Of a DNA stretch of 64,000 bases, positions 1 through 64,000 are shown in pieces (the first letter of the stretch is position 1; every line of letters begins with the position of its first letter). The notes under the pieces were generated by a model. That model saw only the letters and a program-made list of their open reading frames with translations. It made no database searches and was not told the origin of the DNA. The position numbers and the translations under genes are program-made. The DNA comes from Boseongicola sp. (GTDB lineage: Bacteria > Pseudomonadota > Alphaproteobacteria > Rhodobacterales > Rhodobacteraceae), in the NCBI GenBank assembly GCA_014075275.1, contig CP046179.1, positions 2,179,932-2,243,931 of the forward strand, given 5' to 3'.

Positions 1-2
1 TT

Positions 3-419
3 ATCGCGATTGGTATTTACAACGTTCCAGTTTTCGCCCGATTAACCCGTGGATCAGCCCTTAGCCTTTGGAAGCGGGACTTTATTTTGGCGGCACGGGT
101 TTCGGGAAAAGGTGCGGCACGCATCTCGGTCGAGCATATCCTGCCCAATATTCTAAACTTGCTGATCGTACAGGGGACCATCCTGTTCTCGCTAGGCATT
201 CTGGCCGAGGCTTCGCTGTCTTATGTCGGACTTGGGGCGCAGCCGCCGATTCCAAGTTGGGGGCGTATGTTAGCCGACAGCCAAACAATGATCAGTCTTG
301 CACCACACCTGGCCATGTTCCCGGGATTGGCGATTGTCTTCATGGTGTTGGGATTGAACCTGTTGGGTGACGGTTTGCGGGACATTCTGGACCCCCGGAT
401 CAGGAGGGATCTGGGATGA
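3..419 (+). CDS. ABC transporter permease, DppC/OppC type (5' end outside window)
   Basis: Inner-membrane permease of a peptide/nickel/opine-type ABC importer. The frame is open from base 3, so the N-terminal half lies outside the window; about 138 residues are visible. The cytoplasmic EAA loop (AARVSGKGAARISVEHILPN) that docks the ATPase is followed by hydrophobic segments and the motif SLSYVGLGAQPPIPSWG, typical of DppC/OppC C-termini. The protein ends LDPRIRRDLG. Its TGA overlaps the ATG of the downstream ATPase (ATGA), so the two are translationally coupled. The substrate cannot be read from this fragment; the downstream dehydrogenases suggest a catabolic substrate rather than a nutritional peptide. 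Confidence 0.9.
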   Translation: MAIGIYNVPVFARLTRGSALSLWKRDFILAARVSGKGAARISVEHILPNILNLLIVQGTILFSLGILAEASLSYVGLGAQPPIPSWGRMLADSQTMISLAPHLAMFPGLAIVFMVLGLNLLGDGLRDILDPRIRRDLG

Positions 420-2017
420 GTCTGCTGGATATCAAAGGACTTTCGCTTTCAATCTACGGCACATCGATTTTGCAGGATGTATCGCTGTCGCTGGAGTCTG
501 GGCAAACGCTTGGTGTCATTGGTGAAAGTGGTTCCGGCAAGTCCATGACCGCGTTTTCGATCCTGCAGCTGCTTCCACGCGGGGCTGCGTCGTCGGGTAG
601 TGTTGAGCTGAACGGCTTCGACATGCTGAGCGCCAGCGAAAGCGAACTTTGTGCGATCCGGGGTGACGACGTTTCCATCGTATTTCAAGAACCTATGACT
701 GCGCTTAATCCGTTGAAAACAATTGGAGATCAAGTTTCCGAAGCCATTCTTATTCACCGCCGCGACGTTGGAAAATCCGAAGCTATCGAGCGCGCTCGCA
801 TAGTATTGGATCGCTGCGAGCTACCTGCCGAACGGTTTCCCTTGTCATCGTATCCACATGAATTGTCAGGCGGTCAAAGACAGCGTGTCGTGATCGCTCA
901 GGCAATCGCCCTTCAACCCAAACTGCTTATCGCAGACGAGCCGACGACGGCGCTTGATGTGACGACCCAGGCCGAGATCTTGCGCCTGCTGAAACGTCTG
1001 GTGGATGAAGATGATATGGGGTTGATGTTGATCAGCCATGACCTGGCGGTTGTCGCGGATGTTGCTGACCACATTGCCATTATGAAAGATGGCGAAGTTG
1101 TCGAAACAGGTGCCGCCGACACCTTGTTCGAGACGATGCGGCATCCCTACACTAAGGCATTGTATTTCGCCTCGAAACATCAGCCGGACAAGAGCGCCTC
1201 TCCTGATGAGACGCCGATCTTGTCGGTTCGGAACGTGGTTCGGAATTATCGGTTGCCTCGAAAGTCGCTGTTCGGTTCGATTGAACACTTCCGCGCCGTA
1301 GACAACGTCAGCTTTGATGTCCGCCGAAATGAATGCCTTGGGCTGGTTGGGGAAAGCGGATGTGGAAAGTCCACTTTGACCCGTGCGATTTTAGGTTTGG
1401 AGCCGTTGCAGGGCGGGGAAATATTGTTGGGCGGCAAGTCGGTCTTTGCGGGATCAAAACCGGATCGCGCTTTGCGTCGCCGCATGCAAGTGGTGTTCCA
1501 GGATCCTTATGGTTCTTTCAATCCTCGCCATCGCGTCGATCGCTTGATTACCGAACCTTTTCACTTGCTTGATGAGCAACCATCGCCGGAAGAACGAACC
1601 GACAAAATCGCCGAAACCTTGAAGGAAGTTGGTCTTAGGGCCGACGATCAGTTCAAATACATCCACGAGTTTTCGGGGGGGCAAAGACAGCGCCTAGCCA
1701 TCGCGCGGGCGTTGATCATACGGCCTGATCTCATCCTGTTGGACGAGGTTGTCTCGGCGCTGGATGTCTCAATCCGTGCCCAAATTTTGGATCTGTTGGC
1801 CGAATTGGCCGCAAGCCACGGGCTTACGTATCTGTTTATTTCTCATGACTTGTCAGTCGTTCAATCGATCTCGGATCGGGTGATGGTCATGAAGGCAGGA
1901 AAGATAGTCGAGCAAGGTTTGACCAGCGACGTATTTCATGATCCGCAACACAACTATACAAAGTCATTACTGGCCGCCGCCCCGAAGCTGCCGGAGATCT
2001 CGACTGCCAATGCCTGA
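416..2017 (+). CDS. ABC transporter ATP-binding protein, two fused ATPase domains (DppD-DppF / GsiA type)
   Basis: Energises the importer whose permease lies just upstream. It is 533 aa and carries two complete nucleotide-binding domains. Domain 1 has Walker A GESGSGKS at about residues 36-43, signature LSGGQRQR and Walker B LLIADEPTTALD. Domain 2 has Walker A GESGCGKST, signature FSGGQRQR and Walker B LILLDEVVSALD. Between them is the stretch typical of the oligopeptide/dipeptide ATPase C-terminal region (HPYTKAL). Fused DppD-DppF proteins are well known in alphaproteobacteria. The start overlaps the permease stop (ATGA). The aldehyde dehydrogenase follows after 12 bp with a good Shine-Dalgarno (AAGGAGG), so all four genes are probably one operon. 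Confidence 0.93.
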   Translation: MSLLDIKGLSLSIYGTSILQDVSLSLESGQTLGVIGESGSGKSMTAFSILQLLPRGAASSGSVELNGFDMLSASESELCAIRGDDVSIVFQEPMTALNPLKTIGDQVSEAILIHRRDVGKSEAIERARIVLDRCELPAERFPLSSYPHELSGGQRQRVVIAQAIALQPKLLIADEPTTALDVTTQAEILRLLKRLVDEDDMGLMLISHDLAVVADVADHIAIMKDGEVVETGAADTLFETMRHPYTKALYFASKHQPDKSASPDETPILSVRNVVRNYRLPRKSLFGSIEHFRAVDNVSFDVRRNECLGLVGESGCGKSTLTRAILGLEPLQGGEILLGGKSVFAGSKPDRALRRRMQVVFQDPYGSFNPRHRVDRLITEPFHLLDEQPSPEERTDKIAETLKEVGLRADDQFKYIHEFSGGQRQRLAIARALIIRPDLILLDEVVSALDVSIRAQILDLLAELAASHGLTYLFISHDLSVVQSISDRVMVMKAGKIVEQGLTSDVFHDPQHNYTKSLLAAAPKLPEISTANA

Positions 2018-2029
2018 AGGAGGTGCGAA

Positions 2030-3484
2030 ATGACGGTTCATCCGCTGGGTGTCGATGCCGATCAGTGCTTCATCGGAGGGAACTGGGTTCCTACTGTTGC
2101 CGGCGAGACGCTTGACCTACACAACCCGTCCGACGGTTCGGTCTTGTGTGAAATCGCCCGAGGCGGTGCCGATGATATCGACCGGGCTGTTCTGGCTGCC
2201 GAAAATTCCCTGTCTGGAGACTGGGGCCGACATACAGCGGCAGAGCGCGGTCGCTGCTTGGCCAATATCGGTATGCTGGTGCTGGATAACATTGATGAGC
2301 TGGCCAAGCTGGAAGCGGTGGACGTGGGCAAGCCCCTAAAGCAAGCCCGCGCAGATGTCCTGGCACTGGCGCGGTACATGGAGTTTTACGGGGGCGCAGC
2401 GGACAAAGTTCACGGGGCCACCATTCCCTATCTGGACGGATACACAGTTTATACCCTGCGTGAACCGCATGGGGTGACAGAACATATCGTGCCCTGGAAC
2501 TATCCGATGCAGATCATTGGGCGGTCGGTTGGCGCGGCATTGGCCATGGGCAACGCCGCAGTTCTGAAGCCTGCCGAAGAAGCCTGTCTAACTGCCCTCG
2601 CCTTTGCTGAACTTGCGCGTCTTGCTGGGCTACCCGAGGGCGCATTGAATGTGGTGCCCGGACTGGGAAGCGAAGCTGGCGCGGCCTTGGCGGCGCATCC
2701 GTCTGTGCGGCACATTTCTTTCACCGGATCGGTCGGTGTCGGGCGAATAATCCAGACAGCGGCTGCGCAAAACCTGGTTCCCGTGACATTGGAATTGGGT
2801 GGCAAGTCCCCCCAAGTCGTTTTTAATGACGCCGACATCGAAGCTGCGCTCCCGTTTCTGGTGAATGCCGGCATTCAAAATGCCGGACAAACCTGCTCGG
2901 CTTCTTCACGCATTCTGGTGCAAAAAGGTGTCTATGAAAGCGTGCGCGACAGCATGGCAGAGCGCTACAAGGACCTTCGTGTTGGTGCCGCATTGGATGA
3001 TTTTGACATCGGCCCACTGATTTCGACCCGGCAAAAGTCCATCGTGGAAGACTTCTTGGCAAAAGGATCGGATTTGAGCATCGCGGCGCAGGGTGTGCTG
3101 GACAGTTCCGCTCCTTCAAACGGTGCCTATGTGTTGCCAACCTTGTTCGAGGGAGTCGATCCTGCGCACGGCTTGGCTCAAGACGAGATTTTTGGACCTG
3201 TTCAGGTCTTGATCCCGTTTGAAGATGAGGACCACGCTGTCGCAATTGCGAATGGCACAGACTACGGTCTGGTGGCATCTGTCTGGACACGTGATGGAGC
3301 CCGACAAATGCGAATGGCCAAAAAACTCCGTGCCGGGCAGGTTTTCGTCAACAACTATGGTGCAGGCGGCGGTGTAGAATTGCCATTTGGAGGAACGGGA
3401 TTTTCGGGGCATGGCCGCGAAAAAGGCTTTGAGGCCCTTCTAGGATTTTCAACACTAAAGACCGTCGCGGCGTTGCACGGATAG
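2030..3484 (+). CDS. NAD(P)-dependent aldehyde dehydrogenase
   Basis: Oxidises an aldehyde to the carboxylate. It is 484 aa, full length for the ALDH superfamily. The N-terminal motif FIGGNWV, the nucleotide-site motif VPWNYPMQ, the general-base glutamate in LELGGKSP and the catalytic cysteine in GQTCSASSRILV are all present, as is the C-terminal EIFGPV motif. It most resembles betaine-aldehyde / gamma-aminobutyraldehyde dehydrogenases, but the substrate is not determined by sequence alone. It is preceded by AAGGAGG and sits between an ABC importer and an SDR, consistent with a short catabolic operon in which the SDR makes, or the importer brings in, the aldehyde precursor. Confidence 0.93.
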   Translation: MTVHPLGVDADQCFIGGNWVPTVAGETLDLHNPSDGSVLCEIARGGADDIDRAVLAAENSLSGDWGRHTAAERGRCLANIGMLVLDNIDELAKLEAVDVGKPLKQARADVLALARYMEFYGGAADKVHGATIPYLDGYTVYTLREPHGVTEHIVPWNYPMQIIGRSVGAALAMGNAAVLKPAEEACLTALAFAELARLAGLPEGALNVVPGLGSEAGAALAAHPSVRHISFTGSVGVGRIIQTAAAQNLVPVTLELGGKSPQVVFNDADIEAALPFLVNAGIQNAGQTCSASSRILVQKGVYESVRDSMAERYKDLRVGAALDDFDIGPLISTRQKSIVEDFLAKGSDLSIAAQGVLDSSAPSNGAYVLPTLFEGVDPAHGLAQDEIFGPVQVLIPFEDEDHAVAIANGTDYGLVASVWTRDGARQMRMAKKLRAGQVFVNNYGAGGGVELPFGGTGFSGHGREKGFEALLGFSTLKTVAALHG

Positions 3485-3492
3485 GATTGGGT

Positions 3493-4239
3493 ATGAGGCT
3501 GAGCTATAAAACAGCGATTGTTACGGGCGGTGCTTCGGGATTTGGCGCGGGTATCGTGCGAAAGTTCATCGCTGAGGGATGCCGGGTCGTAATTGCTGAT
3601 CTAAACGAAGAACTTGGGACCACTTTCGCGGCAGAAATGGGCCATAGCGCGCATTTTCTCAGAACCGACGTTTCGAAGGCAGATGAGGTCAAAGCTTTAG
3701 GCGATGAAGCAATGTCGGCCTTTGGGAAAATTGACATCTTGGTCAACAACGCTGGCGTAACTCATCAGCCAGCTGCACTGGAAGACATCAGCGAGGATGA
3801 ATTCGACAGGGTCGTGTCAGTGAACATTAAGTCTGTATTTCTAACTGCCAAAACAATTGTGCCCTTGATGAAGGCGGCAGGGTCCGGGGCGATATTAAAC
3901 GTGGCTTCGACGGCCGCTGTCAGCCCACGCCCGCGATTGAGTTGGTACAACGCATCAAAAGGCTGGATGACTACCGCGACAAAGGCGATGGCGGTTGAGT
4001 TGGCACCGTCAGGCGTACGGGTTAACGCCATTAATCCTGTGGCCGGTGAAACACCGTTGCTGAAAACCTTCATGGGCGAATACACCCCTGAAATTCGGGC
4101 CAAGTTTCTGTCTACGATCCCGCTGGGGCGGTTTTCGACGCCCGAGGACATGGGAAACGCCGCTTGTTATCTGTGCTCGGACGAAGCGAGCATGGTGACG
4201 GGGGTGTGCATGGAAGTTGACGGCGGGCGCTGTATCTAA
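3493..4239 (+). CDS. SDR family NAD(P)-dependent oxidoreductase
   Basis: Classical short-chain dehydrogenase/reductase of about 248 aa. The cofactor motif TGGASGFGAGI (TGxxxGxG) is at the N-terminus, NNAG is near residue 90 and the catalytic YNASK is near residue 155. The C-terminus (MVTGVCMEVDGGRCI) is typical of the FabG-like group. I chose the ATG at 3493; a TTG two codons upstream is possible but less likely. It begins 8 bp after the aldehyde dehydrogenase stop and is probably the last gene of the operon. It converges with the molybdoenzyme gene, with only 10 bp between the two stops. The substrate is unknown, probably an alcohol or keto intermediate. Confidence 0.9.
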   Translation: MRLSYKTAIVTGGASGFGAGIVRKFIAEGCRVVIADLNEELGTTFAAEMGHSAHFLRTDVSKADEVKALGDEAMSAFGKIDILVNNAGVTHQPAALEDISEDEFDRVVSVNIKSVFLTAKTIVPLMKAAGSGAILNVASTAAVSPRPRLSWYNASKGWMTTATKAMAVELAPSGVRVNAINPVAGETPLLKTFMGEYTPEIRAKFLSTIPLGRFSTPEDMGNAACYLCSDEASMVTGVCMEVDGGRCI

Positions 4240-4249
4240 GCACCCTTAC

Positions 4250-6559
4250 CTATTCGTTTTCGGTCGCAAACGCTGGTTGCCGATGCACAGTGATCTCGGG
4301 CACCGGGTCTTCAAACGGCCGGACGTCCACAAATGCAGAATGCGATGCCGGACCTTGCGATAATCGCGACGTTTTCAAGTCATGGGTCAAAACGTTAGGG
4401 TTGCCGTGCCGGTCCCGATCTTGTGGCGCGTCGAAATCGGGATCATACCAAGCCCCCGTCCACAGGAAAATAACGCCCGGTCGTATATCGTCAGTTACTA
4501 TCGCACCGGCCAGGCAGCGGCCATAACCATTAAATAGTTCAACGACATCACCATCATTAATTCCCCGCAACGCGGCATCTTCCGAATTGATAAGTACCGG
4601 CTCGCGATCCTGAATTTTGCGGCTTTTGCTGAAGGAACCGTTATCCATTTGGCTGTGCAGTCTGGTTTCCGGCTGTCCGGAGATCATATGCAAAGGATAT
4701 GCATCGAGCTGGCCATTTGTATGCGCACGCGGTGGCATCCAAACCGCTTGGCCCGGACAATCATCATAGTCAAAGCTGGCAATCACGTCGGAATATAGTT
4801 CGATCTTTCCGCTTGGCGTCTTCAGGCGATTCTCATTTGGGTCGTTGCGATATTCGCTGAGCAGAGAACGCCGTGGCTCAGGGTCCTCTAAACGGATGAT
4901 GTCTCCATCTAAGAACTCCGGCCACGTCGGCAAATCATCGCCATAGGCGCGCGCTGTTTCGCGGGTTTCCTGCCAAAGACTCTCAAGCCATTCGTCGGAC
5001 GTTCGTCCAAGGCTGAACGGCTTTTCGTTTGTCATTCGCTCTTCGAGCGCGCAATAAATGTCATACTCTTCGCGTGCCTCATGCGCTGGTTGAGCCAGCC
5101 GTGGCATTGGAATCAACGCGTTGTCCCATTTTCCTGCAGCAAAGTCCGCGCGCTCCTCTGGTGCGGCGACTGGCAAGACGATGTCCGCGTGTCGCGCGGT
5201 ACTGGTCCAGTTGATCTCGTTCACGATAATTGTATCGGGCTGTTGGAACGCCTTACGCAGTCGATTTAGATCCTGGCAGTGATGGAACGGGTTTCCGCCC
5301 GCCCACCAAACCATGCGGGTCTGGGGAAATACCATGTTCCGCCCACTGTAGTCATAGGGCTGACCTGGGTTCAGCATCGCATCGGCAAACATTGCGACCG
5401 GAACGAAGTTTTCCACCGGATTGAAATGCTGGGGCATTGTTCCACTACGATAGGGACGACCAGTCGACCCAAAACTACCGTTCACGCCATATCCGATTCC
5501 GAATCCACCGCCTGGCAGGCCGATCTGACCCAACATTGCCGCGAGCGTCACCGTCATCCACAAGGGCTGCTCACCAAAATCGGCCCGTTGGATACCGGCT
5601 GTGGTTGTGATCATCGTTCGTCCGTCAGCCATCTTACGCGCGAGGCTGCGTATATTATTGGCTGGCATGTCGGAAAGAGCTGCAGCCCAGTCAGCGTCTT
5701 TCGCAACGCCGTCCTGCTCGCCCATCAAATACGACCGCACCTGATCGAAACCGACCGTATAGCGGTCGAGAAATACCTGATCGTGAAGTTCTTCTGTGAG
5801 CAGTGTATGGGCGAGGCCCATCATGATTGCTGTGTCAGTCCCAGGTTTAACTGGCACCCAATCGGCCTTTAACTGATCCCCTGCGTCCGATCTTAGAGGG
5901 CTCAAGTTCACAAATGAAACACCCGCGTTAACGCAGCGTTCTATATCGTTGGGAACCTTATGAAAACCAAGGCCGCCGTCTGACACCTGCGTGCTCCGCA
6001 ATGGCACACCGCCAAACATCACAACAAGATCGCTGTTGTCGGCAATCACGGGCCATCGCGTGGCGTTCTGCACCATCAGACGGTAATTCTGAAGGATATA
6101 CGGCATCAATTGCAGAGCGGCGTTATAGCTATAATTCCCCTCGGTCCGGACAAAGCCGCCAAATGAATTGAGGAAACGCTTCAGCTGACTTTGGGCATGA
6201 TGGAAGCGGCCGGCGCTCGACCAACCATAAGAGCCGGCAAATATTGAGTCATTGCCATGGTCGGCAATCACTCTTTTGAGCTCGCCTGCAACCAGATCCA
6301 GCGCTCGGTCCCAGCTAACTTCGACGAAAGGATCCTTTCCACGTTCACCCGCATTGGCTGTTGCACCATGCTCAAGCCAGCTTTGTCGAATCGCAGGCCG
6401 TCGCACGCGCGCTTCACCGTTCAGGCTGCTCGCAATATTTTCATTAATTCTCGATGGGTCCGGATCCTCGGGATGCGGCCCAACGTTGACAAGCCTGCCA
6501 TCTTTTACAGTGGCAACGCCTGCGCCCCAGTGATTGGCAGTGATACGACCAGCGCTCAC
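4250..6559 (-). CDS. Molybdopterin oxidoreductase, biotin sulfoxide/TMAO/DMSO reductase type
   Basis: Mo-bisMGD enzyme of the S/N-oxide reductase branch, about 769 aa. It opens with ITANHWGAGVATVKDGR and lacks the N-terminal four-cysteine Fe-S cluster of formate dehydrogenase or nitrate reductase, as BisC, TorA and DorA do. GSYGWSSAGRFHHAQ matches the region holding the Mo-ligand serine. WWAGGNPFHHCQD and NEINWTSTARHADIVLPV are MGD-binding signatures, and a molydop_binding domain lies at the C-terminus. No Tat signal is visible, so a cytoplasmic enzyme like BisC is likely. The start is uncertain: GTG at 6559 (used here) fits family N-termini, while an in-frame GTG at 6613 adds 18 residues. 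It is divergent from an IclR regulator. Confidence 0.88.
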   Translation of the reverse strand: MSAGRITANHWGAGVATVKDGRLVNVGPHPEDPDPSRINENIASSLNGEARVRRPAIRQSWLEHGATANAGERGKDPFVEVSWDRALDLVAGELKRVIADHGNDSIFAGSYGWSSAGRFHHAQSQLKRFLNSFGGFVRTEGNYSYNAALQLMPYILQNYRLMVQNATRWPVIADNSDLVVMFGGVPLRSTQVSDGGLGFHKVPNDIERCVNAGVSFVNLSPLRSDAGDQLKADWVPVKPGTDTAIMMGLAHTLLTEELHDQVFLDRYTVGFDQVRSYLMGEQDGVAKDADWAAALSDMPANNIRSLARKMADGRTMITTTAGIQRADFGEQPLWMTVTLAAMLGQIGLPGGGFGIGYGVNGSFGSTGRPYRSGTMPQHFNPVENFVPVAMFADAMLNPGQPYDYSGRNMVFPQTRMVWWAGGNPFHHCQDLNRLRKAFQQPDTIIVNEINWTSTARHADIVLPVAAPEERADFAAGKWDNALIPMPRLAQPAHEAREEYDIYCALEERMTNEKPFSLGRTSDEWLESLWQETRETARAYGDDLPTWPEFLDGDIIRLEDPEPRRSLLSEYRNDPNENRLKTPSGKIELYSDVIASFDYDDCPGQAVWMPPRAHTNGQLDAYPLHMISGQPETRLHSQMDNGSFSKSRKIQDREPVLINSEDAALRGINDGDVVELFNGYGRCLAGAIVTDDIRPGVIFLWTGAWYDPDFDAPQDRDRHGNPNVLTHDLKTSRLSQGPASHSAFVDVRPFEDPVPEITVHRQPAFATENE

Positions 6560-6892
6560 GTCTATGACTCGCCTTGTGCTGATATAAGAAACAATTATAT
6601 TGTATTTTGACACAGCATTCGAGTGATGGAAAGATCCATTCCGTCAATTTCACAGCTTAAGTGAAATTGAATTATCGGAAGTGGCAATAGGCTGCCGAGT
6701 TTTTGGCGGACCATTGCATTGTGTTGATATTTGGCATTAGTTTCTCTCATATCGAAACAAAGCCAGTTTGTGCTTGGATGCTTTCAGGCCAATTAGCTTA
6801 CAAATTGCGCAATCTGAAATGGTTCGCAAGTAAATCGCAGGTCTCAGACTCAACAGGGGTTGCGAGACCGCAACCCGAACGGACGAGGCCAG
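6560..6892. promoter_or_regulatory. Divergent intergenic region between molybdoenzyme and IclR regulator
   Basis: About 330 bp without a supported gene between two divergent starts. It is AT-richer than the neighbours and must hold both promoters. The partial inverted pair TTTCACAGCTTAAGTGAAAT near 6647-6666 (TTTCAC...GTGAAA) is an imperfect palindrome and a candidate IclR operator. This is read from the sequence only. Confidence 0.35.
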
Positions 6893-7660
6893 ATGCCTGC
6901 AGCAAAAACCGAGCCCCGCGTTGATTCTACGCTCTCTAAGGGATTGTTAATACTTGAAAACTTAGCGAGAGCCAAAAACGGTAAGGGTGTCACGCAGCTT
7001 TCAAGAGAACTGGAACTTACGAAATCAAATACATTTCGGCTTTTGCAAACACTTACGACACTTGGGTATGTGAAGCATGGCGCAGACAAATCATACTCAG
7101 CCACGCTAAAAACCTGGCAGGTGGGTCGTCATTTGGTGGAAAATCTGAATCTGAGAGAGTTTGCCGCGCCGGAAATGTCGATCCTTAGTCGCGAAACCGG
7201 TGAAACTATTTATCTTGCAGTACCTGAAGGAATGTCGGTGATTTACATCTATAAAGTGGAAAGCCAGAAGGCCATTAGGTCTTGGAACCCGATTGGCGGC
7301 AGCGCCCCTATCCATTGTGTCGGCACTGGTAAAGCGATCTTGTCCGCCAATTATGATCGGATGCGTGAAATCCTGCCCAAGACTTTTGAACAGTTCACTG
7401 AAAACACGATCACCACGCTCGGTGATCTGGATGATGACATGACAACGACAAGGGAACGGGGCTACGCCTTTGATACCGGCGAATTCCGGGACCGTATTCT
7501 TAGTTTCGGCGCGGCCATCGTCTTGCCTGATGGAAACGCCATTGCTGCACTGGGCATTTCTCTGCCGGATATCAACATGACCGACGACGGCCCGGAGCGA
7601 ATTGGAAAACTGGTCCAGCAGGCAGCACATAGCGTTTCACACAAGCTATCGCGGCTTTGA
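6893..7660 (+). CDS. IclR family transcriptional regulator
   Basis: DNA-binding regulator of about 255 aa. An N-terminal winged helix (residues 10-75, with SKGLLILENLARAKNGKGV and QLSRELELTKSNTFRLLQTL) is followed by the IclR effector domain (from about residue 85, with GETIYLAVPEG, CVGTGKAILS and RERGYAFDTGEF). The ATG at 6893 is preceded by ACGAGG; an upstream TTG at 6860 would add 11 residues without domain content. It is divergent from the molybdoenzyme, with about 330 bp between starts, so it plausibly controls that gene and perhaps the converging ABC-ALDH-SDR operon. The effector is unknown. Confidence 0.92.
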   Translation: MPAAKTEPRVDSTLSKGLLILENLARAKNGKGVTQLSRELELTKSNTFRLLQTLTTLGYVKHGADKSYSATLKTWQVGRHLVENLNLREFAAPEMSILSRETGETIYLAVPEGMSVIYIYKVESQKAIRSWNPIGGSAPIHCVGTGKAILSANYDRMREILPKTFEQFTENTITTLGDLDDDMTTTRERGYAFDTGEFRDRILSFGAAIVLPDGNAIAALGISLPDINMTDDGPERIGKLVQQAAHSVSHKLSRL

Positions 7661-7795
7661 TCAAAACACTTTGTTGCACCCGTCAGTTCCGGTGAGCGTT
7701 GCGTATGCTGGAACAGGTTCGATTCCATTGTGAATTCGGTCTCTCATTGCAAAACGATCATTGACTCAGACCGCCATCGGGCTGCATGAGTTCTT

Positions 7796-7982
7796 TGCTG
7801 GTGCCTGCTTTTGTAGGTGAAAAGGGAATGTGCAGGTAAAGCGAATTTGCCTAGTACAGCCGCCCCCGCGACCGTGACCGGATAAGGCCAACCAATGCCA
7901 CTGATGTTTCGTCATCGGGAAGGCAGGAGAGCCGCCAGGATTGATGTCCTGATATCCGCAAGCCGGGAGACCTGCCAGCAAG
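7796..7982 (+). promoter_or_regulatory. Cobalamin (AdoCbl) riboswitch upstream of the cob operon
   Basis: RNA element in the leader of the DUF1636-cobW-cobN operon. The conserved landmarks occur in the right order: GGTGCC near 7800, GAAAAGGGAA (7819-7828), CCCCGCGACCGTGA (7864-7877), GCCACTG (7897-7903), GGGAAGGCAGG (7917-7927) and the B12 box AAGCCGGGAGACCTGCCA (7960-7977). In this family, bound adenosylcobalamin switches off expression of biosynthesis or transport genes. The gene start is about 100 nt after the B12 box, leaving room for an expression platform. No classical terminator is obvious, so control may be at translation initiation. Confidence 0.93.
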
Positions 7983-8077
7983 ACTGAGACGTAACCGGGC
8001 GGGGTGTTCCGGGTGTCGGGAGGCCCTGTTTCGCACCCGTCATCTGCCCTTAGCCCCATGAGAATTGGGACTAAGAC

Positions 8078-8452
8078 ATGAGCGAAGTGGCCAAACCACC
8101 CGCAGAACTACTTGTTTGCGTAAAATGCCGACGCGCTGGCGAGGCTCCCGACGACGATGTGCGGCCTGGAACTTTGTTGCTTGAAGCATTGAACAGCTCG
8201 GACATTTCTGCAAACATAACCGTGAAAGGCGTCGAGTGCCTTTCAAATTGCACACGTGGTTGTTCGATTGCTTTGCGCGGCGAAGGCCGCTGGAGTTACG
8301 TCTACGGAAATCTTGACCCTAACAGCGCCAGCGTCGTTCTTGACGGATCTGCGCGATATCAATCGACCGCCGACGGATTGGTTCCGTGGCGCGAACGACC
8401 CGAACACTTCCGCAAGAATTGCATTGCCCGCATTCCGCCATTGGAGTCCTGA
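8078..8452 (+). CDS. DUF1636 family metal-binding protein
   Basis: Small protein of 124 aa with the DUF1636 pattern: CVKCRR near the N-terminus, then CLSNCTRGCSIALRG and the motif WSYVYGNLDP. The four or five clustered cysteines resemble a thioredoxin-like ferredoxin, so it may bind Fe-S or another metal. DUF1636 genes are often found in B12 clusters of alphaproteobacteria, but no biochemical role is established to my knowledge. It is the first gene after the riboswitch, and its stop is 1 bp before the cobW start, so it is probably tied to cobalt or Fe-S supply for corrin synthesis. Confidence 0.85.
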   Translation: MSEVAKPPAELLVCVKCRRAGEAPDDDVRPGTLLLEALNSSDISANITVKGVECLSNCTRGCSIALRGEGRWSYVYGNLDPNSASVVLDGSARYQSTADGLVPWRERPEHFRKNCIARIPPLES

Positions 8453-8453
8453 A

Positions 8454-9506
8454 ATGACTGATCTCACTAAAATTCCCGTCACAATTATCACCGGCTTTCT
8501 GGGTTCCGGTAAGACGACCCTGGTTCGCCACCTGATGACAAACCCCCAAGGCAAGCGCCTTGCTGTGATCGTCAATGAATTTGGTGACGTGGGCGTAGAC
8601 GGCGAAATTCTGAAAAGCTGCGCCATCCCAGAATGCCCGGCAGAGAACATCTTGGAACTTGCGAACGGCTGCATTTGCTGCACCGTTGCGGACGATTTCA
8701 TCCCGACAATCGAGGCACTGATGGCTTTGGACCCTCGCCCGGAGCACATCATCATCGAAACCTCCGGGCTGGCCCTTCCGAAACCACTACTAAAGGCATT
8801 CGACTGGCCAGATATCCGGTCGCGCATAACAGTTGACGGTGTCATTGCTCTGGCAGACGCTGAAGCCGTTGCTGCCGGACGGTTCGCCTCCAATGTCGAG
8901 GCGGTCGACGCTCAGCGCTTGGCCGATGAAAGCATTGATCACGAAACGCCGCTGTCGGAAGTTTTTGAGGACCAGATTTCTTGCGCCGACATTGTACTTT
9001 TAACTAAGCCGGACCTTGCTGGCGCCGAAGGACTTGCCAAAGCGAAAGCCATCGTCGCAAGCGAAGCACCGCGCCCATTGCCAATTGTTGAGGTCGCCGA
9101 AGGCAATGTCGACCCAAGGATCGTTCTTGGCCTGGAGGCTGCGGCCGAAGACGACATGGACGCGCGTCCAAGTCACCACGACGGGTTTGACGACCATGAG
9201 CATGACGATTTTGAAAGCATCGTTGTAAACATCGACGAGGTTGCCACACCCGAAGATTTGGTTCGTCGGATCAAGGCAATGGCCGAGGATCAGAACATCC
9301 TGCGCGTCAAAGGGTATGCAGCGGTTACTGGTAAACCGTCCCGCCTTTTGGTTCAGGCTGTTGGTGCGCGGGTCCGGTCTCAATACGACAGAATGTGGCA
9401 ACCCGACGAGCCGCGTCAGGGCCGGTTGGTCGTTATCGCCGAGCATGACGACGTGAACGGCAACGCAATCCGCGCAGCGTTATCCGAGACTGTCGCAGCG
9501 GAATAG
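8454..9506 (+). CDS. cobW: CobW, cobalamin-cluster GTPase metallochaperone
   Basis: G3E P-loop GTPase of the CobW/COG0523 family, 350 aa. Walker A GFLGSGKTT is at about residues 15-23, the metal-binding CxCC motif occurs as GCICCTV, and a His/Asp-rich stretch (HHDGFDDHEHDD) lies near residue 240, followed by the CobW C-terminal domain. CobW proteins are thought to deliver Co2+ to the CobN-containing cobaltochelatase. The ATG at 8454 was chosen because it follows the DUF1636 stop directly and begins the recognisable domain; the frame is open further upstream but overlaps DUF1636. cobN follows after 18 bp. Confidence 0.95.
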   Translation: MTDLTKIPVTIITGFLGSGKTTLVRHLMTNPQGKRLAVIVNEFGDVGVDGEILKSCAIPECPAENILELANGCICCTVADDFIPTIEALMALDPRPEHIIIETSGLALPKPLLKAFDWPDIRSRITVDGVIALADAEAVAAGRFASNVEAVDAQRLADESIDHETPLSEVFEDQISCADIVLLTKPDLAGAEGLAKAKAIVASEAPRPLPIVEVAEGNVDPRIVLGLEAAAEDDMDARPSHHDGFDDHEHDDFESIVVNIDEVATPEDLVRRIKAMAEDQNILRVKGYAAVTGKPSRLLVQAVGARVRSQYDRMWQPDEPRQGRLVVIAEHDDVNGNAIRAALSETVAAE

Positions 9507-9524
9507 GCAAGGGAAGCCCGCAAG

Positions 9525-12500
9525 ATGCATGTCGTATTCCGGGAAAGCCAAGGGCTGGAAGAAACGGAAACACCAACAGATCTGGGGCAGACGCCAGCAG
9601 ATCTGGTGGTTCTTTCCTTTTCTGATAGCGATCTTGGGTCCTTTGCGGCGGCTTGGCATCGCGGGAAAAACAAGCTGCCCACGCTTCGATTGGCCAATTT
9701 GGCTGCGCTCAGACACCCCCTTTCCGTTGACACTTATGTTGAGCAGACATTGTCCGGCGCGAAAGGTATTTTGATCCGATTGATCGGCGGAATGCCCTAT
9801 TGGTCCTATGGACTTCAACAGGTTCAGGCACTGGCGCAAGAGCGTGGTATTGCTCTTGCTGTGCTACCGGCAGACGGGCGTGCTGATCCCCAGCTTGACG
9901 AGGTATCGACGCTACCGGTTTCGACGCTTCGACGGTTATCGCACCATTGTGATACTGGCGGCTCCACTGCCGCACACGCTGCACTGGCACAGTTATCACT
10001 CGCAGCCGGCCTATATGCAGGACCTGTCAGAGGCTCAAAAGCCTTGCCAATGGTGGGCGCATGGACGCCGGAGCATGGTCTGGCTTGCCCGCTAATCCTT
10101 CCGGAATCTGACAAACCGCTCGTTATTGTTACTTTCTATCGGGCTTTTCTCAGTGCCTCGGACCTTGACCCAATTGAGGCATTGTTTGACGCGCTACGGC
10201 TTCGCGGATGTGACGTTCTCGGACTTTTCGCGCCATCCCTGAAAGCACCGGACGCCGCGCGCTGGCTGCGACGACAGTTGGACTATCTGAAGCCCGCCGC
10301 GATTGTGAATGCGACGAGTTTCAGTGGTAAAGGTGACGACAATTCCTCGCCCCTCGATGTGGCAGATGTTCCTGTCTTTCAAATCGCGTTAGCAACATCC
10401 GACAAGGATGCCTGGGCGACCGCAGAACGCGGGCTTTCTCCCTCCGATCTTGCGATGCATGTGGTGATGCCAGAACTGGATGGGCGACTGTTCGCCGGAG
10501 TGGCGTCGTTCAAGGAAAGTCAAACCCGCGACAAGGCGCTTCAGTTCTCTCGATACGCACATAGCCCGGAGCCCGAGCGCATTTCTGCGATCACTGACAA
10601 AGTGAAAGCCTGGACAAACTTGGCTGCTCTGCCCGCTCAGCAGCGGCGTCCTGCTTTGGTATTGTCGACTTATCCGGGCAAAGACTGGAACATGGCGCAC
10701 GCCGTTGGCCTGGATGCATTGGCTTCTGCCGAGGCGATACTGGGTGACTTGGCAGCCAGTGGTCATTCAGTGACCACAGATTCGAATTTGCAAAACGATT
10801 TGACGTCAGGCCATGTCGACTGGCCATTGTCGTCTTATGCGTCTGAAGTGGCAAAACTGCCGCAAAATTTGCGAGACGATCTATTTGCCGTTTGGGGCAA
10901 ACCAGAAAACGACCCTGATCATTTCGATGGGGCACTTCGGCTTTCAGTCACATATCGCGGCGACGCGGTAGTTGCATTGCAACCAGAGCGGGGAAATCCG
11001 GCCTTGCGCCATGACGAATACCACGACCTTTCGCGGACCCCACGACATGGATACGTCGCCTTTTATCTTTGGCTGAAAAACCAATGCGATGCGCTGGTTC
11101 ACATTGGCGCTCACGGCACGTTGGAATGGTTACCGGGGAAGTCAGTTGCGCTTTCCGGGGGGTGTTGGCCCGAAGCGTTGATCGGCGCGACACCTGTAAT
11201 CTATCCATTTATCGTCAATGACCCCGGCGAAGCTGCACAGGCAAAACGAAGAATTGGGGCGGTAACGCTGGGTCACATCCCGCCGCCTCAAGTCGAAAGC
11301 AGTACGCCAGACCGGCTGATCAGGCTTGAGGCATTACTGGACGAGTTTTCAAACGCTGACGGGCTGGACCCAAAACGGCGGGACCGTTTGCAAGATAACA
11401 TTCGCGATGAAGCCCGGTTGCAAGGCGTCGAGAACGACCTTGGTGTCACGGATGAGATTTGCTCGGAGGAGGCCATAACGCGAATTGATCGGTTTGTTTG
11501 CGATATTAAGGAAAGCAAATTTGGGGATGGCCTGCATGTCTGGGGACGCACACCGACCGGGAATGCGTGCTTTGATACCGAGACATCAGCCAAGGCTGAG
11601 CAAACATCTTTGTTAAACGCACTTCGTGGCAAGCGTATCGATGCCGGGCCGTCGGGTTCGCCCTACAGGGGCCGCCAAGATGTGCTTCCAACAGGTCGCA
11701 ATCTGTACACCACTGATCCCCGTTCGGTTCCAACCCGAAGCGCTTATGCGCAAGGAGTAAAATTGGCTGACGAGTTGGTGCGCCGTCATCTTCAGGATCA
11801 CGGCGACTGGCCAAAAGGATTGATCGTCGATCTTTGGGGGTCGGCCACAATGCGGACCGCTGGCGAAGAATTCGCCATGGCTCTGCACTTGCTTGGCACC
11901 CGGCCAGTTTGGGATGAGGGCTCTGAACGGGTGTCCGGAATTGAAGTTCTTCCCATTGCGGAACTTGAACGCCCACGCATTGACGTAACCCTGCGCGTGT
12001 CGGGTCTGTTCCGCGATGTATTTCCGACGCTTTCAACATTGTTCGGGCAAGCAGTGGGACTGCTTGAAAACCGGGACGAGACCGCCGACTGGAACCCATA
12101 TGTTGGTCAAAAACTGCGACGCGTCTACGGCCCAGAACCGGGCAAATACGGACTTGGCATGAACATTAGCATCGAGGACTACTCGGATGCAGGCCGCGCA
12201 AATGCCGGCGAGGCATGGCTGTCGGCAAGTTCCTGGGCAATCGACGGTGAAACGTCGATTAGAGACACCGACGGCATTCGGCAGCGGATCGCATCTGCTG
12301 ACAGTTTTGTTCATCTTCAGGATTTGCCGGAAACTGATATTCTATTGGCAAGTGACTATGCCGCGCATGAAGCCGGTTTTGCGGCTGCAAAGGAACAAAT
12401 CGGCGGGCAAGCAGCGCTGTATCATCTGGACAATACCGACCCTGACGCACCGCGCGCACGCGCCCTTCCTGAGGAAATCGCGCGGGTTGTGCGCGCAAGA

Positions 12501-12800
12501 GCAACAAATCCGGATTGGATTTCGGGCATGATGCGCCACGGTTTTCGCGGCGCGGCAGAAATTGCTGCGACCCTGGATCACATGGCAGCTTTCGCCCATC
12601 TAGCCAATGTAGTGCCATCCCACTTATTCGATTTGTATTTCGAAACCACCTTAGGAGACTCGGGTGTTTCCGCATTCCTAAAGCAGGAGAATGCTGGCGC
12701 ATATGCAGCCATGAAAGAGCGGTTCGAAGCCCTTGAGGCCGCCGATCTTTGGCAAAGTCGAAGCAATTCCATCCGTGCGGCAATGGAAGCGGCGGAATGA
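9525..12800 (+). CDS. cobN: Cobaltochelatase subunit CobN
   Basis: Large subunit of the aerobic ATP-dependent cobaltochelatase that inserts Co2+ into hydrogenobyrinic acid a,c-diamide. It is 1091 aa, shorter than the roughly 1250-1270 aa of Pseudomonas-type CobN but apparently a complete CobN/Mg-chelatase domain. Diagnostic stretches include DALVHIGAHGTLEWLPGKSV, YPFIVNDPGEAAQAKRRIGA, LGMNISIEDYSDAGRANAGE and WISGMMRHGFRGAAEIA. The partner subunits CobS and CobT are not in the window. Its TGA overlaps the ATG of cobG (ATGA). Confidence 0.96.
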   Translation: MHVVFRESQGLEETETPTDLGQTPADLVVLSFSDSDLGSFAAAWHRGKNKLPTLRLANLAALRHPLSVDTYVEQTLSGAKGILIRLIGGMPYWSYGLQQVQALAQERGIALAVLPADGRADPQLDEVSTLPVSTLRRLSHHCDTGGSTAAHAALAQLSLAAGLYAGPVRGSKALPMVGAWTPEHGLACPLILPESDKPLVIVTFYRAFLSASDLDPIEALFDALRLRGCDVLGLFAPSLKAPDAARWLRRQLDYLKPAAIVNATSFSGKGDDNSSPLDVADVPVFQIALATSDKDAWATAERGLSPSDLAMHVVMPELDGRLFAGVASFKESQTRDKALQFSRYAHSPEPERISAITDKVKAWTNLAALPAQQRRPALVLSTYPGKDWNMAHAVGLDALASAEAILGDLAASGHSVTTDSNLQNDLTSGHVDWPLSSYASEVAKLPQNLRDDLFAVWGKPENDPDHFDGALRLSVTYRGDAVVALQPERGNPALRHDEYHDLSRTPRHGYVAFYLWLKNQCDALVHIGAHGTLEWLPGKSVALSGGCWPEALIGATPVIYPFIVNDPGEAAQAKRRIGAVTLGHIPPPQVESSTPDRLIRLEALLDEFSNADGLDPKRRDRLQDNIRDEARLQGVENDLGVTDEICSEEAITRIDRFVCDIKESKFGDGLHVWGRTPTGNACFDTETSAKAEQTSLLNALRGKRIDAGPSGSPYRGRQDVLPTGRNLYTTDPRSVPTRSAYAQGVKLADELVRRHLQDHGDWPKGLIVDLWGSATMRTAGEEFAMALHLLGTRPVWDEGSERVSGIEVLPIAELERPRIDVTLRVSGLFRDVFPTLSTLFGQAVGLLENRDETADWNPYVGQKLRRVYGPEPGKYGLGMNISIEDYSDAGRANAGEAWLSASSWAIDGETSIRDTDGIRQRIASADSFVHLQDLPETDILLASDYAAHEAGFAAAKEQIGGQAALYHLDNTDPDAPRARALPEEIARVVRARATNPDWISGMMRHGFRGAAEIAATLDHMAAFAHLANVVPSHLFDLYFETTLGDSGVSAFLKQENAGAYAAMKERFEALEAADLWQSRSNSIRAAMEAAE

Positions 12801-13912
12801 ACGCTCAACCAAAAGGATGGTGTCCCGGAGCTTACCGCCCGATGATGTCCGGCGACGGGTTGATAGTGCGCGTGCGCCCGTGGATGGGGCGTTTGTCATC
12901 GGCACAGCTTGATGCGATCGCAGCGATCTCAGACCAATACGGCAATGGGCAGATTGACGTCACCAACCGTGCCAATGTCCAAGTTCGTGGCATACACACC
13001 AAGGATCACGGGGCGGTTCTTGACGCATTGGCCCAAGCCAATCTGCTTGACGCCAATTCAGTCTTGGAAAGTCGGCGCAATGTTTTGATTTCTCCGATTT
13101 GGCAAGAAGGTGACCTGACCTGCCGCCTAGCGGATGAACTGGTCCGTCGGTTGGAAGAACTCCCTGACTTGCCTGCCAAATTCGGGTTCTCAATAGATGT
13201 TGGGCCTGTCCGGCACCTTTCCGCAGCGTCGGCGGATATCAGGCTTGAACGGGCCGCCGATGGTCGCCTGATAGTTCGGGCTGATGGTTTGGATGCCGGT
13301 CGTCTGGTTGCAGAAGATGAAGCCATTGATCGCGTCATGGATCTCGCCCGTTGGTTTTCTGCTCGAAGGGACAAACAATTCAGAAGGATGGCGTTGGTTC
13401 TTCAATCTCAGCAGCCAGAAGGCACTTGGCAGGAATTGACGCCAACGCACGAACAATCAGAACCGCAGCCAGAATTGACCGAGCATGGTCAAATTGTCGG
13501 GCTACCTTTTGGCCGTCTGGCGACGAAACTCATCTCGGAGATTACTCTCAAATGCCTTGGCGTTCGCCTTACGCACAACCGCATGCTCCTGCTGGAAGGC
13601 ATTAGTGGGTTTGGCCATGACGACGCAATAACTCAAAAAGATGACCCATTGCTGCGGGTCGACGCCTGCCCCGGTATGCCGCACTGCATCAGCGCCTCTA
13701 TCCAAACCCGCACAGTTGCGCGCCAGATAGCAACGAAGGTGTCAGGCACTCTTCATGTTTCGGGGTGCGAAAAAGGCTGCGCGCGAAAGTCAGCGGCAAA
13801 TACTACAATAGTCGGTCGCGATGGGCTGATTGATCTGATTGAAAATGGCACGGTGCAATCCACCCCAAAAATCAAGGGCCTAAGCCCTCAACAGTTACTG
13901 AACGAGATTTAA
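12797..13912 (+). CDS. cobG: Precorrin-3B synthase CobG
   Basis: Fe-S monooxygenase that converts precorrin-3A to precorrin-3B, the O2-dependent step that marks the aerobic pathway. It is 371 aa with two ferredoxin-like nitrite/sulfite reductase repeats: GWCPGAYRPMMSGDGLIVRV at the N-terminus, QIDVTNRANVQVRG, and a second copy after residue 220. The 4Fe-4S ligands fall in CPGMPHCISAS and VSGCEKGCARKSA. The ATG at 12797 overlaps the cobN stop. An upstream in-frame ATG at 12749 lies inside cobN and is rejected. cobH begins 6 bp after the stop. Confidence 0.94.
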   Translation: MNAQPKGWCPGAYRPMMSGDGLIVRVRPWMGRLSSAQLDAIAAISDQYGNGQIDVTNRANVQVRGIHTKDHGAVLDALAQANLLDANSVLESRRNVLISPIWQEGDLTCRLADELVRRLEELPDLPAKFGFSIDVGPVRHLSAASADIRLERAADGRLIVRADGLDAGRLVAEDEAIDRVMDLARWFSARRDKQFRRMALVLQSQQPEGTWQELTPTHEQSEPQPELTEHGQIVGLPFGRLATKLISEITLKCLGVRLTHNRMLLLEGISGFGHDDAITQKDDPLLRVDACPGMPHCISASIQTRTVARQIATKVSGTLHVSGCEKGCARKSAANTTIVGRDGLIDLIENGTVQSTPKIKGLSPQQLLNEI

Positions 13913-13918
13913 TTCCTG

Positions 13919-14548
13919 ATGCCACACACTTATGAAACCGACGGCGCGGCCATTTACAAACAGTCCTTTGCGATGATCCGGTCGGAAGCAAATCTTGAGT
14001 CGTTTGCCCAATCTGAAGAGCAGGTTGCCGTCCGCATGATCCACGCAGCAGGGTTGGTGGGACTTGAAGACCACATTCGCTTTTCCCCCGGCTTCGTCGA
14101 TGTGGCGCGCGAAGCATTGGAAAATGGAGCGCCAATTCTTTGCGACGCCCGCATGGTCAGCGAAGGGGTGACCCGCACTCGGCTGCCCGCTGAAAACGAA
14201 GTTATCTGCACTTTGCATGCCGACGGCGTTCGCGAACTGGCGGCCAAGATGTCAAACACGCGTTCAGCGGCAGCGCTAGAGTTATGGCGGCCGCATCTGG
14301 CGGGGGCCATTGTCGCGATTGGCAACGCCCCCACGGCATTGTTCCACCTGCTAAACATGCTAGAAGACCCCGATTGCCCACGTCCCGCGGCCATCATCGG
14401 TTGCCCAGTTGGATTTGTTGGCGCAGTGGAGAGCAAAGATGCACTTTGGGCCGCGCAGCCAGTTCCATCATGTATAGTTCAAGGCAGGCTCGGCGGCAGC
14501 GCAATCACGGTCGCCGCCGTTAACGCAATCGCAAGTCGCGCCGAATGA
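13919..14548 (+). CDS. cobH: Precorrin-8X methylmutase CobH
   Basis: Moves the C11 methyl group to C12, turning precorrin-8X into hydrogenobyrinic acid. It is 209 aa, the usual length. The catalytic histidine lies in RMIHAAGLVGLEDHIRFSPG, and VAIGNAPTALFHLL and IIGCPVGFVGAVESK are family signatures. It starts 6 bp after cobG and its TGA overlaps the cobI ATG. Confidence 0.96.
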   Translation: MPHTYETDGAAIYKQSFAMIRSEANLESFAQSEEQVAVRMIHAAGLVGLEDHIRFSPGFVDVAREALENGAPILCDARMVSEGVTRTRLPAENEVICTLHADGVRELAAKMSNTRSAAALELWRPHLAGAIVAIGNAPTALFHLLNMLEDPDCPRPAAIIGCPVGFVGAVESKDALWAAQPVPSCIVQGRLGGSAITVAAVNAIASRAE

Positions 14549-15273
14549 AACCGGGCACCATATACGGCGTCGGGCTTGGACCCGGCGATCCCGACCTGAT
14601 AAGCGTCAAAGCTGACCGGTTGATCCGCAACGGAAAACACATCGCCTTTTTCCGCAAATCTGGCCGCGCAGGTCAGGCAAGGCAGATTGTGAATGGCATG
14701 CTGAGCGCAGATGCCGTCGAGTTTCCGATGGAATGTCCCGTCACGACAGAGATCCCTTTTCACGATCCGGCTTACAACTCATGTCTGTCTAAGTTTTACA
14801 CAAGTTGCACTAACCACCTTAAATCCATCGCCGAAGCTGGCGAGGATGTGGTTGTCTTGTGCGAAGGCGATCCGTTTTTTTACGGTTCTTTCATGCATTT
14901 ATACACGCGCCTTAAAGATAACCTGCCCGTCGAAGTCGTTCCAGCAATTACAGGTATGTCTGGTGCATGGACGGCAACCGGCCATCCGGTAACCTGGGGC
15001 GACGATGTTCTGAGTGTTTTGATGGGGACCCTGCCAGAAGCGGAATTGGCGACGCATATGGCGCAAGCGGATGCACTGGTGATTATGAAAATCGGCCGTA
15101 ACTTGCCCAAGGTCCGCAGCGCGTTGAAAGCCGCGAAAAGGTATAACGACGCGTGGTTGGTTCAATATGCTTCGATGCCAAATCAGAATGTCGTTCCGCT
15201 GCGTGAGCTGACTGAAAAGGTCACTCCGTATTTTTCGATAATCGTTGTGCATGGGCAAGGGCGACGACCATGA
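14545..15273 (+). CDS. cobI: Precorrin-2 C20-methyltransferase CobI
   Basis: SAM-dependent methyltransferase of the tetrapyrrole methylase family, 242 aa. The N-terminal YGVGLGPGDPDLISVKA is the SAM-site glycine motif, CEGDPFFYGSFMHLY the second conserved loop, and VEVVPAITGMSGAW the third. It makes precorrin-3A from precorrin-2. It overlaps cobH upstream and cobJ downstream by 4 bp each, giving a tightly coupled gene string. Confidence 0.95.
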   Translation: MKPGTIYGVGLGPGDPDLISVKADRLIRNGKHIAFFRKSGRAGQARQIVNGMLSADAVEFPMECPVTTEIPFHDPAYNSCLSKFYTSCTNHLKSIAEAGEDVVVLCEGDPFFYGSFMHLYTRLKDNLPVEVVPAITGMSGAWTATGHPVTWGDDVLSVLMGTLPEAELATHMAQADALVIMKIGRNLPKVRSALKAAKRYNDAWLVQYASMPNQNVVPLRELTEKVTPYFSIIVVHGQGRRP

Positions 15274-16022
15274 ACGGTTGGGTTTCCATCGTCGGGTTGG
15301 GCCCGGGTTCCGATGACTTGGTCACTCCCGAGGTCAGCAAGGCAATTGCCGAGGCGACTGACATTGTAGGATACATTCCCTACGTCGCTCGAATTGAGCC
15401 GCGCCCAGGATTGACTTTGCACGCAAGCGATAACCGCGTCGAAATCGACCGATCACGCCACGCGTTAGAGATGGCCAGCGATGGCGCGCGGGTTGTCGTT
15501 GTTTCTTCGGGCGACCCAGGTGTCTTTGCTATGGCAGCCGCTGTTTTGGAGGCGGTTGAGCATGGCGAGCCGAATTGGCGTGATACTGATATCCGCGTAT
15601 TGCCCGGCATAACTGCGATGCTGGCCACAGCTGCACGAGTTGGCGCTCCTTTGGGCCACGATTTTTGCACCATAAACTTGTCCGACAATTTGAAACCTTG
15701 GTCGCTGATCGAAATGCGGTTGCGTTTGGCCGCCGAGGCAGACTTCGCCATGGCATTTTATAACCCACGCTCAAAGTCGCGTCCGGAAGGCTTTGAAAAG
15801 GCGCTCGGAATCCTGCAAGAGGCCTGCAACGATTCCCGTCCTGTCATATTCGGAAGAGCTGTTTCAACGCCTGAAGAAACAATCCAGATTGTCCCGCTGG
15901 ATCAAGCCCGTCCAGAGATGGCGGACATGCGGACGATGGTCATTGTCGGGTCTTCTCAAACTCGGATCATCCCGCGCTCTGGTGACCCTTTGGTTTACAC
16001 GCCACGTTCGGTGACGTCATGA
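15270..16022 (+). CDS. cobJ: Precorrin-3B C17-methyltransferase CobJ
   Basis: SAM-dependent methyltransferase that methylates C17 and drives ring contraction to precorrin-4. It is 250 aa with motifs VGLGPGSDDLVTPEV at the N-terminus, VVVVSSGDPGVFAMAAAV near residue 75, LPGITAMLATAARVGAPLG and AFYNPRSKSRP. The start overlaps the cobI stop. Its last 28 bp overlap the 3' end of cobK, which is encoded on the opposite strand. Confidence 0.95.
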   Translation: MNGWVSIVGLGPGSDDLVTPEVSKAIAEATDIVGYIPYVARIEPRPGLTLHASDNRVEIDRSRHALEMASDGARVVVVSSGDPGVFAMAAAVLEAVEHGEPNWRDTDIRVLPGITAMLATAARVGAPLGHDFCTINLSDNLKPWSLIEMRLRLAAEADFAMAFYNPRSKSRPEGFEKALGILQEACNDSRPVIFGRAVSTPEETIQIVPLDQARPEMADMRTMVIVGSSQTRIIPRSGDPLVYTPRSVTS

Positions 16023-16747
16023 ATCCAAGACAAAACCTCGGCGACAGTTCTAACTTCTTCCCTGTAGTGCAAGCTAGGACGATCAATTATCAACACGGGC
16101 AATCCCAACTTACGGGCAGCTTCGATCTTGGAATAAGCTCCTGTGCCGCCAGAGTTTTTCGAAACGACCAACTCGATCTCAAATTCTTGCATCAGTTTGC
16201 AGTCATCTTTGGCAAGAAACGGTCCGCGCGAGACGATGATGTGGTGCTGCGGGAACTTAAGCGGCTCCTTTGGTGGATCAACCAGCCGCAAAAGATAGAA
16301 GTTCTGCGCATTTGGCAAAAAGGCATCCAGATGCATGCGACCGACGGCCAGCATGACTCGCCGGGTCGCTCCATTCAGCCAATCATTCGCGGCCGCAATG
16401 TCAGGCACACGATGCCAGTTGTCTCCGCTTTGTTCGTCCCAAGGCGGGCGGGACATAGCAACAAGCGGCACGCCGGTTTCTGCACTAGCCCGGCAGGCGT
16501 TTGCGCTCATTTGGGCCGCAAATGGGTGCGTTGCATCAACAATGTGCGTAATGCTCTGGCTATTGACGTAATCAACCAGACCTTCGGCACCGCCAAATCC
16601 GCCAATGCGCATTGGTATCGGCGTCTGAATTGGTCGCTCTACGCGGCCAGCCAGCGACAAGGTAGCTTGAAGCCCTTCCAGATGCACGGCCTTGCAAAGC
16701 GCCGAAGCTTCGGTGGTGCCACCCAATATCAAAAGGTTTGGCTTCAT
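15995..16747 (-). CDS. cobK: Precorrin-6A reductase CobK, inverted inside the cob operon
   Basis: NAD(P)H-dependent reductase that converts precorrin-6A to precorrin-6B. It is 250 aa; LLILGGTTEASALCKAV at the N-terminus is the Rossmann motif, and IVDATHPFAAQMSANA, VSRGPFLAKDD, LVVSKNSGGTGAYSKIEAAR and VLIIDRP are CobK/CbiJ signatures. It is the only cob gene here on the minus strand. Its start codon overlaps the cobL start head to head (shared bases 16746-16747), and its 3' end overlaps cobJ by 28 bp. It must have its own promoter inside the cobL coding region, and its transcript would be antisense to the operon mRNA. Confidence 0.94.
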   Translation of the reverse strand: MKPNLLILGGTTEASALCKAVHLEGLQATLSLAGRVERPIQTPIPMRIGGFGGAEGLVDYVNSQSITHIVDATHPFAAQMSANACRASAETGVPLVAMSRPPWDEQSGDNWHRVPDIAAANDWLNGATRRVMLAVGRMHLDAFLPNAQNFYLLRLVDPPKEPLKFPQHHIIVSRGPFLAKDDCKLMQEFEIELVVSKNSGGTGAYSKIEAARKLGLPVLIIDRPSLHYREEVRTVAEVLSWIHDVTERGV

Positions 16748-17942
16748 GTCTGATGCGGCCTGGTTAACAATAATTGGTCTGAGCGAGGATGGACCTGACG
16801 GCTTGACACCTGCAAGTCAAGCCGCCCTTGATGTAGCCGGTATTGTCATGGGGCCGCCACGACACCTGGAACTTTTACCAGAAATCGCGGCCAGAAAAGT
16901 AGAATGGCCAGTTCCTTTCCTGGATGGACTAGAGGTGCTTCAGTCGTTCAGGGGTCAAAAAGTTGTAGTTCTTGCATCTGGAAACCCGTTTTGGTTCGGC
17001 GCAGGCAGTGTCATCGCCCGAAACTTTGAGGCCGACGAATGGATCGCCATCCCCGGTCCATCAATTTTCTCACTTGTCGCCGCCCGCTTGGGGTGGGCAA
17101 TCGAAAAAACCAATTGCCACGGTTTACACGCCGCACCGCTGGCCCGGTTGAGGCCACATCTTAGCCCACAGACAAAGCTCATTGTCCTGTTGCGTGACGG
17201 TCAATCGGTGCCTGAATTTACAGATTACCTTTGCGAGATTGGATTTGGCGAAAGCATGGTGCACGTGTTCGAAGCTGTGGCGGGCCCGAATGAACGCCAA
17301 ACCGTTGCCACTGCCGAATCCCTTCCGAACCGGGACTTCCAACATCCGGTGTGCGCAGCGGTAAGTGTTCTTGGAAACGGAAGAGTGATGCCCAAGACAT
17401 CCGGCATTGCAGACGATTGGTTCCAGTCTGACGGGCAGATCACCAAACAGCCCGTGCGTGCAATGACCCTATCCGCGCTTGCGCCGAAACCGCGAGAGAC
17501 GCTTTGGGATATCGGCGGCGGTTCGGGCTCGATAGGCATTGAATGGCTTTTGTCGGAACCAACCACTCAAGCGGTTTGCATTGAACAAAACGCAGAACGC
17601 GCCGAACGGATAAAAAGCAATGCTGCGAATTTGGGCGTTGACCGACTGCATATCATAAAGGGATCGGCACCTGATGCCCTTGCCAACCTTCCAAAACCCG
17701 ATGCGATTTTCATTGGCGGAGGAATTTCAGAACCGATGTTAAGCTGGATCGTGAACCAAGCCTCGGGTGCACGCCTTGTTGCCAATGGCGTCACACTTGA
17801 GGCGGAAGCGCTGCTAAGTCTTTGGCACGCCAAATTGGGCGGCTCGTTGGTGCGTATTGAGATATCCAACGCCAAACCTTTGGGCAGCAAACGTGGTTGG
17901 CAGGCAAACTACCCCATAGTTCAGTGGAGCGTTCAGCTATGA
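16746..17942 (+). CDS. cobL: Precorrin-6Y C5,15-methyltransferase (decarboxylating) CobL
   Basis: Bifunctional enzyme that methylates C5 and C15 and decarboxylates the acetate side chain. It is 398 aa. The N-terminal half is a CbiE-type tetrapyrrole methylase (TIIGLSEDGPDGLTPASQ, ASGNPFWFGAGS). The C-terminal half from about residue 235 is a CbiT-type Rossmann methyltransferase (WDIGGGSGSIGIEWLL, IFIGGGISEPMLSW). The ATG at 16746 was chosen because it begins the CbiE domain; an upstream in-frame start at 16692 lies inside cobK. Its TGA overlaps the cobE ATG. Confidence 0.94.
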   Translation: MSDAAWLTIIGLSEDGPDGLTPASQAALDVAGIVMGPPRHLELLPEIAARKVEWPVPFLDGLEVLQSFRGQKVVVLASGNPFWFGAGSVIARNFEADEWIAIPGPSIFSLVAARLGWAIEKTNCHGLHAAPLARLRPHLSPQTKLIVLLRDGQSVPEFTDYLCEIGFGESMVHVFEAVAGPNERQTVATAESLPNRDFQHPVCAAVSVLGNGRVMPKTSGIADDWFQSDGQITKQPVRAMTLSALAPKPRETLWDIGGGSGSIGIEWLLSEPTTQAVCIEQNAERAERIKSNAANLGVDRLHIIKGSAPDALANLPKPDAIFIGGGISEPMLSWIVNQASGARLVANGVTLEAEALLSLWHAKLGGSLVRIEISNAKPLGSKRGWQANYPIVQWSVQL

Positions 17943-18301
17943 TCGTCGCTGGGTTTGGGTTTCGCGCCGGGGCATCCATCGAGAGCCTTCAAGATGCCCT
18001 GTCACGTACATCGAGTAATCTTCTCCCAGATGCGATAGCAACGATCGAAGATAAAGCGGACCAATTGGCGCCATTGGCCGCGAAACTTGATGTTCCGCTA
18101 TTGCGAATTGCGGCAGCAAAGATCGAGCGGCAAGAGACCAAAACCGCGTCTGATGCTTCGATGGCTTCGCGTTCAGTCGGCAGCATGGCCGAAGCTTCGG
18201 CTCTGGCCGGGGTCGGCGCGACGGCCAAGTTGCTGGCGCCACGGGTAATATCGCAAGATCGCATGGCCACATGTGCACTTGCCAAAGGGGAAGTTCAATG
18301 A
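17939..18301 (+). CDS. cobE: Cobalamin biosynthesis protein CobE (CbiG C-terminal-like)
   Basis: Small protein of 120 aa matching the CobE / CbiG C-terminal domain: [20 protein letters not shown] at the start and [20 protein letters not shown] near residue 85. CobE is present in aerobic clusters; its exact biochemical role is unsettled. It overlaps cobL by 4 bp at its start and cobM by 4 bp at its end, so co-translation is likely. The longer in-frame start at 17897 lies within cobL and is rejected. Confidence 0.88.
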
Positions 18302-19092
18302 CTGTCCACTTCATAGGCGCGGGGCCTGGCGCACCTGATTTGCTCACACTTCGTGGTCGTGACCTGATCGCGGCCTGCCCGGTCTGCCTTTATGCCGGAT
18401 CGTTGGTGCCCGAAGCCATTCTGTCGCATTGCCCGGATAAAGCGCGGATCCTGAATACCGCTTCCATGGACCTCGAAGCAATTATTGCCGAGTGCCGGAC
18501 CGCAAGCGAACAAGACTTGGACGTCGCCCGACTGCATTCGGGCGATTTGTCAGTCTGGAGTGCCATGGGCGAGCAAATTCGCAGACTAAAGGCAGAAGGA
18601 CTTGAATTCACGGTCACGCCGGGCGTGCCATCCTTTGCCGCCGCAGCTGCATCGTTGGGCGCAGAACTGACATTGCCCGGCGTTGCTCAATCAATTGTCC
18701 TCACTCGCACTCCCGGCCGCGCTTCGACTATGCCCGATGGCGAAACACTGGCAAACTTTGCGCAAACAGGCGCGACGCTGGCCATTCATCTGTCCATCGG
18801 TAATGTAGAAAAGGTCGCCGAAGATCTGTCCCCGGTCTATGGAAATGACTGCCCTGTCGCGGTTGTGTTCCGCGCAAGTTGGCCAGATGAGCGCATCGTT
18901 AGAACAACGCTGGCTGAGCTGTCACACTCCATCCCCGACGACATAACACGCACGGCACTAATTCTGGTTGGGCACGCCCTAGCTGCGGATGGCTTCGCTG
19001 AAAGCTGCTTGTATTCAGCGGATTACGACAGACGATACCGCCCTCAATCAGCGGAGAGCCCTTGGGCAAGTTGGAGCCATGGTGATGACTAA
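18298..19092 (+). CDS. cobM: Precorrin-4 C11-methyltransferase CobM
   Basis: SAM-dependent methyltransferase that adds the C11 methyl group to precorrin-4. It is 264 aa with [20 protein letters not shown] at the N-terminus, [33 protein letters not shown] and [20 protein letters not shown], all typical of CobM/CbiF. The start overlaps the cobE stop (ATGA), and its last few codons overlap the cobB start. Confidence 0.95.
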
Positions 19093-20404
19093 TCCCCCCG
19101 GATTGATGATATCCGCCCCATCATCGGGCACTGGTAAGACAACGGTCATGTTGGGGTTACTTCGTGCCTTTCGCGACGATGGCTTGAATGTTCAGCCGTT
19201 CAAAAGCGGCCCCGACTACATTGACCCGGCCTTTCATTTGGCCGCAGCCGGGCGATCTTCGTTCAATATCGACACCTGGGCGATGGACGAAGAATTGCTC
19301 TCGGCTATATCGCAGGAACGCATCGGCGCTGACATCACAGTCGCCGAAGGTTCCATGGGACTTTATGATGGGGTGGCAACCAAGGGTCAGTCAGGCTTTG
19401 GCACCAGTGCCGAAACCGCTGCCAGAATGGGATGGCCGGTAATTCTGGTCGTCGATGTCAGTGGACAGGCGCAGTCAGCTGCGGCAACAGCGCTTGGCTT
19501 TGCAAAATATAACCCAGACTTGCCCTTTGCTGGCGTAATCCTTAACCGCGTTGCCAGCCCGCGACACGAACGGCTTACAAGACTTGGCATGGAACGGGCG
19601 GGTGTGAATGTTCTGGGATCGCTTCCTAGACGAGGCGATCTGAAGCTTCCGGAGCGACATCTGGGGCTAATTCAGGCGGTAGAGCATCCCGATCTTGAAG
19701 CCGCCATTTCAGGATATGCCGATTTCTTGCGGGAAAACGTGGATCTCGAAGCCATCAAGGCAGCAGCCCGAAGCGCAACAATAACCGGCGGTGCCACAGG
19801 TGCTTTGCCACCGCCGCCAGCGCAGACCATTGCACTGGCCAAGGATGCGGCCTTTTCATTCACCTACCCCCACATCCTGAAGGGTTGGCGAGACGCAGGT
19901 GCATCTATCCTGCCTTTCTCTCCCTTGGCCAACGAGGCACCGGATCCGCAAGCCGATCTTGCTTGGTTACCAGGTGGATACCCCGAGCTGCATGCGGGTA
20001 AGCTGGCCGCCTCGAAAGTGTTTTTGACGGGATTGAGAAAGCACGCTGAAGCCAAGCCCGTTCACGGCGAATGCGGAGGCTATATGGCGTTGGGCGAAGC
20101 ACTAATCGACAAGTCAGGTGAACGCCACAAGATGGCGGGATTGCTTGGTTTGGTGACCAGCTTTGAGAAACGAAAGTTTCACCTGGGATACCGACGCGCA
20201 GTGCTACAAAACGACATGCCGGGATTTGTGCAAGGCGCAGCCCTACGCGGACACGAATTTCACTATTCCACCATTTTGGAACAGCCAGACACTCCGTTGG
20301 CCAACGTCTTTGACGCCGATGGAAATCCGGTTCCGGAAACCGGTTCAAAACGGGGAAATGCCACCGGCACGTTCTTCCATCTCATCACCAAGGATCGCTC
20401 ATGA
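19085..20404 (+). CDS. cobB: (Hydrogeno)cobyrinic acid a,c-diamide synthase CobB
   Basis: Amidates the a and c side chains using glutamine and ATP; in the aerobic route this precedes cobalt insertion. It is about 439 aa. The ATPase domain starts with [30 protein letters not shown] is the substrate-binding signature, and the C-terminal glutaminase-like domain has its nucleophile in [14 protein letters not shown]. The start is ATG 19085, with GGAG 9 bp upstream; ATG at 19079 is also possible. The much longer frame from 18989 lies within cobM. Its TGA overlaps the cobA ATG. Confidence 0.94.
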
Positions 20405-21120
20405 GCGGTTTCGTTAGCTTTGTCGGATCGGGTCCCGGCGACCCGGAATTGTTGACCGTCAAGGCGATCAACAGGTTAAAACAGGCCGACGCGGTTTTGT
20501 TCGATGATCTTTCTGCTGGTCCGATACTGTCACATGTCCGACAAGGTGTCGATCTGGTCGGAGTCGGGAAACGCGCTGGGCGCCCCTCGCCCAAACAAAA
20601 CCATGTCAGCCAGTTACTGGTTGAATATGCTCAAGAAAATGCTCGCGTTGTACGGTTGAAGTCTGGCGACGGAGGCATGTTTGGTCGTCTTGAAGAAGAA
20701 ATTATTGCGCTTCGTGAGGCCGCAATCGACTATGAGATAATTCCCGGCATCCCTTCGGCCTGCGCAGCGGCGGCAGCAGCAGGCATTCCACTGACCCGTC
20801 GACTAACCTCGCGTCGAGTTCAATTTGTTACTGGGCACGATGTAGCCGGTGCCCTGCCCGAAGATCTGAACTTTGCCGCACTGGCGGACAACCAAGCAAC
20901 GACGGTGGTGTTCATGGGCAAGCGGACATTTCCGAAGCTGGCAAAGCTGTTGATTGACCATGGGTTACCGCCGGACACGCCTGCACTAATGGCAGAAGGC
21001 GTCAGCACGCCAGAACAAAAGATCAGTCGCGATTCGGTAGCCAATTTGGCGACCAGTTTGTCCTCCCATGTCGGCAATCAACCTGCCCTAATTCTCTATG
21101 GGCCGCTGGTGAACGAATAG
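20401..21120 (+). CDS. cobA: Uroporphyrinogen-III C-methyltransferase CobA
   Basis: First committed step: two SAM-dependent methylations of uroporphyrinogen III to precorrin-2. It is 239 aa with SFVGSGPGDPELLTVKAI, DDLSAGPILSHV, RLKSGDGGMFGRLEEEI, PGIPSACAAAAAAGIPLTRR and FMGKRTFPKLA. There is no fused CysG-type dehydrogenase/ferrochelatase domain, so this copy is dedicated to corrin or sirohaem precursor supply. It is the last gene of the first riboswitch-led operon; the second riboswitch follows within about 50 bp. Confidence 0.94.
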   Translation: MSGFVSFVGSGPGDPELLTVKAINRLKQADAVLFDDLSAGPILSHVRQGVDLVGVGKRAGRPSPKQNHVSQLLVEYAQENARVVRLKSGDGGMFGRLEEEIIALREAAIDYEIIPGIPSACAAAAAAGIPLTRRLTSRRVQFVTGHDVAGALPEDLNFAALADNQATTVVFMGKRTFPKLAKLLIDHGLPPDTPALMAEGVSTPEQKISRDSVANLATSLSSHVGNQPALILYGPLVNE

Positions 21121-21167
21121 AAGTCGCGAACGTACTTGTTGCGCTTTGCAAATACTGTAATGGTGAC

Positions 21168-21330
21168 CGAGATGGTGGCTGTTTGTTCAGCCTGAAAAGG
21201 GAATCGGGTTCAAAACCCGGACTGCCCCCGCAACTGTGAATGGTATGTGGTCTGAAGTTAGCCACTGGCGAAATGCTGGGAAGGCTCAGAACCACCAAAT
21301 ACCATAAGTCAGGAGACCTGCCATCAGGAT
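21168..21330 (+). promoter_or_regulatory. Second cobalamin riboswitch, upstream of the CbiM-like gene
   Basis: The landmark order matches the cobalamin family: GGTGGCTGTTTG (21173 on), CCTGAAAAGGGAA, a short hairpin TCGGGTTCAAAACCCGGA (21204-21221), CTGCCCCCGCAACTGTGAA, GCCACTGGCGAAATGCTGGG and the B12 box AAGTCAGGAGACCTGCCATC (21305-21324). A hairpin GTCGG-GAAG-CCGAC (21337-21350) and the GC-rich GCCGCCGGGCGGGCGGT just before the AAGGAG Shine-Dalgarno could form the expression platform. It places the putative cobalt permease and cobF under a separate B12 switch. Confidence 0.93.
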
Positions 21331-21389
21331 GCAACCGTCGGGAAGCCGACTACAAAGAGCCGCCGGGCGGGCGGTAAGGAGAACGAGAA

Positions 21390-22067
21390 ATGCACATCGA
21401 ACCCGGCGTCGTAGATGGCGCTAAAATGGCGCTAGCATATGGCACGGCCGCAACTGCCGCAGGATATACCCTGAAACTGGCAGCTGAGGACCTGAAAACA
21501 CATTCGCACGCGTCGTTTGTGGCCCGCGCAATGATCGCAACCGTTGGAGTTTTTGTATTCTTCGAAATCCTTCCACATTTCCCGGTTGGCATCTCTGAAG
21601 TTCACTTCATTCTTGGCACAACGCTGTTTCTGTTGCTTGGGGCCCCTGCCGCTGCAATGGGTTTGGCGGCTGGACTGGCCATTCAAGGTACGTTCTTCGC
21701 ACCAAGCGATCTGCCGATGTATTTTGTAAATCTGTCAACGCTTCTGTTCCCGCTGTTTGGAGTTCATGCGCTTGCGAAACGGGTTGTCTCTCAATCAACG
21801 GCCTATGTTGATCTGAGTTATGCACAAGTTCTGAAGATGTCCGGCATCTATCAGGGCGGCATCGTAGCCTGGGTAGCTTTCTGGGCAGTCTGGGGTCAGG
21901 GCTTCGGAGCCGAAAACATGGCTTCCATCGCGGCCTTTGGCGCAGCATACATGCTGGTCATCATGATCGAGCCTGTAGCGGACCTGGCTGTCCTGGCGAC
22001 AGCCAAGAGCATTCGCGGCGCAAAGGGCGCCGGTCTGTTTACTCAGCGTCTGTTCAGCGCAGCCTGA
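21390..22067 (+). CDS. CbiM-like cobalt transport membrane protein
   Basis: Integral membrane protein of 225 aa with about six hydrophobic segments. It begins MHIEPGVVDGAK, reminiscent of CbiM/NikM substrate-specificity proteins, in which the second-position histidine binds the metal. It lies directly under a cobalamin riboswitch and beside cobF, so cobalt uptake is the natural reading. No CbiN, CbiQ or CbiO genes are next to it, so it either works alone, borrows a shared energising module, or belongs to another predicted alphaproteobacterial cobalt transporter type. AAGGAG lies 11 bp before the ATG. The family assignment is by motif and context and is less certain than for the cob enzymes. 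Confidence 0.75.
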   Translation: MHIEPGVVDGAKMALAYGTAATAAGYTLKLAAEDLKTHSHASFVARAMIATVGVFVFFEILPHFPVGISEVHFILGTTLFLLLGAPAAAMGLAAGLAIQGTFFAPSDLPMYFVNLSTLLFPLFGVHALAKRVVSQSTAYVDLSYAQVLKMSGIYQGGIVAWVAFWAVWGQGFGAENMASIAAFGAAYMLVIMIEPVADLAVLATAKSIRGAKGAGLFTQRLFSAA

Positions 22068-22110
22068 TCAAATATATTGAGTGCGGCGGTAACCGCCGCA
22101 CTCTCTGCCC

Positions 22111-22857
22111 ATGGCAAAACTCTCTCTCATAGGTATCGCTTCTGGAAATCCGGATCACCTGACCGGACAAGCGCGGCGCGCAATTCAAGACGCTGAACTG
22201 ATTTTGGTCCCAAGCAAAGGGCCCCAAAAATCAGACTTGGCCGATCTGCGCCTGCAAATAGTGGATGCTCTCAGACCTGGCGAAGATGTTGTCGCGCTTT
22301 TCAACATGCCCAAACGTCGGGACGGCATACCTTACCTGGAAGCAGTTGATCTTTGGCATGATGAAATTGCCAATATCTGGGCTGGAAAAATTGCTGACCA
22401 CGAGGGCGTTAATCACGTCGCGTTGTTGGTTTGGGGCGATCCCTCGCTTTATGATAGCACACTTAGAATTGCATCACGCATATCGCCTGCCCCGGAAATT
22501 GAAGTTGTTCCAGGGCTGACGTCCCTGCAATTGCTGACGGCAGTACACGCAATTCCACTGAACGACCTTGGCAAGCCAGTGATGATCACGACCGGGCGAC
22601 AGCTGACCGAAAACGGATGGCCAGAAGACACCGATTGCGTGGCAGTAATGTTGGACGGTGATCGCGCATTCCGAAATTTCGCTGATCAAGATGTCGAAAT
22701 TTGGTGGGGCGCTTATCTTGGCATGCCGAATGAAATCTTGAAGTCTGGTGTTCTGAAAAACGTATCAGCAGAAATCAACGAGACCCGAACACGCGCTCGC
22801 GAACAGCATGGCTGGATCATGGATATCTACCTGATGCGGCGAATGAATGATGCCTAG
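22111..22857 (+). CDS. cobF: Precorrin-6A synthase (deacetylating) CobF
   Basis: SAM-dependent C1-methyltransferase that also releases acetate, specific to the aerobic pathway. It is 248 aa with SLIGIASGNPDHLTGQARRA at the N-terminus, LVWGDPSLYDSTLRIA and VVPGLTSLQLLTAVHAIPLN. It is separated from the main operon and lies behind the CbiM-like gene, 43 bp after its stop; the two are probably cotranscribed from the second riboswitch. With cobA, cobI, cobG, cobJ, cobM, cobK, cobL, cobH and cobB, it completes hydrogenobyrinic acid diamide synthesis. Confidence 0.94.
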   Translation: MAKLSLIGIASGNPDHLTGQARRAIQDAELILVPSKGPQKSDLADLRLQIVDALRPGEDVVALFNMPKRRDGIPYLEAVDLWHDEIANIWAGKIADHEGVNHVALLVWGDPSLYDSTLRIASRISPAPEIEVVPGLTSLQLLTAVHAIPLNDLGKPVMITTGRQLTENGWPEDTDCVAVMLDGDRAFRNFADQDVEIWWGAYLGMPNEILKSGVLKNVSAEINETRTRAREQHGWIMDIYLMRRMNDA

Positions 22858-22914
22858 GATTGCCCAAGTCCCTACGCCGCCCACCCAAATCAGCCTGACT
22901 TCATCCTCTGCGGG

Positions 22915-23541
22915 TTAATTCAGAACGAATTCAGATGGACGGCTTCGGGAGTTAACTTGTCTGGCATTTGGCAGATCATTCTTTTCCAGTTTCGCGGTCC
23001 GCTCCGTGGTTTCAAGATGCTGCCAACGTTGTGCTAACCGCGTTTCAAGAACTTTTATCGGAACGTCTAAAAATACCGTCGTATCGAAGTGTTCCGCCAG
23101 ATCCCGCCAAGGTGCCTCGTCCAGAAGCAAGTAATTTCCTTCGACAATCACGTGTCTCACGTTACGATCAATTAACCTGGCGCTGTTGCGTGAAATCTCA
23201 ATATCACGGTCAAACACCGGAACCGCAACTTGTTCCTCATTGTTCGTCCGCAAACGCAATAGCATCTGCCCAAATCCTGCAACATCGAAGGTATGCGGAG
23301 CGCCTTTTCGCGGCCGCCAACCGCGCGCGTTCAGGATCAGATCGTCGTAGTGATACCCATCCATCGGAAAGACCGATGCACTGCCAGCTTCTTCATCATT
23401 GAGTTCGGCTGCCAATTTTTCGGCGATTGTTGATTTCCCCGATCCTGGCGCGCCTGCAATTGCAGTCAACGAACGGCGGTGCTGGCCACGAATTTGGATT
23501 TCTCGCAAAAGTTCTTTCTCTTCAATGCTTCGACTGGACAT
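22915..23541 (-). CDS. P-loop nucleoside/sugar kinase-like protein (FrcK / uridine-kinase fold)
   Basis: Soluble kinase-like protein of about 208 aa. Walker A GAPGSGKST is near residue 30, followed by VFPMDGYHYDD and RKGAPHTFD, the pantothenate/uridine-kinase-like pattern, then VIVEGNYLLLDEAPW. Proteins of this type accompany sugar ABC importers (for example frcK with frcBCA). It is the last gene of the sugar operon, and the epimerase stop is 2 bp before the ATG. It likely phosphorylates the imported or isomerised sugar; the substrate is not shown by sequence. A GTG at 23553 is an alternative start. Confidence 0.85.
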   Translation of the reverse strand: MSSRSIEEKELLREIQIRGQHRRSLTAIAGAPGSGKSTIAEKLAAELNDEEAGSASVFPMDGYHYDDLILNARGWRPRKGAPHTFDVAGFGQMLLRLRTNNEEQVAVPVFDRDIEISRNSARLIDRNVRHVIVEGNYLLLDEAPWRDLAEHFDTTVFLDVPIKVLETRLAQRWQHLETTERTAKLEKNDLPNARQVNSRSRPSEFVLN

Positions 23542-23543
23542 AC

Positions 23544-24398
23544 CTACTGCCACACCATCCCCGCCGCCTTCGCCTTATCGGTGAGAAACGGCAAACCAAC
23601 ATCTATGACATCCTGCGGGTTCTCGGCCACGGGTCGCCATACAGCCAGACCGGATGCGATTTCGGGAGCCAGATACACAAAGCTCTCCAGCGTCAGGATG
23701 CCGTCATAGCCAATGGCACTCAGTCCTTCAAAGCAACCTTGCCAATCCAAAGTTCCACGCCCAGGCACGCCGCGATTGGACTCGGACAAATGCACGTAGC
23801 CAAGGTGCTCGCGAGCATCTGCAAACCCCTGAGCCATGCTCACTTCTTCGATGTTCATGTGATAGGTATCAAGATGGATGAAAACATTGTCCGCACCCAC
23901 CCGATCAACGAAATCTGCACTCTGTTTCGCAGTGTTCAACAGGTGTGTCTCATAACGGTTACATGGCTCGATGCCGATCCGCATGTTCAACTCTTTTGCA
24001 GACTTTGAAGCTTTCTCGATAAGACGACAGATGGAATCAATTTCGGACGCCGTCGGTGGAGCTCCCGAGCGCTTCCCGATCGTTCCATATGTGACACCCG
24101 ACAGCGCCTGCGCTCCTGCTTCTCGTGCAACCTGCAGAGCATGGGCAAGATAATCCGCCACATCGTCTATGCGGGTCATGACGTTAAGTTCTTCGGGAAG
24201 TCCCAATGAACAAACAATTTCGACATCGTATTTTTCTGCAACTTTGCGTGTCCCAGCACTATCGAAATTTTGGGGGTCCAACAGCGGTGTTTCAATAACC
24301 CGCACACCATGCTCTTTTATCCGCGGCAGATACGCGTCGGCTTCATCGGGGTTCCACAAAGGTGTGAACGCCAGCGCGTGCAGTCCAAGTCGAGGCAT
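23544..24398 (-). CDS. Sugar 3-epimerase / TIM-barrel isomerase (D-tagatose/D-psicose 3-epimerase type)
   Basis: Xylose-isomerase-like TIM barrel, 284 aa. The metal-binding residues of the D-tagatose 3-epimerase family are visible: Glu in IGIEPCNRYETHLLNT, Asp and His in IHLDTYHMNIEEVSMAQ, His in YVHLSESNRGVPGRGTLDW and Glu in GILTLESFVY. This pattern is close to ketohexose 3-epimerases. The ATG at 24398 has GGAGACGCAG before it. Together with the importer and kinase, it suggests uptake of a rare ketose (psicose/allulose or tagatose) and conversion to fructose or a relative; the exact sugar is inference. Confidence 0.85.
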   Translation of the reverse strand: MPRLGLHALAFTPLWNPDEADAYLPRIKEHGVRVIETPLLDPQNFDSAGTRKVAEKYDVEIVCSLGLPEELNVMTRIDDVADYLAHALQVAREAGAQALSGVTYGTIGKRSGAPPTASEIDSICRLIEKASKSAKELNMRIGIEPCNRYETHLLNTAKQSADFVDRVGADNVFIHLDTYHMNIEEVSMAQGFADAREHLGYVHLSESNRGVPGRGTLDWQGCFEGLSAIGYDGILTLESFVYLAPEIASGLAVWRPVAENPQDVIDVGLPFLTDKAKAAGMVWQ

Positions 24399-24411
24399 CT
24401 GCGTCTCCTTC

Positions 24412-25155
24412 TTATCCGTGCGCGCCAACGATGTATGACACCACTTCGGCCATATCCGTTTCGTCGCGTTTGAGTTCCGCAATCACATTGCCGCGCCTCA
24501 AAACCAATATTCGCCCACAGGCTTCAAAAACGTCATTCAATCGGTGGCTAATCAGAATGGTCGAGATACCCTCGCTACGCATCTGCTCAATGAGTTTCAG
24601 AACACTCTCAACTTCTCTTACAGCCAGAGCCGCCGTCGGTTCGTCCATTATGACCAGCTTGGGTTTGAACGTCAGTGCTCGCGCAATGGCAATTGTCTGC
24701 TGCTGTCCACCGGAAAGCATCCCGACCGGGATGTGGATTGAGGGCACGTGAACCCCAAGGCGATCAATCATTTTCTGTGCCTCGGCATCGATCCGGGATT
24801 TATCGACAAATCCGGGAATAATCCCGGCGAAGCGTTTGGTCGGCTCCCGCCCGAGAAAGATATTGTTCGCGACATCCTGTTGAGGTGCCAATGCCAGATC
24901 TTGATAGATCATCTCGATACCCATCTCGCGGCGTTGGCCGGGGTCAAGATGTGTCACATCATTTCCATTGAAAGTCACAGTGCCACTGTCTGTGCTGTAG
25001 ACTCCGGTTATCGACTTCATGAGCGTGGATTTACCCGCTCCGTTGTCCCCAACAAGGCCAACCACTTCGCCGGGCGCCACAGTAAGATCAACGCCTTGCA
25101 GCACTTTGACGGCACCAAAACTTTTCTCGATGCCGGAAAGTTCGAGAATATTCAT
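24412..25155 (-). CDS. Sugar ABC transporter ATP-binding protein
   Basis: ATPase of a carbohydrate importer, 247 aa, with a single nucleotide-binding domain: Walker A GDNGAGKST, signature LSGGQQQTIAIARAL and Walker B LVIMDEPTAALA. It is FrcA-like, since most ribose/xylose-type ATPases (RbsA, XylG) have two domains of about 500 aa. It overlaps the permease stop by 4 bp and is followed by the epimerase after 13 bp. Confidence 0.92.
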   Translation of the reverse strand: MNILELSGIEKSFGAVKVLQGVDLTVAPGEVVGLVGDNGAGKSTLMKSITGVYSTDSGTVTFNGNDVTHLDPGQRREMGIEMIYQDLALAPQQDVANNIFLGREPTKRFAGIIPGFVDKSRIDAEAQKMIDRLGVHVPSIHIPVGMLSGGQQQTIAIARALTFKPKLVIMDEPTAALAVREVESVLKLIEQMRSEGISTILISHRLNDVFEACGRILVLRRGNVIAELKRDETDMAEVVSYIVGAHG

Positions 25156-26123
25156 TGCAACGACCTTCCACGAGTGCGGATTTGGTCAAGCCAGACGGCC
25201 GCGATCAGCACTGCTCCAATCGCCATCTGCTGATAATAGGCTTGCACCGCCATAAGGTTCAGCCCGTTCTGCAATACCCCCATTATCAACGCACCGATCA
25301 TGGTTCCCAATATTGAACCACGCCCGCCAAAAAGGTTCGTTCCACCAATAATGGCCGCGGTAATTGCCAATAGTTCGTAATTCAGACCTGCGGTAGGATC
25401 CCCAGTGTTGACCCGCGCGGTAAAAATCAAGCCGCCTATACCGGCCATCAATCCGGCGATTGTGTAAAGCATCATGCGCTGACGCCGCACATTGATCCCG
25501 GTGGCTCTTGCAGAATTCTCGTTATCGCCCAACGCCAGAGTGTGATGCCCAAAGGGCGTGTGGGCTAATATATAGTGAGAGACCATTGCGACCATCAAAA
25601 GGATAAAGACCGGTGTGGGAATGCCCCACGGCCGCGCCTGGCCCAGAAACAAAATCTCTTCGGGAAGCCCGTAAATTCCTCGTCCACTTGAAATGATAAG
25701 GGCCAGTCCCCGCGCGATCCCGAGCATCCCAAGTGTCACGATAAACGCCGGAACATGTCCCCGTGTAATAATAAATCCATTAACCGCCCCAGCCGCAGCG
25801 CCCGCAGCAAGGCATCCGAATATCGCAAAATACCAGGGCCAGCCCAGTGTCACCACCAGAGCCGCACCGCTTACCGAAGCTAGTCCCAGGACAGATCCCA
25901 AAGATAGATCAATGCCCGCAGCACTGATCACAAAAGTCGCGCCAATCGCCAACACTCCAAATGTCGCGCTGGCCAGAATGATGTTGAAGAAATTGTTTGC
26001 GGTCAGAAAAACCCGAACTCCACTGCCCGTCACAGGTGACAGGATCGTCATAACGACTGCCAGGCCGATAAGGACCAACAAGGACTCCACACGAACGTGT
26101 GTTCTTTCCAAGAATTTCAGCAT
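25152..26123 (-). CDS. Sugar ABC transporter permease (RbsC/FrcC family)
   Basis: Inner-membrane permease of the BPD_transp_2 family, 323 aa with about nine or ten hydrophobic segments. The conserved stretches AAGIDLSLGSVLGLASV, GHHTLALGDNENSARATGI and GGRGSILGTMIGALIMGVLQNG are characteristic of RbsC/FrcC-like permeases. It sits between the ATPase (4 bp overlap) and the binding protein (about 56 bp) in the sugar operon. Confidence 0.93.
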   Translation of the reverse strand: MLKFLERTHVRVESLLVLIGLAVVMTILSPVTGSGVRVFLTANNFFNIILASATFGVLAIGATFVISAAGIDLSLGSVLGLASVSGAALVVTLGWPWYFAIFGCLAAGAAAGAVNGFIITRGHVPAFIVTLGMLGIARGLALIISSGRGIYGLPEEILFLGQARPWGIPTPVFILLMVAMVSHYILAHTPFGHHTLALGDNENSARATGINVRRQRMMLYTIAGLMAGIGGLIFTARVNTGDPTAGLNYELLAITAAIIGGTNLFGGRGSILGTMIGALIMGVLQNGLNLMAVQAYYQQMAIGAVLIAAVWLDQIRTRGRSLQ

Positions 26124-26179
26124 TCGACCCGCCCAATAGTTAGCACGGGCCGGCCCTTCACAGGCCGACCCGAGATTTT

Positions 26180-27127
26180 TTACTTCACGAATTCCAGCAT
26201 CGGATCGCTACCGGCATCCAGTATGTTTTTGGTCAGCACCATCGTTGGAACAAAGATCCAATCCGGGTGGTCGCCACCGGCCTTGACCATTTCAACCGCC
26301 TGCTTGCCAACGAGATAAGGCAATTGCGCAACTGACGCGTTTAGACGACCGGACTTGATCGATTTGACCGCGTCAGAGTTGCCGTCCACTCCAATAACAA
26401 TCACCTGATCCTGCTTGCCAGCGGCAAAAACCGTCTCGACAGAACCAAGCGCCATGCCGTCGTTGGCGGCGAAAATAGCAACCAGACCCGGATGAGCCGT
26501 CAGGATGTCATTCGTAATGTTAGCGGCTTTGCCGCGATCCCAATCGCCTGGCAGCGAAGCAACAACTTCCAAACCCGGTGCCAATTCGCCGAGTTTATCG
26601 CCAAAGCCGCTCGCGCGTTTCTGGCCCGTGATATTCCCTGACAATCCCTCGATTATCAGCACCGGACCGGTGGCATCGGCACCAAGCTGGCCAACCAGCC
26701 ATTCTGCGCCCTGCGCCCCCGCGGCAACGTTGTCCGAACCGATAGAAAAGGCAATGTCGACACCAGCGTCAGCTGCAATCTGGTGATCAAGGTTACCGTC
26801 CAAATCAACAACGGGAATACCCATGTCATTTGCACGCTTTAAGCACGGCAGCAAAATCGTCGAATTGATGGCAGCCGTGATCATCGCATCTGGCTGGCGC
26901 TCCAGCATGGTATTGCAGACGTTAAGTTGCGGCTCTGCCGCTTGATCGCTTTCAACGGCTTGCAAATAGTAATCCACACCTGCCGCCTCGGCACCCTCGC
27001 GGACTCCCAGCTCCATCGCCCCCCAGAAAGGGTTCGACAGCGTTTTCATGAGCACACCATAGGTTTCTGCCTGCGCTGGCATCGCCATAACGGCGACAAT
27101 CGCAGTTGCTGTCAATTTTCTTAACAT
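26180..27127 (-). CDS. Periplasmic sugar-binding protein of ABC importer
   Basis: Substrate-binding protein of the ribose/fructose-binding family (Peripla_BP_4), 315 aa. A Sec signal peptide (ATAIVAVMAMPAQA) precedes mature ETYGVLMKTLSNPFWGAMEL. NSTILLPCLKRANDMGIPVV and FAANDGMALGSVETV are typical of the fold. GGAGGAGAAAC provides a strong ribosome binding site. It is the first transport gene downstream of the LacI regulator on the same strand. Confidence 0.93.
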   Translation of the reverse strand: MLRKLTATAIVAVMAMPAQAETYGVLMKTLSNPFWGAMELGVREGAEAAGVDYYLQAVESDQAAEPQLNVCNTMLERQPDAMITAAINSTILLPCLKRANDMGIPVVDLDGNLDHQIAADAGVDIAFSIGSDNVAAGAQGAEWLVGQLGADATGPVLIIEGLSGNITGQKRASGFGDKLGELAPGLEVVASLPGDWDRGKAANITNDILTAHPGLVAIFAANDGMALGSVETVFAAGKQDQVIVIGVDGNSDAVKSIKSGRLNASVAQLPYLVGKQAVEMVKAGGDHPDWIFVPTMVLTKNILDAGSDPMLEFVK

Positions 27128-27159
27128 AGTTTCTCCTCCAGGTTAATTTTCGACGTATT

Positions 27160-27176
27160 CTCAAGCGCTTCTTGCG
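27160..27176. promoter_or_regulatory. Candidate LacI-family operator upstream of the sugar-binding protein
   Basis: Palindrome AAGCGCTT (27163-27170) within TCAAGCGCTTCTTG has the central CG and A-left/T-right half-sites of LacI-family operators. It lies in the 61-bp gap between the LacI gene and the binding-protein start, where such a repressor would act. Confidence 0.4.
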
Positions 27177-27188
27177 GCGCCTCAATCT

Positions 27189-28268
27189 TCAGGAAGCAGC
27201 GCTTTGCGCCGCAACACCACTTCTCGATCCCACAAAATCATTTTCACTTAAAAGCGAACCGCGCGCTTCCAGCATACAGGGCACTCGAACAACACCGCGC
27301 GGTTTGTCTTTGTCTTCGATACGGGACAAAAGCCGACCCCATGCCTGTTGAGCCAGCTCTTTTACAGGCTGAACAATCGCTGCGACCGGTGGATGAACAT
27401 GTGCCATCCAGGCGCTGTCATCAAATCCAACCAATGAGGTCTGTGTTCCAAGGCCAAGACCGCGTTCCTGCATCAACCCATATGCCGCCAGTGTGGCGGT
27501 GTTAAACAGGCAAAAAATTGCATCCGGGTCCGGGTTGTTGTCCAGATAGTCATTCAGCGCGCTTCGGGCACTTTCGACGCTTCCACCAGTTGGTACATAG
27601 TCGGCTGCAATACTGTCACCGGCTTCGGCGACGGCAAGTCGAACTCCTGCAAGCCGCTCTGCGACATTGTCGATCCCATCACCAAGATAGGCGATCAGTA
27701 TCCGACGGTGTCCAAGGCCTACCAACTCTCGAACTACCCCCGCACTGGCTTCGGCATTGTCCACACTGACAGCATCGAGTTTGGTGTCAGATCGCACCCG
27801 ATCAATCAGCACAAATGGTGTTTCACTTTCACCAACCAGGCTTTCGGCGCGCGATCCAAGCGAAGGGATCAACAGAACACCGGCAACTCTCCAACCTTGC
27901 AGTTCGTCGATCTCATGAGCCTCGGTTTCCGGATCTTCCCGGCTGGATGTCGTGACTATTCGGTAACTTGTGCTTTTGGCACAGTGATCCAGCTCGGCCA
28001 CCAGCTCGGCAAAGAATGGGTTCTCGAAATCGGGGATTACCAAGCCCACAATCCGGCTTTCGGTGCGCCGTAGATTCGAGGCCATCGTATTGCGCCGGTA
28101 CCCAAGCTCTTTGACAGCCTGCAATACAGCCCGCCCAATCGGGTCATCCTGCCGCCTCCGTCCATTTATGACGTTCGACACGCACCCCGGCGACACGCCA
28201 GCGCGACGCGCAACGTCTCTGATAGAAGGTCTCGAAGGTGTGGTGGCAGTCTGAAGTTCGGCAGGCAT
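27189..28268 (-). CDS. LacI family transcriptional regulator
   Basis: Repressor of 359 aa. The N-terminal helix-turn-helix and hinge are clear: SIRDVARRAGVSPGCVSNVI at residues 15-34, then the hinge region around YRRNTMASNLRRTESRIVGL. A periplasmic-binding-protein-like effector domain follows (LVIPDFENPFFAELVAELD, PFVLIDRVRSD, TSLVGFDDSAWMAHVHPPVA). It is upstream of and co-oriented with the sugar operon and divergent from the 2-hydroxyacid dehydrogenase, so it probably controls both. Confidence 0.93.
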   Translation of the reverse strand: MPAELQTATTPSRPSIRDVARRAGVSPGCVSNVINGRRRQDDPIGRAVLQAVKELGYRRNTMASNLRRTESRIVGLVIPDFENPFFAELVAELDHCAKSTSYRIVTTSSREDPETEAHEIDELQGWRVAGVLLIPSLGSRAESLVGESETPFVLIDRVRSDTKLDAVSVDNAEASAGVVRELVGLGHRRILIAYLGDGIDNVAERLAGVRLAVAEAGDSIAADYVPTGGSVESARSALNDYLDNNPDPDAIFCLFNTATLAAYGLMQERGLGLGTQTSLVGFDDSAWMAHVHPPVAAIVQPVKELAQQAWGRLLSRIEDKDKPRGVVRVPCMLEARGSLLSENDFVGSRSGVAAQSAAS

Positions 28269-28292
28269 GGCTTCCTCTTGCCATCACAGTAG

Positions 28293-28306
28293 AAAAAACG
28301 TTTTAT
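28293..28306. promoter_or_regulatory. Candidate LacI-family operator in the lacI / dehydrogenase divergent gap
   Basis: The perfect 10-bp palindrome AAAACGTTTT (28295-28304) has a central CG, and a related half-site AAATCGTTTTT follows at 28312-28322. It lies in the 64-bp region between the LacI regulator start and the dehydrogenase ATG, a fitting place for autoregulation. Confidence 0.4.
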
Positions 28307-28332
28307 GTTGTAAATCGTTTTTCGGAGCCGTA

Positions 28333-29346
28333 ATGCATATTCTCTACGACCCCTCCCCCCGCACGACCGGCGAAATCTTTTCAAAAAAGCATCGCGACCA
28401 ACTATTTGCAGAACACACGGTCGTTGAAATCGACCCGGCGAAACGAGACAGCGAATATGCCCGGCTCCTGCCCCAATGCGATGTCCTTATCAGCCAACAG
28501 CCAATGGATGGTGATCGACTTGCCGCGGCTCCAAATCTTCGCGCGATTTTCAATGTCGAGACAAATTTCCTTCCGAACATAGACTACGACATCTGCTTTC
28601 AGCGCGGCATCCACGTCTTAACACCGGCATCGGTATTTGCGGTTCCAGTCGCCGAAATGGGACTGGGCATGGCGCTGTCATTGGCACGAAACATCCATGG
28701 CGGGTGCGCAGATTTCATTGCCGGGCAAGAAAAATACGGACTCGACGGCAACAGCCAAGCCGAGCTGCTCAGCCACAGCCACATTGGTTTTGTTGGGTTC
28801 GGAGATCTAGGGCGCGCACTGAATAAACTCTTGTTACCGTTTTCAGCCAAAATTCGAGTCTACGATCCCTGGCTGCCCGACGATTATCTTTCCAGACAAG
28901 GGGTTTCCCCGGCTCCTTTGGCCGAGGTCCTTACAGAAAGCAGAGTGGTTTTTGTCGTCGCCTCTGTGACGACCGAGAACACGCATTTGTTCAATCGTCA
29001 AACGTTGGCGACTATGCAGGACGGCGCGATGCTCATCTTGCTGAGTCGCGCCGCACTTGCGGATTTCGATGCACTCGCGGAAGAGGCTGCCAGAGGCCGA
29101 TTACGCGTCGCCACAGACGTCTTCCCGCAAGAACCGCCAACTTTAGATGACCCAATCCGTAGAGTACCGGGCATGCTGTTTTCGGCCCATCGCGCAGGCG
29201 CATTATCTGACACGTTGGAACAGATTGGTGCATTGGTGCTGGAAGACCTGTCACTGATCGCCCGTGGCCTGCCCCCCGTTTCCTGCCGAAGAGCTGAACG
29301 GGAAACGGTAGGAGTGCTTCGCAGCAAGCCGATTGAAAACTCTTAA
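28333..29346 (+). CDS. D-isomer-specific 2-hydroxyacid dehydrogenase
   Basis: NAD(P)-dependent dehydrogenase of 337 aa. The cofactor motif is GFVGFGDLGRAL (GxGxxG). The catalytic Arg, Glu and His fall in LLSRAAL, PQEPPTLDDP and FSAHRAGAL. It reduces or oxidises a 2-keto/2-hydroxy acid. The ATG at 28333 was taken because the domain begins there (MHILYDPSP). Its divergent position next to the LacI gene, with a shared palindrome, suggests a role in the same carbohydrate pathway, for example disposal of a keto-acid intermediate. Confidence 0.9.
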   Translation: MHILYDPSPRTTGEIFSKKHRDQLFAEHTVVEIDPAKRDSEYARLLPQCDVLISQQPMDGDRLAAAPNLRAIFNVETNFLPNIDYDICFQRGIHVLTPASVFAVPVAEMGLGMALSLARNIHGGCADFIAGQEKYGLDGNSQAELLSHSHIGFVGFGDLGRALNKLLLPFSAKIRVYDPWLPDDYLSRQGVSPAPLAEVLTESRVVFVVASVTTENTHLFNRQTLATMQDGAMLILLSRAALADFDALAEEAARGRLRVATDVFPQEPPTLDDPIRRVPGMLFSAHRAGALSDTLEQIGALVLEDLSLIARGLPPVSCRRAERETVGVLRSKPIENS

Positions 29347-29501
29347 GAATTGCCCGATTCCAAAGACATTTGAACCTCAACAGTTCGGTCCTGGATCGAA
29401 ATAGCAACAATCGAACTAATACCCTTGGGTACTTGATGCCGTTCTACCGCGGACATCAGTGTTCTACCGGGTTCCGCTACAGTCTGACTGAACGTCGCGA
29501 A

Positions 29502-30515
29502 TTAGTCCTTGTCTGTCGAATTTTCTGGGTCGGTGTTGGGTAATGACGGTGCGTCGGGTGTCTGCCGTCTCCACCACAAAGCTCCAGTGCGCGGTGAAGT
29601 GCCAGTTTCTGGTCGGTTGCGGGACGCCAGAACCGGGCTGAACAAAGATCGGCCACCCAGTGCCTCTCGCAAGACGATGTACAGGCCGCTGGCTATGACA
29701 ATCGAAGCACCTATCCAGGTCTGCCGGTCCGCCATTTCTGCAAAAAAGAACGCGCCGAATAGCGGTGCCCAAATGATCTGGCTATATTGCATCGGCGCGA
29801 CGATCGCGGCGTCGGTCCGTGTATAAGCGGCAATCAGGCACAGGCCGGCGACAAACGCCAAAATCGCCATTGCAGCAATCAGTCCCAAATGTTGGATAGG
29901 CATGGGTTCATAAACAAATGGCAAAGCAATCGCCATCACCACGAAATTCGCCATCATCGGATACAGCAGCAACACCGCACTTCTCTCGTCCCGGCCGATC
30001 TTGCGCACAATGATCGAGGCTGTGGCGCCACCGACGGCACAAGTGATAGCCGCAACATGCCCAAGGGTCAGGACAGTCGAGCCCGGTCTTAAAACTATGA
30101 TGACGCCGATCAATCCAACGACAACGGCCGCCCAGCGGTGAAGGCCGACTTTCTCACCCAAAATCGGGATTGATAGAACCGTAATTATCAGCGGAGCGGC
30201 GAATATAATGGCATAAGCTTGGGCAAGCGGAAGAACCGAAAACGCATAAAAAGCTGACGAGCCTGATACGACGGCTGCCATAGTTCGCGCAGCGCTCCAC
30301 CAGGGGTGATTGGGGATCAGCGTGCCTTTGGTTTCATCCCGCATAAGCATGAACAGCAACAGCGGCATCGACAAAAGCACGCTGAAAAAGATTATCTGAA
30401 AGGTCTGATAAGTTGCGCCAAGTGACTTTACGATCACGTCGTGAGACGAGAACAGGCCATAGGCCAGCAAGGCATATGCAATGCCTGGAAGAATGTTGCG
30501 TCGGGGCTCGGTCAT
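29502..30515 (-). CDS. EamA/DMT family transporter
   Basis: Integral membrane protein of 337 aa with about ten hydrophobic segments in two EamA repeats (GIAYALLAYGLFSSHDVIVK in the first; GGATASIIVRKIGRDE opening the second). It is a drug/metabolite-type exporter; the substrate is unknown. The ATG at 30515 (MTEPRRNILPG) is preferred over the upstream in-frame ATG at 30560. The C-terminal roughly 45 residues are polar and extend past the last segment. Confidence 0.88.
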   Translation of the reverse strand: MTEPRRNILPGIAYALLAYGLFSSHDVIVKSLGATYQTFQIIFFSVLLSMPLLLFMLMRDETKGTLIPNHPWWSAARTMAAVVSGSSAFYAFSVLPLAQAYAIIFAAPLIITVLSIPILGEKVGLHRWAAVVVGLIGVIIVLRPGSTVLTLGHVAAITCAVGGATASIIVRKIGRDERSAVLLLYPMMANFVVMAIALPFVYEPMPIQHLGLIAAMAILAFVAGLCLIAAYTRTDAAIVAPMQYSQIIWAPLFGAFFFAEMADRQTWIGASIVIASGLYIVLREALGGRSLFSPVLASRNRPETGTSPRTGALWWRRQTPDAPSLPNTDPENSTDKD

Positions 30516-30579
30516 TGTGTGAAGTAAGAAAGGGGCGACCAGACAGTCAACCCCATTCAAATGTCATGATGCGATCAGA

Positions 30580-31686
30580 TCAAAGGCTTTCGCTGAGCTT
30601 GGCAATTACTGCGGCGCCCATTTCGCTTGTTGAAACTGGTGTTCCGTCGTCCGGTGCCATCAGATCAGCTGTGCGCAATCCATCGGCCAGAACCGCTTCA
30701 ACGGCCTGTTCCAGACGGGTCGCCTCGTCGCCCTTATCAAAGCTATAGCGCAGTGCCATGGCAAAGCTGAGGATACAGGCGATGGGGTTTGCTTTGCCCT
30801 GCCCGGCAATGTCAGGAGCCGAGCCGTGAACCGGTTCATAGAGTGCCTTGGGGCGACCATTTTCCATTGGCGCACCCAGTGACGCCGAAGGAAGCATGCC
30901 CAGCGAGCCGGTCAGCATTGCGGCAGTGTCCGACAGGATATCACCAAACAGGTTGTCGGTGACAATCACGTCAAACTGCTTGGGCCAGCGACAAAGCTGC
31001 ATTGCGCCCGCGTCTGCATACATATGGCTGAGTTCAACGTCGGAATATTCAGCCGCGTGAATTTCGCTGACCACCTGACGCCACAGAACACCGCTTTCCA
31101 TGACGTTGGCTTTTTCCATCGAGCAAACTCTGTTCGACCGGCGACGCGCAAGTTCGAAAGCCGAGCGCGCAACCCGTGCAATCTCGCTTTCGGTGTAGCG
31201 CTGCGTGTTAACGCCGACACGTTCGTTGCCTTCGGTGTGAATGCCGCGAGGCTCGCCGAAGTAAACACCCGACGTCAGCTCGCGCACGATCATGACGTCC
31301 AGACCACTAACCACTTCAGGCTTCAGGGACGAGAAATCTGCAAGCGCATCAAAGCATTGCGCCGGGCGCAGGTTCGAGAACAGGTCCATTTCCTTGCGCA
31401 GGCGCAAAAGACCACGTTCCGGTTTCAGGCTGAAATCCAGATCGTCATACTGTGGACCACCGACGGCACCCAGCAGAACTGCGTCCACTTCCTGCGCTTT
31501 GGCCATTGTTTCGTCTGCCAGAGGCGCGCCGTGCACATCGTAGGCGGCACCGCCAACCAGATCTTCGCTGACATCAAAGGCGATGTCACGATTTTCTCCA
31601 TACCAGTTGATGACCTTTTTGACCTCGGTCATGACTTCAGGGCCGATGCCGTCTCCGGCAAGAATAAGCAGCGATGGATTGGACAT
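30580..31686 (-). CDS. leuB: 3-isopropylmalate dehydrogenase
   Basis: Third enzyme of leucine synthesis, oxidising and decarboxylating 3-isopropylmalate. It is 368 aa, with [20 protein letters not shown] at the N-terminus, [21 protein letters not shown]-type substrate residues ([16 protein letters not shown]), the metal-binding region DAGAMQL / NLFGDILSD, and [20 protein letters not shown] near the C-terminus. It is separated from leuC and leuD by about 4 kb of unrelated genes on both strands. Confidence 0.96.
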
Positions 31687-31748
31687 TTAGGCCTCCGTTT
31701 GCGGTATCGAAGGCGGCCTACCGCGCCCCTTCCGGGCCGTCAAGCGAG

Positions 31749-32690
31749 CTATTTGGACGCGATGAATTCATCCGGAGACAGAAGGCTGCCCGGCGGCGCC
31801 AAAATCGGGGTCAGTCCTTCAGCCAAAGCGTTCCAAACAAGGTCAACGCGTGGAACCCGACGGATCGCCGGATGGGTTGTCAGCCAGACCGGCAATCCGG
31901 GCAAAGGGGCGTCATCCATAACCGACACAACCCGTAGATCATTGTCCCCAACGCTGCGTTGCGCGATCCCCAGCCCCATGCCTGCGGCCACCAGTTCCCA
32001 AAGCACGGCATGATGATCGCAGCGCACCGGAAACGCGTCACGAGACACATCGAGGCCCAGTGCCCGCATACCGCGGATCATATCATCGTTTCGGTCATAG
32101 CCGATCAATTCGTGACCCATATAATCCTCGAAATTCGTGGGCGTTCCGCGACGACTGAGGTAATCAGGGCTTGCGAATATCCCCAACGCGATATCGCCAA
32201 TATGTTTTGACACCATATCCAACTGCTGCGGCCGATACATGCGCACGGCGATGTCAGCTTCACGGAAAAGCAGGTTTTCAGAAGTGTCGGATGCGACAAT
32301 TTCCAAAGCGATTTCAGGATGTTGCTTGCTTACTTTGGCAAGAATCCCAGGCAGGTGATGGTGGGCTACAAAGACGCTCGCGGTGACACGCACAGTGCCC
32401 TGCATCCCCTCGCCTTCACCGACCGCAGACAGGCTGAGTCGGTTGGCGGCATCGTGCATTTCACGCGCCGGGCCAAGCAAACGAACCCCGGCATCGCTTA
32501 GCGCCATTCCCTTCGGTTGGCGATTGAACAGCGATGCGCCAAGTTGGGATTCCAGCGCCTGAATATGTCGGCCAATCGTCGGTTGCGATGTGCCAAGCCG
32601 ACGTGCGGCGGCAGATAGTGACCCGGTTTCCGCAACTGCAAGAAACGATTGCAACAAAGACCAGTCCGGGGATTCGAGTGCGATATCCAT
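31749..32690 (-). CDS. LysR family transcriptional regulator
   Basis: DNA-binding regulator of 313 aa. The N-terminal winged helix is WSLLQSFLAVAETGSLSAAA followed by RRLGTSQPTIGRHIQALE; the C-terminal LysR substrate-binding domain starts near residue 95 (GTVRVTASVFVAHHHLP). It is divergent from the NAD-binding protein at 32779 with about 88 bp between starts, the usual layout for a LysR protein and its target. Confidence 0.92.
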   Translation of the reverse strand: MDIALESPDWSLLQSFLAVAETGSLSAAARRLGTSQPTIGRHIQALESQLGASLFNRQPKGMALSDAGVRLLGPAREMHDAANRLSLSAVGEGEGMQGTVRVTASVFVAHHHLPGILAKVSKQHPEIALEIVASDTSENLLFREADIAVRMYRPQQLDMVSKHIGDIALGIFASPDYLSRRGTPTNFEDYMGHELIGYDRNDDMIRGMRALGLDVSRDAFPVRCDHHAVLWELVAAGMGLGIAQRSVGDNDLRVVSVMDDAPLPGLPVWLTTHPAIRRVPRVDLVWNALAEGLTPILAPPGSLLSPDEFIASK

Positions 32691-32778
32691 TCAAATGTGA
32701 ATAGCAGATCAACGAATTTTGGCAATTTCAATTCACAACGGAATTGCTCAAGTTGCTCCCAACAACAGGAGAATTGAT

Positions 32779-33690
32779 ATGTCTGGTACAGTTTTGATCC
32801 TTGGCGCAAATGGTCGATTTGGCCGCCATGCGACAGATGCTTTTTGGAACAGAGGTTGGCACGTCCGGCCCTTCAATCGCAAAACCGACACCCTGGCAGA
32901 GGCTGCGAGCGATGCGGACGTGATCGTCAACGGCTGGAACCCGCCCTATACCGATTGGGCCAAAGATGTCCCCCGCCTGACTGCCGAAGTGATCGAGGCG
33001 GCGAAGGTCAACAATGCAACCGTCATCCTACCGGGCAACGTTTATGTCTTTGGGCAGGATGCACCGCAAATCCTTACCGAAACGACAACACAACGAGCGA
33101 CCAACCCTTTGGGACGCATCCGCATCGAAATGGAAGCGGCCTATCGCGCGGCAGGCGTTCAGACGATTGTGCTCAGGGCGGGTGACTATATCGACACCGA
33201 GGCTTCGGGCAATTGGTTCGATGACGTCATCACCAAGAAGACTGCCAAAGGTATCTTTTTGGCACCCGGCGCACGCGACGTCGAACACGCCTGGGGGTAT
33301 TTGCCCGATGTTGCGCGGGCCGCTGTTTTACTGGCCGAGCGACGCGCCACCTTGGCTGCATTCGAAGACGTGCCTTTTCCCGGCTACACACTGAGGCTGA
33401 CGCAGATGAAAGATTTGGTTGAGCAGGCTTCCGGAACACCACAGAAAGTGCGTGGGATGCCGTGGTGGGCGCTAAAACTGGCGATACCATTCTGGGGTAT
33501 GGCCAAGCACCTGATTGAGATGCGCTATCTGTGGAATATGCCCCACCGTCTGGATGACACCCGGTTTAAGGAACTGTTGCCCAAGTTCCGCGACACTGAC
33601 CCTTTAACGGCCATCGCCACAGCCATCGCACCCAAGGTCCACCCAGATCAAACGATGCCGCGAGGCCTTGGCGACATCGCGGCCGAGTGA
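32779..33690 (+). CDS. NAD-dependent epimerase/dehydratase-like protein
   Basis: Extended-SDR / NmrA-like Rossmann protein of 303 aa. The N-terminal motif is VLILGANGRFGRHATDAFW (GxxGxxG). The catalytic Tyr-x-x-x-Lys of true epimerases is not clearly present; PGNVYVFGQDAP occupies the corresponding region. The substrate is unknown. The start ATG is preceded by AGGAGAATTGAT. Its 3' end overlaps the convergent exonuclease-like gene by 87 bp. Confidence 0.85.
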   Translation: MSGTVLILGANGRFGRHATDAFWNRGWHVRPFNRKTDTLAEAASDADVIVNGWNPPYTDWAKDVPRLTAEVIEAAKVNNATVILPGNVYVFGQDAPQILTETTTQRATNPLGRIRIEMEAAYRAAGVQTIVLRAGDYIDTEASGNWFDDVITKKTAKGIFLAPGARDVEHAWGYLPDVARAAVLLAERRATLAAFEDVPFPGYTLRLTQMKDLVEQASGTPQKVRGMPWWALKLAIPFWGMAKHLIEMRYLWNMPHRLDDTRFKELLPKFRDTDPLTAIATAIAPKVHPDQTMPRGLGDIAAE

Positions 33691-34788
33691 CGTTTCGGGA
33701 TCGGGCCATAGCACGCCCGATCCCACCACTGTCAGATCAACGCTTGGTAACAGATAGCTGACACGCAAGTTTCCGGGGCCGCGTCCGTCATCGGACCAAT
33801 CTGCGGTATCGAGCGCGGGATCTCCGTTTTGGAACAGGTTTTTCCCCCCATCGCGGCTAGACGTCACAACGCCCATTTCACTCTTTGGCTTCGGATCGGT
33901 GATGCGTGGATCAGTCAGCAGGGCGTTCAACGCTTCGGGGCGTCCATCACCATCAGCGGGGTCAAGGTTGGCCAAGCCTGTAAGGATAAAGGGACCTGAA
34001 ATCCGACCGTCCAAAATCCCCTGCCAGACGAACGCCTCGTCATGATTGCGCCGTCCGTTTCTGTCTTCGGGTCCATCAAAGACGGGTGGGGTCGCGTGCC
34101 AAACCATGATTTGGACCGTCGGCCAACTGGGCGTCGACATCGGCACGATCCAATGCGCGGTTGTCGACAAAAGCTGTTCTGGATCAGTGCCTTCGGGCGC
34201 AATATTGCCAGCAAGATCCAACCATCGTGTATTGCTCAGATCCTGCACGGCACCCAGGTCAATTGGCCAGCGGGACAAGATCGCAAGTCCGCCCTGCCCG
34301 GCAAATGCAGCATATCCAACTGCATCGTCGGGCAAAGAAACTTTGCCATCCGCGTTCAAATCCTGGCCGGTCAGCAGACCACGATTAGATGGCAATGCAA
34401 ATTGATGAGGATAACCACCGACGCGCTTTGCAAATGCTCTAAGCGCCATGAGGTTCAGATCGAAGTCGAAGCCACCTAAAACAACAACATCCGCATCCGC
34501 CGCTTTTAAAACCTGGATCGATGCCAATACCTGCGGGTCACCGCCTTTCAGGATATCGCGCAGCAAAAGTCCGGGGCCCTTGCGCTCAAGTTCTGTGTGG
34601 TAAAGGGCAACGCGAATGGGTTCAGCCGTGGCAACCGAAACCAGAAACAGACTTGATATCAGACTGGCAGCAAGCCTTCGCTGTGCTCGTCGTCGCCGGT
34701 TCCGTCGTTCCGCTTTTGCGCAATCATGCCCGCGATCCGCCCCATGGCAATACCGCGCATAAAGAGCGAAGCGGGAAGAAATGCCCAT
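33604..34788 (-). CDS. Endonuclease/exonuclease/phosphatase family protein, secreted
   Basis: Protein of 394 aa related to the EEP superfamily. A very basic N-region (RRNRRRRAQRRLAAS) is followed by a hydrophobic stretch (LISSLFLVSVATA) that looks like a signal peptide. The body has LKAADADVVVLGGFDFD, LPSNRGL, LNADGKVSLPDDAVGYA, ILTGLANLDPADGDGRPEAL and a C-terminal ASRHRLIWVDLG with the conserved late histidine. No start codon other than the ATG at 34788 is available before the signal peptide. It therefore overlaps the upstream membrane-protein gene by 130 bp in another frame, and its 3' end overlaps the convergent epimerase-like gene by 87 bp. Confidence 0.78.
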   Translation of the reverse strand: MGISSRFALYARYCHGADRGHDCAKAERRNRRRRAQRRLAASLISSLFLVSVATAEPIRVALYHTELERKGPGLLLRDILKGGDPQVLASIQVLKAADADVVVLGGFDFDLNLMALRAFAKRVGGYPHQFALPSNRGLLTGQDLNADGKVSLPDDAVGYAAFAGQGGLAILSRWPIDLGAVQDLSNTRWLDLAGNIAPEGTDPEQLLSTTAHWIVPMSTPSWPTVQIMVWHATPPVFDGPEDRNGRRNHDEAFVWQGILDGRISGPFILTGLANLDPADGDGRPEALNALLTDPRITDPKPKSEMGVVTSSRDGGKNLFQNGDPALDTADWSDDGRGPGNLRVSYLLPSVDLTVVGSGVLWPDPETSLGRDVAKASRHRLIWVDLGCDGCGDGR

Positions 34789-35489
34789 GCTGCCACCGTC
34801 CAGATCAGTGTATGCGGGTTCTCAAGTGAAACCGCACCAAACAGCGATGTCGCTGACTTGATCACCGCTGGCGTCAATAATGGCAGCAAAAACCCTAATG
34901 CAATGTTAAATCGTGCATCCCGTTCTAAACGTTCAACAACATCGCCACCGGCGGTGGGGTCATAAGTCGGCAGGTTGATCCAGACGTTGAACGCGCCATT
35001 GCGTAACGGCCATCTTTGAACCCGTTGCAGGATGATGAATATGGCCAAAGTAACCAATGAAATCAGATAGCTGATGCCGGCTGAATTCCGCACCAATTCA
35101 ATGTGAGCGACAGATGTGTCTTCGGGCAACATCAGAACCACCAGGCGCACAGGCGAATACGGGAAGTCGATGGCACTGCCAACAGTCGCTCCAATGGCCC
35201 AAACTGTTTCCGACAGCTCGGACGGCACCATTTGGCCGCGGGTCAGCAGCGCAAGCATGACAACTGTCAGAAACAACGAGAAAAATCGGATGCGATTAAA
35301 GGGCGGCGCATCGCGAAATTCGACCAGACCAGGATAGGAGGAGGCGTATTCAAAAAAGATCAGCGCTGCACCGAATATCGCAACAAGCGTCACGATCTGA
35401 GCGGTATCCGACGTCATACCTGGCAACAACAAAGACGGCGTTGCTATCAGCAACACCACCAAAAATGCACGGACGAGTGCCCCAGTCAT
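34659..35489 (-). CDS. Conserved membrane protein of unknown function
   Basis: About 276 aa with six or seven hydrophobic segments (ALVRAFLVVLLIATPSLLLP, IVTLVAIFGAALIFFEYA, FSLFLTVVMLALLTRG, ISYLISLVTLAIFIIL, IALGFLLPLLTPAVI, WTVAAWAFLPASLF). I do not recognise a named family; similar proteins are common in Rhodobacteraceae. The ATG at 35489 is used, with GGTGA 9 bp upstream; a TTG at 35570 would add 27 residues. It overlaps the start of the exonuclease-like gene by 130 bp, so the two are probably translated from one mRNA, perhaps downstream of leuD with terminator read-through or from their own promoter. Confidence 0.75.
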   Translation of the reverse strand: MTGALVRAFLVVLLIATPSLLLPGMTSDTAQIVTLVAIFGAALIFFEYASSYPGLVEFRDAPPFNRIRFFSLFLTVVMLALLTRGQMVPSELSETVWAIGATVGSAIDFPYSPVRLVVLMLPEDTSVAHIELVRNSAGISYLISLVTLAIFIILQRVQRWPLRNGAFNVWINLPTYDPTAGGDVVERLERDARFNIALGFLLPLLTPAVIKSATSLFGAVSLENPHTLIWTVAAWAFLPASLFMRGIAMGRIAGMIAQKRNDGTGDDEHSEGLLPV

Positions 35490-35703
35490 GCGGGAAATCA
35501 CCGGTACTGCCCCTTTACCCAGCCGATTACGTCGTTGCGCATCAACCGTTTTTCGTTGTTTTTCCGCCAATTATGGCGGTTTGCCTCAATTTGGCCCAAT
35601 TTTTGCCTTCTTTCGGAATCTACAGCAACCTCTCGTTAACTCTGCTGAGACATCTGGGCATTTTCGTGGTGGGAATGGTGCGACTTTGCATCAATTTGCC
35701 CAT

Positions 35704-35732
35704 AAAAAAGGGCCGCTCGGTTAGAGCGACCC
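35704..35732 (-). terminator. Intrinsic terminator downstream of leuD
   Basis: On the minus strand, stem GGGTCGCTC / GAGCGGCCC (one G-U pair, 5-nt loop CTAAC-like) is followed directly by TTTTTT. It lies 24 bp after the leuD stop. Confidence 0.85.
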
Positions 35733-35755
35733 AATATTTGGTAGGTAGCTGGCGC

Positions 35756-36364
35756 TTAGACCCAAGGGCGCGCCACTTTTGCCTTGGCTTCAAAAGCGTC
35801 AATCGAAGATGCTGCGCTTTCCATCGTCAGGCCGATGTCGTCCAAGCCGTTCAAAAGGCAATGCTTTTTGAAGGCATCAACTTCGAAGGCGACTTCGCCA
35901 CCGTCGGGTCCGGTGATGGTCTGGCTTTCCAGATCAACCGAGATCGTCGCATTCGCGCCGCGGTTGGCATCATCCATCAGCTTGGCATGATCTTCCGGCG
36001 AAACCACAACCGGAAGAATGCCGTTCTTGAAGCAGTTGTTGTAAAAAATATCCGCGAAAGCCGTTGAAATCACGCAGCGAATTCCGAAATCCAACAACGC
36101 CCAGGGGGCGTGTTCACGGCTGGACCCACAGCCAAAGTTATCCCCTGCAACCAGGATCTTGGCACCTCGATAGGCTGGCTGGTTCAGCACGAAATCCTCG
36201 ATTTCGTTGCCATCAGTGTCAAAGCGCATCTCGTCAAACAGGTTTGCACCAAGACCGGTGCGTTTGATCGTTTTCAGGAACTGTTTGGGGATGATCATAT
36301 CGGTGTCGATATTGACCAAAGGCATCGGTGCAGCCGTTCCCGTCAGCGTCGTAAATTTTTCCAT
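35756..36364 (-). CDS. leuD: 3-isopropylmalate dehydratase small subunit
   Basis: Swivel-domain subunit that with LeuC isomerises 2- to 3-isopropylmalate. It is 202 aa, with [17 protein letters not shown] at the N-terminus and [20 protein letters not shown], the hallmark of the aconitase swivel domain. It lies 118 bp downstream of leuC on the same strand; that gap carries the 11-bp tandem repeat described separately. A clear terminator follows. Confidence 0.96.
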
Positions 36365-36399
36365 TTCAGTCTCCAGACCCGAGCGAAAACCATTGTCTG

Positions 36400-36436
36400 T
36401 ATCGCGTCGGTATCACGTCGGTGGACCCGAACGGTG
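36400..36436. repeat. 11-bp tandem repeat, two units, in the leuC-leuD gap
   Basis: Two 11-bp units, TATCGCGTCGG (36400-36410) and TATCACGTCGG (36411-36421), are followed by TGGACCCGAACGGTG. The same array in reverse complement, with three to four units and the same CGAACGGTG end, occurs at 58555-58613. It is read as a dispersed intergenic repeat family with a variable number of units. Confidence 0.75.
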
Positions 36437-36482
36437 CTTTCAGACCTTGGTAAGATCTGTGCGCCGCCTTTCGGGCACCAAC

Positions 36483-37892
36483 TCACATCAATTCGCGCAC
36501 ATCCGTCAGGTGCCCGGTCAAAGCTGCCGCCGCAGCCATGGCTGGCGACATCAAGTGCGTTCTGCCACCACGACCCTGCCGGCCCTCGAAATTCCGGTTC
36601 GAGGTTGCCGCGCAGCGTTCACCCGGGGCCAATTGATCCGGGTTCATCGCCAGGCACATGGAACAGCCCGCAAGCCGCCATTCAAATCCTGCCTCTTTGA
36701 ACACATCCGCAAGACCCTCTTCTTCGGCCTGAAGACGCACCAGACCCGATCCCGGCACCACCATCGCGCGCAAACCATCTTTGATCTTCTTGCCACGCAG
36801 AATGTCAGCCGCAGCCCGCAGGTCTTCAATCCGGCCATTGGTGCAAGACCCGATAAAGACCGTATCGATCTCGATCTGGTTCAACGGGGTTCCGGGCTTC
36901 AGCGCCATATACTCCAGCGCACGTTCCGCAGCGCCCACTTTGCCTCCTTCAAAATCGCTGGCAGCGGGCACGGTTGCCGTAATAGGCAGCACATCCTCGG
37001 GCGACGTTCCCCAGGTCACAACAGGCGCGATGTCTTCGCCTTTGATTGTCACCACTTTGTCCCAATGGGCGCCCTCATCCGTCGAAAGCGTTTTCCAATA
37101 GGCCAATGCCGCTTCCCACGCCGCACCTTTCGGCGCATGGGGACGGCCCTTAACGTATTCATAGGTTTTCTCATCCGGCGCGATCAGACCAGCGCGTGCG
37201 CCACCTTCAATCGCCATATTGCAAACTGTCATCCGTCCTTCCATGGACAGATCGCGGATCGCTTCACCGCAATACTCGATGACATAGCCGGTGCCTCCGG
37301 CAGTCCCGGTTTCACCAATCACCGACAAGGTGATGTCCTTGGCCGTAACGCCCGGGCGCAGTTTGCCGGTGATCTCGACCTTCATGTTCTTCGATTTCTT
37401 CTGGATCAGCGTTTGTGTCGCCAGAACATGCTCGACTTCGGATGTGCCGATCCCGTGAGCCAGCGCTCCAAAAGCACCGTGGGTCGCTGTGTGGCTATCA
37501 CCACAAACGACGGTCATGCCGGGCAGGGTCCAGCCCTGCTCGGGGCCAACAATATGCACAATCCCCTGGCGGATATCCGACACCGGGTAATAGTGAATTC
37601 CAAAATCCTTGGCATTTTTGTCCAGCGCGGCCACCTGAATGCGGCTGTCTTCGGGCATTTGATCGGGGTTGTTGCGCCCCGCTGTTGTCGGCACATTGTG
37701 GTCAGGCACCGCGACAGTCTTGTCTGGCGCACGAACCGAACGTCCCGCCATCCGCAGACCTTCAAAGGCCTGAGGGCTGGTGACTTCATGCACAAGGTGA
37801 CGGTCGATATAAAGACGGCAGGTGCCATCTTCGGCTTCATGGGCAACGTGATCGGCCCAGATCTTGTCGTAAAGCGTAGTCGGATTGGTCAT
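36483..37892 (-). CDS. leuC: 3-isopropylmalate dehydratase large subunit
   Basis: Aconitase-fold 4Fe-4S enzyme of leucine synthesis, 469 aa. The cluster ligands are in [14 protein letters not shown] and [40 protein letters not shown] and [20 protein letters not shown] are diagnostic. It sits upstream of leuD; an antisense open frame of 569 codons across it is a coding-composition shadow. Confidence 0.97.
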
Positions 37893-38100
37893 GTAAGATA
37901 TCCCTGGCTGATATGAAAAATGCGCGGCTGCGCGACGTGAAAAAGACCGTCAGGTCAGACGGGTCAGCACAGCCATGGACGCACCAAAAAACCGCCAGGG
38001 CAGGCGCGCGCGATCATCCATATCGAAAAAACGTGTCATGGGTCCCGCAGATACAGCGCTTCCCCCCATGAGGCAAGCACCGCTTCAGCTCATTATTGGC

Positions 38101-38165
38101 CCACAAATATCCCGGGGGTCTGGGGGCAGAGCCCCCAGTCGGTCGGCGCAGCGGCGAAGCCCTGC
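38101..38165. repeat. GC-rich REP-like hairpin element
   Basis: Perfect hairpin TGGGGGC-AGA-GCCCCCA (38121-38137) with flanking AAATATCCCGGGGGTC. It resembles elements at 48586-48646 and, more loosely, 62433-62497. It lies between leuC and hppD and may also act as a terminator; there is no T-run. Confidence 0.6.
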
Positions 38166-38174
38166 GGCGAAACC

Positions 38175-39281
38175 TTACCGGGCGGCGACATCCCCATAAT
38201 CGCCTTTCGCGTTCTCTTCGGCTTCAATGCTTTCAAACAGCGCCTTGAAATTCCCTTCGCCAAACCCGTCGTCGCCTTTCCTTTGAATGAACTCAAAGAA
38301 AATCGGACCGATGCAGGTTTTCGAGAATATCTGAAGCAGGATTTTGGTTTCGCCACCGTCTACGACACCTTCACCGTCGATCAGGATGCCTTGCTTTTTC
38401 ATCCGGTCAACCGGTTCGTCATGCCCTTCGACCCGTTCGAAACTCAGGTCATAATAAGACGACGGCGGTCCCGGCATGAAGGTCACACCGCGTTCAGAAA
38501 TCTTATCCGTTGCCTCGTAAATATCACGCGCGCCGACGGCGATGTGTTGGATGCCCTCGCCGTTATACTTCTTCAGATAGTTCACAATCTGCCCGGTCTC
38601 GCCACGATCTTCGTTGATCGGGATACGGATCTTGCCGCAGGGCGAGGTTAGCGCCCGGCTGAGAAGGCCGGTAAACTTGCCCTCAATGTCAAAGAAGCGG
38701 ATTTCTTCGAACCCGAACAGGTCGCCATAAAACCGGAACCAGACATCCATGTTGCCCTTGAACACGTTGTGGGTGAGGTGATCCAGATAGTGGAAACCAA
38801 CGCCCTGGGGATGCGCTTTGGCAACCCAGTTGAATTCATCGTTATAGGGTGAGGTTTCGTAATACTGATCGATGAAATAGATCAGACTGCCACCGATCCC
38901 CACAATGGCAGGCACATCCAGGGTCTTTCCAGGCCCGGTAAATTCTTCCGCGCCCATTTCAACCGCGTGGCGCAGGGCATTGCCTGCGTCCACCACACGC
39001 CAGGCCATTGAAGGCGCACAAGGCCCGTGCAGTTCGATGAAATCGGCCGCATGGCTTCCGGGTTCAGCGTTAATCACGTAAGTTATGTCGCCCTGCTGCC
39101 AAAGCTCGATGGCTTTGGTCTTATGGGTGGCCGTGTGGGTATAGCCCATGCGATCAAAAAGCTGGCGCAGATGGTCCGGGTCGGGGTGCGCGAATTCGAC
39201 GAATTCAAACCCATCGGTGCCAGCCGGGTTCTCAGGTGTGATTTCGGATTTCGGCGCGTTGTGCGGGAACGGACCCATCAT
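38175..39281 (-). CDS. hppD: 4-hydroxyphenylpyruvate dioxygenase
   Basis: Fe(II) dioxygenase of tyrosine catabolism that makes homogentisate. It is 368 aa in two vicinal-oxygen-chelate domains. The iron ligands are the His in FHYLDHLTHNVFKGNMD, the His in GIQHIAVGARDIYEA and the Glu in GPIFFEFIQRKGDDGFGEGN near the C-terminus. It begins MMGPFPHNAPKS; either Met could be used. It is divergent from an Lrp/AsnC regulator that likely controls it. No other homogentisate-pathway gene is adjacent. Confidence 0.96.
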   Translation of the reverse strand: MMGPFPHNAPKSEITPENPAGTDGFEFVEFAHPDPDHLRQLFDRMGYTHTATHKTKAIELWQQGDITYVINAEPGSHAADFIELHGPCAPSMAWRVVDAGNALRHAVEMGAEEFTGPGKTLDVPAIVGIGGSLIYFIDQYYETSPYNDEFNWVAKAHPQGVGFHYLDHLTHNVFKGNMDVWFRFYGDLFGFEEIRFFDIEGKFTGLLSRALTSPCGKIRIPINEDRGETGQIVNYLKKYNGEGIQHIAVGARDIYEATDKISERGVTFMPGPPSSYYDLSFERVEGHDEPVDRMKKQGILIDGEGVVDGGETKILLQIFSKTCIGPIFFEFIQRKGDDGFGEGNFKALFESIEAEENAKGDYGDVAAR

Positions 39282-39412
39282 GGTACTCCTGGAGTCTGGT
39301 GATACGCTCTATATATCCCCTGATGCGCGCATTTTTCGCGCATTCTTGGCAAGCCTCGAATAATATGTGCGGAATTATTGCGAAGTATGTCAAAATCGCG
39401 CATAATCCCCGC
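39282..39412. promoter_or_regulatory. hppD / asnC-type divergent promoter with candidate operators
   Basis: The 131-bp AT-rich gap holds a near-palindrome, CGAATAAT-N10-ATTATTGCG (39357-39382), and two direct copies of TCGCGCAT at 39336 and 39396, 60 bp apart. The spaced, phased arrangement suits an Lrp/AsnC octamer. This is read from the sequence; there is no known consensus match. Confidence 0.45.
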
Positions 39413-39874
39413 ATGGCCACTCTGGACGATACGGATCTCAAACTTCTCACTGCACTGCAACAAGACGCCCATATGAGCGCCGAGGCGCTCAGTTCGCATC
39501 TGGGTCTGTCTTCCAGCCAGGTTGGCCGCCGCCGTCAGCGGTTAGAGGTCGAAGGGTTGATCGAAGGCTATCGCGCCCGGCTGAATGCGCCGAAACTGGG
39601 GCTGTCGGTGCAGGCGTTTATCTCGGTTCAGATGGCCACTCATACGCCGGAAAAGGTCAAAACCTTCACCCGCATTCTGAAACTGCGCCCCGAGGTCACT
39701 TCGGCGTGGACTTTGACCGGCGAGGCCGATTATCTGTTACGAGTTTATTGCGAAGACCTCTCTAGATTGAACACATTAATTCACGAAGTTCTGCTCCCCC
39801 ACCCCGCGGTTGCGCGCGTGCAGAGCCAGATTGTCATGGATCAGCTGAAGGCCGACGCGCCTCTGCCGATCTGA
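39413..39874 (+). CDS. Lrp/AsnC family transcriptional regulator
   Basis: Regulator of 153 aa. The N-terminal helix-turn-helix is DTDLKLLTALQQDAHMSAEA then LSSHLGLSSSQVGRRRQRLE; the C-terminal RAM/ligand domain contains SVQAFISVQMATHTPEK and VTSAWTLTGEADYLLRVYCE. The ATG at 39413 fits the family start; the open frame extends upstream into the promoter gap. It is probably the aromatic amino-acid-responsive regulator of hppD. The antiporter gene follows after 10 bp with AAAGGAGA, so the two may be cotranscribed. Confidence 0.93.
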   Translation: MATLDDTDLKLLTALQQDAHMSAEALSSHLGLSSSQVGRRRQRLEVEGLIEGYRARLNAPKLGLSVQAFISVQMATHTPEKVKTFTRILKLRPEVTSAWTLTGEADYLLRVYCEDLSRLNTLIHEVLLPHPAVARVQSQIVMDQLKADAPLPI

Positions 39875-39884
39875 AAGGAGACGT

Positions 39885-41921
39885 ATGGAAGGCTTTCTGT
39901 TCCAAGCTGTAATTTACCTTCTGGCCGCCGTCATAGCAGTGCCACTTGCGGTGCGATTGGGCGTGGGGTCTGTGCTTGGGTATTTGCTTGCCGGCATCAT
40001 GATCGGGCCGATCCTGGGGTTGGTGGCCGACACCACCTATCTGCAACATTTCGCCGAGTTTGGCGTGGTGTTGATGTTGTTCCTGATCGGGTTGGAGCTG
40101 TCGCCGCGCGCGCTTTGGGACATGCGTCATCGCCTGCTTGGGCTTGGCGGATTGCAGGTGACTGTTACGATGCTGGCGGTGGCCACCGTGTGCATCTATG
40201 CCTTCGGGCTGGCCTGGCAGACGGCGCTGGCCGTTTCGATGATTTTCGCATTATCTTCGACCGCTATCGTTCTGCAAACACTGACAAAAAAACGTTTGAT
40301 GCAAACTGGCGGCGGGCGCGCCAGTTTCTCGATATTGCTGACACAGGACATCGCCGTCATCCCGATGCTGGCTTTTCTACCGCTCTTGGCCGTCTCGAAC
40401 GTCCGCCGTTTTTTCACCGAACACGACCCGTCCAGCAACGGCACCGAAACCGCTGGCAGCCATGGTGCCAGCGACGGACATGGTGCCGCTGGCACTGAAG
40501 CCGCCCAGGCCTTTATCGAGTCGTTGCCCGCCTGGGGTGTGACGCTGGTAACTGTCGGCGCGATCGTGGCCATTATCCTGTTTGGTGTCTTTGCCACCGG
40601 ACCCCTGTTCCGCTTCGTTCATTTCGCAAAACTGCGCGAGCTTTACACAGCCTTTGCCCTGCTGATCGTCATCGGCATTGCCTTTTTGATGACACTTGTC
40701 GGCCTGTCTCCCGCGCTTGGCACCTTTTTGGCGGGCGTGGTTCTGGCCAACTCAGAGTTCCGGCACGAACTTGAAAGCGACATTGCGCCCTTCAAGGGGC
40801 TTTTGCTTGGGCTGTTTTTCATCACCGTTGGCGCGGGCATCAATTTCGAGATCCTGTTTGCCGATCCGTTCATCATCATTGGCTTCACCCTGCTGATTAT
40901 GTTCGGCAAAGGTGCGATCCTGTATCTTCTGGCGGTTTCGTTTCGCCTAAAGGGCAGAGATAAATGGTTATTCACTCTCGGATTGGCGCAGGCCGGTGAA
41001 TTCGGTTTTGTATTGATTTCGTTCTCGTTACAGCAATCGGTGCTGGGCCCGGCGTTGGCCGAGAGATTGCTGCTGATTGTTGCCCTGTCCATGCTTTTGA
41101 CGCCCCTGGCTTTCATCGCATATGAACGATTGCAACACCGCATGTCCGGCGACGTGAAAGAAAAGCCGGAAGCCGATGAAATTGATGAAACCCAGCCGAT
41201 CATTATCGCAGGCATTGGCCGGTTTGGTCAGGTCGTGAACCGGCTGTTGATGCTGGCAGGTTTCCGCGCTGTGGTGCTGGACCACAATCTGGAAGCGATC
41301 CAGACCATGCGGCGATTTGGGATCAAGGGTTTCTTTGGTGATCCGACCCGCCCAGAGCTTCTTCATGCTGCTGGACTGAAAGACGCGCGAGTTCTGGTTG
41401 TGGCTGTTGACGACAAGCAGGCAGCCATCAACCTGGTCACCTACGCGCGGGCACAGCGCCCAGACCTGCACATTGTGGCGCGGGCGCATGACCGGGTGCA
41501 CACTTATCAACTGTATGCCGCAGGCGCGAATGACATTGTGCGCGAGATGTTTGACTCGTCATTGCGTGCGGGCCGCTATGCGCTTGAAAACATGGGCCTA
41601 ACAGACATCGAATCCTCGCGGATCGAACATTTCTTCTATCGCAAAGACCGCGAAGGGCTGCGCGAACTGGCCGAGATGTGGGACCCCGCCATCCCGGTCA
41701 GCGAAAACCCGGCCTATGTCGAACGGGCGAAAGAACTGAACGCTGAACTGGAAACCGCACTGGTTTCGCATTTGGACGAAATAGATATTGCTCCGGTGAC
41801 AATTCGGGTTCCAGAAGATGATGCCGGAGTCACCGAAGCAACGGACGCAAGTGAGGCTGCGGCAACAGAATCCGATGCCGACGGCGATGCACCTGAAGAA
41901 CCAGATACGAAATCGGGTTAG
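39885..41921 (+). CDS. CPA2 monovalent cation:proton antiporter (KefB/KefC type)
   Basis: Inner-membrane antiporter of 678 aa: about 12 hydrophobic segments (residues 1-400), then a TrkA-N/RCK NAD-binding domain (IIIAGIGRFGQVVNRLLMLA near residue 440) and a long acidic tail (residues 625-678, Glu/Asp/Ala-rich). The conserved GLELSPRALWDMR and ALSSTAIVLQTL are typical of Kef K+ efflux systems. A His/Gly/Ala-rich loop near residues 190-205 is unusual. There is no kefF/kefG partner nearby. It converges with the metal ABC operon, with 1 bp between stop codons. Confidence 0.92.
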   Translation: MEGFLFQAVIYLLAAVIAVPLAVRLGVGSVLGYLLAGIMIGPILGLVADTTYLQHFAEFGVVLMLFLIGLELSPRALWDMRHRLLGLGGLQVTVTMLAVATVCIYAFGLAWQTALAVSMIFALSSTAIVLQTLTKKRLMQTGGGRASFSILLTQDIAVIPMLAFLPLLAVSNVRRFFTEHDPSSNGTETAGSHGASDGHGAAGTEAAQAFIESLPAWGVTLVTVGAIVAIILFGVFATGPLFRFVHFAKLRELYTAFALLIVIGIAFLMTLVGLSPALGTFLAGVVLANSEFRHELESDIAPFKGLLLGLFFITVGAGINFEILFADPFIIIGFTLLIMFGKGAILYLLAVSFRLKGRDKWLFTLGLAQAGEFGFVLISFSLQQSVLGPALAERLLLIVALSMLLTPLAFIAYERLQHRMSGDVKEKPEADEIDETQPIIIAGIGRFGQVVNRLLMLAGFRAVVLDHNLEAIQTMRRFGIKGFFGDPTRPELLHAAGLKDARVLVVAVDDKQAAINLVTYARAQRPDLHIVARAHDRVHTYQLYAAGANDIVREMFDSSLRAGRYALENMGLTDIESSRIEHFFYRKDREGLRELAEMWDPAIPVSENPAYVERAKELNAELETALVSHLDEIDIAPVTIRVPEDDAGVTEATDASEAAATESDADGDAPEEPDTKSG

Positions 41922-41922
41922 G

Positions 41923-42837
41923 TTAGTTAGCGGCCCGACGTTCGGGACCAGTCAGCGCCGCAATAGCCAGGATGACGCCCGAAACGGTCGCGATCATTCC
42001 TGCCGCGCTGACAGCGTTTTCGCCGCCAATCCAAAGCGGCCCGAAGCCCGCCAGCACATAGCCCGCAATGGCCGAGATCAAGGCGAAGGCCACAGACCAC
42101 CAGACCTGCGCACCAAGCCGATTGGTCATCAGCCGCGCAGCTGCCGGTGGGCAGATGAACATAGCGATCACGATGATTGATCCAACGGCATCGAACGCCG
42201 CGACCGCTGCCAAGGCGGAGACGATGACCAGACCCAGAGAGATTGCCGTGACCGGCAGGCCCAGCGTTGCCGCGAAGCTTTCGTCGAACGTGGAAATTGC
42301 GAGGGGTCGCCAGAAGATGGCAAGCAGCGCCAGGATGCCGACCAGAACAATCGAAATGCGGAACAACTCGGGCGGCAATCCGGCCAGAGCCGCGCTGTCC
42401 AGCAATGATCCCCAACCAGTGGCATCCAGCCAGATCAGGCTTTCCAGACTGCCGTAGAGCGCGTGTTCGACGTCCAGATGAACGCCCGATGTGTCCGTCA
42501 TTTCCAGCAGCAAGACCCCGGCAGCAAACAGTGTGGTGAAAGTTACGCCCATGGCGGCCCCCGGCTCGATGCGCCCAAAACGTTGGATGCCTTCGATCAT
42601 CGCCACCGCCAGAACGGCCGCCCCTGCCGCGCCTAGAAGCATCGGCACGGTCGAGATGGACCCGGCGATCAAGAAAGCGGCGACGATCCCCGGCAGCACA
42701 ACATGGCTGATGGCGTCGCCGATCAGGGCTTGGCGGCGCAGGACCAGAAAGTTGCCGGGAAGTGCGCAGGCGACGGCGGCAAGGCAGCCAATCAGAAGCG
42801 GTGTCAGGCTGAGGGCGACGAATTCTTCGGCGTTCAT
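41923..42837 (-). CDS. Metal ABC transporter permease (second permease, MntD/ZnuB type)
   Basis: Membrane permease of the ABC-3 family, 304 aa, about eight hydrophobic segments. VLRRQALIGDAISHVVLPGI is the conserved metal-permease motif, and AFDAVGSIIVIAMFICPPAAAR is the ABC-3 signature. It overlaps the upstream permease by 4 bp. It imports Mn2+, Zn2+ or Fe2+; the metal is not decided by sequence. Confidence 0.92.
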   Translation of the reverse strand: MNAEEFVALSLTPLLIGCLAAVACALPGNFLVLRRQALIGDAISHVVLPGIVAAFLIAGSISTVPMLLGAAGAAVLAVAMIEGIQRFGRIEPGAAMGVTFTTLFAAGVLLLEMTDTSGVHLDVEHALYGSLESLIWLDATGWGSLLDSAALAGLPPELFRISIVLVGILALLAIFWRPLAISTFDESFAATLGLPVTAISLGLVIVSALAAVAAFDAVGSIIVIAMFICPPAAARLMTNRLGAQVWWSVAFALISAIAGYVLAGFGPLWIGGENAVSAAGMIATVSGVILAIAALTGPERRAAN

Positions 42838-44039
42838 GATGTGACCCCGGCGGGTGGGCCGATGCGGCGGTCGATCTCGGTGATCTGGTCGCCGGTCAGC
42901 ACTTCTTCGATACGTGTCAGACCATCATAGCGGGCCGCTGCCATCTCAAGTGCGGGATCGGCGCGGGCAATCTCCCACCGCTTTTCGTCGCGCAGAACTT
43001 TGGCGGCGCGGGCTTTGCCATCTTCCGTCGGCACACCGTCGGCGCGTGCCAAACCGGCACGCTGCAACAGGCGGATCGTCAGGGGCTCGTAGATCGGGTG
43101 GCCCTGTGCCAATGCTACAAGACCCTGACGGATGTGCACGCCCTTCTGGAACCGCCGGTGATTGATCAGCGCTACGATCAGGCCCCTGCCCGGTGCCAGC
43201 AACATGGACGCTGCAAACAGGCCGAACGCGGTAAGCACGATAATCGGCCCGGTCGGCAAATTGGGTGCAACGGCCGATGCCCCGGCCCCGAACCAACCCG
43301 AGATGCCGCCCAAAGCGCCTGCGATCAGAACGACACGGTCGGCGCGGTCGCTCCAGAATCGGGCAGCGACCGGGGGGATGATCAGAAGGGCAACAATCAG
43401 GATCAACCCGACCATCTTCAACCCGATCACTGTCACGCCCATCACCAGGCCCATCATGATAAGATCGGTGCGATCCAGATTGATACCAGTGGCGCGGGCA
43501 AACTCGGGGTCGAAGGCCGCGATTGTCATGGGGCGGCGGAAGATGGCGACCAGTATTAGCGACACCGCGCCGCCCACGGCGATCAGCAGGGCATCGGCGT
43601 ATAGCATTCCGGCGGTTGAGCCTAAAAGGAAACTCTCTAGTCCGGCCTGGCGGCCTGAGTTCATGGTCTGGATGACGGTCAGCAAAACGATGCCGAAACC
43701 GAAGAACACCGACAGGACTGCGCCGATGGCGGCATCTTCGGTCAGACGGGTACGGGTCGAAAGCCACTGGACGGCGAACAAGCCAAGCGCGGCGGTCACT
43801 GCCGAGCCGACCAGCAACCCTGGCAGGTTGCGCCCGTCCATGCCGAAACTAACCATGACGATGAATGCCAGCGCGACGCCCGGCAGAGTTGCATGGCTGA
43901 TGGCATCACTGACCAGCGCGCGTTTGCGAAACAACAGGAAAGTGCCCGTGACCCCGGCGGCGATCCCTAGCAGGGTCGCGCCAAGCGTCACCAGCGTGGC
44001 GTTATAGCCAAGCTGAAAAAACAGAGCCTCGGTTAACAT
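42834..44039 (-). CDS. Metal ABC transporter permease fused to a C-terminal winged-helix-like domain (TroC type)
   Basis: 401 aa. Residues 1-285 form an ABC-3 permease (FRKRALVSDAISHATLPGVA; LIVALLIIPPVAARFWSDRA). Residues about 300-400 are soluble and contain VHIRQGLVALAQGHPIYEPL and TIRLLQRAGLARADGVPTED, resembling the helical/winged-helix part of DtxR/MntR-like regulators seen in some TroC/MntC proteins. The tail could sense intracellular metal or contact the ATPase; its function is inference. It is separated from the ATPase gene by 6 bp. Confidence 0.9.
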   Translation of the reverse strand: MLTEALFFQLGYNATLVTLGATLLGIAAGVTGTFLLFRKRALVSDAISHATLPGVALAFIVMVSFGMDGRNLPGLLVGSAVTAALGLFAVQWLSTRTRLTEDAAIGAVLSVFFGFGIVLLTVIQTMNSGRQAGLESFLLGSTAGMLYADALLIAVGGAVSLILVAIFRRPMTIAAFDPEFARATGINLDRTDLIMMGLVMGVTVIGLKMVGLILIVALLIIPPVAARFWSDRADRVVLIAGALGGISGWFGAGASAVAPNLPTGPIIVLTAFGLFAASMLLAPGRGLIVALINHRRFQKGVHIRQGLVALAQGHPIYEPLTIRLLQRAGLARADGVPTEDGKARAAKVLRDEKRWEIARADPALEMAAARYDGLTRIEEVLTGDQITEIDRRIGPPAGVTS

Positions 44040-44045
44040 GAGTTA

Positions 44046-44855
44046 TCAGCCGGTTGCCGCCATGCCATCCATCCGGGCCGCAGCAAGGCGACCGCCATAG
44101 GCGATCTCGAGGGCTGAGTCGGTGAAGGCTTCAGCGACAGTGCCTTCGCTGATCTTGCGCACGTTCAGCATCAGCACATCGTCGAAGTAGTCTGGCACGG
44201 TGGACAGATCATGGTGGACGGCGACGACGGTTTTGCCCTCGTCACGCAGGGATTTCAGAACACCAATGATTGCACGCTCGGTCGCGGCATCGACCCCGGC
44301 GAAGGGTTCGTCCAGAAGATAAAGGTCCGCATCCTGCGCCAAAGCGCGTGCCAGGAAAACCCGTTGCTGCTGACCACCGGACAATTGACCAATCTGGCGA
44401 TCCGCAAAATCAGCCATGCCGACGCGATCGAGACAGGCCATAGCCGCCTTGCGATGCGCGCCGGACATCCGGCCAAGCAGTCCAACTTGACGGAACAGTC
44501 CCATCAGAACGACATCCATCACTCGCACCGGGAAATCCCAGTCAACGCTGGCGCGCTGCGGCACATAGGCGATGCGGTGCATGGCATCTGCCATCGGCTG
44601 ACCAAAGACGGTCACTTGTCCCGACAGTGGCGCAATCAGACCCAAGGCGGCCTTTAACAGCGTGGATTTGCCGGCACCGTTGGGGCCGATAATCGCCGTC
44701 ATCCGACCTGCACGGAAGGTGGCGTCTACTGAGAATACTGCGGGTTTTTGATCGTACGACACCGTCAGGCCGCGAATGGCCAATGGGCTGGCCGCGACCT
44801 GGCCTGCTTCGGCTTCGACCGCTTCGGCCCCTGCTATGCGGATTTCTGCGTTCAT
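44046..44855 (-). CDS. Metal ABC transporter ATP-binding protein
   Basis: ATPase of the Mn/Zn/Fe importer, 269 aa. Walker A GPNGAGKST, signature LSGGQQQRVFLARALAQDAD and Walker B LYLLDEPFAGVD are intact; IAYVPQRASVDWDFPV is the Q-loop region typical of metal-type ATPases. It lies 4 bp after the binding-protein gene in a four-gene operon (SBP, ATPase, permease, permease). Confidence 0.94.
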   Translation of the reverse strand: MNAEIRIAGAEAVEAEAGQVAASPLAIRGLTVSYDQKPAVFSVDATFRAGRMTAIIGPNGAGKSTLLKAALGLIAPLSGQVTVFGQPMADAMHRIAYVPQRASVDWDFPVRVMDVVLMGLFRQVGLLGRMSGAHRKAAMACLDRVGMADFADRQIGQLSGGQQQRVFLARALAQDADLYLLDEPFAGVDAATERAIIGVLKSLRDEGKTVVAVHHDLSTVPDYFDDVLMLNVRKISEGTVAEAFTDSALEIAYGGRLAAARMDGMAATG

Positions 44856-44859
44856 CTCA

Positions 44860-45831
44860 TCAACTCCCGGCGCTGAGGCGTCCGTTCATGCCCCGCACCG
44901 GGGCGTCACCGCCCAGCGCCGAAGCGATGATTGTTGCGTTGTGGTCGATCATGCCGACATAGGTGCCTTCGTATGTGCCCGGTTGGCCCATGGCGTCCGA
45001 GAACAACTCGCCGCCGATTTTCAGGTCGTGACCTTTGGCAGCCGCCCCTTCGGCCAATGCGCGGATCGAGCGATCCGATACCGAGCTTTCCACGAAAACC
45101 GCGCTGATCTGGCGGTCGACAATCGTGTCTACCAACGTTGAAATGCGGTTCACACCCGCCTCGCTTTCGGTAGAGATGCCCTGAATACCGACAACTTCGA
45201 ACCCATAAGCACGGCCGAAATAGTTGAAGGCGTCGTGGGCCGTGATCAGCACCCGTGCGCTTTCAGGCACGCTGGAAAGAATGCCTTCAGCATAGACCGC
45301 CAGTGCATCGATTTCTTTCAGATATGCCGAGGCATTGGCGGCAAAGACGTCAACGTTGTCCGGGGCCGAGATGCTCATTGCGTCGCGGATTGCCAAGGTC
45401 ACGTGCTTCCACAATGTCGGGTCCATCCAGACGTGTGGGTCGAATTGATCGGCATATGTATCGTGCAAGACGCGTTCATCTGCTGGCACAGCTTCGCCCA
45501 CAGGCACGACCGAGGTTTTGCGCCCCAGATCGGTCAGGAAATCCTGCATCTGAGCCTCAAGATAGATGCCGTTCCACAGCACCAGATCAGCACGCGCCAT
45601 AGCCAGAATATCGGTGCGGGTTTGGCGGTATGCATGGGGATCCACGCCCGGCCCCATCAACGCTTGAACCTCAACCAGATCACCGCCAACACGCCGTGCG
45701 GCATCGGCAATCATGCCGGTCGTGGCGACCACTTTCATGGCCGCACCCTGGGCAATCGCGCGCGGAGCAGCAGTGGCAACCAACAAGCTACCCCCCAGTC
45801 CGGCTATCATATTGCGGCGGTTCAAAACCAT
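44860..45831 (-). CDS. Metal ABC transporter substrate-binding protein (TroA/MntA type)
   Basis: Periplasmic cluster A-I metal-binding protein, about 323 aa. The signal (NRRNMIAGLGGSLLVATAAP) has a twin-arginine-like start. The metal ligands are the His in GPGVDPHAYRQT, the His in FDPHVWMDPTLW, a Glu in AVFVESSVSD and an Asp in VGMIDHNATI. The ATG at 45831 has AAGGAT about 9 bp upstream; the ATG at 45858 sits inside a palindrome and lacks a Shine-Dalgarno. The ligand set fits Mn2+/Zn2+/Fe2+ uptake. Confidence 0.92.
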   Translation of the reverse strand: MVLNRRNMIAGLGGSLLVATAAPRAIAQGAAMKVVATTGMIADAARRVGGDLVEVQALMGPGVDPHAYRQTRTDILAMARADLVLWNGIYLEAQMQDFLTDLGRKTSVVPVGEAVPADERVLHDTYADQFDPHVWMDPTLWKHVTLAIRDAMSISAPDNVDVFAANASAYLKEIDALAVYAEGILSSVPESARVLITAHDAFNYFGRAYGFEVVGIQGISTESEAGVNRISTLVDTIVDRQISAVFVESSVSDRSIRALAEGAAAKGHDLKIGGELFSDAMGQPGTYEGTYVGMIDHNATIIASALGGDAPVRGMNGRLSAGS

Positions 45832-45852
45832 TCCAGCGTAATCCTTCGACTT

Positions 45853-45900
45853 TCGCATATGCGAGTTATTCGCAATCTCAGTTATAAATGAGAACCATTC
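45853..45900. promoter_or_regulatory. Candidate metal-responsive (Fur/Mur/Zur-like) operators before the metal ABC operon
   Basis: The leader holds a perfect 12-bp palindrome TCGCATATGCGA (45853-45864) and an AATG-N5-CATT dyad (45887-45899, AATGAGAACCATT), 34 bp apart. AATG...CATT half-sites occur in Fur-superfamily operators. The regulator identity and even the family are inference from position and dyad form. Confidence 0.45.
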
Positions 45901-45967
45901 GCAGAAAGTCAAGTAAATACGACGTCAATCTGGCCTAAACGCAGTGTTTTCAGGGAATTTGCCCTGT

Positions 45968-46150
45968 TCAGCCGCCGGAACGACGTGGCCCGAGAAGATA
46001 CCAGACAAAGAATCCCAGCACTGGCATCAGCAAAATTAAGGCCCAAAGCGCCTTTTTCCAGAGGGTCGCACTCGATGCCACGACAGCCATGAACACCCAG
46101 ACATTCACCGCCAAAAGCACAAGAATGATCAAGCCAAGATAGTCGACCAT
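45968..46150 (-). CDS. Small PLDc_N-type membrane protein
   Basis: 60-aa protein with two hydrophobic segments (LGLIILVLLAVNVWVFMAVV; ALWALILLMPVLGFFVWYLL) and C-terminal GPRRSGG. The pattern LL..VLGFFVWYLLGPR is the cardiolipin-synthase N-terminal (PLDc_N) signature; stand-alone copies are frequent and uncharacterised. Its GGAGGG ribosome site overlaps the end of tupA, so translation is probably coupled to the tungstate operon. Confidence 0.8.
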   Translation of the reverse strand: MVDYLGLIILVLLAVNVWVFMAVVASSATLWKKALWALILLMPVLGFFVWYLLGPRRSGG

Positions 46151-46155
46151 ATGGG

Positions 46156-46965
46156 TTACCCTCCATCGCCTTTTGCATTTGGTGTGAACAATGTTTCCCC
46201 GTCAATCTCATAGCTGCCGATCAGGGCCTGCCCCTTTGCCGAAACCAGCCATTCTTCCAGTTTGATGGCGGCTTCGATGTTCACGTGGCTGTGCATGTCC
46301 GGATCCGCAGGCAGAAACGCATATTGATTGAACAGCGCCGGATCACCTTCAAACAGCAGCGCCAGATCGCCCCGGTTGCCAAAATTCAGCCAGCTCGCCC
46401 GGTCGGCAAGGATATAGGCGTTCATACTAGCGGCCGTGTTCAGCGCCGCTCCCATCCCAGCTCCTAGCTCGCGAAACCAACCGCCAATCGGCACTACGTC
46501 AGCCTGCGCCCAAAGAGAAACCTCGCGCTTGTGGGTTCCGCTGTCGTCGCCACGACTTGCAAATGGGGCCTTAGCGTCGGCGATAGCGGCAAGCGCTTCG
46601 ACAACGTTGGAAACTGCAGCCACCCCCGCTGGATCGTCCGCCGGGCCAATCAGGACGAAATCGTTATACATGATCTCGCGACGATGGGTGCCATGACCTT
46701 CGGCCACAAAAGCCTCTTCAGCCGCGCGCGAATGCACCAGAATTGCATCCACATCCCCCGCCTTGCCCAGACGGATCGCCTGCCCTGTTCCTACAATGAT
46801 CAGTTGCACATCCAACCCGGTATCGGCCTTGATTTCAGGTAGCAGAACATCGCTCAAACCGGAATTGTAAAACGACGTGGTGACGGCCACTTTCAACTCT
46901 TCGGCCAAAGCGGGAACGGCTGCCAGCATTAGCCCAAAAGTCAGGACAGCGGCCCGGATTATCAT
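46156..46965 (-). CDS. tupA: Tungstate ABC transporter substrate-binding protein
   Basis: Periplasmic tungstate-binding protein, 269 aa, with signal peptide MIIRAAVLTFGLMLAAVPALA. The mature part contains VAVTTSFYNSGLSDVLLPEI, GTGQAIRLGKAGDVDAILVH, RREIMYNDFVLIGPADDP and RGDDSGTHKREVSLWAQA, which are TupA signatures rather than ModA. Start and stop overlaps of 4 bp with tupC support an operon. Tungstate could serve aldehyde oxidoreductases or formate dehydrogenases elsewhere in the genome. Confidence 0.93.
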   Translation of the reverse strand: MIIRAAVLTFGLMLAAVPALAEELKVAVTTSFYNSGLSDVLLPEIKADTGLDVQLIIVGTGQAIRLGKAGDVDAILVHSRAAEEAFVAEGHGTHRREIMYNDFVLIGPADDPAGVAAVSNVVEALAAIADAKAPFASRGDDSGTHKREVSLWAQADVVPIGGWFRELGAGMGAALNTAASMNAYILADRASWLNFGNRGDLALLFEGDPALFNQYAFLPADPDMHSHVNIEAAIKLEEWLVSAKGQALIGSYEIDGETLFTPNAKGDGG

Positions 46966-47672
46966 TCGACAATATCCCCTTCCAAAAAGGCGGCGGCCTC
47001 TGATGTTTGCGGCCCCGCGAAAAACGCAAGAGCGGGACCAGCCTCATGAATGCGCCCGTTCAGCACAAATACAACGTCCGACGCGATGCGGCGTGCCTGT
47101 CCCAGATTATGAGTCGACATGATCAGCTTGGTGCCAGCGGCCATGGCGCGGCTCAGGATCGCCTCGATCTCGCGCGTTGCACGGCCATCCAGGCTGGCGG
47201 TGGGTTCGTCCAAGAACAAGACCTCGGGCTTGGTCACCAGCGCCCGCGCTATGGCCAGTTTCTGTCGCTCGCCACCGGACATCGCGCCCGCGGGCTGGTC
47301 CGCTAGGTCGAGCAAACCAACGTCGCCCAGCACCGCTTCGGCCCGCGTCCGGGCCTCGGCTTTTGAAACTTTGCGCAAGGCCAGCGGATAGATGACATTT
47401 TCAAAGGCACTGCGCCGCAACAGAATTGGCGTCTGAAAAACATAGGCCTGCGCCAAATCGGCCTGCGCGCGCGGCACCGCCCATTCGGCATGACCATCCG
47501 ACAGCCGCATGATCCCGTGACAGCTTTTCAATAGCGTGGTCTTGCCCGCGCCATTTGGCCCCAGAACAACCAACGCGCCCCCCGCGTCAATCGACAAGTC
47601 CACCGGCCCAAGAATATCACGGCCATGGCGGTGCACTGTGGCACTGGTCAGGGTCAGAGGAAGAATGCTCAC
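46962..47672 (-). CDS. tupC: Tungstate ABC transporter ATP-binding protein
   Basis: ATPase of about 236 aa: Walker A LGPNGAGKTT, signature MSGGERQKLAIARAL, Walker B VLFLDEPTASLD. The GTG at 47672 (GTGAGC) overlaps the tupB stop and starts the domain; the longer frame to 47705 would extend into tupB. It is followed by tupA with an ATGA overlap. There is no C-terminal TOBE extension of the ModC kind. Confidence 0.9.
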   Translation of the reverse strand: MSILPLTLTSATVHRHGRDILGPVDLSIDAGGALVVLGPNGAGKTTLLKSCHGIMRLSDGHAEWAVPRAQADLAQAYVFQTPILLRRSAFENVIYPLALRKVSKAEARTRAEAVLGDVGLLDLADQPAGAMSGGERQKLAIARALVTKPEVLFLDEPTASLDGRATREIEAILSRAMAAGTKLIMSTHNLGQARRIASDVVFVLNGRIHEAGPALAFFAGPQTSEAAAFLEGDIVE

Positions 47673-48373
47673 CACCGCCCCTCCCGTTCCGTCCGCGATA
47701 TCCAATGCATCATCAGATTTACCGCTATCGCCAGCGCAATCAGGATGAAACCAAGGCCCAGCGCCAGCGCAAAGTTGCCCTTCGACGTCTCTAAAGCAAT
47801 GGCCGTCGTCAATACTCGCGTAACATGATCAATGTTGCCGCCAACGATCATGATCGCGCCAATTTCGCCAATCGCACGCCCGAACCCGGCCAGGGTCGCG
47901 GTCAGTAACGACCGGCGCGCATCCCAGATCAGCGTGCGCATGCGCTGTGCTTTGGTGGTGTTCAGCGAGATCAGCAAATCGTGGTAGTCTGCCCAGAGAT
48001 CCCGCAACGCCTGATGCGAGATCGACGCGATTAGCGGGGTGACGATGATCACCTGTGCAATGATCATGGCCGTGGGCGTGAACAACAACCCAAACACCCC
48101 AAACGGGCCCGACCGTGACAACAGCAGGTAAACGATCAGCCCCACCACGACCGGCGGCAGACCCATCAACGCATTCAAGATGGCAATCGTGCCACGGCGG
48201 AACCGAAATCGGCTGACGGTCAAAACCGCACCAAGCGGTATGCCGATGCCTGCACCAATGGCAACGGCGGTCAATGTCACCTGCAGGGACCGCAATGTGA
48301 TCTCGACCAGATCGCGATCCAGTGTCACGATCAACAAAATGGCCGCCGCCAATCCGTCCCAGATATCGCTCAT
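47669..48373 (-). CDS. tupB: Tungstate ABC transporter permease
   Basis: Inner-membrane permease, 234 aa, about five or six hydrophobic segments. The EAA-type loop is ALRDLWADYHDLLISLNTTK followed by AQRMRTLIWDARRSLLTATL, and GRAIGEIGAIMIVGGNIDHV is the TupB signature. It is the first gene of the tupBCA operon; the upstream 318 bp must hold the promoter. Confidence 0.92.
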   Translation of the reverse strand: MSDIWDGLAAAILLIVTLDRDLVEITLRSLQVTLTAVAIGAGIGIPLGAVLTVSRFRFRRGTIAILNALMGLPPVVVGLIVYLLLSRSGPFGVFGLLFTPTAMIIAQVIIVTPLIASISHQALRDLWADYHDLLISLNTTKAQRMRTLIWDARRSLLTATLAGFGRAIGEIGAIMIVGGNIDHVTRVLTTAIALETSKGNFALALGLGFILIALAIAVNLMMHWISRTEREGRW

Positions 48374-48691
48374 GCCATACCGGCCCCAAAAATTGGGTCG
48401 GAAGCTGTGCCAACAAGATTAATACAGGCGCAGAACAACTGGCGCAAACTCCGGGGCATGAATTAATCGACCGTCTGATCGCCGATCAGCGCTGCAATAT
48501 TGAGTTTCAGCGGATGTGCAAAGGAAATAATCACCTGCGCCCAAGACCTCAGATCAAAGGCGCACGCGTCAATGCCCTTCTTTTTGGCAAAAATACTCTC
48601 GGGGGACCGGGGGTGAAACCCCCGGCGGATCGCCCCGCCAGGGGCGAAACCATCGAAAGCAACAAAGATATCTCCCTGAAATTGGCCGAGC
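48374..48691. other. Intergenic region between the TPR gene and tupB
   Basis: 318 bp without a supported gene. It contains the GC-rich double hairpin element at 48597-48646 and presumably the tup promoter near its low-coordinate end. No tungstate/molybdate (ModE-type) site was recognised. Confidence 0.6.
48586..48646. repeat. GC-rich REP-like double hairpin
   Basis: Two adjacent perfect hairpins, CCGGGGGT-GAA-ACCCCCGG (48607-48625) and CGCCCC-GCCA-GGGGCG (48631-48646), are preceded by AAAAATACTCTCGGGGG. It is similar in form to the element at 38101. Confidence 0.65.
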
Positions 48692-49678
48692 TCAGGTGCG
48701 GCGCGCCTCGCTCAGCGTCCAGGCGCGTTTGTGATACTTCAGCGCCTGGTCCAGATCGCCCAGGGTTTCAAACACATCCGCCAATGCACGGGCATAGAAT
48801 TGATCCCATAAAGAATAGTCCAGTTCTTTGGACAGCTTCGCGCCTTTCAGGAACAAATCACGGGCTTTTTCCAGATTGCCTCGTGTTCTTTCCATGCGCG
48901 CCTGATGCTGTGTGATTTGACAGCGGGCGCGATCATCGCAATCCGTATCCGCCAGCTTCATCCCTTTGGCGAAATGCTTCTCGGCCGCACCGAAATCTTT
49001 CAGCGCAACCAGACAGGCACCGGCGATTTCGTGGACGTATGGATTGACTACGCGGTTCTTGTGTCGGATCGCCAGTTTTAGGGCGGTTTCGGCGTGCTCC
49101 AGACCTCCGATTGGCGAATTGTCGGCCAGCATCCAACGCGCCACATTTTGTTCGACCCGTGCCAGTTCAGCGCCCTTCGCGGTCTCTCCTGCACGCCCCA
49201 GCAACAACCCGGCACTGGACCGGTCACCTTTGTAGCGCTCGATCGAAGCCAGGGTTGTCAGCAAATCGACATAGGCATTTCCGCCGGATTTTTGATCGAC
49301 CAATTCGATCCCGCGCTCGGCAGAACAGCGAGCAAGGTCCAACCGGTTGCGACTGTAATGGACAACCGCCAGGATAGAATACGTCTGCGCCCGCTCCCGG
49401 GGATGGTCCTTTTCCGACAGCAACTCTTCGACCTTCAGGGCCTGCTCCATTGCGTCATCAAAATGACCGCGCCACTTGGATTGCCAGGACAATGTCAAAA
49501 GCGCCAACCCGCGATGGCACCGGGCGCGCGTGCTGTCCCCCTCGGACGCCAGTTTCAGGGCTGCAGATGCATAAGATATGCTTTTTTCCCGACATGCCCA
49601 CCGGGCGTCCCACGCGATCCGGTTCAGTAAAGCCGGGTCACCATAGGTTTTGACCTCGTTGTTAAACGCCGTGTGCAT
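48692..49678 (-). CDS. Tetratricopeptide-repeat protein of unknown function
   Basis: 328 aa, all helical and rich in Ala, Leu, Arg and Glu. TPR-like units recur about every 40 residues (for example ARCHRGLALLTLSWQSKWRG, ERAQTYSILAVVHYSRNRLD, AEKHFAKGMKLADTDCDDRA, FYARALADVFETLGDLDQAL followed by KYHKRAW). No signal peptide or catalytic domain is seen. It is likely a protein-protein interaction scaffold; the neighbours give no clear partner. Confidence 0.8.
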   Translation of the reverse strand: MHTAFNNEVKTYGDPALLNRIAWDARWACREKSISYASAALKLASEGDSTRARCHRGLALLTLSWQSKWRGHFDDAMEQALKVEELLSEKDHPRERAQTYSILAVVHYSRNRLDLARCSAERGIELVDQKSGGNAYVDLLTTLASIERYKGDRSSAGLLLGRAGETAKGAELARVEQNVARWMLADNSPIGGLEHAETALKLAIRHKNRVVNPYVHEIAGACLVALKDFGAAEKHFAKGMKLADTDCDDRARCQITQHQARMERTRGNLEKARDLFLKGAKLSKELDYSLWDQFYARALADVFETLGDLDQALKYHKRAWTLSEARRT

Positions 49679-49915
49679 TATTCAGTCCGAGTATTCCGGC
49701 GACGCTTTTTTGAAACTGCGGTCACCGCTCTCATTCACAGTCCAACAATAATGAACCTAGATCGAAATTTCTTTGAGCATAGCGTAGATATAGACCCTCA
49801 CGTCAATGTGACAATCCCTCAATAACGGCGTCGCACCACCGACATCCGTGCCGCAAACAGACGTGCGCTTCGGCAGATGCCTCGCAAATCTGGGCGAAAT
49901 AGGCGGAGGGTATTC

Positions 49916-50872
49916 ATGAAGATTGGGTTTATCGGGCTGGGCAATGTTGGCGGCAAACTGGCAGGATCGATCCTGCGCAATGGATTTGATCTGACCGTGC
50001 GTGATCTGGACCGCGGCTTGGCGCAACCCTTTCTGGATCAGGGTGCCCATTGGGCCGAAAGCCCGGCCGAAATGGCCGCGAATGTCGACTATTTGATAAC
50101 CTGCCTGCCCTCGCCCGCCGCCTGCGCTGCGGTCATGGAAGGTGCAGACGGAATTCTGGCTGGGATCACCCCCGGCACCATCTGGGCAGAGATGTCGACC
50201 ACCGATGCCGACGAGGTGCGTCGCATGGCCGAACTGGTGACAGCCAAGGGCGCAAGTGCCATCGATTGCCCTGTTTCGGGGGGATGCCACCGTGCCGCGA
50301 CGGGCAATATCTCGATCTTTGCAGGCTGTGATCGCGAGACCTTTGAGCGCGCGTTGCCGGTTTTGACGACGCTCGGTCGGCGGGTTTTGCACACAGGTGA
50401 CATTGGGTCTGCTTCAGTTCTGAAAGTCATGACCAACTATCTGGCCACCGCGAACCTTCTGACCTGTTGCGAGGCGATGGTGACCATGAAGGCCGCAGGG
50501 CTTGATCTGGCAACTACTTACGAGGCGATCCGCATCTCCTCTGGCACATCCTTCGTGCATGAAACCGAAAGCCAGGTCATCCTGAACGGCTCCCGCGACA
50601 TCAACTTCACAATGGACCTGGTGCTGAAAGACATTGGCCTGTTCCAGAAGATCGCCGAGAACGCCGGTGTTCCCCTGGAAATTTCACCGCTGATGATCGA
50701 CATCATGCGGGACGGGCAGTCTCGTTACGGGGATCGCGCCCAATCCGACGACATCATCAAAAGGTTGGAAGAGGCGACGGGTCTGGACATCACAGCCCCC
50801 GGTTTCCCGTCCGAAATGCTGGACGATGAACCCGAAGAGAAGGGCCACGAGGTGGTTGTGAAACGCGGCTGA
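49916..50872 (+). CDS. NAD(P)-dependent beta-hydroxyacid dehydrogenase (3-hydroxyisobutyrate dehydrogenase family)
   Basis: 318 aa. MKIGFIGLGNVGGKLAGSIL is the Rossmann motif; DCPVSGGCHRAATGNISIFA is the substrate-binding signature, and the catalytic Lys is in SVLKVMTNYLATANLLTCCE. Homologues act on 3-hydroxyisobutyrate, tartronate semialdehyde or gamma-hydroxybutyrate. The ATG at 49916 has GGCGGAGGG upstream. Its neighbours (TPR protein, methyltransferase) do not reveal the substrate. Confidence 0.9.
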   Translation: MKIGFIGLGNVGGKLAGSILRNGFDLTVRDLDRGLAQPFLDQGAHWAESPAEMAANVDYLITCLPSPAACAAVMEGADGILAGITPGTIWAEMSTTDADEVRRMAELVTAKGASAIDCPVSGGCHRAATGNISIFAGCDRETFERALPVLTTLGRRVLHTGDIGSASVLKVMTNYLATANLLTCCEAMVTMKAAGLDLATTYEAIRISSGTSFVHETESQVILNGSRDINFTMDLVLKDIGLFQKIAENAGVPLEISPLMIDIMRDGQSRYGDRAQSDDIIKRLEEATGLDITAPGFPSEMLDDEPEEKGHEVVVKRG

Positions 50873-50890
50873 TGCGCCCTAGACTTGGCC

Positions 50891-51523
50891 ATGGCTGACA
50901 AACCTGACCTCGATAGCGCCTATGCGTTGAATGCTGCAGACGACAATCGGCAATTCTATCGAGACTGGGCCGCGTCCTATGACGAGGTATTCGTCGCCGA
51001 AACATCATACCAATTGCCGGACATGGTTGCGGCAACATACCTGCAACTTGCCGGTGAATGGCCCTGTCTTGATGCGGGTTGCGGCACAGGGGCCTTGGGC
51101 GAACATCTGGCGTTTGGCGCAGTGGTGGATGGGGTCGACCTGTCGTCCGACATGCTGGCGGTCGCGGCGACAAAAGGCCGTTATCGAAACCTCGTGGAAG
51201 CCAACCTGAAAGAGCAATTGCCATTCGATGATGGTGAATATGCGGGCCTGATCTCTTCCGGCACCTTCACCCACGGCCACGTCGGCCCTGAAGCCTTCGA
51301 CGAACTCACCCGCATCCTGCGTTCCGACGCCTTGGCGGTGATCAGCATAAAGCCCGAGGTTTGGGAAAGCCACGCCTTTGGCCCGGCGTTCGATGTCTTG
51401 GTTGGCAAAGGGCTGATCACCGGGCCTGAGATTGCCGAGGTGAACGTATACCGTGACCCGACCATGGCACCCGACGGTCACGGCGATGATCGCGGGCTCA
51501 TCGTGACCTTCCGCAAGGTCTGA
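50891..51523 (+). CDS. Class I SAM-dependent methyltransferase
   Basis: 210 aa. Motif I is [20 protein letters not shown], followed by [18 protein letters not shown] and the later [20 protein letters not shown]. It is of the generic methyltransferase_11/25 type; the substrate is unknown. The ATG at 50891 is used; a TTG two codons upstream is less likely. rluE follows after 7 bp. Confidence 0.86.
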
Positions 51524-51530
51524 TCCGCAG

Positions 51531-52073
51531 ATGCCCCGCGTCATCCTGTTCAACAAACCCTTCGGTGTGCTGTCGCAGTTCACCGACGCGAAATCCCCAA
51601 CCGAGCGCCCCACCTTGTCGGGGTTTGGCCTGCCAAAAGAGGTCTATGCCGCAGGTCGTCTGGATCGCGACAGCGAGGGCTTGCTGGTGCTAACAGACGA
51701 TGGCCGCCTGCAAGCCCGCATCGCCAGCCCACGCACGCAGACGGAAAAGACCTATCTGGTGCAGATCGAGGGCGACCCCGCCGACGCCGACCTTGCGCCC
51801 CTGCGCAGCGGAGTCACTCTTAAAGACGGCCCAACCCGCCCGGCGAAAGTCTCGCTTATCGAGCCACCTGACCTCTGGCCCCGCGATCCACCCGTGCGGT
51901 TCCGAAAATCGGTGCCTGATAGGTGGATCGAGGTCACTATCTCTGAGGGACGCAATCGACAAGTGCGCCGAATGACGGCGGCAGTTGGGTTGCCGACACT
52001 GCGGTTGGTGCGAATGCACGTTGGGATCTGGGGGTTGGACGGGCTTTCGCCAGGGGAGTGGCGCGAGTTCTAG
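51531..52073 (+). CDS. rluE: 23S rRNA pseudouridine synthase, RluE/RsuA family
   Basis: 180 aa. The catalytic Asp lies in [38 protein letters not shown] is the RsuA/RluB/E/F motif III. It starts directly with the catalytic domain ([13 protein letters not shown]) and lacks the N-terminal S4 domain, as RluE does. RluE modifies U2457 of E. coli 23S rRNA; the same target here is inference. Confidence 0.9.
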
Positions 52074-52454
52074 GGCGGCAGATTGCTGACAGTGCGATTT
52101 GGACAGCTATTCCCCGCGGCTGGTTACCGACCGCAACCTGTGGGTTTAGTGCCCTGAAATTTGGTCCCGCAGTCCACCACTGCTATGAAACAGGGCACCC
52201 TCCAGCCTGCGACCCATGAGTATCAACATGCCAAAAGATGTTCTGGTTACCGGCGGATGCCTTTGTTGGTCGTGTCAGGTGCACCGGCCCCAATATCTCA
52301 TCCGAACATTCGTGCACTTGCGTGCACTTATCGAGATTCAGGAAAAAACATTTCCCGCGGTGAAGGCTTGAAAATTTCCTATGAACCTAAATGCAAGACA
52401 CATCTCAACTTTTCAAAGCAGACGTTCGATTTCTCTGCGACCAATGCTGGCAAT
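52074..52454. other. Intergenic region between rluE and the insertion element
   Basis: About 380 bp. A 126-codon open frame starting at 52161 lacks a Shine-Dalgarno and any recognisable domain and runs into the IS end, so I do not call it. A short direct repeat GTGCACTT occurs near 52312 and 52322. Nothing else is seen. Confidence 0.5.
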
Positions 52455-52468
52455 GACCGCTTCGAGCC

Positions 52469-52486
52469 GATTTTGTTGAAAAAGTC
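52469..52486 (+). repeat. Left terminal inverted repeat of the IS1182-type element
   Basis: GATTTTGTTGAAAAAGTC pairs with the right repeat at 54001-54018 (reverse complement GATTTTGTTGAAAAACTC), one mismatch. Confidence 0.75.
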
Positions 52487-52556
52487 GTTTGGTTTTGTGC
52501 TTTGGGGATGGTTACGGCGTATATTTTATTGGGCAGTCTGAGGCGGTACCGCCGCG

Positions 52557-53939
52557 TCATCCTGCGGCTGGCACCATCGGCGTGAGTTTGGCTAGTTTCC
52601 GGAGGTTTTGGGCTGCTGCTGCGAGAGTAAACTCGTCTTGGACGCCGCAGGGTCCACGTAATCGGAGCCGCCCGAGGCCAAGGATGCGTTTGAGGTGTGC
52701 AAAGAGCATCTCGACCTTCTTTCGTCGTTTCTGTGCGGTGACATTGAACTCTGACGCCATGCATCGGCGGGCGAAGTCCCGGACGATTTCGTATTTCTCG
52801 CGATGGACGGCGCGGGCCTCGGCGTTGGGGCAGCATTTTTCCTTCAGCTCGCATCCTGTGCAATCGGACTTCAGCGCTCGATACTTGCGAGCTTTCCAGC
52901 TTGGCGCGTTTCGAGCCGGGTCAGAATAGGTCCGCCAAGTGTGCCGCATCTCTTTGCCGCCCGGACAGATATAGCGGTCGTTCTCATCGTCCCACGTGAA
53001 GTCGGATCGTGAGAACGTTCCGTCCGTGCGCTCACCTTTGTCGAAGACAGGAATGAAGGGAAGGATTTGGCGCTTCAATGCGAGCCAGACAAGATTGTCT
53101 TCTGATCCATATGCGGTGTCCGCAGCGATCCAATCGGACTTCACACCAAAACGTTCTTCGGTGCGATCGAGCATTTTGCGCATGGCACTTATTTCAGCGG
53201 TCTTGTTGGACCGACTGGCATCTACGTCCATGATGATACTGTGATCGGTATCGATCAGATAATTAGTAGAATACGCAAAGAAAGCCGGGCCTTTACGTGC
53301 AGCCGTCCATTGGCTGGCGGGGTCGGCATGGGCCATGAACTTGGGCTTGACCGTGGAGGCTGCACCAAAGGCCTCGTCGTCCAAGGTGTCGAGATACTCG
53401 CGCACTGCGCGCGGCGCGTTATTGGGATCAATGTCACGGGCGGCCCAGTCTTCGGGATTGCTGGAGTTTTGCTTCTGAACATCCGCACTGATCAAACTGG
53501 CATCAACAGCAAAACCCTGACCGCCCACCAGTCCTTCTTCCATGCTGCGTGCAACCGTGGTCTCGAACACATGGCGCAGCAGATCGCTCTCACGGAACCG
53601 ACCATGGCGGTTCTTCGAGAAGGTCGAGTGGTCTGGAACTTGGTCGGTCAAATTCAGCCGGCAAAACCAGCGGTAGGCGAGGTTCAGATGAACCTCTTCG
53701 CAGAGCCGGCGTTCTGACCGAATACCAAAGCAATACCCCACCAACAGCATCCGAATGAGCAGTTCCGGATCAATGGATGGACGGCCTGTGTGACTATAGA
53801 AATCCGACAGATGCGCCCGGATACTGCTCAGGTCAACGAACCGGTCAATCAACCGAAGAAGGTGGTCTTGAGGGACATGATCCTCCAACGAGAACTCATA
53901 GAACAACGCCGCCTGTGCTTCCTGCTTAGGTCCCATCAT
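52557..53939 (-). CDS. IS1182 family transposase
   Basis: 460 aa and apparently intact. The N-terminal InsH/DUF772 domain (HLLRLIDRFVDLSSIRAHLS; GRPSIDPELLIRMLLVGYCF) is followed by FAVDASLISADVQKQ, a DDE catalytic core with DTAYGSEDNLVWLALK, the Cys-rich DDE_6-like segment CTGCELKEKCCPNAEARAVH, and the C-terminal EMLFAHLKRILGLGRLRLRG stretch. An intact frame suggests a recent arrival or an active element. Confidence 0.93.
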   Translation of the reverse strand: MMGPKQEAQAALFYEFSLEDHVPQDHLLRLIDRFVDLSSIRAHLSDFYSHTGRPSIDPELLIRMLLVGYCFGIRSERRLCEEVHLNLAYRWFCRLNLTDQVPDHSTFSKNRHGRFRESDLLRHVFETTVARSMEEGLVGGQGFAVDASLISADVQKQNSSNPEDWAARDIDPNNAPRAVREYLDTLDDEAFGAASTVKPKFMAHADPASQWTAARKGPAFFAYSTNYLIDTDHSIIMDVDASRSNKTAEISAMRKMLDRTEERFGVKSDWIAADTAYGSEDNLVWLALKRQILPFIPVFDKGERTDGTFSRSDFTWDDENDRYICPGGKEMRHTWRTYSDPARNAPSWKARKYRALKSDCTGCELKEKCCPNAEARAVHREKYEIVRDFARRCMASEFNVTAQKRRKKVEMLFAHLKRILGLGRLRLRGPCGVQDEFTLAAAAQNLRKLAKLTPMVPAAG

Positions 53940-54000
53940 CGCAAAACCCTCCCTATCCGTACGATGAATTGAATCAGCAGTTCATTCCACGATCAAGCAT

Positions 54001-54018
54001 GAGTTTTTCAACAAAATC
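54001..54018 (-). repeat. Right terminal inverted repeat of the IS1182-type element
   Basis: GAGTTTTTCAACAAAATC is the inverted partner of 52469-52486; it lies 62 bp upstream of the transposase start. Confidence 0.75.
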
Positions 54019-54032
54019 AGCCCATTTCGACC

Positions 54033-54383
54033 GATGCTGCGCTGCATTCGAACGGCAGCTTTCGTGACCCAATTAAGAAACACGCCCTATTCACGGCTCG
54101 TCCGAAAAACACCATTCGAAGCACGTGCAGAATGACCTCTACCAACCCATTGCGCATCACAGAATTGGTCGCGTTGTGCCCGTTCGCGGCCTGGGCATGT
54201 CGGCGCCGAGAACTGACTGATCAGTAGAAGATTGCAACCAGATTGATTTTACTGGCTTTTTATCGTTTACTGCTCAGGCACCTCACTCGTCGTGCATACG
54301 ATTTAGTGTGTGCAATGTGTTGTGGTGCCTTGCGGTGCTTTGCTTTGGACTCGGCTCGCAGGCTGTATCTCTGGGAGAATAAA
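54033..54383. other. Leader region upstream of the small secreted protein
   Basis: About 350 bp between the IS end and the ATG at 54384, with no supported gene. It holds the candidate promoter at 54243-54271 and a long 5' leader. An in-frame upstream ATG at 54243 would add 47 residues lacking export-signal character and is not used. Confidence 0.5.
54243..54271 (+). promoter_or_regulatory. Candidate sigma-70-type promoter
   Basis: TTGATT (54243-54248), a 17-bp spacer, then TTTACT (54266-54271). It lies 112 bp upstream of the small secreted protein ATG. Confidence 0.35.
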
Positions 54384-54695
54384 ATGCGTATCTCAACTTT
54401 CTTAACTGCCTCCGCCATGGCTTTGATCGTCGGTTCAGGTTCTGGTTTCGCCGGCGAACAGGCAGCCCAGCCCACACTGGGCGGACCGGTCGTTCTTTCG
54501 GATTCTGAGATGGATCTTGTAGTTGCCGGCGACTCGCTCGGGGTGCCGTCGACGACCGTGTCAGATATCCCCGATGTTATACATGACACTTGGTCGAGCT
54601 TAGCTGATAACGAAATCGGGAATTTTTATAACCAAGGGACTGCAAGTTCCCCTGCACCGTTTCACATTGGAATCCCGACCGCCGTCGACAATTAG
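54384..54695 (+). CDS. Small secreted protein with a double-glycine-like leader motif; candidate C39/Fap-like substrate
   Basis: 103 aa, no named family recognised. GGGAGAATAAA precedes the ATG. Residues 1-23 form a Sec signal peptide (MRISTFLTASAMALIVGSGS, then GFA). Residues 38-49, LSDSEMDLVVAG, closely resemble the LSxxELxxVxGG leader of C39-processed bacteriocins, with Ala-Gly in place of Gly-Gly. Residues 50-103 (54 aa) would be the mature part: low in charge and rich in Ser, Thr, Asn, Asp and Pro, with no cysteine. It lies upstream of a C39-like peptidase and a barrel protein on the same strand. Inference: the precursor goes to the periplasm by Sec and is trimmed after Ala48-Gly49. It could also be an unrelated exported peptide. 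Confidence 0.65.
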   Translation: MRISTFLTASAMALIVGSGSGFAGEQAAQPTLGGPVVLSDSEMDLVVAGDSLGVPSTTVSDIPDVIHDTWSSLADNEIGNFYNQGTASSPAPFHIGIPTAVDN

Positions 54696-55006
54696 TCATT
54701 CATTTTTTCGTATGTCCCAACTATGTCGACCTGCCCGCATATCATTAACGCGGCGGTATTCTAGTGATGTTTTTTGTTTTTCGCTGATACTTGCCGTGCC
54801 CTCAATCTTAATTGGGCATGGCTGGCTAACCACTACGGGGGGTTGGCGAGCATCGTGCGAAGAATGTCGGATGACCGTCCACGCCGTTGACCCATCCGAC
54901 CCAACGCCGAACATACATACCCAACCGGGAGGGGTCTGACGGCTCCTTCCGGTCCTGCTCATAAAGCCGGGCCGCACGCGCCCTCGTGAGAGTCCGAATT
55001 ACCACA
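54696..55006. other. Intergenic region between the candidate substrate and the peptidase
   Basis: About 310 bp with no supported gene. Short frames exist but lack ribosome sites and recognisable content. A T-rich stretch (CATTTTTTCG) follows the substrate stop without a clear stem, so no terminator is called; read-through into the peptidase gene is possible. Confidence 0.5.
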
Positions 55007-55099
55007 ATGCCGACCTATCGTTGCCCCGGTGCTTGCCGTTGCAACGTGGAACTGAGAGTCAGCGGCGAAAGGGTTAGGGACCTGATTTGCGTTCGGTGA
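55007..55099 (+). CDS. Possible 30-aa cysteine-containing peptide overlapping the peptidase start
   Basis: ATG at 55007, TGA at 55097-55099. Its four cysteines, in YRCPGACRC and LICVR, suggest a zinc-ribbon-like half; the partner half is missing. It ends 13 bp inside the peptidase gene, so it could be a leader peptide for translational coupling, or a chance frame or gene remnant. There is no strong Shine-Dalgarno (CACCACA). Confidence 0.25.
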   Translation: MPTYRCPGACRCNVELRVSGERVRDLICVR

Positions 55100-55629
55100 A
55101 AGTTCTATCAGCAGGTCTTATCCTCGCGGCAGCAACGGGCCTGCACTCGCTTCAAGTCAGCGCTGGCACGCTCTCGCTGAAGGAAATCCGCGAGGCGGGC
55201 GTCATCATCCAGAAGTGGGACACGAGCTGCGGGGCCGCTGCCATGGCGACCGTCTTTACCTATACCTTCAACGATCCGGTTTCCGAGCGTGAGGTGGTCA
55301 ACGGGCTGTTGCGTCAGACCGAACCCCTGAAGGTGCGCCACCGGGGCGGATTCTCGCTCCTCGACATGAAGCGCTACGCAGCAGAGCGCGGCTACCGCGC
55401 CATTGGCTTCAAGGGGATGCGCTTCGAGGATATCCGCTACCTGGATGCCCCAATCGTGCCGGTGCAGATCCACGGCTACAACCACTACGTGGTCTACAAG
55501 GGGCTGACACCCGACGGGAAAGTCCATGTGGCCGACCCGGCCTATGGCAACCGCAATCTCAGCCGCGAGCGGTTTGAAAACGCCTGGATCGAAGGCATCG
55601 CCTTCGTGATGTTGAGGGGAAAGAAATGA
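55087..55629 (+). CDS. Periplasmic C39-like cysteine peptidase (FapD-like)
   Basis: 180 aa. A signal peptide (LSAGLILAAATGLHSLQVSA) precedes a C39 peptidase domain with the catalytic Cys in QKWDTSCGAAAMATVF, the His in IHGYNHYVVYKG and the Asp in VHVADPAYGNRN. The domain is stand-alone, with no ABC-transporter parts, so it would act in the periplasm, like FapD of the Pseudomonas Fap amyloid system. The start is TTG 55087 with AGGGA 6 bp upstream. Its TGA overlaps the barrel gene ATG (ATGA), so both are made together. This pair is visibly more GC-rich than the flanking island genes. Confidence 0.85.
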   Translation: MRSVKVLSAGLILAAATGLHSLQVSAGTLSLKEIREAGVIIQKWDTSCGAAAMATVFTYTFNDPVSEREVVNGLLRQTEPLKVRHRGGFSLLDMKRYAAERGYRAIGFKGMRFEDIRYLDAPIVPVQIHGYNHYVVYKGLTPDGKVHVADPAYGNRNLSRERFENAWIEGIAFVMLRGKK

Positions 55630-56612
55630 GATATGTGTTCGTACTCGCGCTACTGTTGCTGCCCGCTTGGCCTGCCTCGTCGCAGACGGTCGAGGAGTTG
55701 AAGGCCCAACTCGCGGCCCAGAAGCTGATCAATGAACTCTTGAAACAGCGCGTCGAGACGCTGGAGGCCGAACTGGTGGGCCGCGAGATCGCACCGCCGC
55801 CAAGGGCCGAGGCGCCCGCGCCCGAGATCGGCGCCGAAGACCCGGAGGGCGACCGGGCGCTGGAGCGGGCCCTGGTGCGGCGTGGCAATGCCGTTCTGTC
55901 GCCTTACACGGTCGAGGTGACGCCGAGCCTGTCGTGGAGCCATTCGGGCCGTGATGCGCTGAGCTCGACCCGCGACACCTATGCGGCTGGCCTTGATGCC
56001 CGGGTTGGATTGCCCGGGGGGTGGATGCTTGGTGCCAGCGTGCCCCTGCTCCACCGCGACATTGACGGGACCGGCGACAACACCGGGCTCGGCGACATCT
56101 CGGTGACGGCCTGGAAATCCTTCTGGCCGCAGGACGGCACCTGGCCGTCGCTGGTCGGCAGCATCCGCTACGGCGCCCCGACCGGTGAGGACTTCTCTGA
56201 GGATGACGTGCCACTAGGGTCCGGCTTTCACCGGGTCACCGGGCGGCTCTCGGCGGTCAAGACGATCGACCCGATCGCGTTCTTCGGAGATGTCTCCTAC
56301 ACCCATTTCCTCGGCGAAACGATCTCCGGTGTCGATGTGGATCGCAGCGGCGTGATCGGGTTCGGCTTCGGCGCAAACCTGGCAGTGACGCCTGACATCT
56401 CTCTGAGCGCGGGTTTCGACTTTGCCTTCGAGGATGAAATCGAACTGAACGGCTCCAAGATCGACGGCACGGCCACCACGTTCGGGCTATTCGAACTGGG
56501 CGCTGACTTTGTCCTGACGCGGGACATCTTCCTCAACCTTTCTGCGGGGGTCGGCATCACCGACGACAGCCCCGACGTTATTCTGGGGGCCTCGCTCCCG
56601 ATAAGGTTTTAA
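55626..56612 (+). CDS. Outer-membrane beta-barrel protein with N-terminal coiled coil (FapF-like)
   Basis: 328 aa. Residues 1-19 are a signal peptide (VFVLALLLLPAWPAS). Residues 20-50 are a heptad-like coiled coil (TVEELKAQLAAQKLINELLK then QRVETLEAEL). A Pro/Ala-rich linker (APPPRAEAPAPEIGAEDPE-like, around 58-75) follows, then a barrel of about 230 residues with alternating hydrophobic strands, ending in LPIRF with the terminal Phe used for outer-membrane assembly. A coiled-coil plug on a MetA-pathway/porin-like barrel is the plan of FapF, the Fap amyloid secretion pore. It is coupled to the C39-like peptidase gene. Confidence 0.8.
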   Translation: MRYVFVLALLLLPAWPASSQTVEELKAQLAAQKLINELLKQRVETLEAELVGREIAPPPRAEAPAPEIGAEDPEGDRALERALVRRGNAVLSPYTVEVTPSLSWSHSGRDALSSTRDTYAAGLDARVGLPGGWMLGASVPLLHRDIDGTGDNTGLGDISVTAWKSFWPQDGTWPSLVGSIRYGAPTGEDFSEDDVPLGSGFHRVTGRLSAVKTIDPIAFFGDVSYTHFLGETISGVDVDRSGVIGFGFGANLAVTPDISLSAGFDFAFEDEIELNGSKIDGTATTFGLFELGADFVLTRDIFLNLSAGVGITDDSPDVILGASLPIRF

Positions 56613-57032
56613 GGTTCCGTTTCGATCGACCTCGGCGGGCTGTTTGGTGCACCCTGCATGTCTATTCTTGACACATTTCGGAAATAACCTCAAAGGCGGG
56701 AATCGCGACTAAACCGGACCTTGGAAATCTTTCGCGAACGGCAGCTTCGTCCGCAAAGCGGACATTTACCGCAACGCGCATCAACTTTCGCTATGCGGAC
56801 TCTTCTGACTTTCACCGAGCGAGGCGCTGAGCGGTTCAGCTGCGCTAGATTTCAAGCAGGCGCCGAAGGTAATTTGGGTTCCAGGAGAAGCAACCGCTAC
56901 TCAGCAGGAGTGCGCAAAGTCCAAGCTACAGACTGACCAGACTGAATTGAATCTCGCAGCCGAAACTAAATACCTTCGAATCTCTCAAAAAAACTTGCCG
57001 TTTGCCGAGGGCTCGCTATCGTACGGTGGACA
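56613..57032. other. Intergenic region between the two barrel-type genes
   Basis: 420 bp. A 71-codon frame at 56721 has no ribosome site or recognisable content and is not called. TCCGCAAAGCGGACATTTACC near 56750-56770 contains a dyad (GTCCGCAAAGCGGAC) that could be an operator or part of a dispersed element. A promoter for the gene at 57033 is expected here. Confidence 0.5.
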
Positions 57033-57818
57033 GTGGGGGTTAGAAACTTGAAAATAATACCTATTTGGGCCGCGCTTTCTGCGACTGCATTTTTATTCGG
57101 CGTTTCGCCGTTGGTTGCGCAAGACGCTGCAAAAAGGACTTTGAAGACTGATCTGAGATTCTCGGAGTCGAGTTTGGGCACGTCATCGTTCGATAATGTT
57201 CGCATGTCCGTCACGTACTCCGCAAAAGGATCAGATGGCGTCGCAAATCATTACACGCTGTCCTATTCGGAAATGAACGGCGGGAACCCGCCTTTGCCTG
57301 ATTTTGAAAACAACGCTGCCGGCTTTCAGTACGCGCGTTCCGGGCCAATCAATTCTCGCGGTTTGAGTTACTGGATCGGTGCTTCATACGGCACCTTGGG
57401 CGCGACAGCCGACACATTTGAACTGGACGGAGAAAGCTTCGGTGTCTTCGCGGCATTGGGCCAGGCGATACCGCTCGATGATGTGAGTGGAGTGCATATT
57501 TCCGGCGGTGTCCGGCAAGTCTGGCGCAGTGATGATTCTGCTGTGGACCCTGGAGATTTGACGATGGGGCACTTGGGGATCAACTATGTTCGGCGGGTTG
57601 GAGAAGCAAGTGTGGCCCGTTTGGGTCTGCTAGGACTTGTCGCGAACGATGCGCTTACGCTGTCGGAAGAGGACCACGTAGTTTCGGTATCAGTAGGGTT
57701 CGAAACGCCTTTGGGCGCGAAGGATTCTCCTTATCGCGTCATGATCGAAGCGAGTACTGATGTTACTGGAAACCACGAAGCTAATGCGCTTGGATTTGCG
57801 CTGAAACGCTCATTTTGA
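57033..57818 (+). CDS. Outer-membrane beta-barrel-like protein of unknown function
   Basis: 261 aa from GTG 57033 or 256 aa from TTG 57048; GGGGG before the TTG favours the latter. The signal peptide is IPIWAALSATAFLFGVSPLV ending at AQ. The rest alternates polar and hydrophobic residues with many Gly/Ser turns (MSVTYSAKGSDGVANHYTLS; GLSYWIGASYGTLGATADTF) and ends ALGFALKRSF, with the C-terminal Phe of outer-membrane barrels. No named family recognised. It is followed by a lipoprotein gene after 9 bp. Its base composition is lower in GC than the FapF-like gene. Confidence 0.65.
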   Translation: MGVRNLKIIPIWAALSATAFLFGVSPLVAQDAAKRTLKTDLRFSESSLGTSSFDNVRMSVTYSAKGSDGVANHYTLSYSEMNGGNPPLPDFENNAAGFQYARSGPINSRGLSYWIGASYGTLGATADTFELDGESFGVFAALGQAIPLDDVSGVHISGGVRQVWRSDDSAVDPGDLTMGHLGINYVRRVGEASVARLGLLGLVANDALTLSEEDHVVSVSVGFETPLGAKDSPYRVMIEASTDVTGNHEANALGFALKRSF

Positions 57819-57827
57819 GGGAATGCT

Positions 57828-58220
57828 ATGAAGACGTTCAAACGATCAAGGTTGGTTATTTTCCGCTCAGTTGGATTGATTGGTATTGCCGTCGCTTTAG
57901 CTGGCTGCGACGAGAATTACAGTCCGAATTTCGACGCGCCTTTAAAAGCGCCTTCAAGAGAGCCCGTTGAAGAAAAGCCCATACTCACGATAGGTGACGG
58001 GTCAAACCCAAGCGGCTTCACGACCGGAACAAGTACAACGCGCACCAATGTAGACGTTAATGTAAGCGATTTGAATCAGGAGGAGCCGAAACCTGTAGAT
58101 TTTTTCAACGCCGACCTTACCGGGACCAAGGTTCAGGTTGCGGTTGAGGAAGAACCTCCGGGAGCTCAACCGGCAAATACTTATACCATAGTGATTGAAT
58201 CGATAAGGAATTGGTTCTGA
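57828..58220 (+). CDS. Small lipoprotein of unknown function
   Basis: 130 aa. The N-terminal basic region and hydrophobic stretch (SVGLIGIAVALAGC) end in a lipobox, LAGC, so Cys is lipidated; the next residue is Asp, which in E. coli rules favours inner-membrane retention. The rest is Pro/Glu/Thr-rich and disordered-looking (APSREPVEEKPILTIGDGSN), and it ends VIESIRNWF. No family recognised. AGGGAATGCT precedes the ATG; it is cotranscribed with the barrel-like gene upstream. Confidence 0.7.
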   Translation: MKTFKRSRLVIFRSVGLIGIAVALAGCDENYSPNFDAPLKAPSREPVEEKPILTIGDGSNPSGFTTGTSTTRTNVDVNVSDLNQEEPKPVDFFNADLTGTKVQVAVEEEPPGAQPANTYTIVIESIRNWF

Positions 58221-58717
58221 CGGCATTTGGGTGCTGGAGAGATTGCGTTCGTCTTGGAATGGGACTGAACATCCGGTTCCGGTCATCTCGCACCGCTTTA
58301 GGATCAAAGGCATGACCTGATGTTTTCAGCCGGTCATGCTGGCATTTCCAACGCGCCAAAGGTCTGCATTGGGCTCCAAGCGGTCATTCATCGAACCCAC
58401 TCAAATGCCTCGCCCCAAAACACCACCGCGCCAAACCTTCCACCACCTCACCACCTCACGTCCCCTAAATTCGCGTCGAAATCCGCCCCTGAGAAAACAG
58501 TTAACGCCGCAGTAACCTTCGTTGCGCGCGCACCAGATTTTGTGGGTTCGTCACCGTTCGGTGATACAGGCACCGACGTGATACCGACGTATTACCGACG
58601 CGATACCGAAAGGCCATTTCTCACGATTTCCGCTTATTTCACGCGATTAACGCTTCAGGTGTTGCGCCGCAACACCCAGACTCAAAAGCACGCAGCATTA
58701 AGACCTCGATAATACTC
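58221..58717. other. Intergenic region between lipoprotein and apt
   Basis: About 500 bp. It holds the 11-bp tandem array at 58571-58613 and a stretch near 58363-58395 (CTGCATTGGGCTCCAAGCGG) that looks like a dispersed Roseobacter-type repeat. A 130-codon frame from 58320 spans both repeats and is not called. Confidence 0.55.
58555..58613. repeat. 11-bp tandem repeat, three full units plus a partial
   Basis: Units CACCGACGTGA (58571-58581), TACCGACGTAT (58582-58592), TACCGACGCGA (58593-58603) and partial TACCGAAAGG, preceded by CACCGTTCGG. The reverse complement matches the two-unit array at 36400-36436 including the CGAACGGTG flank. The period of 11 bp is about one DNA turn. Confidence 0.8.
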
Positions 58718-59260
58718 TCAAGCGCCCTCAAATTCGCACAGCACATGCACATCCATGCCCAGCGCCTCGATCTTCTTGCGCCCGCCCAGTTCCGGCAAAT
58801 CCACAATGAAGGCACAGCCGATAATGTCACCGCCCATCTGCTCGATCAGCTTGATCCCGGCTTCTGCCGTGCCGCCGGTCGCCAGCAGATCATCCACCAC
58901 CAAAACCTTCTCACCCGCCTGAATGGCGTCATGGTGCACTTCCATAATCGCCTCGCCGTATTCCAGCTTGTAATCCTGGCTCAAAGTCTTGCCGGGCAAC
59001 TTGCCCTTCTTACGGATCGGCACAAATCCCACCGACAATTGATGCGCAATCGCGCCGCCAATAATGAACCCCCGCGCCTCTAATCCTACAACTTTATCAA
59101 TCTGTTCGCCCGCATAAGGATGCAGCAGTTGGTCCACACAAATCCGAAACCCGCGCGGATCAGCAAAAAGTGTAGTGACATCGCGGAACATGATGCCTTC
59201 ATGGGGGAAATCCACAATTGTGCGGATGTAGTCTTTGACGGTTTTCTTGCGGTTATTCAT
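58718..59260 (-). CDS. apt: Adenine phosphoribosyltransferase
   Basis: Salvages adenine to AMP. 180 aa from ATG 59260 ([12 protein letters not shown]). The PRPP-binding motif [20 protein letters not shown] is intact; [20 protein letters not shown] and [20 protein letters not shown] are apt signatures. A longer frame from 59287 is possible. mtnP, which yields adenine from methylthioadenosine, lies about 0.8 kb away on the same strand, with a dsbA-like gene between them. Confidence 0.96.
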
Positions 59261-59324
59261 GATCGGCCCTGTCTGATCCCAACCCAATCATCGAAACCGG
59301 TGAGCATCGAAATGGCAAGTAAAT

Positions 59325-60086
59325 ATGAGTGAAAAACAACGCCCATCCCGACGCAACCTCCTACTGGGGCTTGGAACATTTGCTCTGGTCGGCGGCGGCT
59401 GGCAGGCTTGGATCCGCCGCCCGCGGGCACTGGAGTTTACCGATATCGACGGCCTTCCCGGATGGCGGCAAACTGTCCTCGACGGGATGTCCGTCTCTCG
59501 CAGCGGCCTGTCCGGCGTCGCCTTCGCCGGACTTGATAGCTCTGCGGACCAGACCGATCCTCTGCCAGCAAACCGCCTGTGCCGAACACTATTTGAACAC
59601 GACATACCTGGCAAAGTTCCGGTCGCCGCATTCTCCGATTTCTTCTGTCCCTATTGCCGCGTTCTGACCGGTCGTCTGGCCGAGCGTGCCAGTGATCCCG
59701 CCTCGGACATCTCTATATCCTGGCACGAGTTACCGCTTCTTGGCCCGTCCTCGATCGTTGCGGCCAAGGCTGCCATTGCCGCTGATTTACAGGGCGGATA
59801 CGCCGAATTTCAGGCTCGGCTCATGGGCGGCACTTTCCGACCAACCGCCCGTTATCTTACAGATTCTGCATCCTCAGCCGGTCTACAAGCAGGCAAACTC
59901 ATCCTCGATATGGATGGCCAGATCGTAACCGGCCGCCTGTCACGCAGCCGCGCCGCCGCACGCACGCTTGGCATATTTGGCACGCCAGCAATTGTCGTTG
60001 GCCGCACGTTGGTCATGGGCGAAATTAGCGACCGCGATCTGGATACTCTGATTGAAATGGAACGCGAGACACCCGCTCGCTGCTAA
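59325..60086 (+). CDS. DsbA family thioredoxin-like protein
   Basis: 253 aa. A twin-arginine-like signal (SRRNLLLGLGTFALVGGGWQ) is followed by a DsbA/thioredoxin domain with CPYC in FSDFFCPYCRVLTGRLAE and the cis-Pro loop GIFGTPAIVVG. It likely oxidises or isomerises disulfides of exported proteins, or could be a BdbD/Com1-type relative. Its last bases overlap the convergent mtnP stop by 4 bp. Confidence 0.88.
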   Translation: MSEKQRPSRRNLLLGLGTFALVGGGWQAWIRRPRALEFTDIDGLPGWRQTVLDGMSVSRSGLSGVAFAGLDSSADQTDPLPANRLCRTLFEHDIPGKVPVAAFSDFFCPYCRVLTGRLAERASDPASDISISWHELPLLGPSSIVAAKAAIAADLQGGYAEFQARLMGGTFRPTARYLTDSASSAGLQAGKLILDMDGQIVTGRLSRSRAAARTLGIFGTPAIVVGRTLVMGEISDRDLDTLIEMERETPARC

Positions 60087-60961
60087 AGCATTCGCCCCGC
60101 CACAGCATCCAGTTTTGCAACCAGTTCTGCGTCACGTTTTTCGGGTGCGGTCATGATGGCAAATTCCAATGCCCGGTCGCACCTATGGGGGCACGGAGCA
60201 CGCTTACTTGTCAGCAATTCCGGCAGGCTGGCGACCAGCCCGCGTGCCTTTTCTGCGTTGCCCATCAGGGTCTGAATTATCTGCGTAACATCAACCTCGC
60301 CATGGTCAGGATGCCACGAGTCATAATCCGTAATCATCGCGACACTCGCGTAGCAAAGCTCGGCCTCACGCGCCAGTTTCGCCTCGGGCATATTGGTCAT
60401 CCCGATCACATCACAGCCCCAAACCTCGCGATACATCCTAGACTCTGCCAGCGTTGAAAACTGCGGCCCCTCCATCGCCAGATATGTGCCGCCCCGATGC
60501 ACATTGATACCCGACGCATTAGCCGCTACCTCGCAAGCGTCGCCAAGACGCGGACAGGTCGGATGCGCCACACTCACATGTGCCACACAGCCCGTGCCAA
60601 AGAACGATTTCTCGCGCGCGAACGTGCGATCAATGAACTGATCTACAATCACAAAATCGCCCGGTGCCATTTCCTCGCGGAACGATCCGCAGGCTGAAAC
60701 ACTGATCACATCCGTGACCCCCAACCGCTTCAGCGCATCAATATTCGCACGATACGGAACCGTCGTTGGTGAATGCGCATGGCCGCGCCCATGTCGCGGC
60801 AAAAATGCCATCTGAACACCGCCTAAAGAGCCGGTCAAAACCTGATCCGATGGCGCTCCCCACGGGCTCTCTACACTCACCCACGCGGCACCTTCCAACC
60901 CATCAATGTCATAAATCCCGCTGCCACCAATGACACCGATCATGGTTGTGGTTCCGCTCAT
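60083..60961 (-). CDS. mtnP: S-methyl-5'-thioadenosine phosphorylase
   Basis: Splits methylthioadenosine into adenine and methylthioribose-1-phosphate. 292 aa. IGVIGGSGIYDIDGLEGAAW at the N-terminus and FLPRHGRGHAHSPTTVPYRA, YLAMEGPQFSTLAESRMYRE and VIGMTNMPEAKLAREAELCY are PNP/MTAP signatures. The adenine product feeds apt nearby. Confidence 0.94.
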   Translation of the reverse strand: MSGTTTMIGVIGGSGIYDIDGLEGAAWVSVESPWGAPSDQVLTGSLGGVQMAFLPRHGRGHAHSPTTVPYRANIDALKRLGVTDVISVSACGSFREEMAPGDFVIVDQFIDRTFAREKSFFGTGCVAHVSVAHPTCPRLGDACEVAANASGINVHRGGTYLAMEGPQFSTLAESRMYREVWGCDVIGMTNMPEAKLAREAELCYASVAMITDYDSWHPDHGEVDVTQIIQTLMGNAEKARGLVASLPELLTSKRAPCPHRCDRALEFAIMTAPEKRDAELVAKLDAVAGRML

Positions 60962-61022
60962 GCCGTTCTCCCTGAATGAACCGAAAACTTAGCGACCAAT
61001 CAGCGATGATCAAGCCGACAGA

Positions 61023-61793
61023 TCAAAAGCTCGCGTAAAAGTAATAAGCAGTCAGACAACAGCCAAAAATGATGATCCCCGTCCGCATAGCCGCCAATGG
61101 TGCACGCGCTGACAACATCCCGCCAAGGTATCCACCAATTGTCGCGCTGATCATCAGGATGAAGGCGAATTTCCAGGCCACCGTGCCGGACAAAGCAAAG
61201 ACCAGAACCGAAATGACGCTGATCGCAAATGAAATAACGTTCTTCAAAGCGTTTGCTGCCCTAAGATTATCAAAGCCAACAAGTATCAACGCCGCCAACA
61301 AAATCTGCCCGATACCGGCTCCGAAATAGCCGCCGTAGATGGAGAATCCGAATATCAAGGTCGCGGTCCAAACCTGACTTTCGCCACCCGAATTCGAACC
61401 CCATCTGGTGACCCAACTCCGCATCGTCGGCGCAAGGGCAAACAAAAGCGTTGCGAAACCGATGAGATATGGAACAGCAGATTCAAAAACCGCATCGCCA
61501 AAGTACAAAAGCAAAAGCGCTCCGACTAAACCGCCGATTGTCCCGGCGATAACTGGCACGATCATCACTCGCCCCAGGCTTTTCAGCTCGTTGCGCAATG
61601 GCGGCAGCGCGGCACCATAGGCCGGCATCAATGCCACCATATTTGTTGTGTTGGCCACGAGTGGCGGCAATCCAGCCCAGACCAGCACAGGAAACGAAAA
61701 AAACGTGCCGCCACCCGCAATGGCGTTCACTGCCCCCGCCAGCACTCCTGCCGCTGAAAGAACGAGAAAAATTTCAAGTGTGATTGTTTCCAC
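61023..61793 (-). CDS. TauE/SafE family sulfite/anion exporter-like permease
   Basis: Integral membrane protein of about 256 aa with seven or eight hydrophobic segments. LAGAVNAIAGGGTFFSFPVL, LVANTTNMVALMPAYGAALP and the second-half GYFGAGIGQILLAALILVG are the TauE repeats. The GTG at 61793 has GGGGA 5 bp upstream; ATGs at 61832 or 61862 are possible but the latter runs into the small-RNA terminator. The substrate is unknown. Confidence 0.86.
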   Translation of the reverse strand: METITLEIFLVLSAAGVLAGAVNAIAGGGTFFSFPVLVWAGLPPLVANTTNMVALMPAYGAALPPLRNELKSLGRVMIVPVIAGTIGGLVGALLLLYFGDAVFESAVPYLIGFATLLFALAPTMRSWVTRWGSNSGGESQVWTATLIFGFSIYGGYFGAGIGQILLAALILVGFDNLRAANALKNVISFAISVISVLVFALSGTVAWKFAFILMISATIGGYLGGMLSARAPLAAMRTGIIIFGCCLTAYYFYASF

Positions 61794-61839
61794 GCGCGTC
61801 CCCGCAGCTTTGCACACTGCACAGAAAGTCATTTCTACA

Positions 61840-61936
61840 CAAAAGAAAACCCCCGCTTGCACAAGCAGGGGCTTACTTTTTAGAGTCCCCGGCGCCGCAG
61901 GCTGGGTGGGGGCTGTTAATCCGCGACACCGGGGAT
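61840..61936 (-). ncRNA. Candidate structured small RNA
   Basis: Minus-strand RNA of about 95 nt in a gap between divergent genes. Hairpin 1: arms 61923-61934 and 61887-61898 give 12 continuous pairs, two of them G-U only when read as minus-strand RNA (they become A-C mismatches on the plus strand). The 24-nt loop carries CAGCCCCCACCCAGCC. Hairpin 2 (61850-61872) is a terminator with T-run TTTTCTTTT. A C-rich loop plus terminator suggests an antisense-type sRNA that binds G-rich ribosome sites. No promoter was fixed and no known family was recognised. Confidence 0.5.
61841..61872 (-). terminator. Intrinsic terminator, minus strand
   Basis: Stem CCCC-T-GCTT / AAGC-GGGG with loop GTGC (one bulged T), followed by GTTTTCTTTTG on the minus strand. 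It lies upstream of the TauE start and cannot end any protein gene close by, which supports the small-RNA reading. Confidence 0.75.
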
Positions 61937-62075
61937 AGCGTCTTTTCGCTACGATTCCTCAATGAAGCTCAACTTGGGCAAGAACAGGGGGGGTTCGGGA
62001 CCGGGCCGGGGTAATATTGTGGCGAAGTTTGGGCGAGGGTTGATTTGCGGCGCGGATGCGGGCAGGATTCAATGT

Positions 62076-62426
62076 ATGAACATGCAAACAACGACGTCTT
62101 TTGGCGGCAATAGTGGCAGCAGCACCGAGCAAATCGCATTTAACCGCAAGGAATTAGCCGTAATATTAGGTGTTTACGGCCGAATGGTGGCTGCTGGTGA
62201 GTGGCGCGATTATGGGATGTCTTTTCTGAAAGATGTCGCAGTATTTTCGGTATTTCGTCGCACCGCAGAGCATCCGATTTATCGAATCGAAAAAAGCCCA
62301 AAACTCAGGAATCGCCAAGGCATGTATTCGGTGATCGGGATGGACGGCCAAATTCTGAAACGCGGTCACGATCTAAAGACGGTTCTGCGAGTATTGGAGC
62401 GAAAGCTGATCCGCGCAGTCGAATAA
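62076..62426 (+). CDS. DUF2794 family protein
   Basis: 116 aa, a conserved alphaproteobacterial protein of unknown function. The core is FNRKELAVILGVYGRMVAAG, EWRDYGMSFLKDVAVFSVFR, RTAEHPIYRIEKSPKLRNRQ and KTVLRVLERKL. The ATG at 62076 is taken; the longer frame from 61962 encodes Gly/Arg-rich filler. No partner is evident nearby. Confidence 0.85.
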   Translation: MNMQTTTSFGGNSGSSTEQIAFNRKELAVILGVYGRMVAAGEWRDYGMSFLKDVAVFSVFRRTAEHPIYRIEKSPKLRNRQGMYSVIGMDGQILKRGHDLKTVLRVLERKLIRAVE

Positions 62427-62432
62427 ATTTAG

Positions 62433-62497
62433 GAAAGGTTGGGGCTTCGCCGCCGGGCGCAAAGCCGTGCTCCCTTGGAGTATTCTCTGAACTATAG
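62433..62497. repeat. Degenerate REP-like element
   Basis: GGGGCTTCGCCGCCGGGCGC, AAAGCC and GGAGTATTCTC recall, in opposite orientation, the AAATACTC/GGGGG elements at 38101 and 48586. It is less regular, with an imperfect GGCTT...AAAGCC stem. Confidence 0.4.
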
Positions 62498-62500
62498 AAG

Positions 62501-63292
62501 TCAGATCGGCCTGAGCGCGGAACTCGCGCGGCCAGTTTCCGTCGCAGCAATGCGTTCCATCGCTTTTTCGATTGGCTCTTCGACGACTGCCATGTGGTGT
62601 GCGTTTGCATGAATCATCTGGTTTGCGTCGGTAACCAGCCCCACATGCCGCCGCCAAAAGATCAGGTCGCCTGGCTGGAATGGGCCCGCCGTATCAATCG
62701 GCTGACCCGGCATTGCTTCCTGTAGGTCACTATCAGCAGCGCAATGGCGACCTGCTGCCTGAAAGGCCTCCTGCACCAGTCCCGAACAGTCGATACCAAA
62801 TCCGCTATTCCCAGCCCAAACATAGGGCGTGCCAAGATACAGACGCGCCGCAGCGATCGGATCGGCGAACGGTTCGTTAACATCTGCACAATGTGCGGCT
62901 GATAAATAGGCTGTCGAGGTCCCGTTTTGGATTTCAAACCAGATTTCGTTTTTTGATGTGACTTTGACACTGGCGTTAAGATGCAAATCGAAAAGCGGTT
63001 CGGTTTTGAAATCTGGCGCGGACCAAGCCCAGGTTGTTCGAACACTGACAAAGTGGGTCGGTTCAAAATTGGGGCCTAGGTCGCTCTGCCGCACCCACCC
63101 GGCATAGCCATCCTTCTTGCGATATCCGAACGCGTCCTCTCCGTGCGATTTCAGAACCTGGAAGGCATCGCCCCAAAGACACTGACGATCAGGGGTCGCG
63201 TTTGGCTTTGGGCGCAACCAGGCGTTCGCCAACAGCCGATGCGCCTGTCCACCGGACATATCATCTGCCGAAAGAAAACGCCGATCACTCAT
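62501..63292 (-). CDS. NlpC/P60 family cell-wall hydrolase
   Basis: 263 aa. An N-terminal SH3-type region (LWGDAFQVLKSHGEDAFGYR; KKDGYAGWVRQSDL) precedes an NlpC/P60 domain with the catalytic Cys in GNSGFGIDCSGLVQEAFQAA, the His in FWRRHVGLVTDANQMIHANA and a third polar residue (His). It is a predicted D-glutamyl-diaminopimelate-type endopeptidase. No signal peptide is seen, so its site of action is unclear. Its ATG overlaps the stop of the upstream aminopeptidase frame by 4 bp. Confidence 0.9.
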   Translation of the reverse strand: MSDRRFLSADDMSGGQAHRLLANAWLRPKPNATPDRQCLWGDAFQVLKSHGEDAFGYRKKDGYAGWVRQSDLGPNFEPTHFVSVRTTWAWSAPDFKTEPLFDLHLNASVKVTSKNEIWFEIQNGTSTAYLSAAHCADVNEPFADPIAAARLYLGTPYVWAGNSGFGIDCSGLVQEAFQAAGRHCAADSDLQEAMPGQPIDTAGPFQPGDLIFWRRHVGLVTDANQMIHANAHHMAVVEEPIEKAMERIAATETGRASSALRPI

Positions 63293-64000
63293 ATGTCCAG
63301 CATTCCCGGCAGGGATTGGTAAAGCGCACGAATACCTTGCCCGACCCCACCCTTCGGTCGACCTGGCTCATTGGCAGGGCTCCAGCCGAAAATATCGAAA
63401 TGCATGTATCTCGGCGTTTCTGTTACGAATCTTCTCAGGAACAACGCCGCCGTGATGGAGCCTGCAAATCCACCCTTTGGCGCATTGTCCAGGTCAGCGA
63501 TGCCGGGTTCGATCATACCCTCATAGGGCGTCCAAAATGGCATCCGCCAAACAGGGTCCCGAACCTCCGCAGCGCCAATCTCCAGCGCGCGCATCCTCGT
63601 CACTGGTCGCATAAAACGGCGCCAGATCAGGGCCAACTGCAACCCGTGCGGCGCCGGTCAGCGTCGCCATGGACAAAATCAACTCCGGCTCTTCCTCGTC
63701 GGCCAGCGCCAGTGCATCGGCCAGAACAAGCCGCCCTTCGGCATCAGTGTTGTTGATCTCAACAGTTAGGCCCTTGCGCGATGTCAGAATATCGCCCGGA
63801 CGAAACGCATTGCCCGCCACTGAATTCTCAACAGCCGGGATAAGAACCCGCAGTTGCAGCGGCGTATCTCCGGACATCAGCATCCGGGCCAGCCCCAGAA
63901 CATTGGCTGCGCCACCCATGTCCTTCTTCATCTGACCCATCGACGCACCCGGTTTCAAATTCAATCCACCGGTATCAAAACACACGCCCTTGCCAACCAA
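63289..64000 (-). pseudogene. Leucyl aminopeptidase (M17) interrupted by a frameshift; 5' end outside window
   Basis: Zn-dependent M17 peptidase. The visible N-terminal frame (64000 down to about 63590) has VGKGVCFDTGGLNLKPGASM (metal/catalytic Lys and Asp) and the M17 signature NTDAEGRLVLADAL. The C-terminal part continues in another frame (about 63590 to 63289) with ALEIGAAEVRDPVWRMPFW, GIADLDNAPKGGFAGSITAA and FDIFGWSPANEPGRPKGGVG. The shift lies at the GCGCGCGC run 63585-63592; two extra bases there would restore one frame. As written, the first frame stops at 63521 and loses the C-terminal domain. Either a true mutation or a sequencing error. Confidence 0.8.

Follow-up and report, generated by a model that had tools for sequence, protein, structure and literature searches.

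The locus examined here raises the question of what a stand-alone C39 peptidase and an outer-membrane barrel, encoded by overlapping genes, do with the small exported protein encoded upstream of them. The locus lies in a stretch of 64,000 nucleotides of the chromosome of Boseongicola sp., which we call the window, and a first-pass annotation of its sequence described it as a minimal relative of the Fap functional-amyloid system of Pseudomonas. Because it has one substrate, one protease and one pore, and a leader that can be recognised, such a module offers the simplest case for studying how periplasmic C39 peptidases choose their targets and how substrates reach FapF-like pores.

Features of the locus, with positions in the window and the basis of each assignment
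Feature	Position	Strand	Basis
Duplicated block, 4308 bp, two chromosomal copies	52452-56759	.	blastn, borders read
IS1182-like transposase (DUF772 + DDE_Tnp_1_6)	52557-53939	-	Pfam
Small exported precursor, 103 aa	54384-54695	+	ORF list
Predicted signal peptide of the precursor, residues ~1-23	54384-54452	+	home-made signal-peptide rule
Putative double-glycine-type leader LSDSEMDLVVAG, residues 38-49	54495-54530	+	sequence; motif-bearing proteins at related loci
Predicted mature peptide, 54 aa	54531-54692	+	computed composition
Stand-alone C39 cysteine peptidase, predicted periplasmic, 180 aa	55087-55629	+	Pfam, NCBIfam, alignment, fold search
Predicted FapF-like outer-membrane pore, 328 aa	55626-56612	+	sequence, model, Foldseek

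The peptidase, which starts at the TTG at 55087 (with the GTG at 55096 as an alternative), matches Pfam Peptidase_C39 with an E-value of 2e-14, and the NCBIfam models of FilB and FapD with E-values of 2e-33 and 4e-29, both under the curated cut-offs. It had been described as a stand-alone C39-like enzyme with Cys, His and Asp, and this holds: the catalytic-type residues Q42, C48, H133 and D150 are invariant in an alignment across 14 relatives. Its model is closest to the C39 domains of PCAT1 and ComA and to the double-glycine protease 6mpz, which was solved together with a leader peptide. An ABC exporter was also considered and ruled out: the protein stands alone, with 180 amino acids and no ABC domain. 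In the tree, the window peptidase groups with those of loci L138 and L147 (100/98), then with those of Chromatiaceae (98/93), and belongs to a separate clade of 12 rows (98/97); the Fap-type loci fall in the sister clade. Its company there includes Chromatiaceae and two alphaproteobacterial relatives that have the same trio. It is outside the FapD clade, so that "Fap-like" is a correct label for the module, and "Fap" a wrong one.

The ATG of the barrel gene overlaps the stop of the peptidase gene as ATGA (55626-55629), as annotated, and the predicted coiled coil is present in the model of the protein. The barrel resembles FapF by sequence (E-value of 7e-12), and matches the NCBIfam FapF model with an E-value of 8e-15 and 54.6 of 700 bits, a score under the equivalog cut-off. 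The model, of moderate confidence only (pLDDT 63.5), contains a signal peptide, a coiled coil at residues 22-51, a linker, a short helix at residues 77-85 that sits where the plug of FapF is, and 12 main strands between residues 96 and 323. A Foldseek search with this model returns FapF chains as its best 18 matches, and the COG4313 channel next. With a FapF-type sequence and a predicted fold that combines an N-terminal coiled coil with a plug helix and a 12-stranded barrel, the protein is related to FapF. Structural comparison yields a C39 fold for the peptidase and FapF for the barrel; rather than pointing to unrelated families, both family models and folds place the peptidase with FapD/FilB and the barrel with FapF/FilC.

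The exported protein of 103 amino acids announced by the first-pass annotation is indeed there as an open reading frame, with the sequence GGGAGA a short distance 5' of its ATG. The motif LSDSEMDLVVAG stands C-terminal to its likely Sec signal peptide, and fills the positions of a double-glycine leader with L at -12, S at -11, E at -8, M at -7, V at -4, A at -2 and G at -1. Since the motif has the form of a double-glycine leader, it can be read specifically as a cleavage signal, and the predicted cut is after residue 49. Glycine is the usual residue at position -2 of C39 substrates; the leader of the window has alanine there, and ends in AG, not GG. The double-glycine leaders of bacteriocins, unlike LSDSEMDLVVAG, are not preceded by a Sec signal peptide, and the C39 domains of ABC exporters recognise such leaders in the cytosol. 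A leader behind a Sec signal peptide is what a periplasmic peptidase would need.

The reading that we favour, and consider probable, is a minimal two-step module: export by Sec, then cleavage of the leader by a periplasmic C39 peptidase, with exit through a FapF-like pore. Going by its sequence, the precursor would be carried across the inner membrane by Sec, and its signal peptide removed. The peptidase would then recognise the leader in the periplasm and cut after AG, a step for which family-wide co-occurrence of motif and peptidase offers support. The freed peptide of 54 amino acids would leave through the pore, which, by homology with FapF, may be gated by the plug helix and the periplasmic coiled coil.

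A different reading is that the small protein is not a substrate, that the peptidase acts on the barrel or on proteins encoded elsewhere, and that the motif is incidental. The gap between the precursor gene and the peptidase gene downstream is 391 bp, so co-transcription of the former is not assured, and it has been suggested that FapD cleaves FapF (PMC5557850). However, the gene order of the trio is kept in L138 and L147, and the motif is enriched beside stand-alone C39 peptidases, which makes this reading very improbable in our judgement.

The relatives that bear on cleavage of a leader behind a signal peptide are of several kinds. Most of the first, plasmid-borne relatives have a motif-bearing protein beside the peptidase-barrel pair, for example the hemocin precursor with LSQKEMSEVKGG and FilA of Acinetobacter with MDDAALSAATGQ. 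The same trio is present in L138, with identities of 72% for the peptidase and 57% for the barrel, and a precursor in which a signal peptide (MRTK...ALA) is joined to the leader LSDTQMDSVVGG; in L147, where the 5' end of the gene is incomplete, the leader is MTDAEMDGVVGG. Chromatiaceae also have the trio, with leaders LSAAQMDQVVAGG, LSPAQMDQIVAGG and MTAAEMDQVVAGA, and other alphaproteobacteria have leaders LSATQMDSVAAGG and LSAAQMDEVTAG. In these relatives, the leaders resemble one another, while the mature parts vary both in length and in sequence.

As a test of the pattern on new data, a C39 profile was applied to 398 genomes from the phylum and 385 from the class; it cleanly separates stand-alone C39 genes from ABC exporters and yields 67 stand-alone loci, studied in stretches of up to 19 kb each; L034 and L145 are apparently one record, hence one of the 67 is not independent. 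With a barrel profile built from earlier loci, a FapF-like barrel is found at 65 of the 67, in 64 cases within 3 kb. Exported ORFs were recognised with a home-made and crude signal-peptide rule: in a first run, the strict motif is present in 41 of the 546 exported ORFs at 3 kb or less, and in 0 of the 524 beyond 4.5 kb. A slightly wider rule gives 42 of 697 against 0 of 643 (Fisher test, 6e-13, a P-value that is too favourable, the rule being home-made and the loci partly related to one another), and 38 of the 42 are on the strand of the peptidase. Strict matches occur at 32 of the 67 loci, so that about half have none; a looser pattern, shaped after FapE had been seen, is matched by 66 of 697 near ORFs and 4 of 643 far ones, at 44 of the 67 loci. 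At 20 ABC-type C39 loci, no exported ORF has the motif; instead, 11 small ORFs there have a leader at the N terminus and lack a signal peptide. The motif occurs beside stand-alone C39 genes more often than by chance, and the pairing of peptidase and barrel with an exported motif-bearing protein, whose absence would have counted against the annotation, is found repeatedly. Applied to the many peptidase-barrel gene pairs, the leader rule can reveal unknown secreted peptides encoded next to them.

Some of the loci have features of their own. In L116 (8924-13367, genome G428), a substrate-peptidase-substrate unit is duplicated in tandem beside one barrel gene. Two small, mobilizable plasmids, L027 (Acinetobacter sp. 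TR11, 6.3 kb) and L030 (E. coli, 5.9 kb), each encode a C39 peptidase together with a barrel-like protein, and their product is bacteriocin-like; the precursor of L027 has a signal peptide and LSNQEMKDTQGA.

The predicted mature peptide of the window contains no K or R, has a pI of about 4, and is neither repetitive nor rich in N/Q. Most likely it acts outside the cell or on its surface. The first-pass annotation had allowed for an exported peptide, an amyloid-like protein or a bacteriocin-like factor: the first is favoured, and the acidity and lack of repeats of the product count against the other two. There are precedents for a module whose product is bacteriocin-like or self-lytic: the hemocin plasmid and the gonococcal nap island. 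Plasmid p250 of Avibacterium follows the same logic, with an exported hemocin precursor, a C39 peptidase and the beta-barrel HmcD; in the nap island, GG peptides, the C39 peptidase NapP and the FapF-like NapF promote autolysis (PMC11798529); and bacteriocin-like products are found on plasmids L027 and L034. However, the Naps are cationic, the composition of the window peptide argues against a cationic bacteriocin, and no immunity gene was recognised between 54384 and 56612; we thus hold a bacteriocin to be unlikely.

The small protein could also be an amyloid or matrix subunit, in which case the module would be a reduced Fap system. The pore and the protease are of Fap type, and long N-rich repeat proteins adjoin the same genes in L024, L025 and L032, but a product of 54 amino acids without repeats is unlike a Fap subunit. 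The annotation had seen no FapA, FapB, FapC or FapE in the module, and we concur: none was recognised among the ORFs of 49000-62000, where FapB/FapC subunits and FapE were sought. Given also the place of the peptidase in the tree, we find an amyloid subunit doubtful. The N-rich proteins are a subject in themselves: at L024 (3390-4397), L025 (3245-4531), L032 (3671-4696) and L028 (2711-4459), they have repeat units such as SGNDNSDNS, SNRASGYNT and QNNGDGN beside C39 peptidase genes, three of the four loci have a FapF-type barrel, and the proteins are possibly fibre subunits of undescribed Fap-like systems.

Returning to the module as a secretion system for one small peptide, we now turn to its origin. 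A duplication, absent from the first-pass annotation, includes all three genes: the block is made of an IS1182-like element and these three passengers, and its second copy (G000:C1:2824567-2828874, or L003:7568-11875), 100% identical by blastn, sits between sugar and alcohol metabolism genes. The element spans about 52464-54014; its ends, GAGCCGATTTTGTTGAAAAA / ...TTTTTCAACAAAATCAGCCC, are inverted and match imperfectly. It is present at full length, without passenger genes, at two more places, 1258708 and 1526769. No IS-like right end was found at 56759, and no target duplication was seen around the borders of the block. Its right end lies in GCAGCTTCGTCCGCAAAGC; as this sequence is present only at the two copies, it is not, as first supposed, a palindromic repeat spread over the genome. 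The module was probably duplicated recently, together with the IS1182-like element. Downstream of the block, and outside it, are genes for an exported protein of 261 amino acids without Pfam match (57033-57818) and a likely lipoprotein of 130 amino acids (57828-58220).

The G+C content is 0.61 in the peptidase gene, 0.65 in the barrel gene and 0.54 in the small gene, for 0.56 in the window. Relatives had been expected in other Rhodobacteraceae, an expectation that fails: no close relative of the module was found in 296 sampled genomes of the family, and no relative of the precursor in 100. Because the module is rare in its own family, and its nearest relatives are in other families, it was probably acquired horizontally.

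The same arrangement recurs in dozens of bacteria besides this one, and hints at what the target of FapD may look like. FapD is periplasmic, and its catalytic Cys is needed for secretion (PMC5557850); Rouse et al., in 2017, called its target unclear and wrote that the Fap proteins have no canonical C39 sequences (PMC5557850), and a 2018 review, which reports fapD-fapF pairs in five further phyla, described the substrate as still undetermined (PMC6173800). These two statements are the reason why a candidate matters. No described cleavage site was found for FapD in the literature after 2018, or for hemocin processing. In Fap-type loci, the FapE-like protein, assigned by the position of its gene between fapD-like and fapF-like genes, bears, behind its signal peptide, motifs such as ELKDAEMADLRG-R, ELKDQELAQLRG-K or LDDTELNAMRG-R, which makes the FapE leader a concrete candidate for the FapD site. 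Among the Fap proteins, Rouse et al. report complete N-terminal processing for FapE alone (PMC5557850). Their FapE peptide gap reaches about 70 residues (PMC5557850), which is beyond the leader site, so the fit is incomplete. It is tempting to conjecture that FapD-FapE, FilB-FilA, hemocin, Nap and the window module all follow one general proteobacterial pathway, from Sec to periplasmic C39 cleavage of a leader to a FapF-like pore, with the FapE leader (~ELKDAEMADLRG-R) as the FapD site: our belief and our doubt in this generalization are evenly balanced.

How does the module compare with known systems? The nap island of Neisseria gonorrhoeae (NapABC, NapP, NapF), described in 2025 and thus before the present locus, is the closest architecture: it shares the small GG-motif peptide, the stand-alone C39 peptidase, the FapF-like pore and horizontal acquisition (PMC11798529). 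The trio is complete in the window, with a leader that ends in AG, but one acidic product replaces several cationic Naps, and napR, napH and napI are extra genes of the island (PMC11798529). For the inner-membrane step, its authors propose the holin-like NapH (PMC11798529); the precursor of the window carries a Sec signal peptide instead.

The Fap system of Pseudomonas (FapA-F) shares the periplasmic C39 peptidase and the FapF pore with coiled coil and plug (PMC5557850, PMC6173800), and a similar leader behind the signal peptide of FapE. The module differs by its one small substrate, the lack of FapA/B/C/E and a peptidase of another clade: the module operates like Fap and Nap but is not Fap, and a minimal relative with a different, small substrate was an apt description. 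The hemocin (Hmc) operon of p250 shares a precursor with Sec signal and LSQKEMSEVKGG, a C39 peptidase and the barrel-like HmcD, although HmcD does not match the NCBIfam FapF model and matches a Pfam barrel family only weakly; unlike the module, the operon has genes for an AAA-ATPase and for immunity. The fil genes of Acinetobacter (FilA-FilF) share the C39 peptidase FilB, the FapF-like FilC, and a FilA with MDDAALSAATGQ behind a signal peptide, but their substrate is larger and contains DUF6160, and more genes follow downstream. At L026 (3649-4518), the FilA/DUF6160 N terminus MDDAALSAATGQDG resembles such a leader; part of this Pfam family, so far uncharacterised, would thereby gain a suggested function. 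Finally, peptidase-containing ABC transporters, as in class II microcin export, share the C39 fold and the double-glycine leader, but their peptidase is cytosolic and fused to the exporter, and their leaders are at the extreme N terminus, without signal peptide. The architecture is thus already known, being common to the nap island and Fap; the apparent novelty lies in the general Sec-plus-leader rule, with its extension to FapE as predicted FapD site, and in the two identical 4.3-kb copies with their IS1182-like element.
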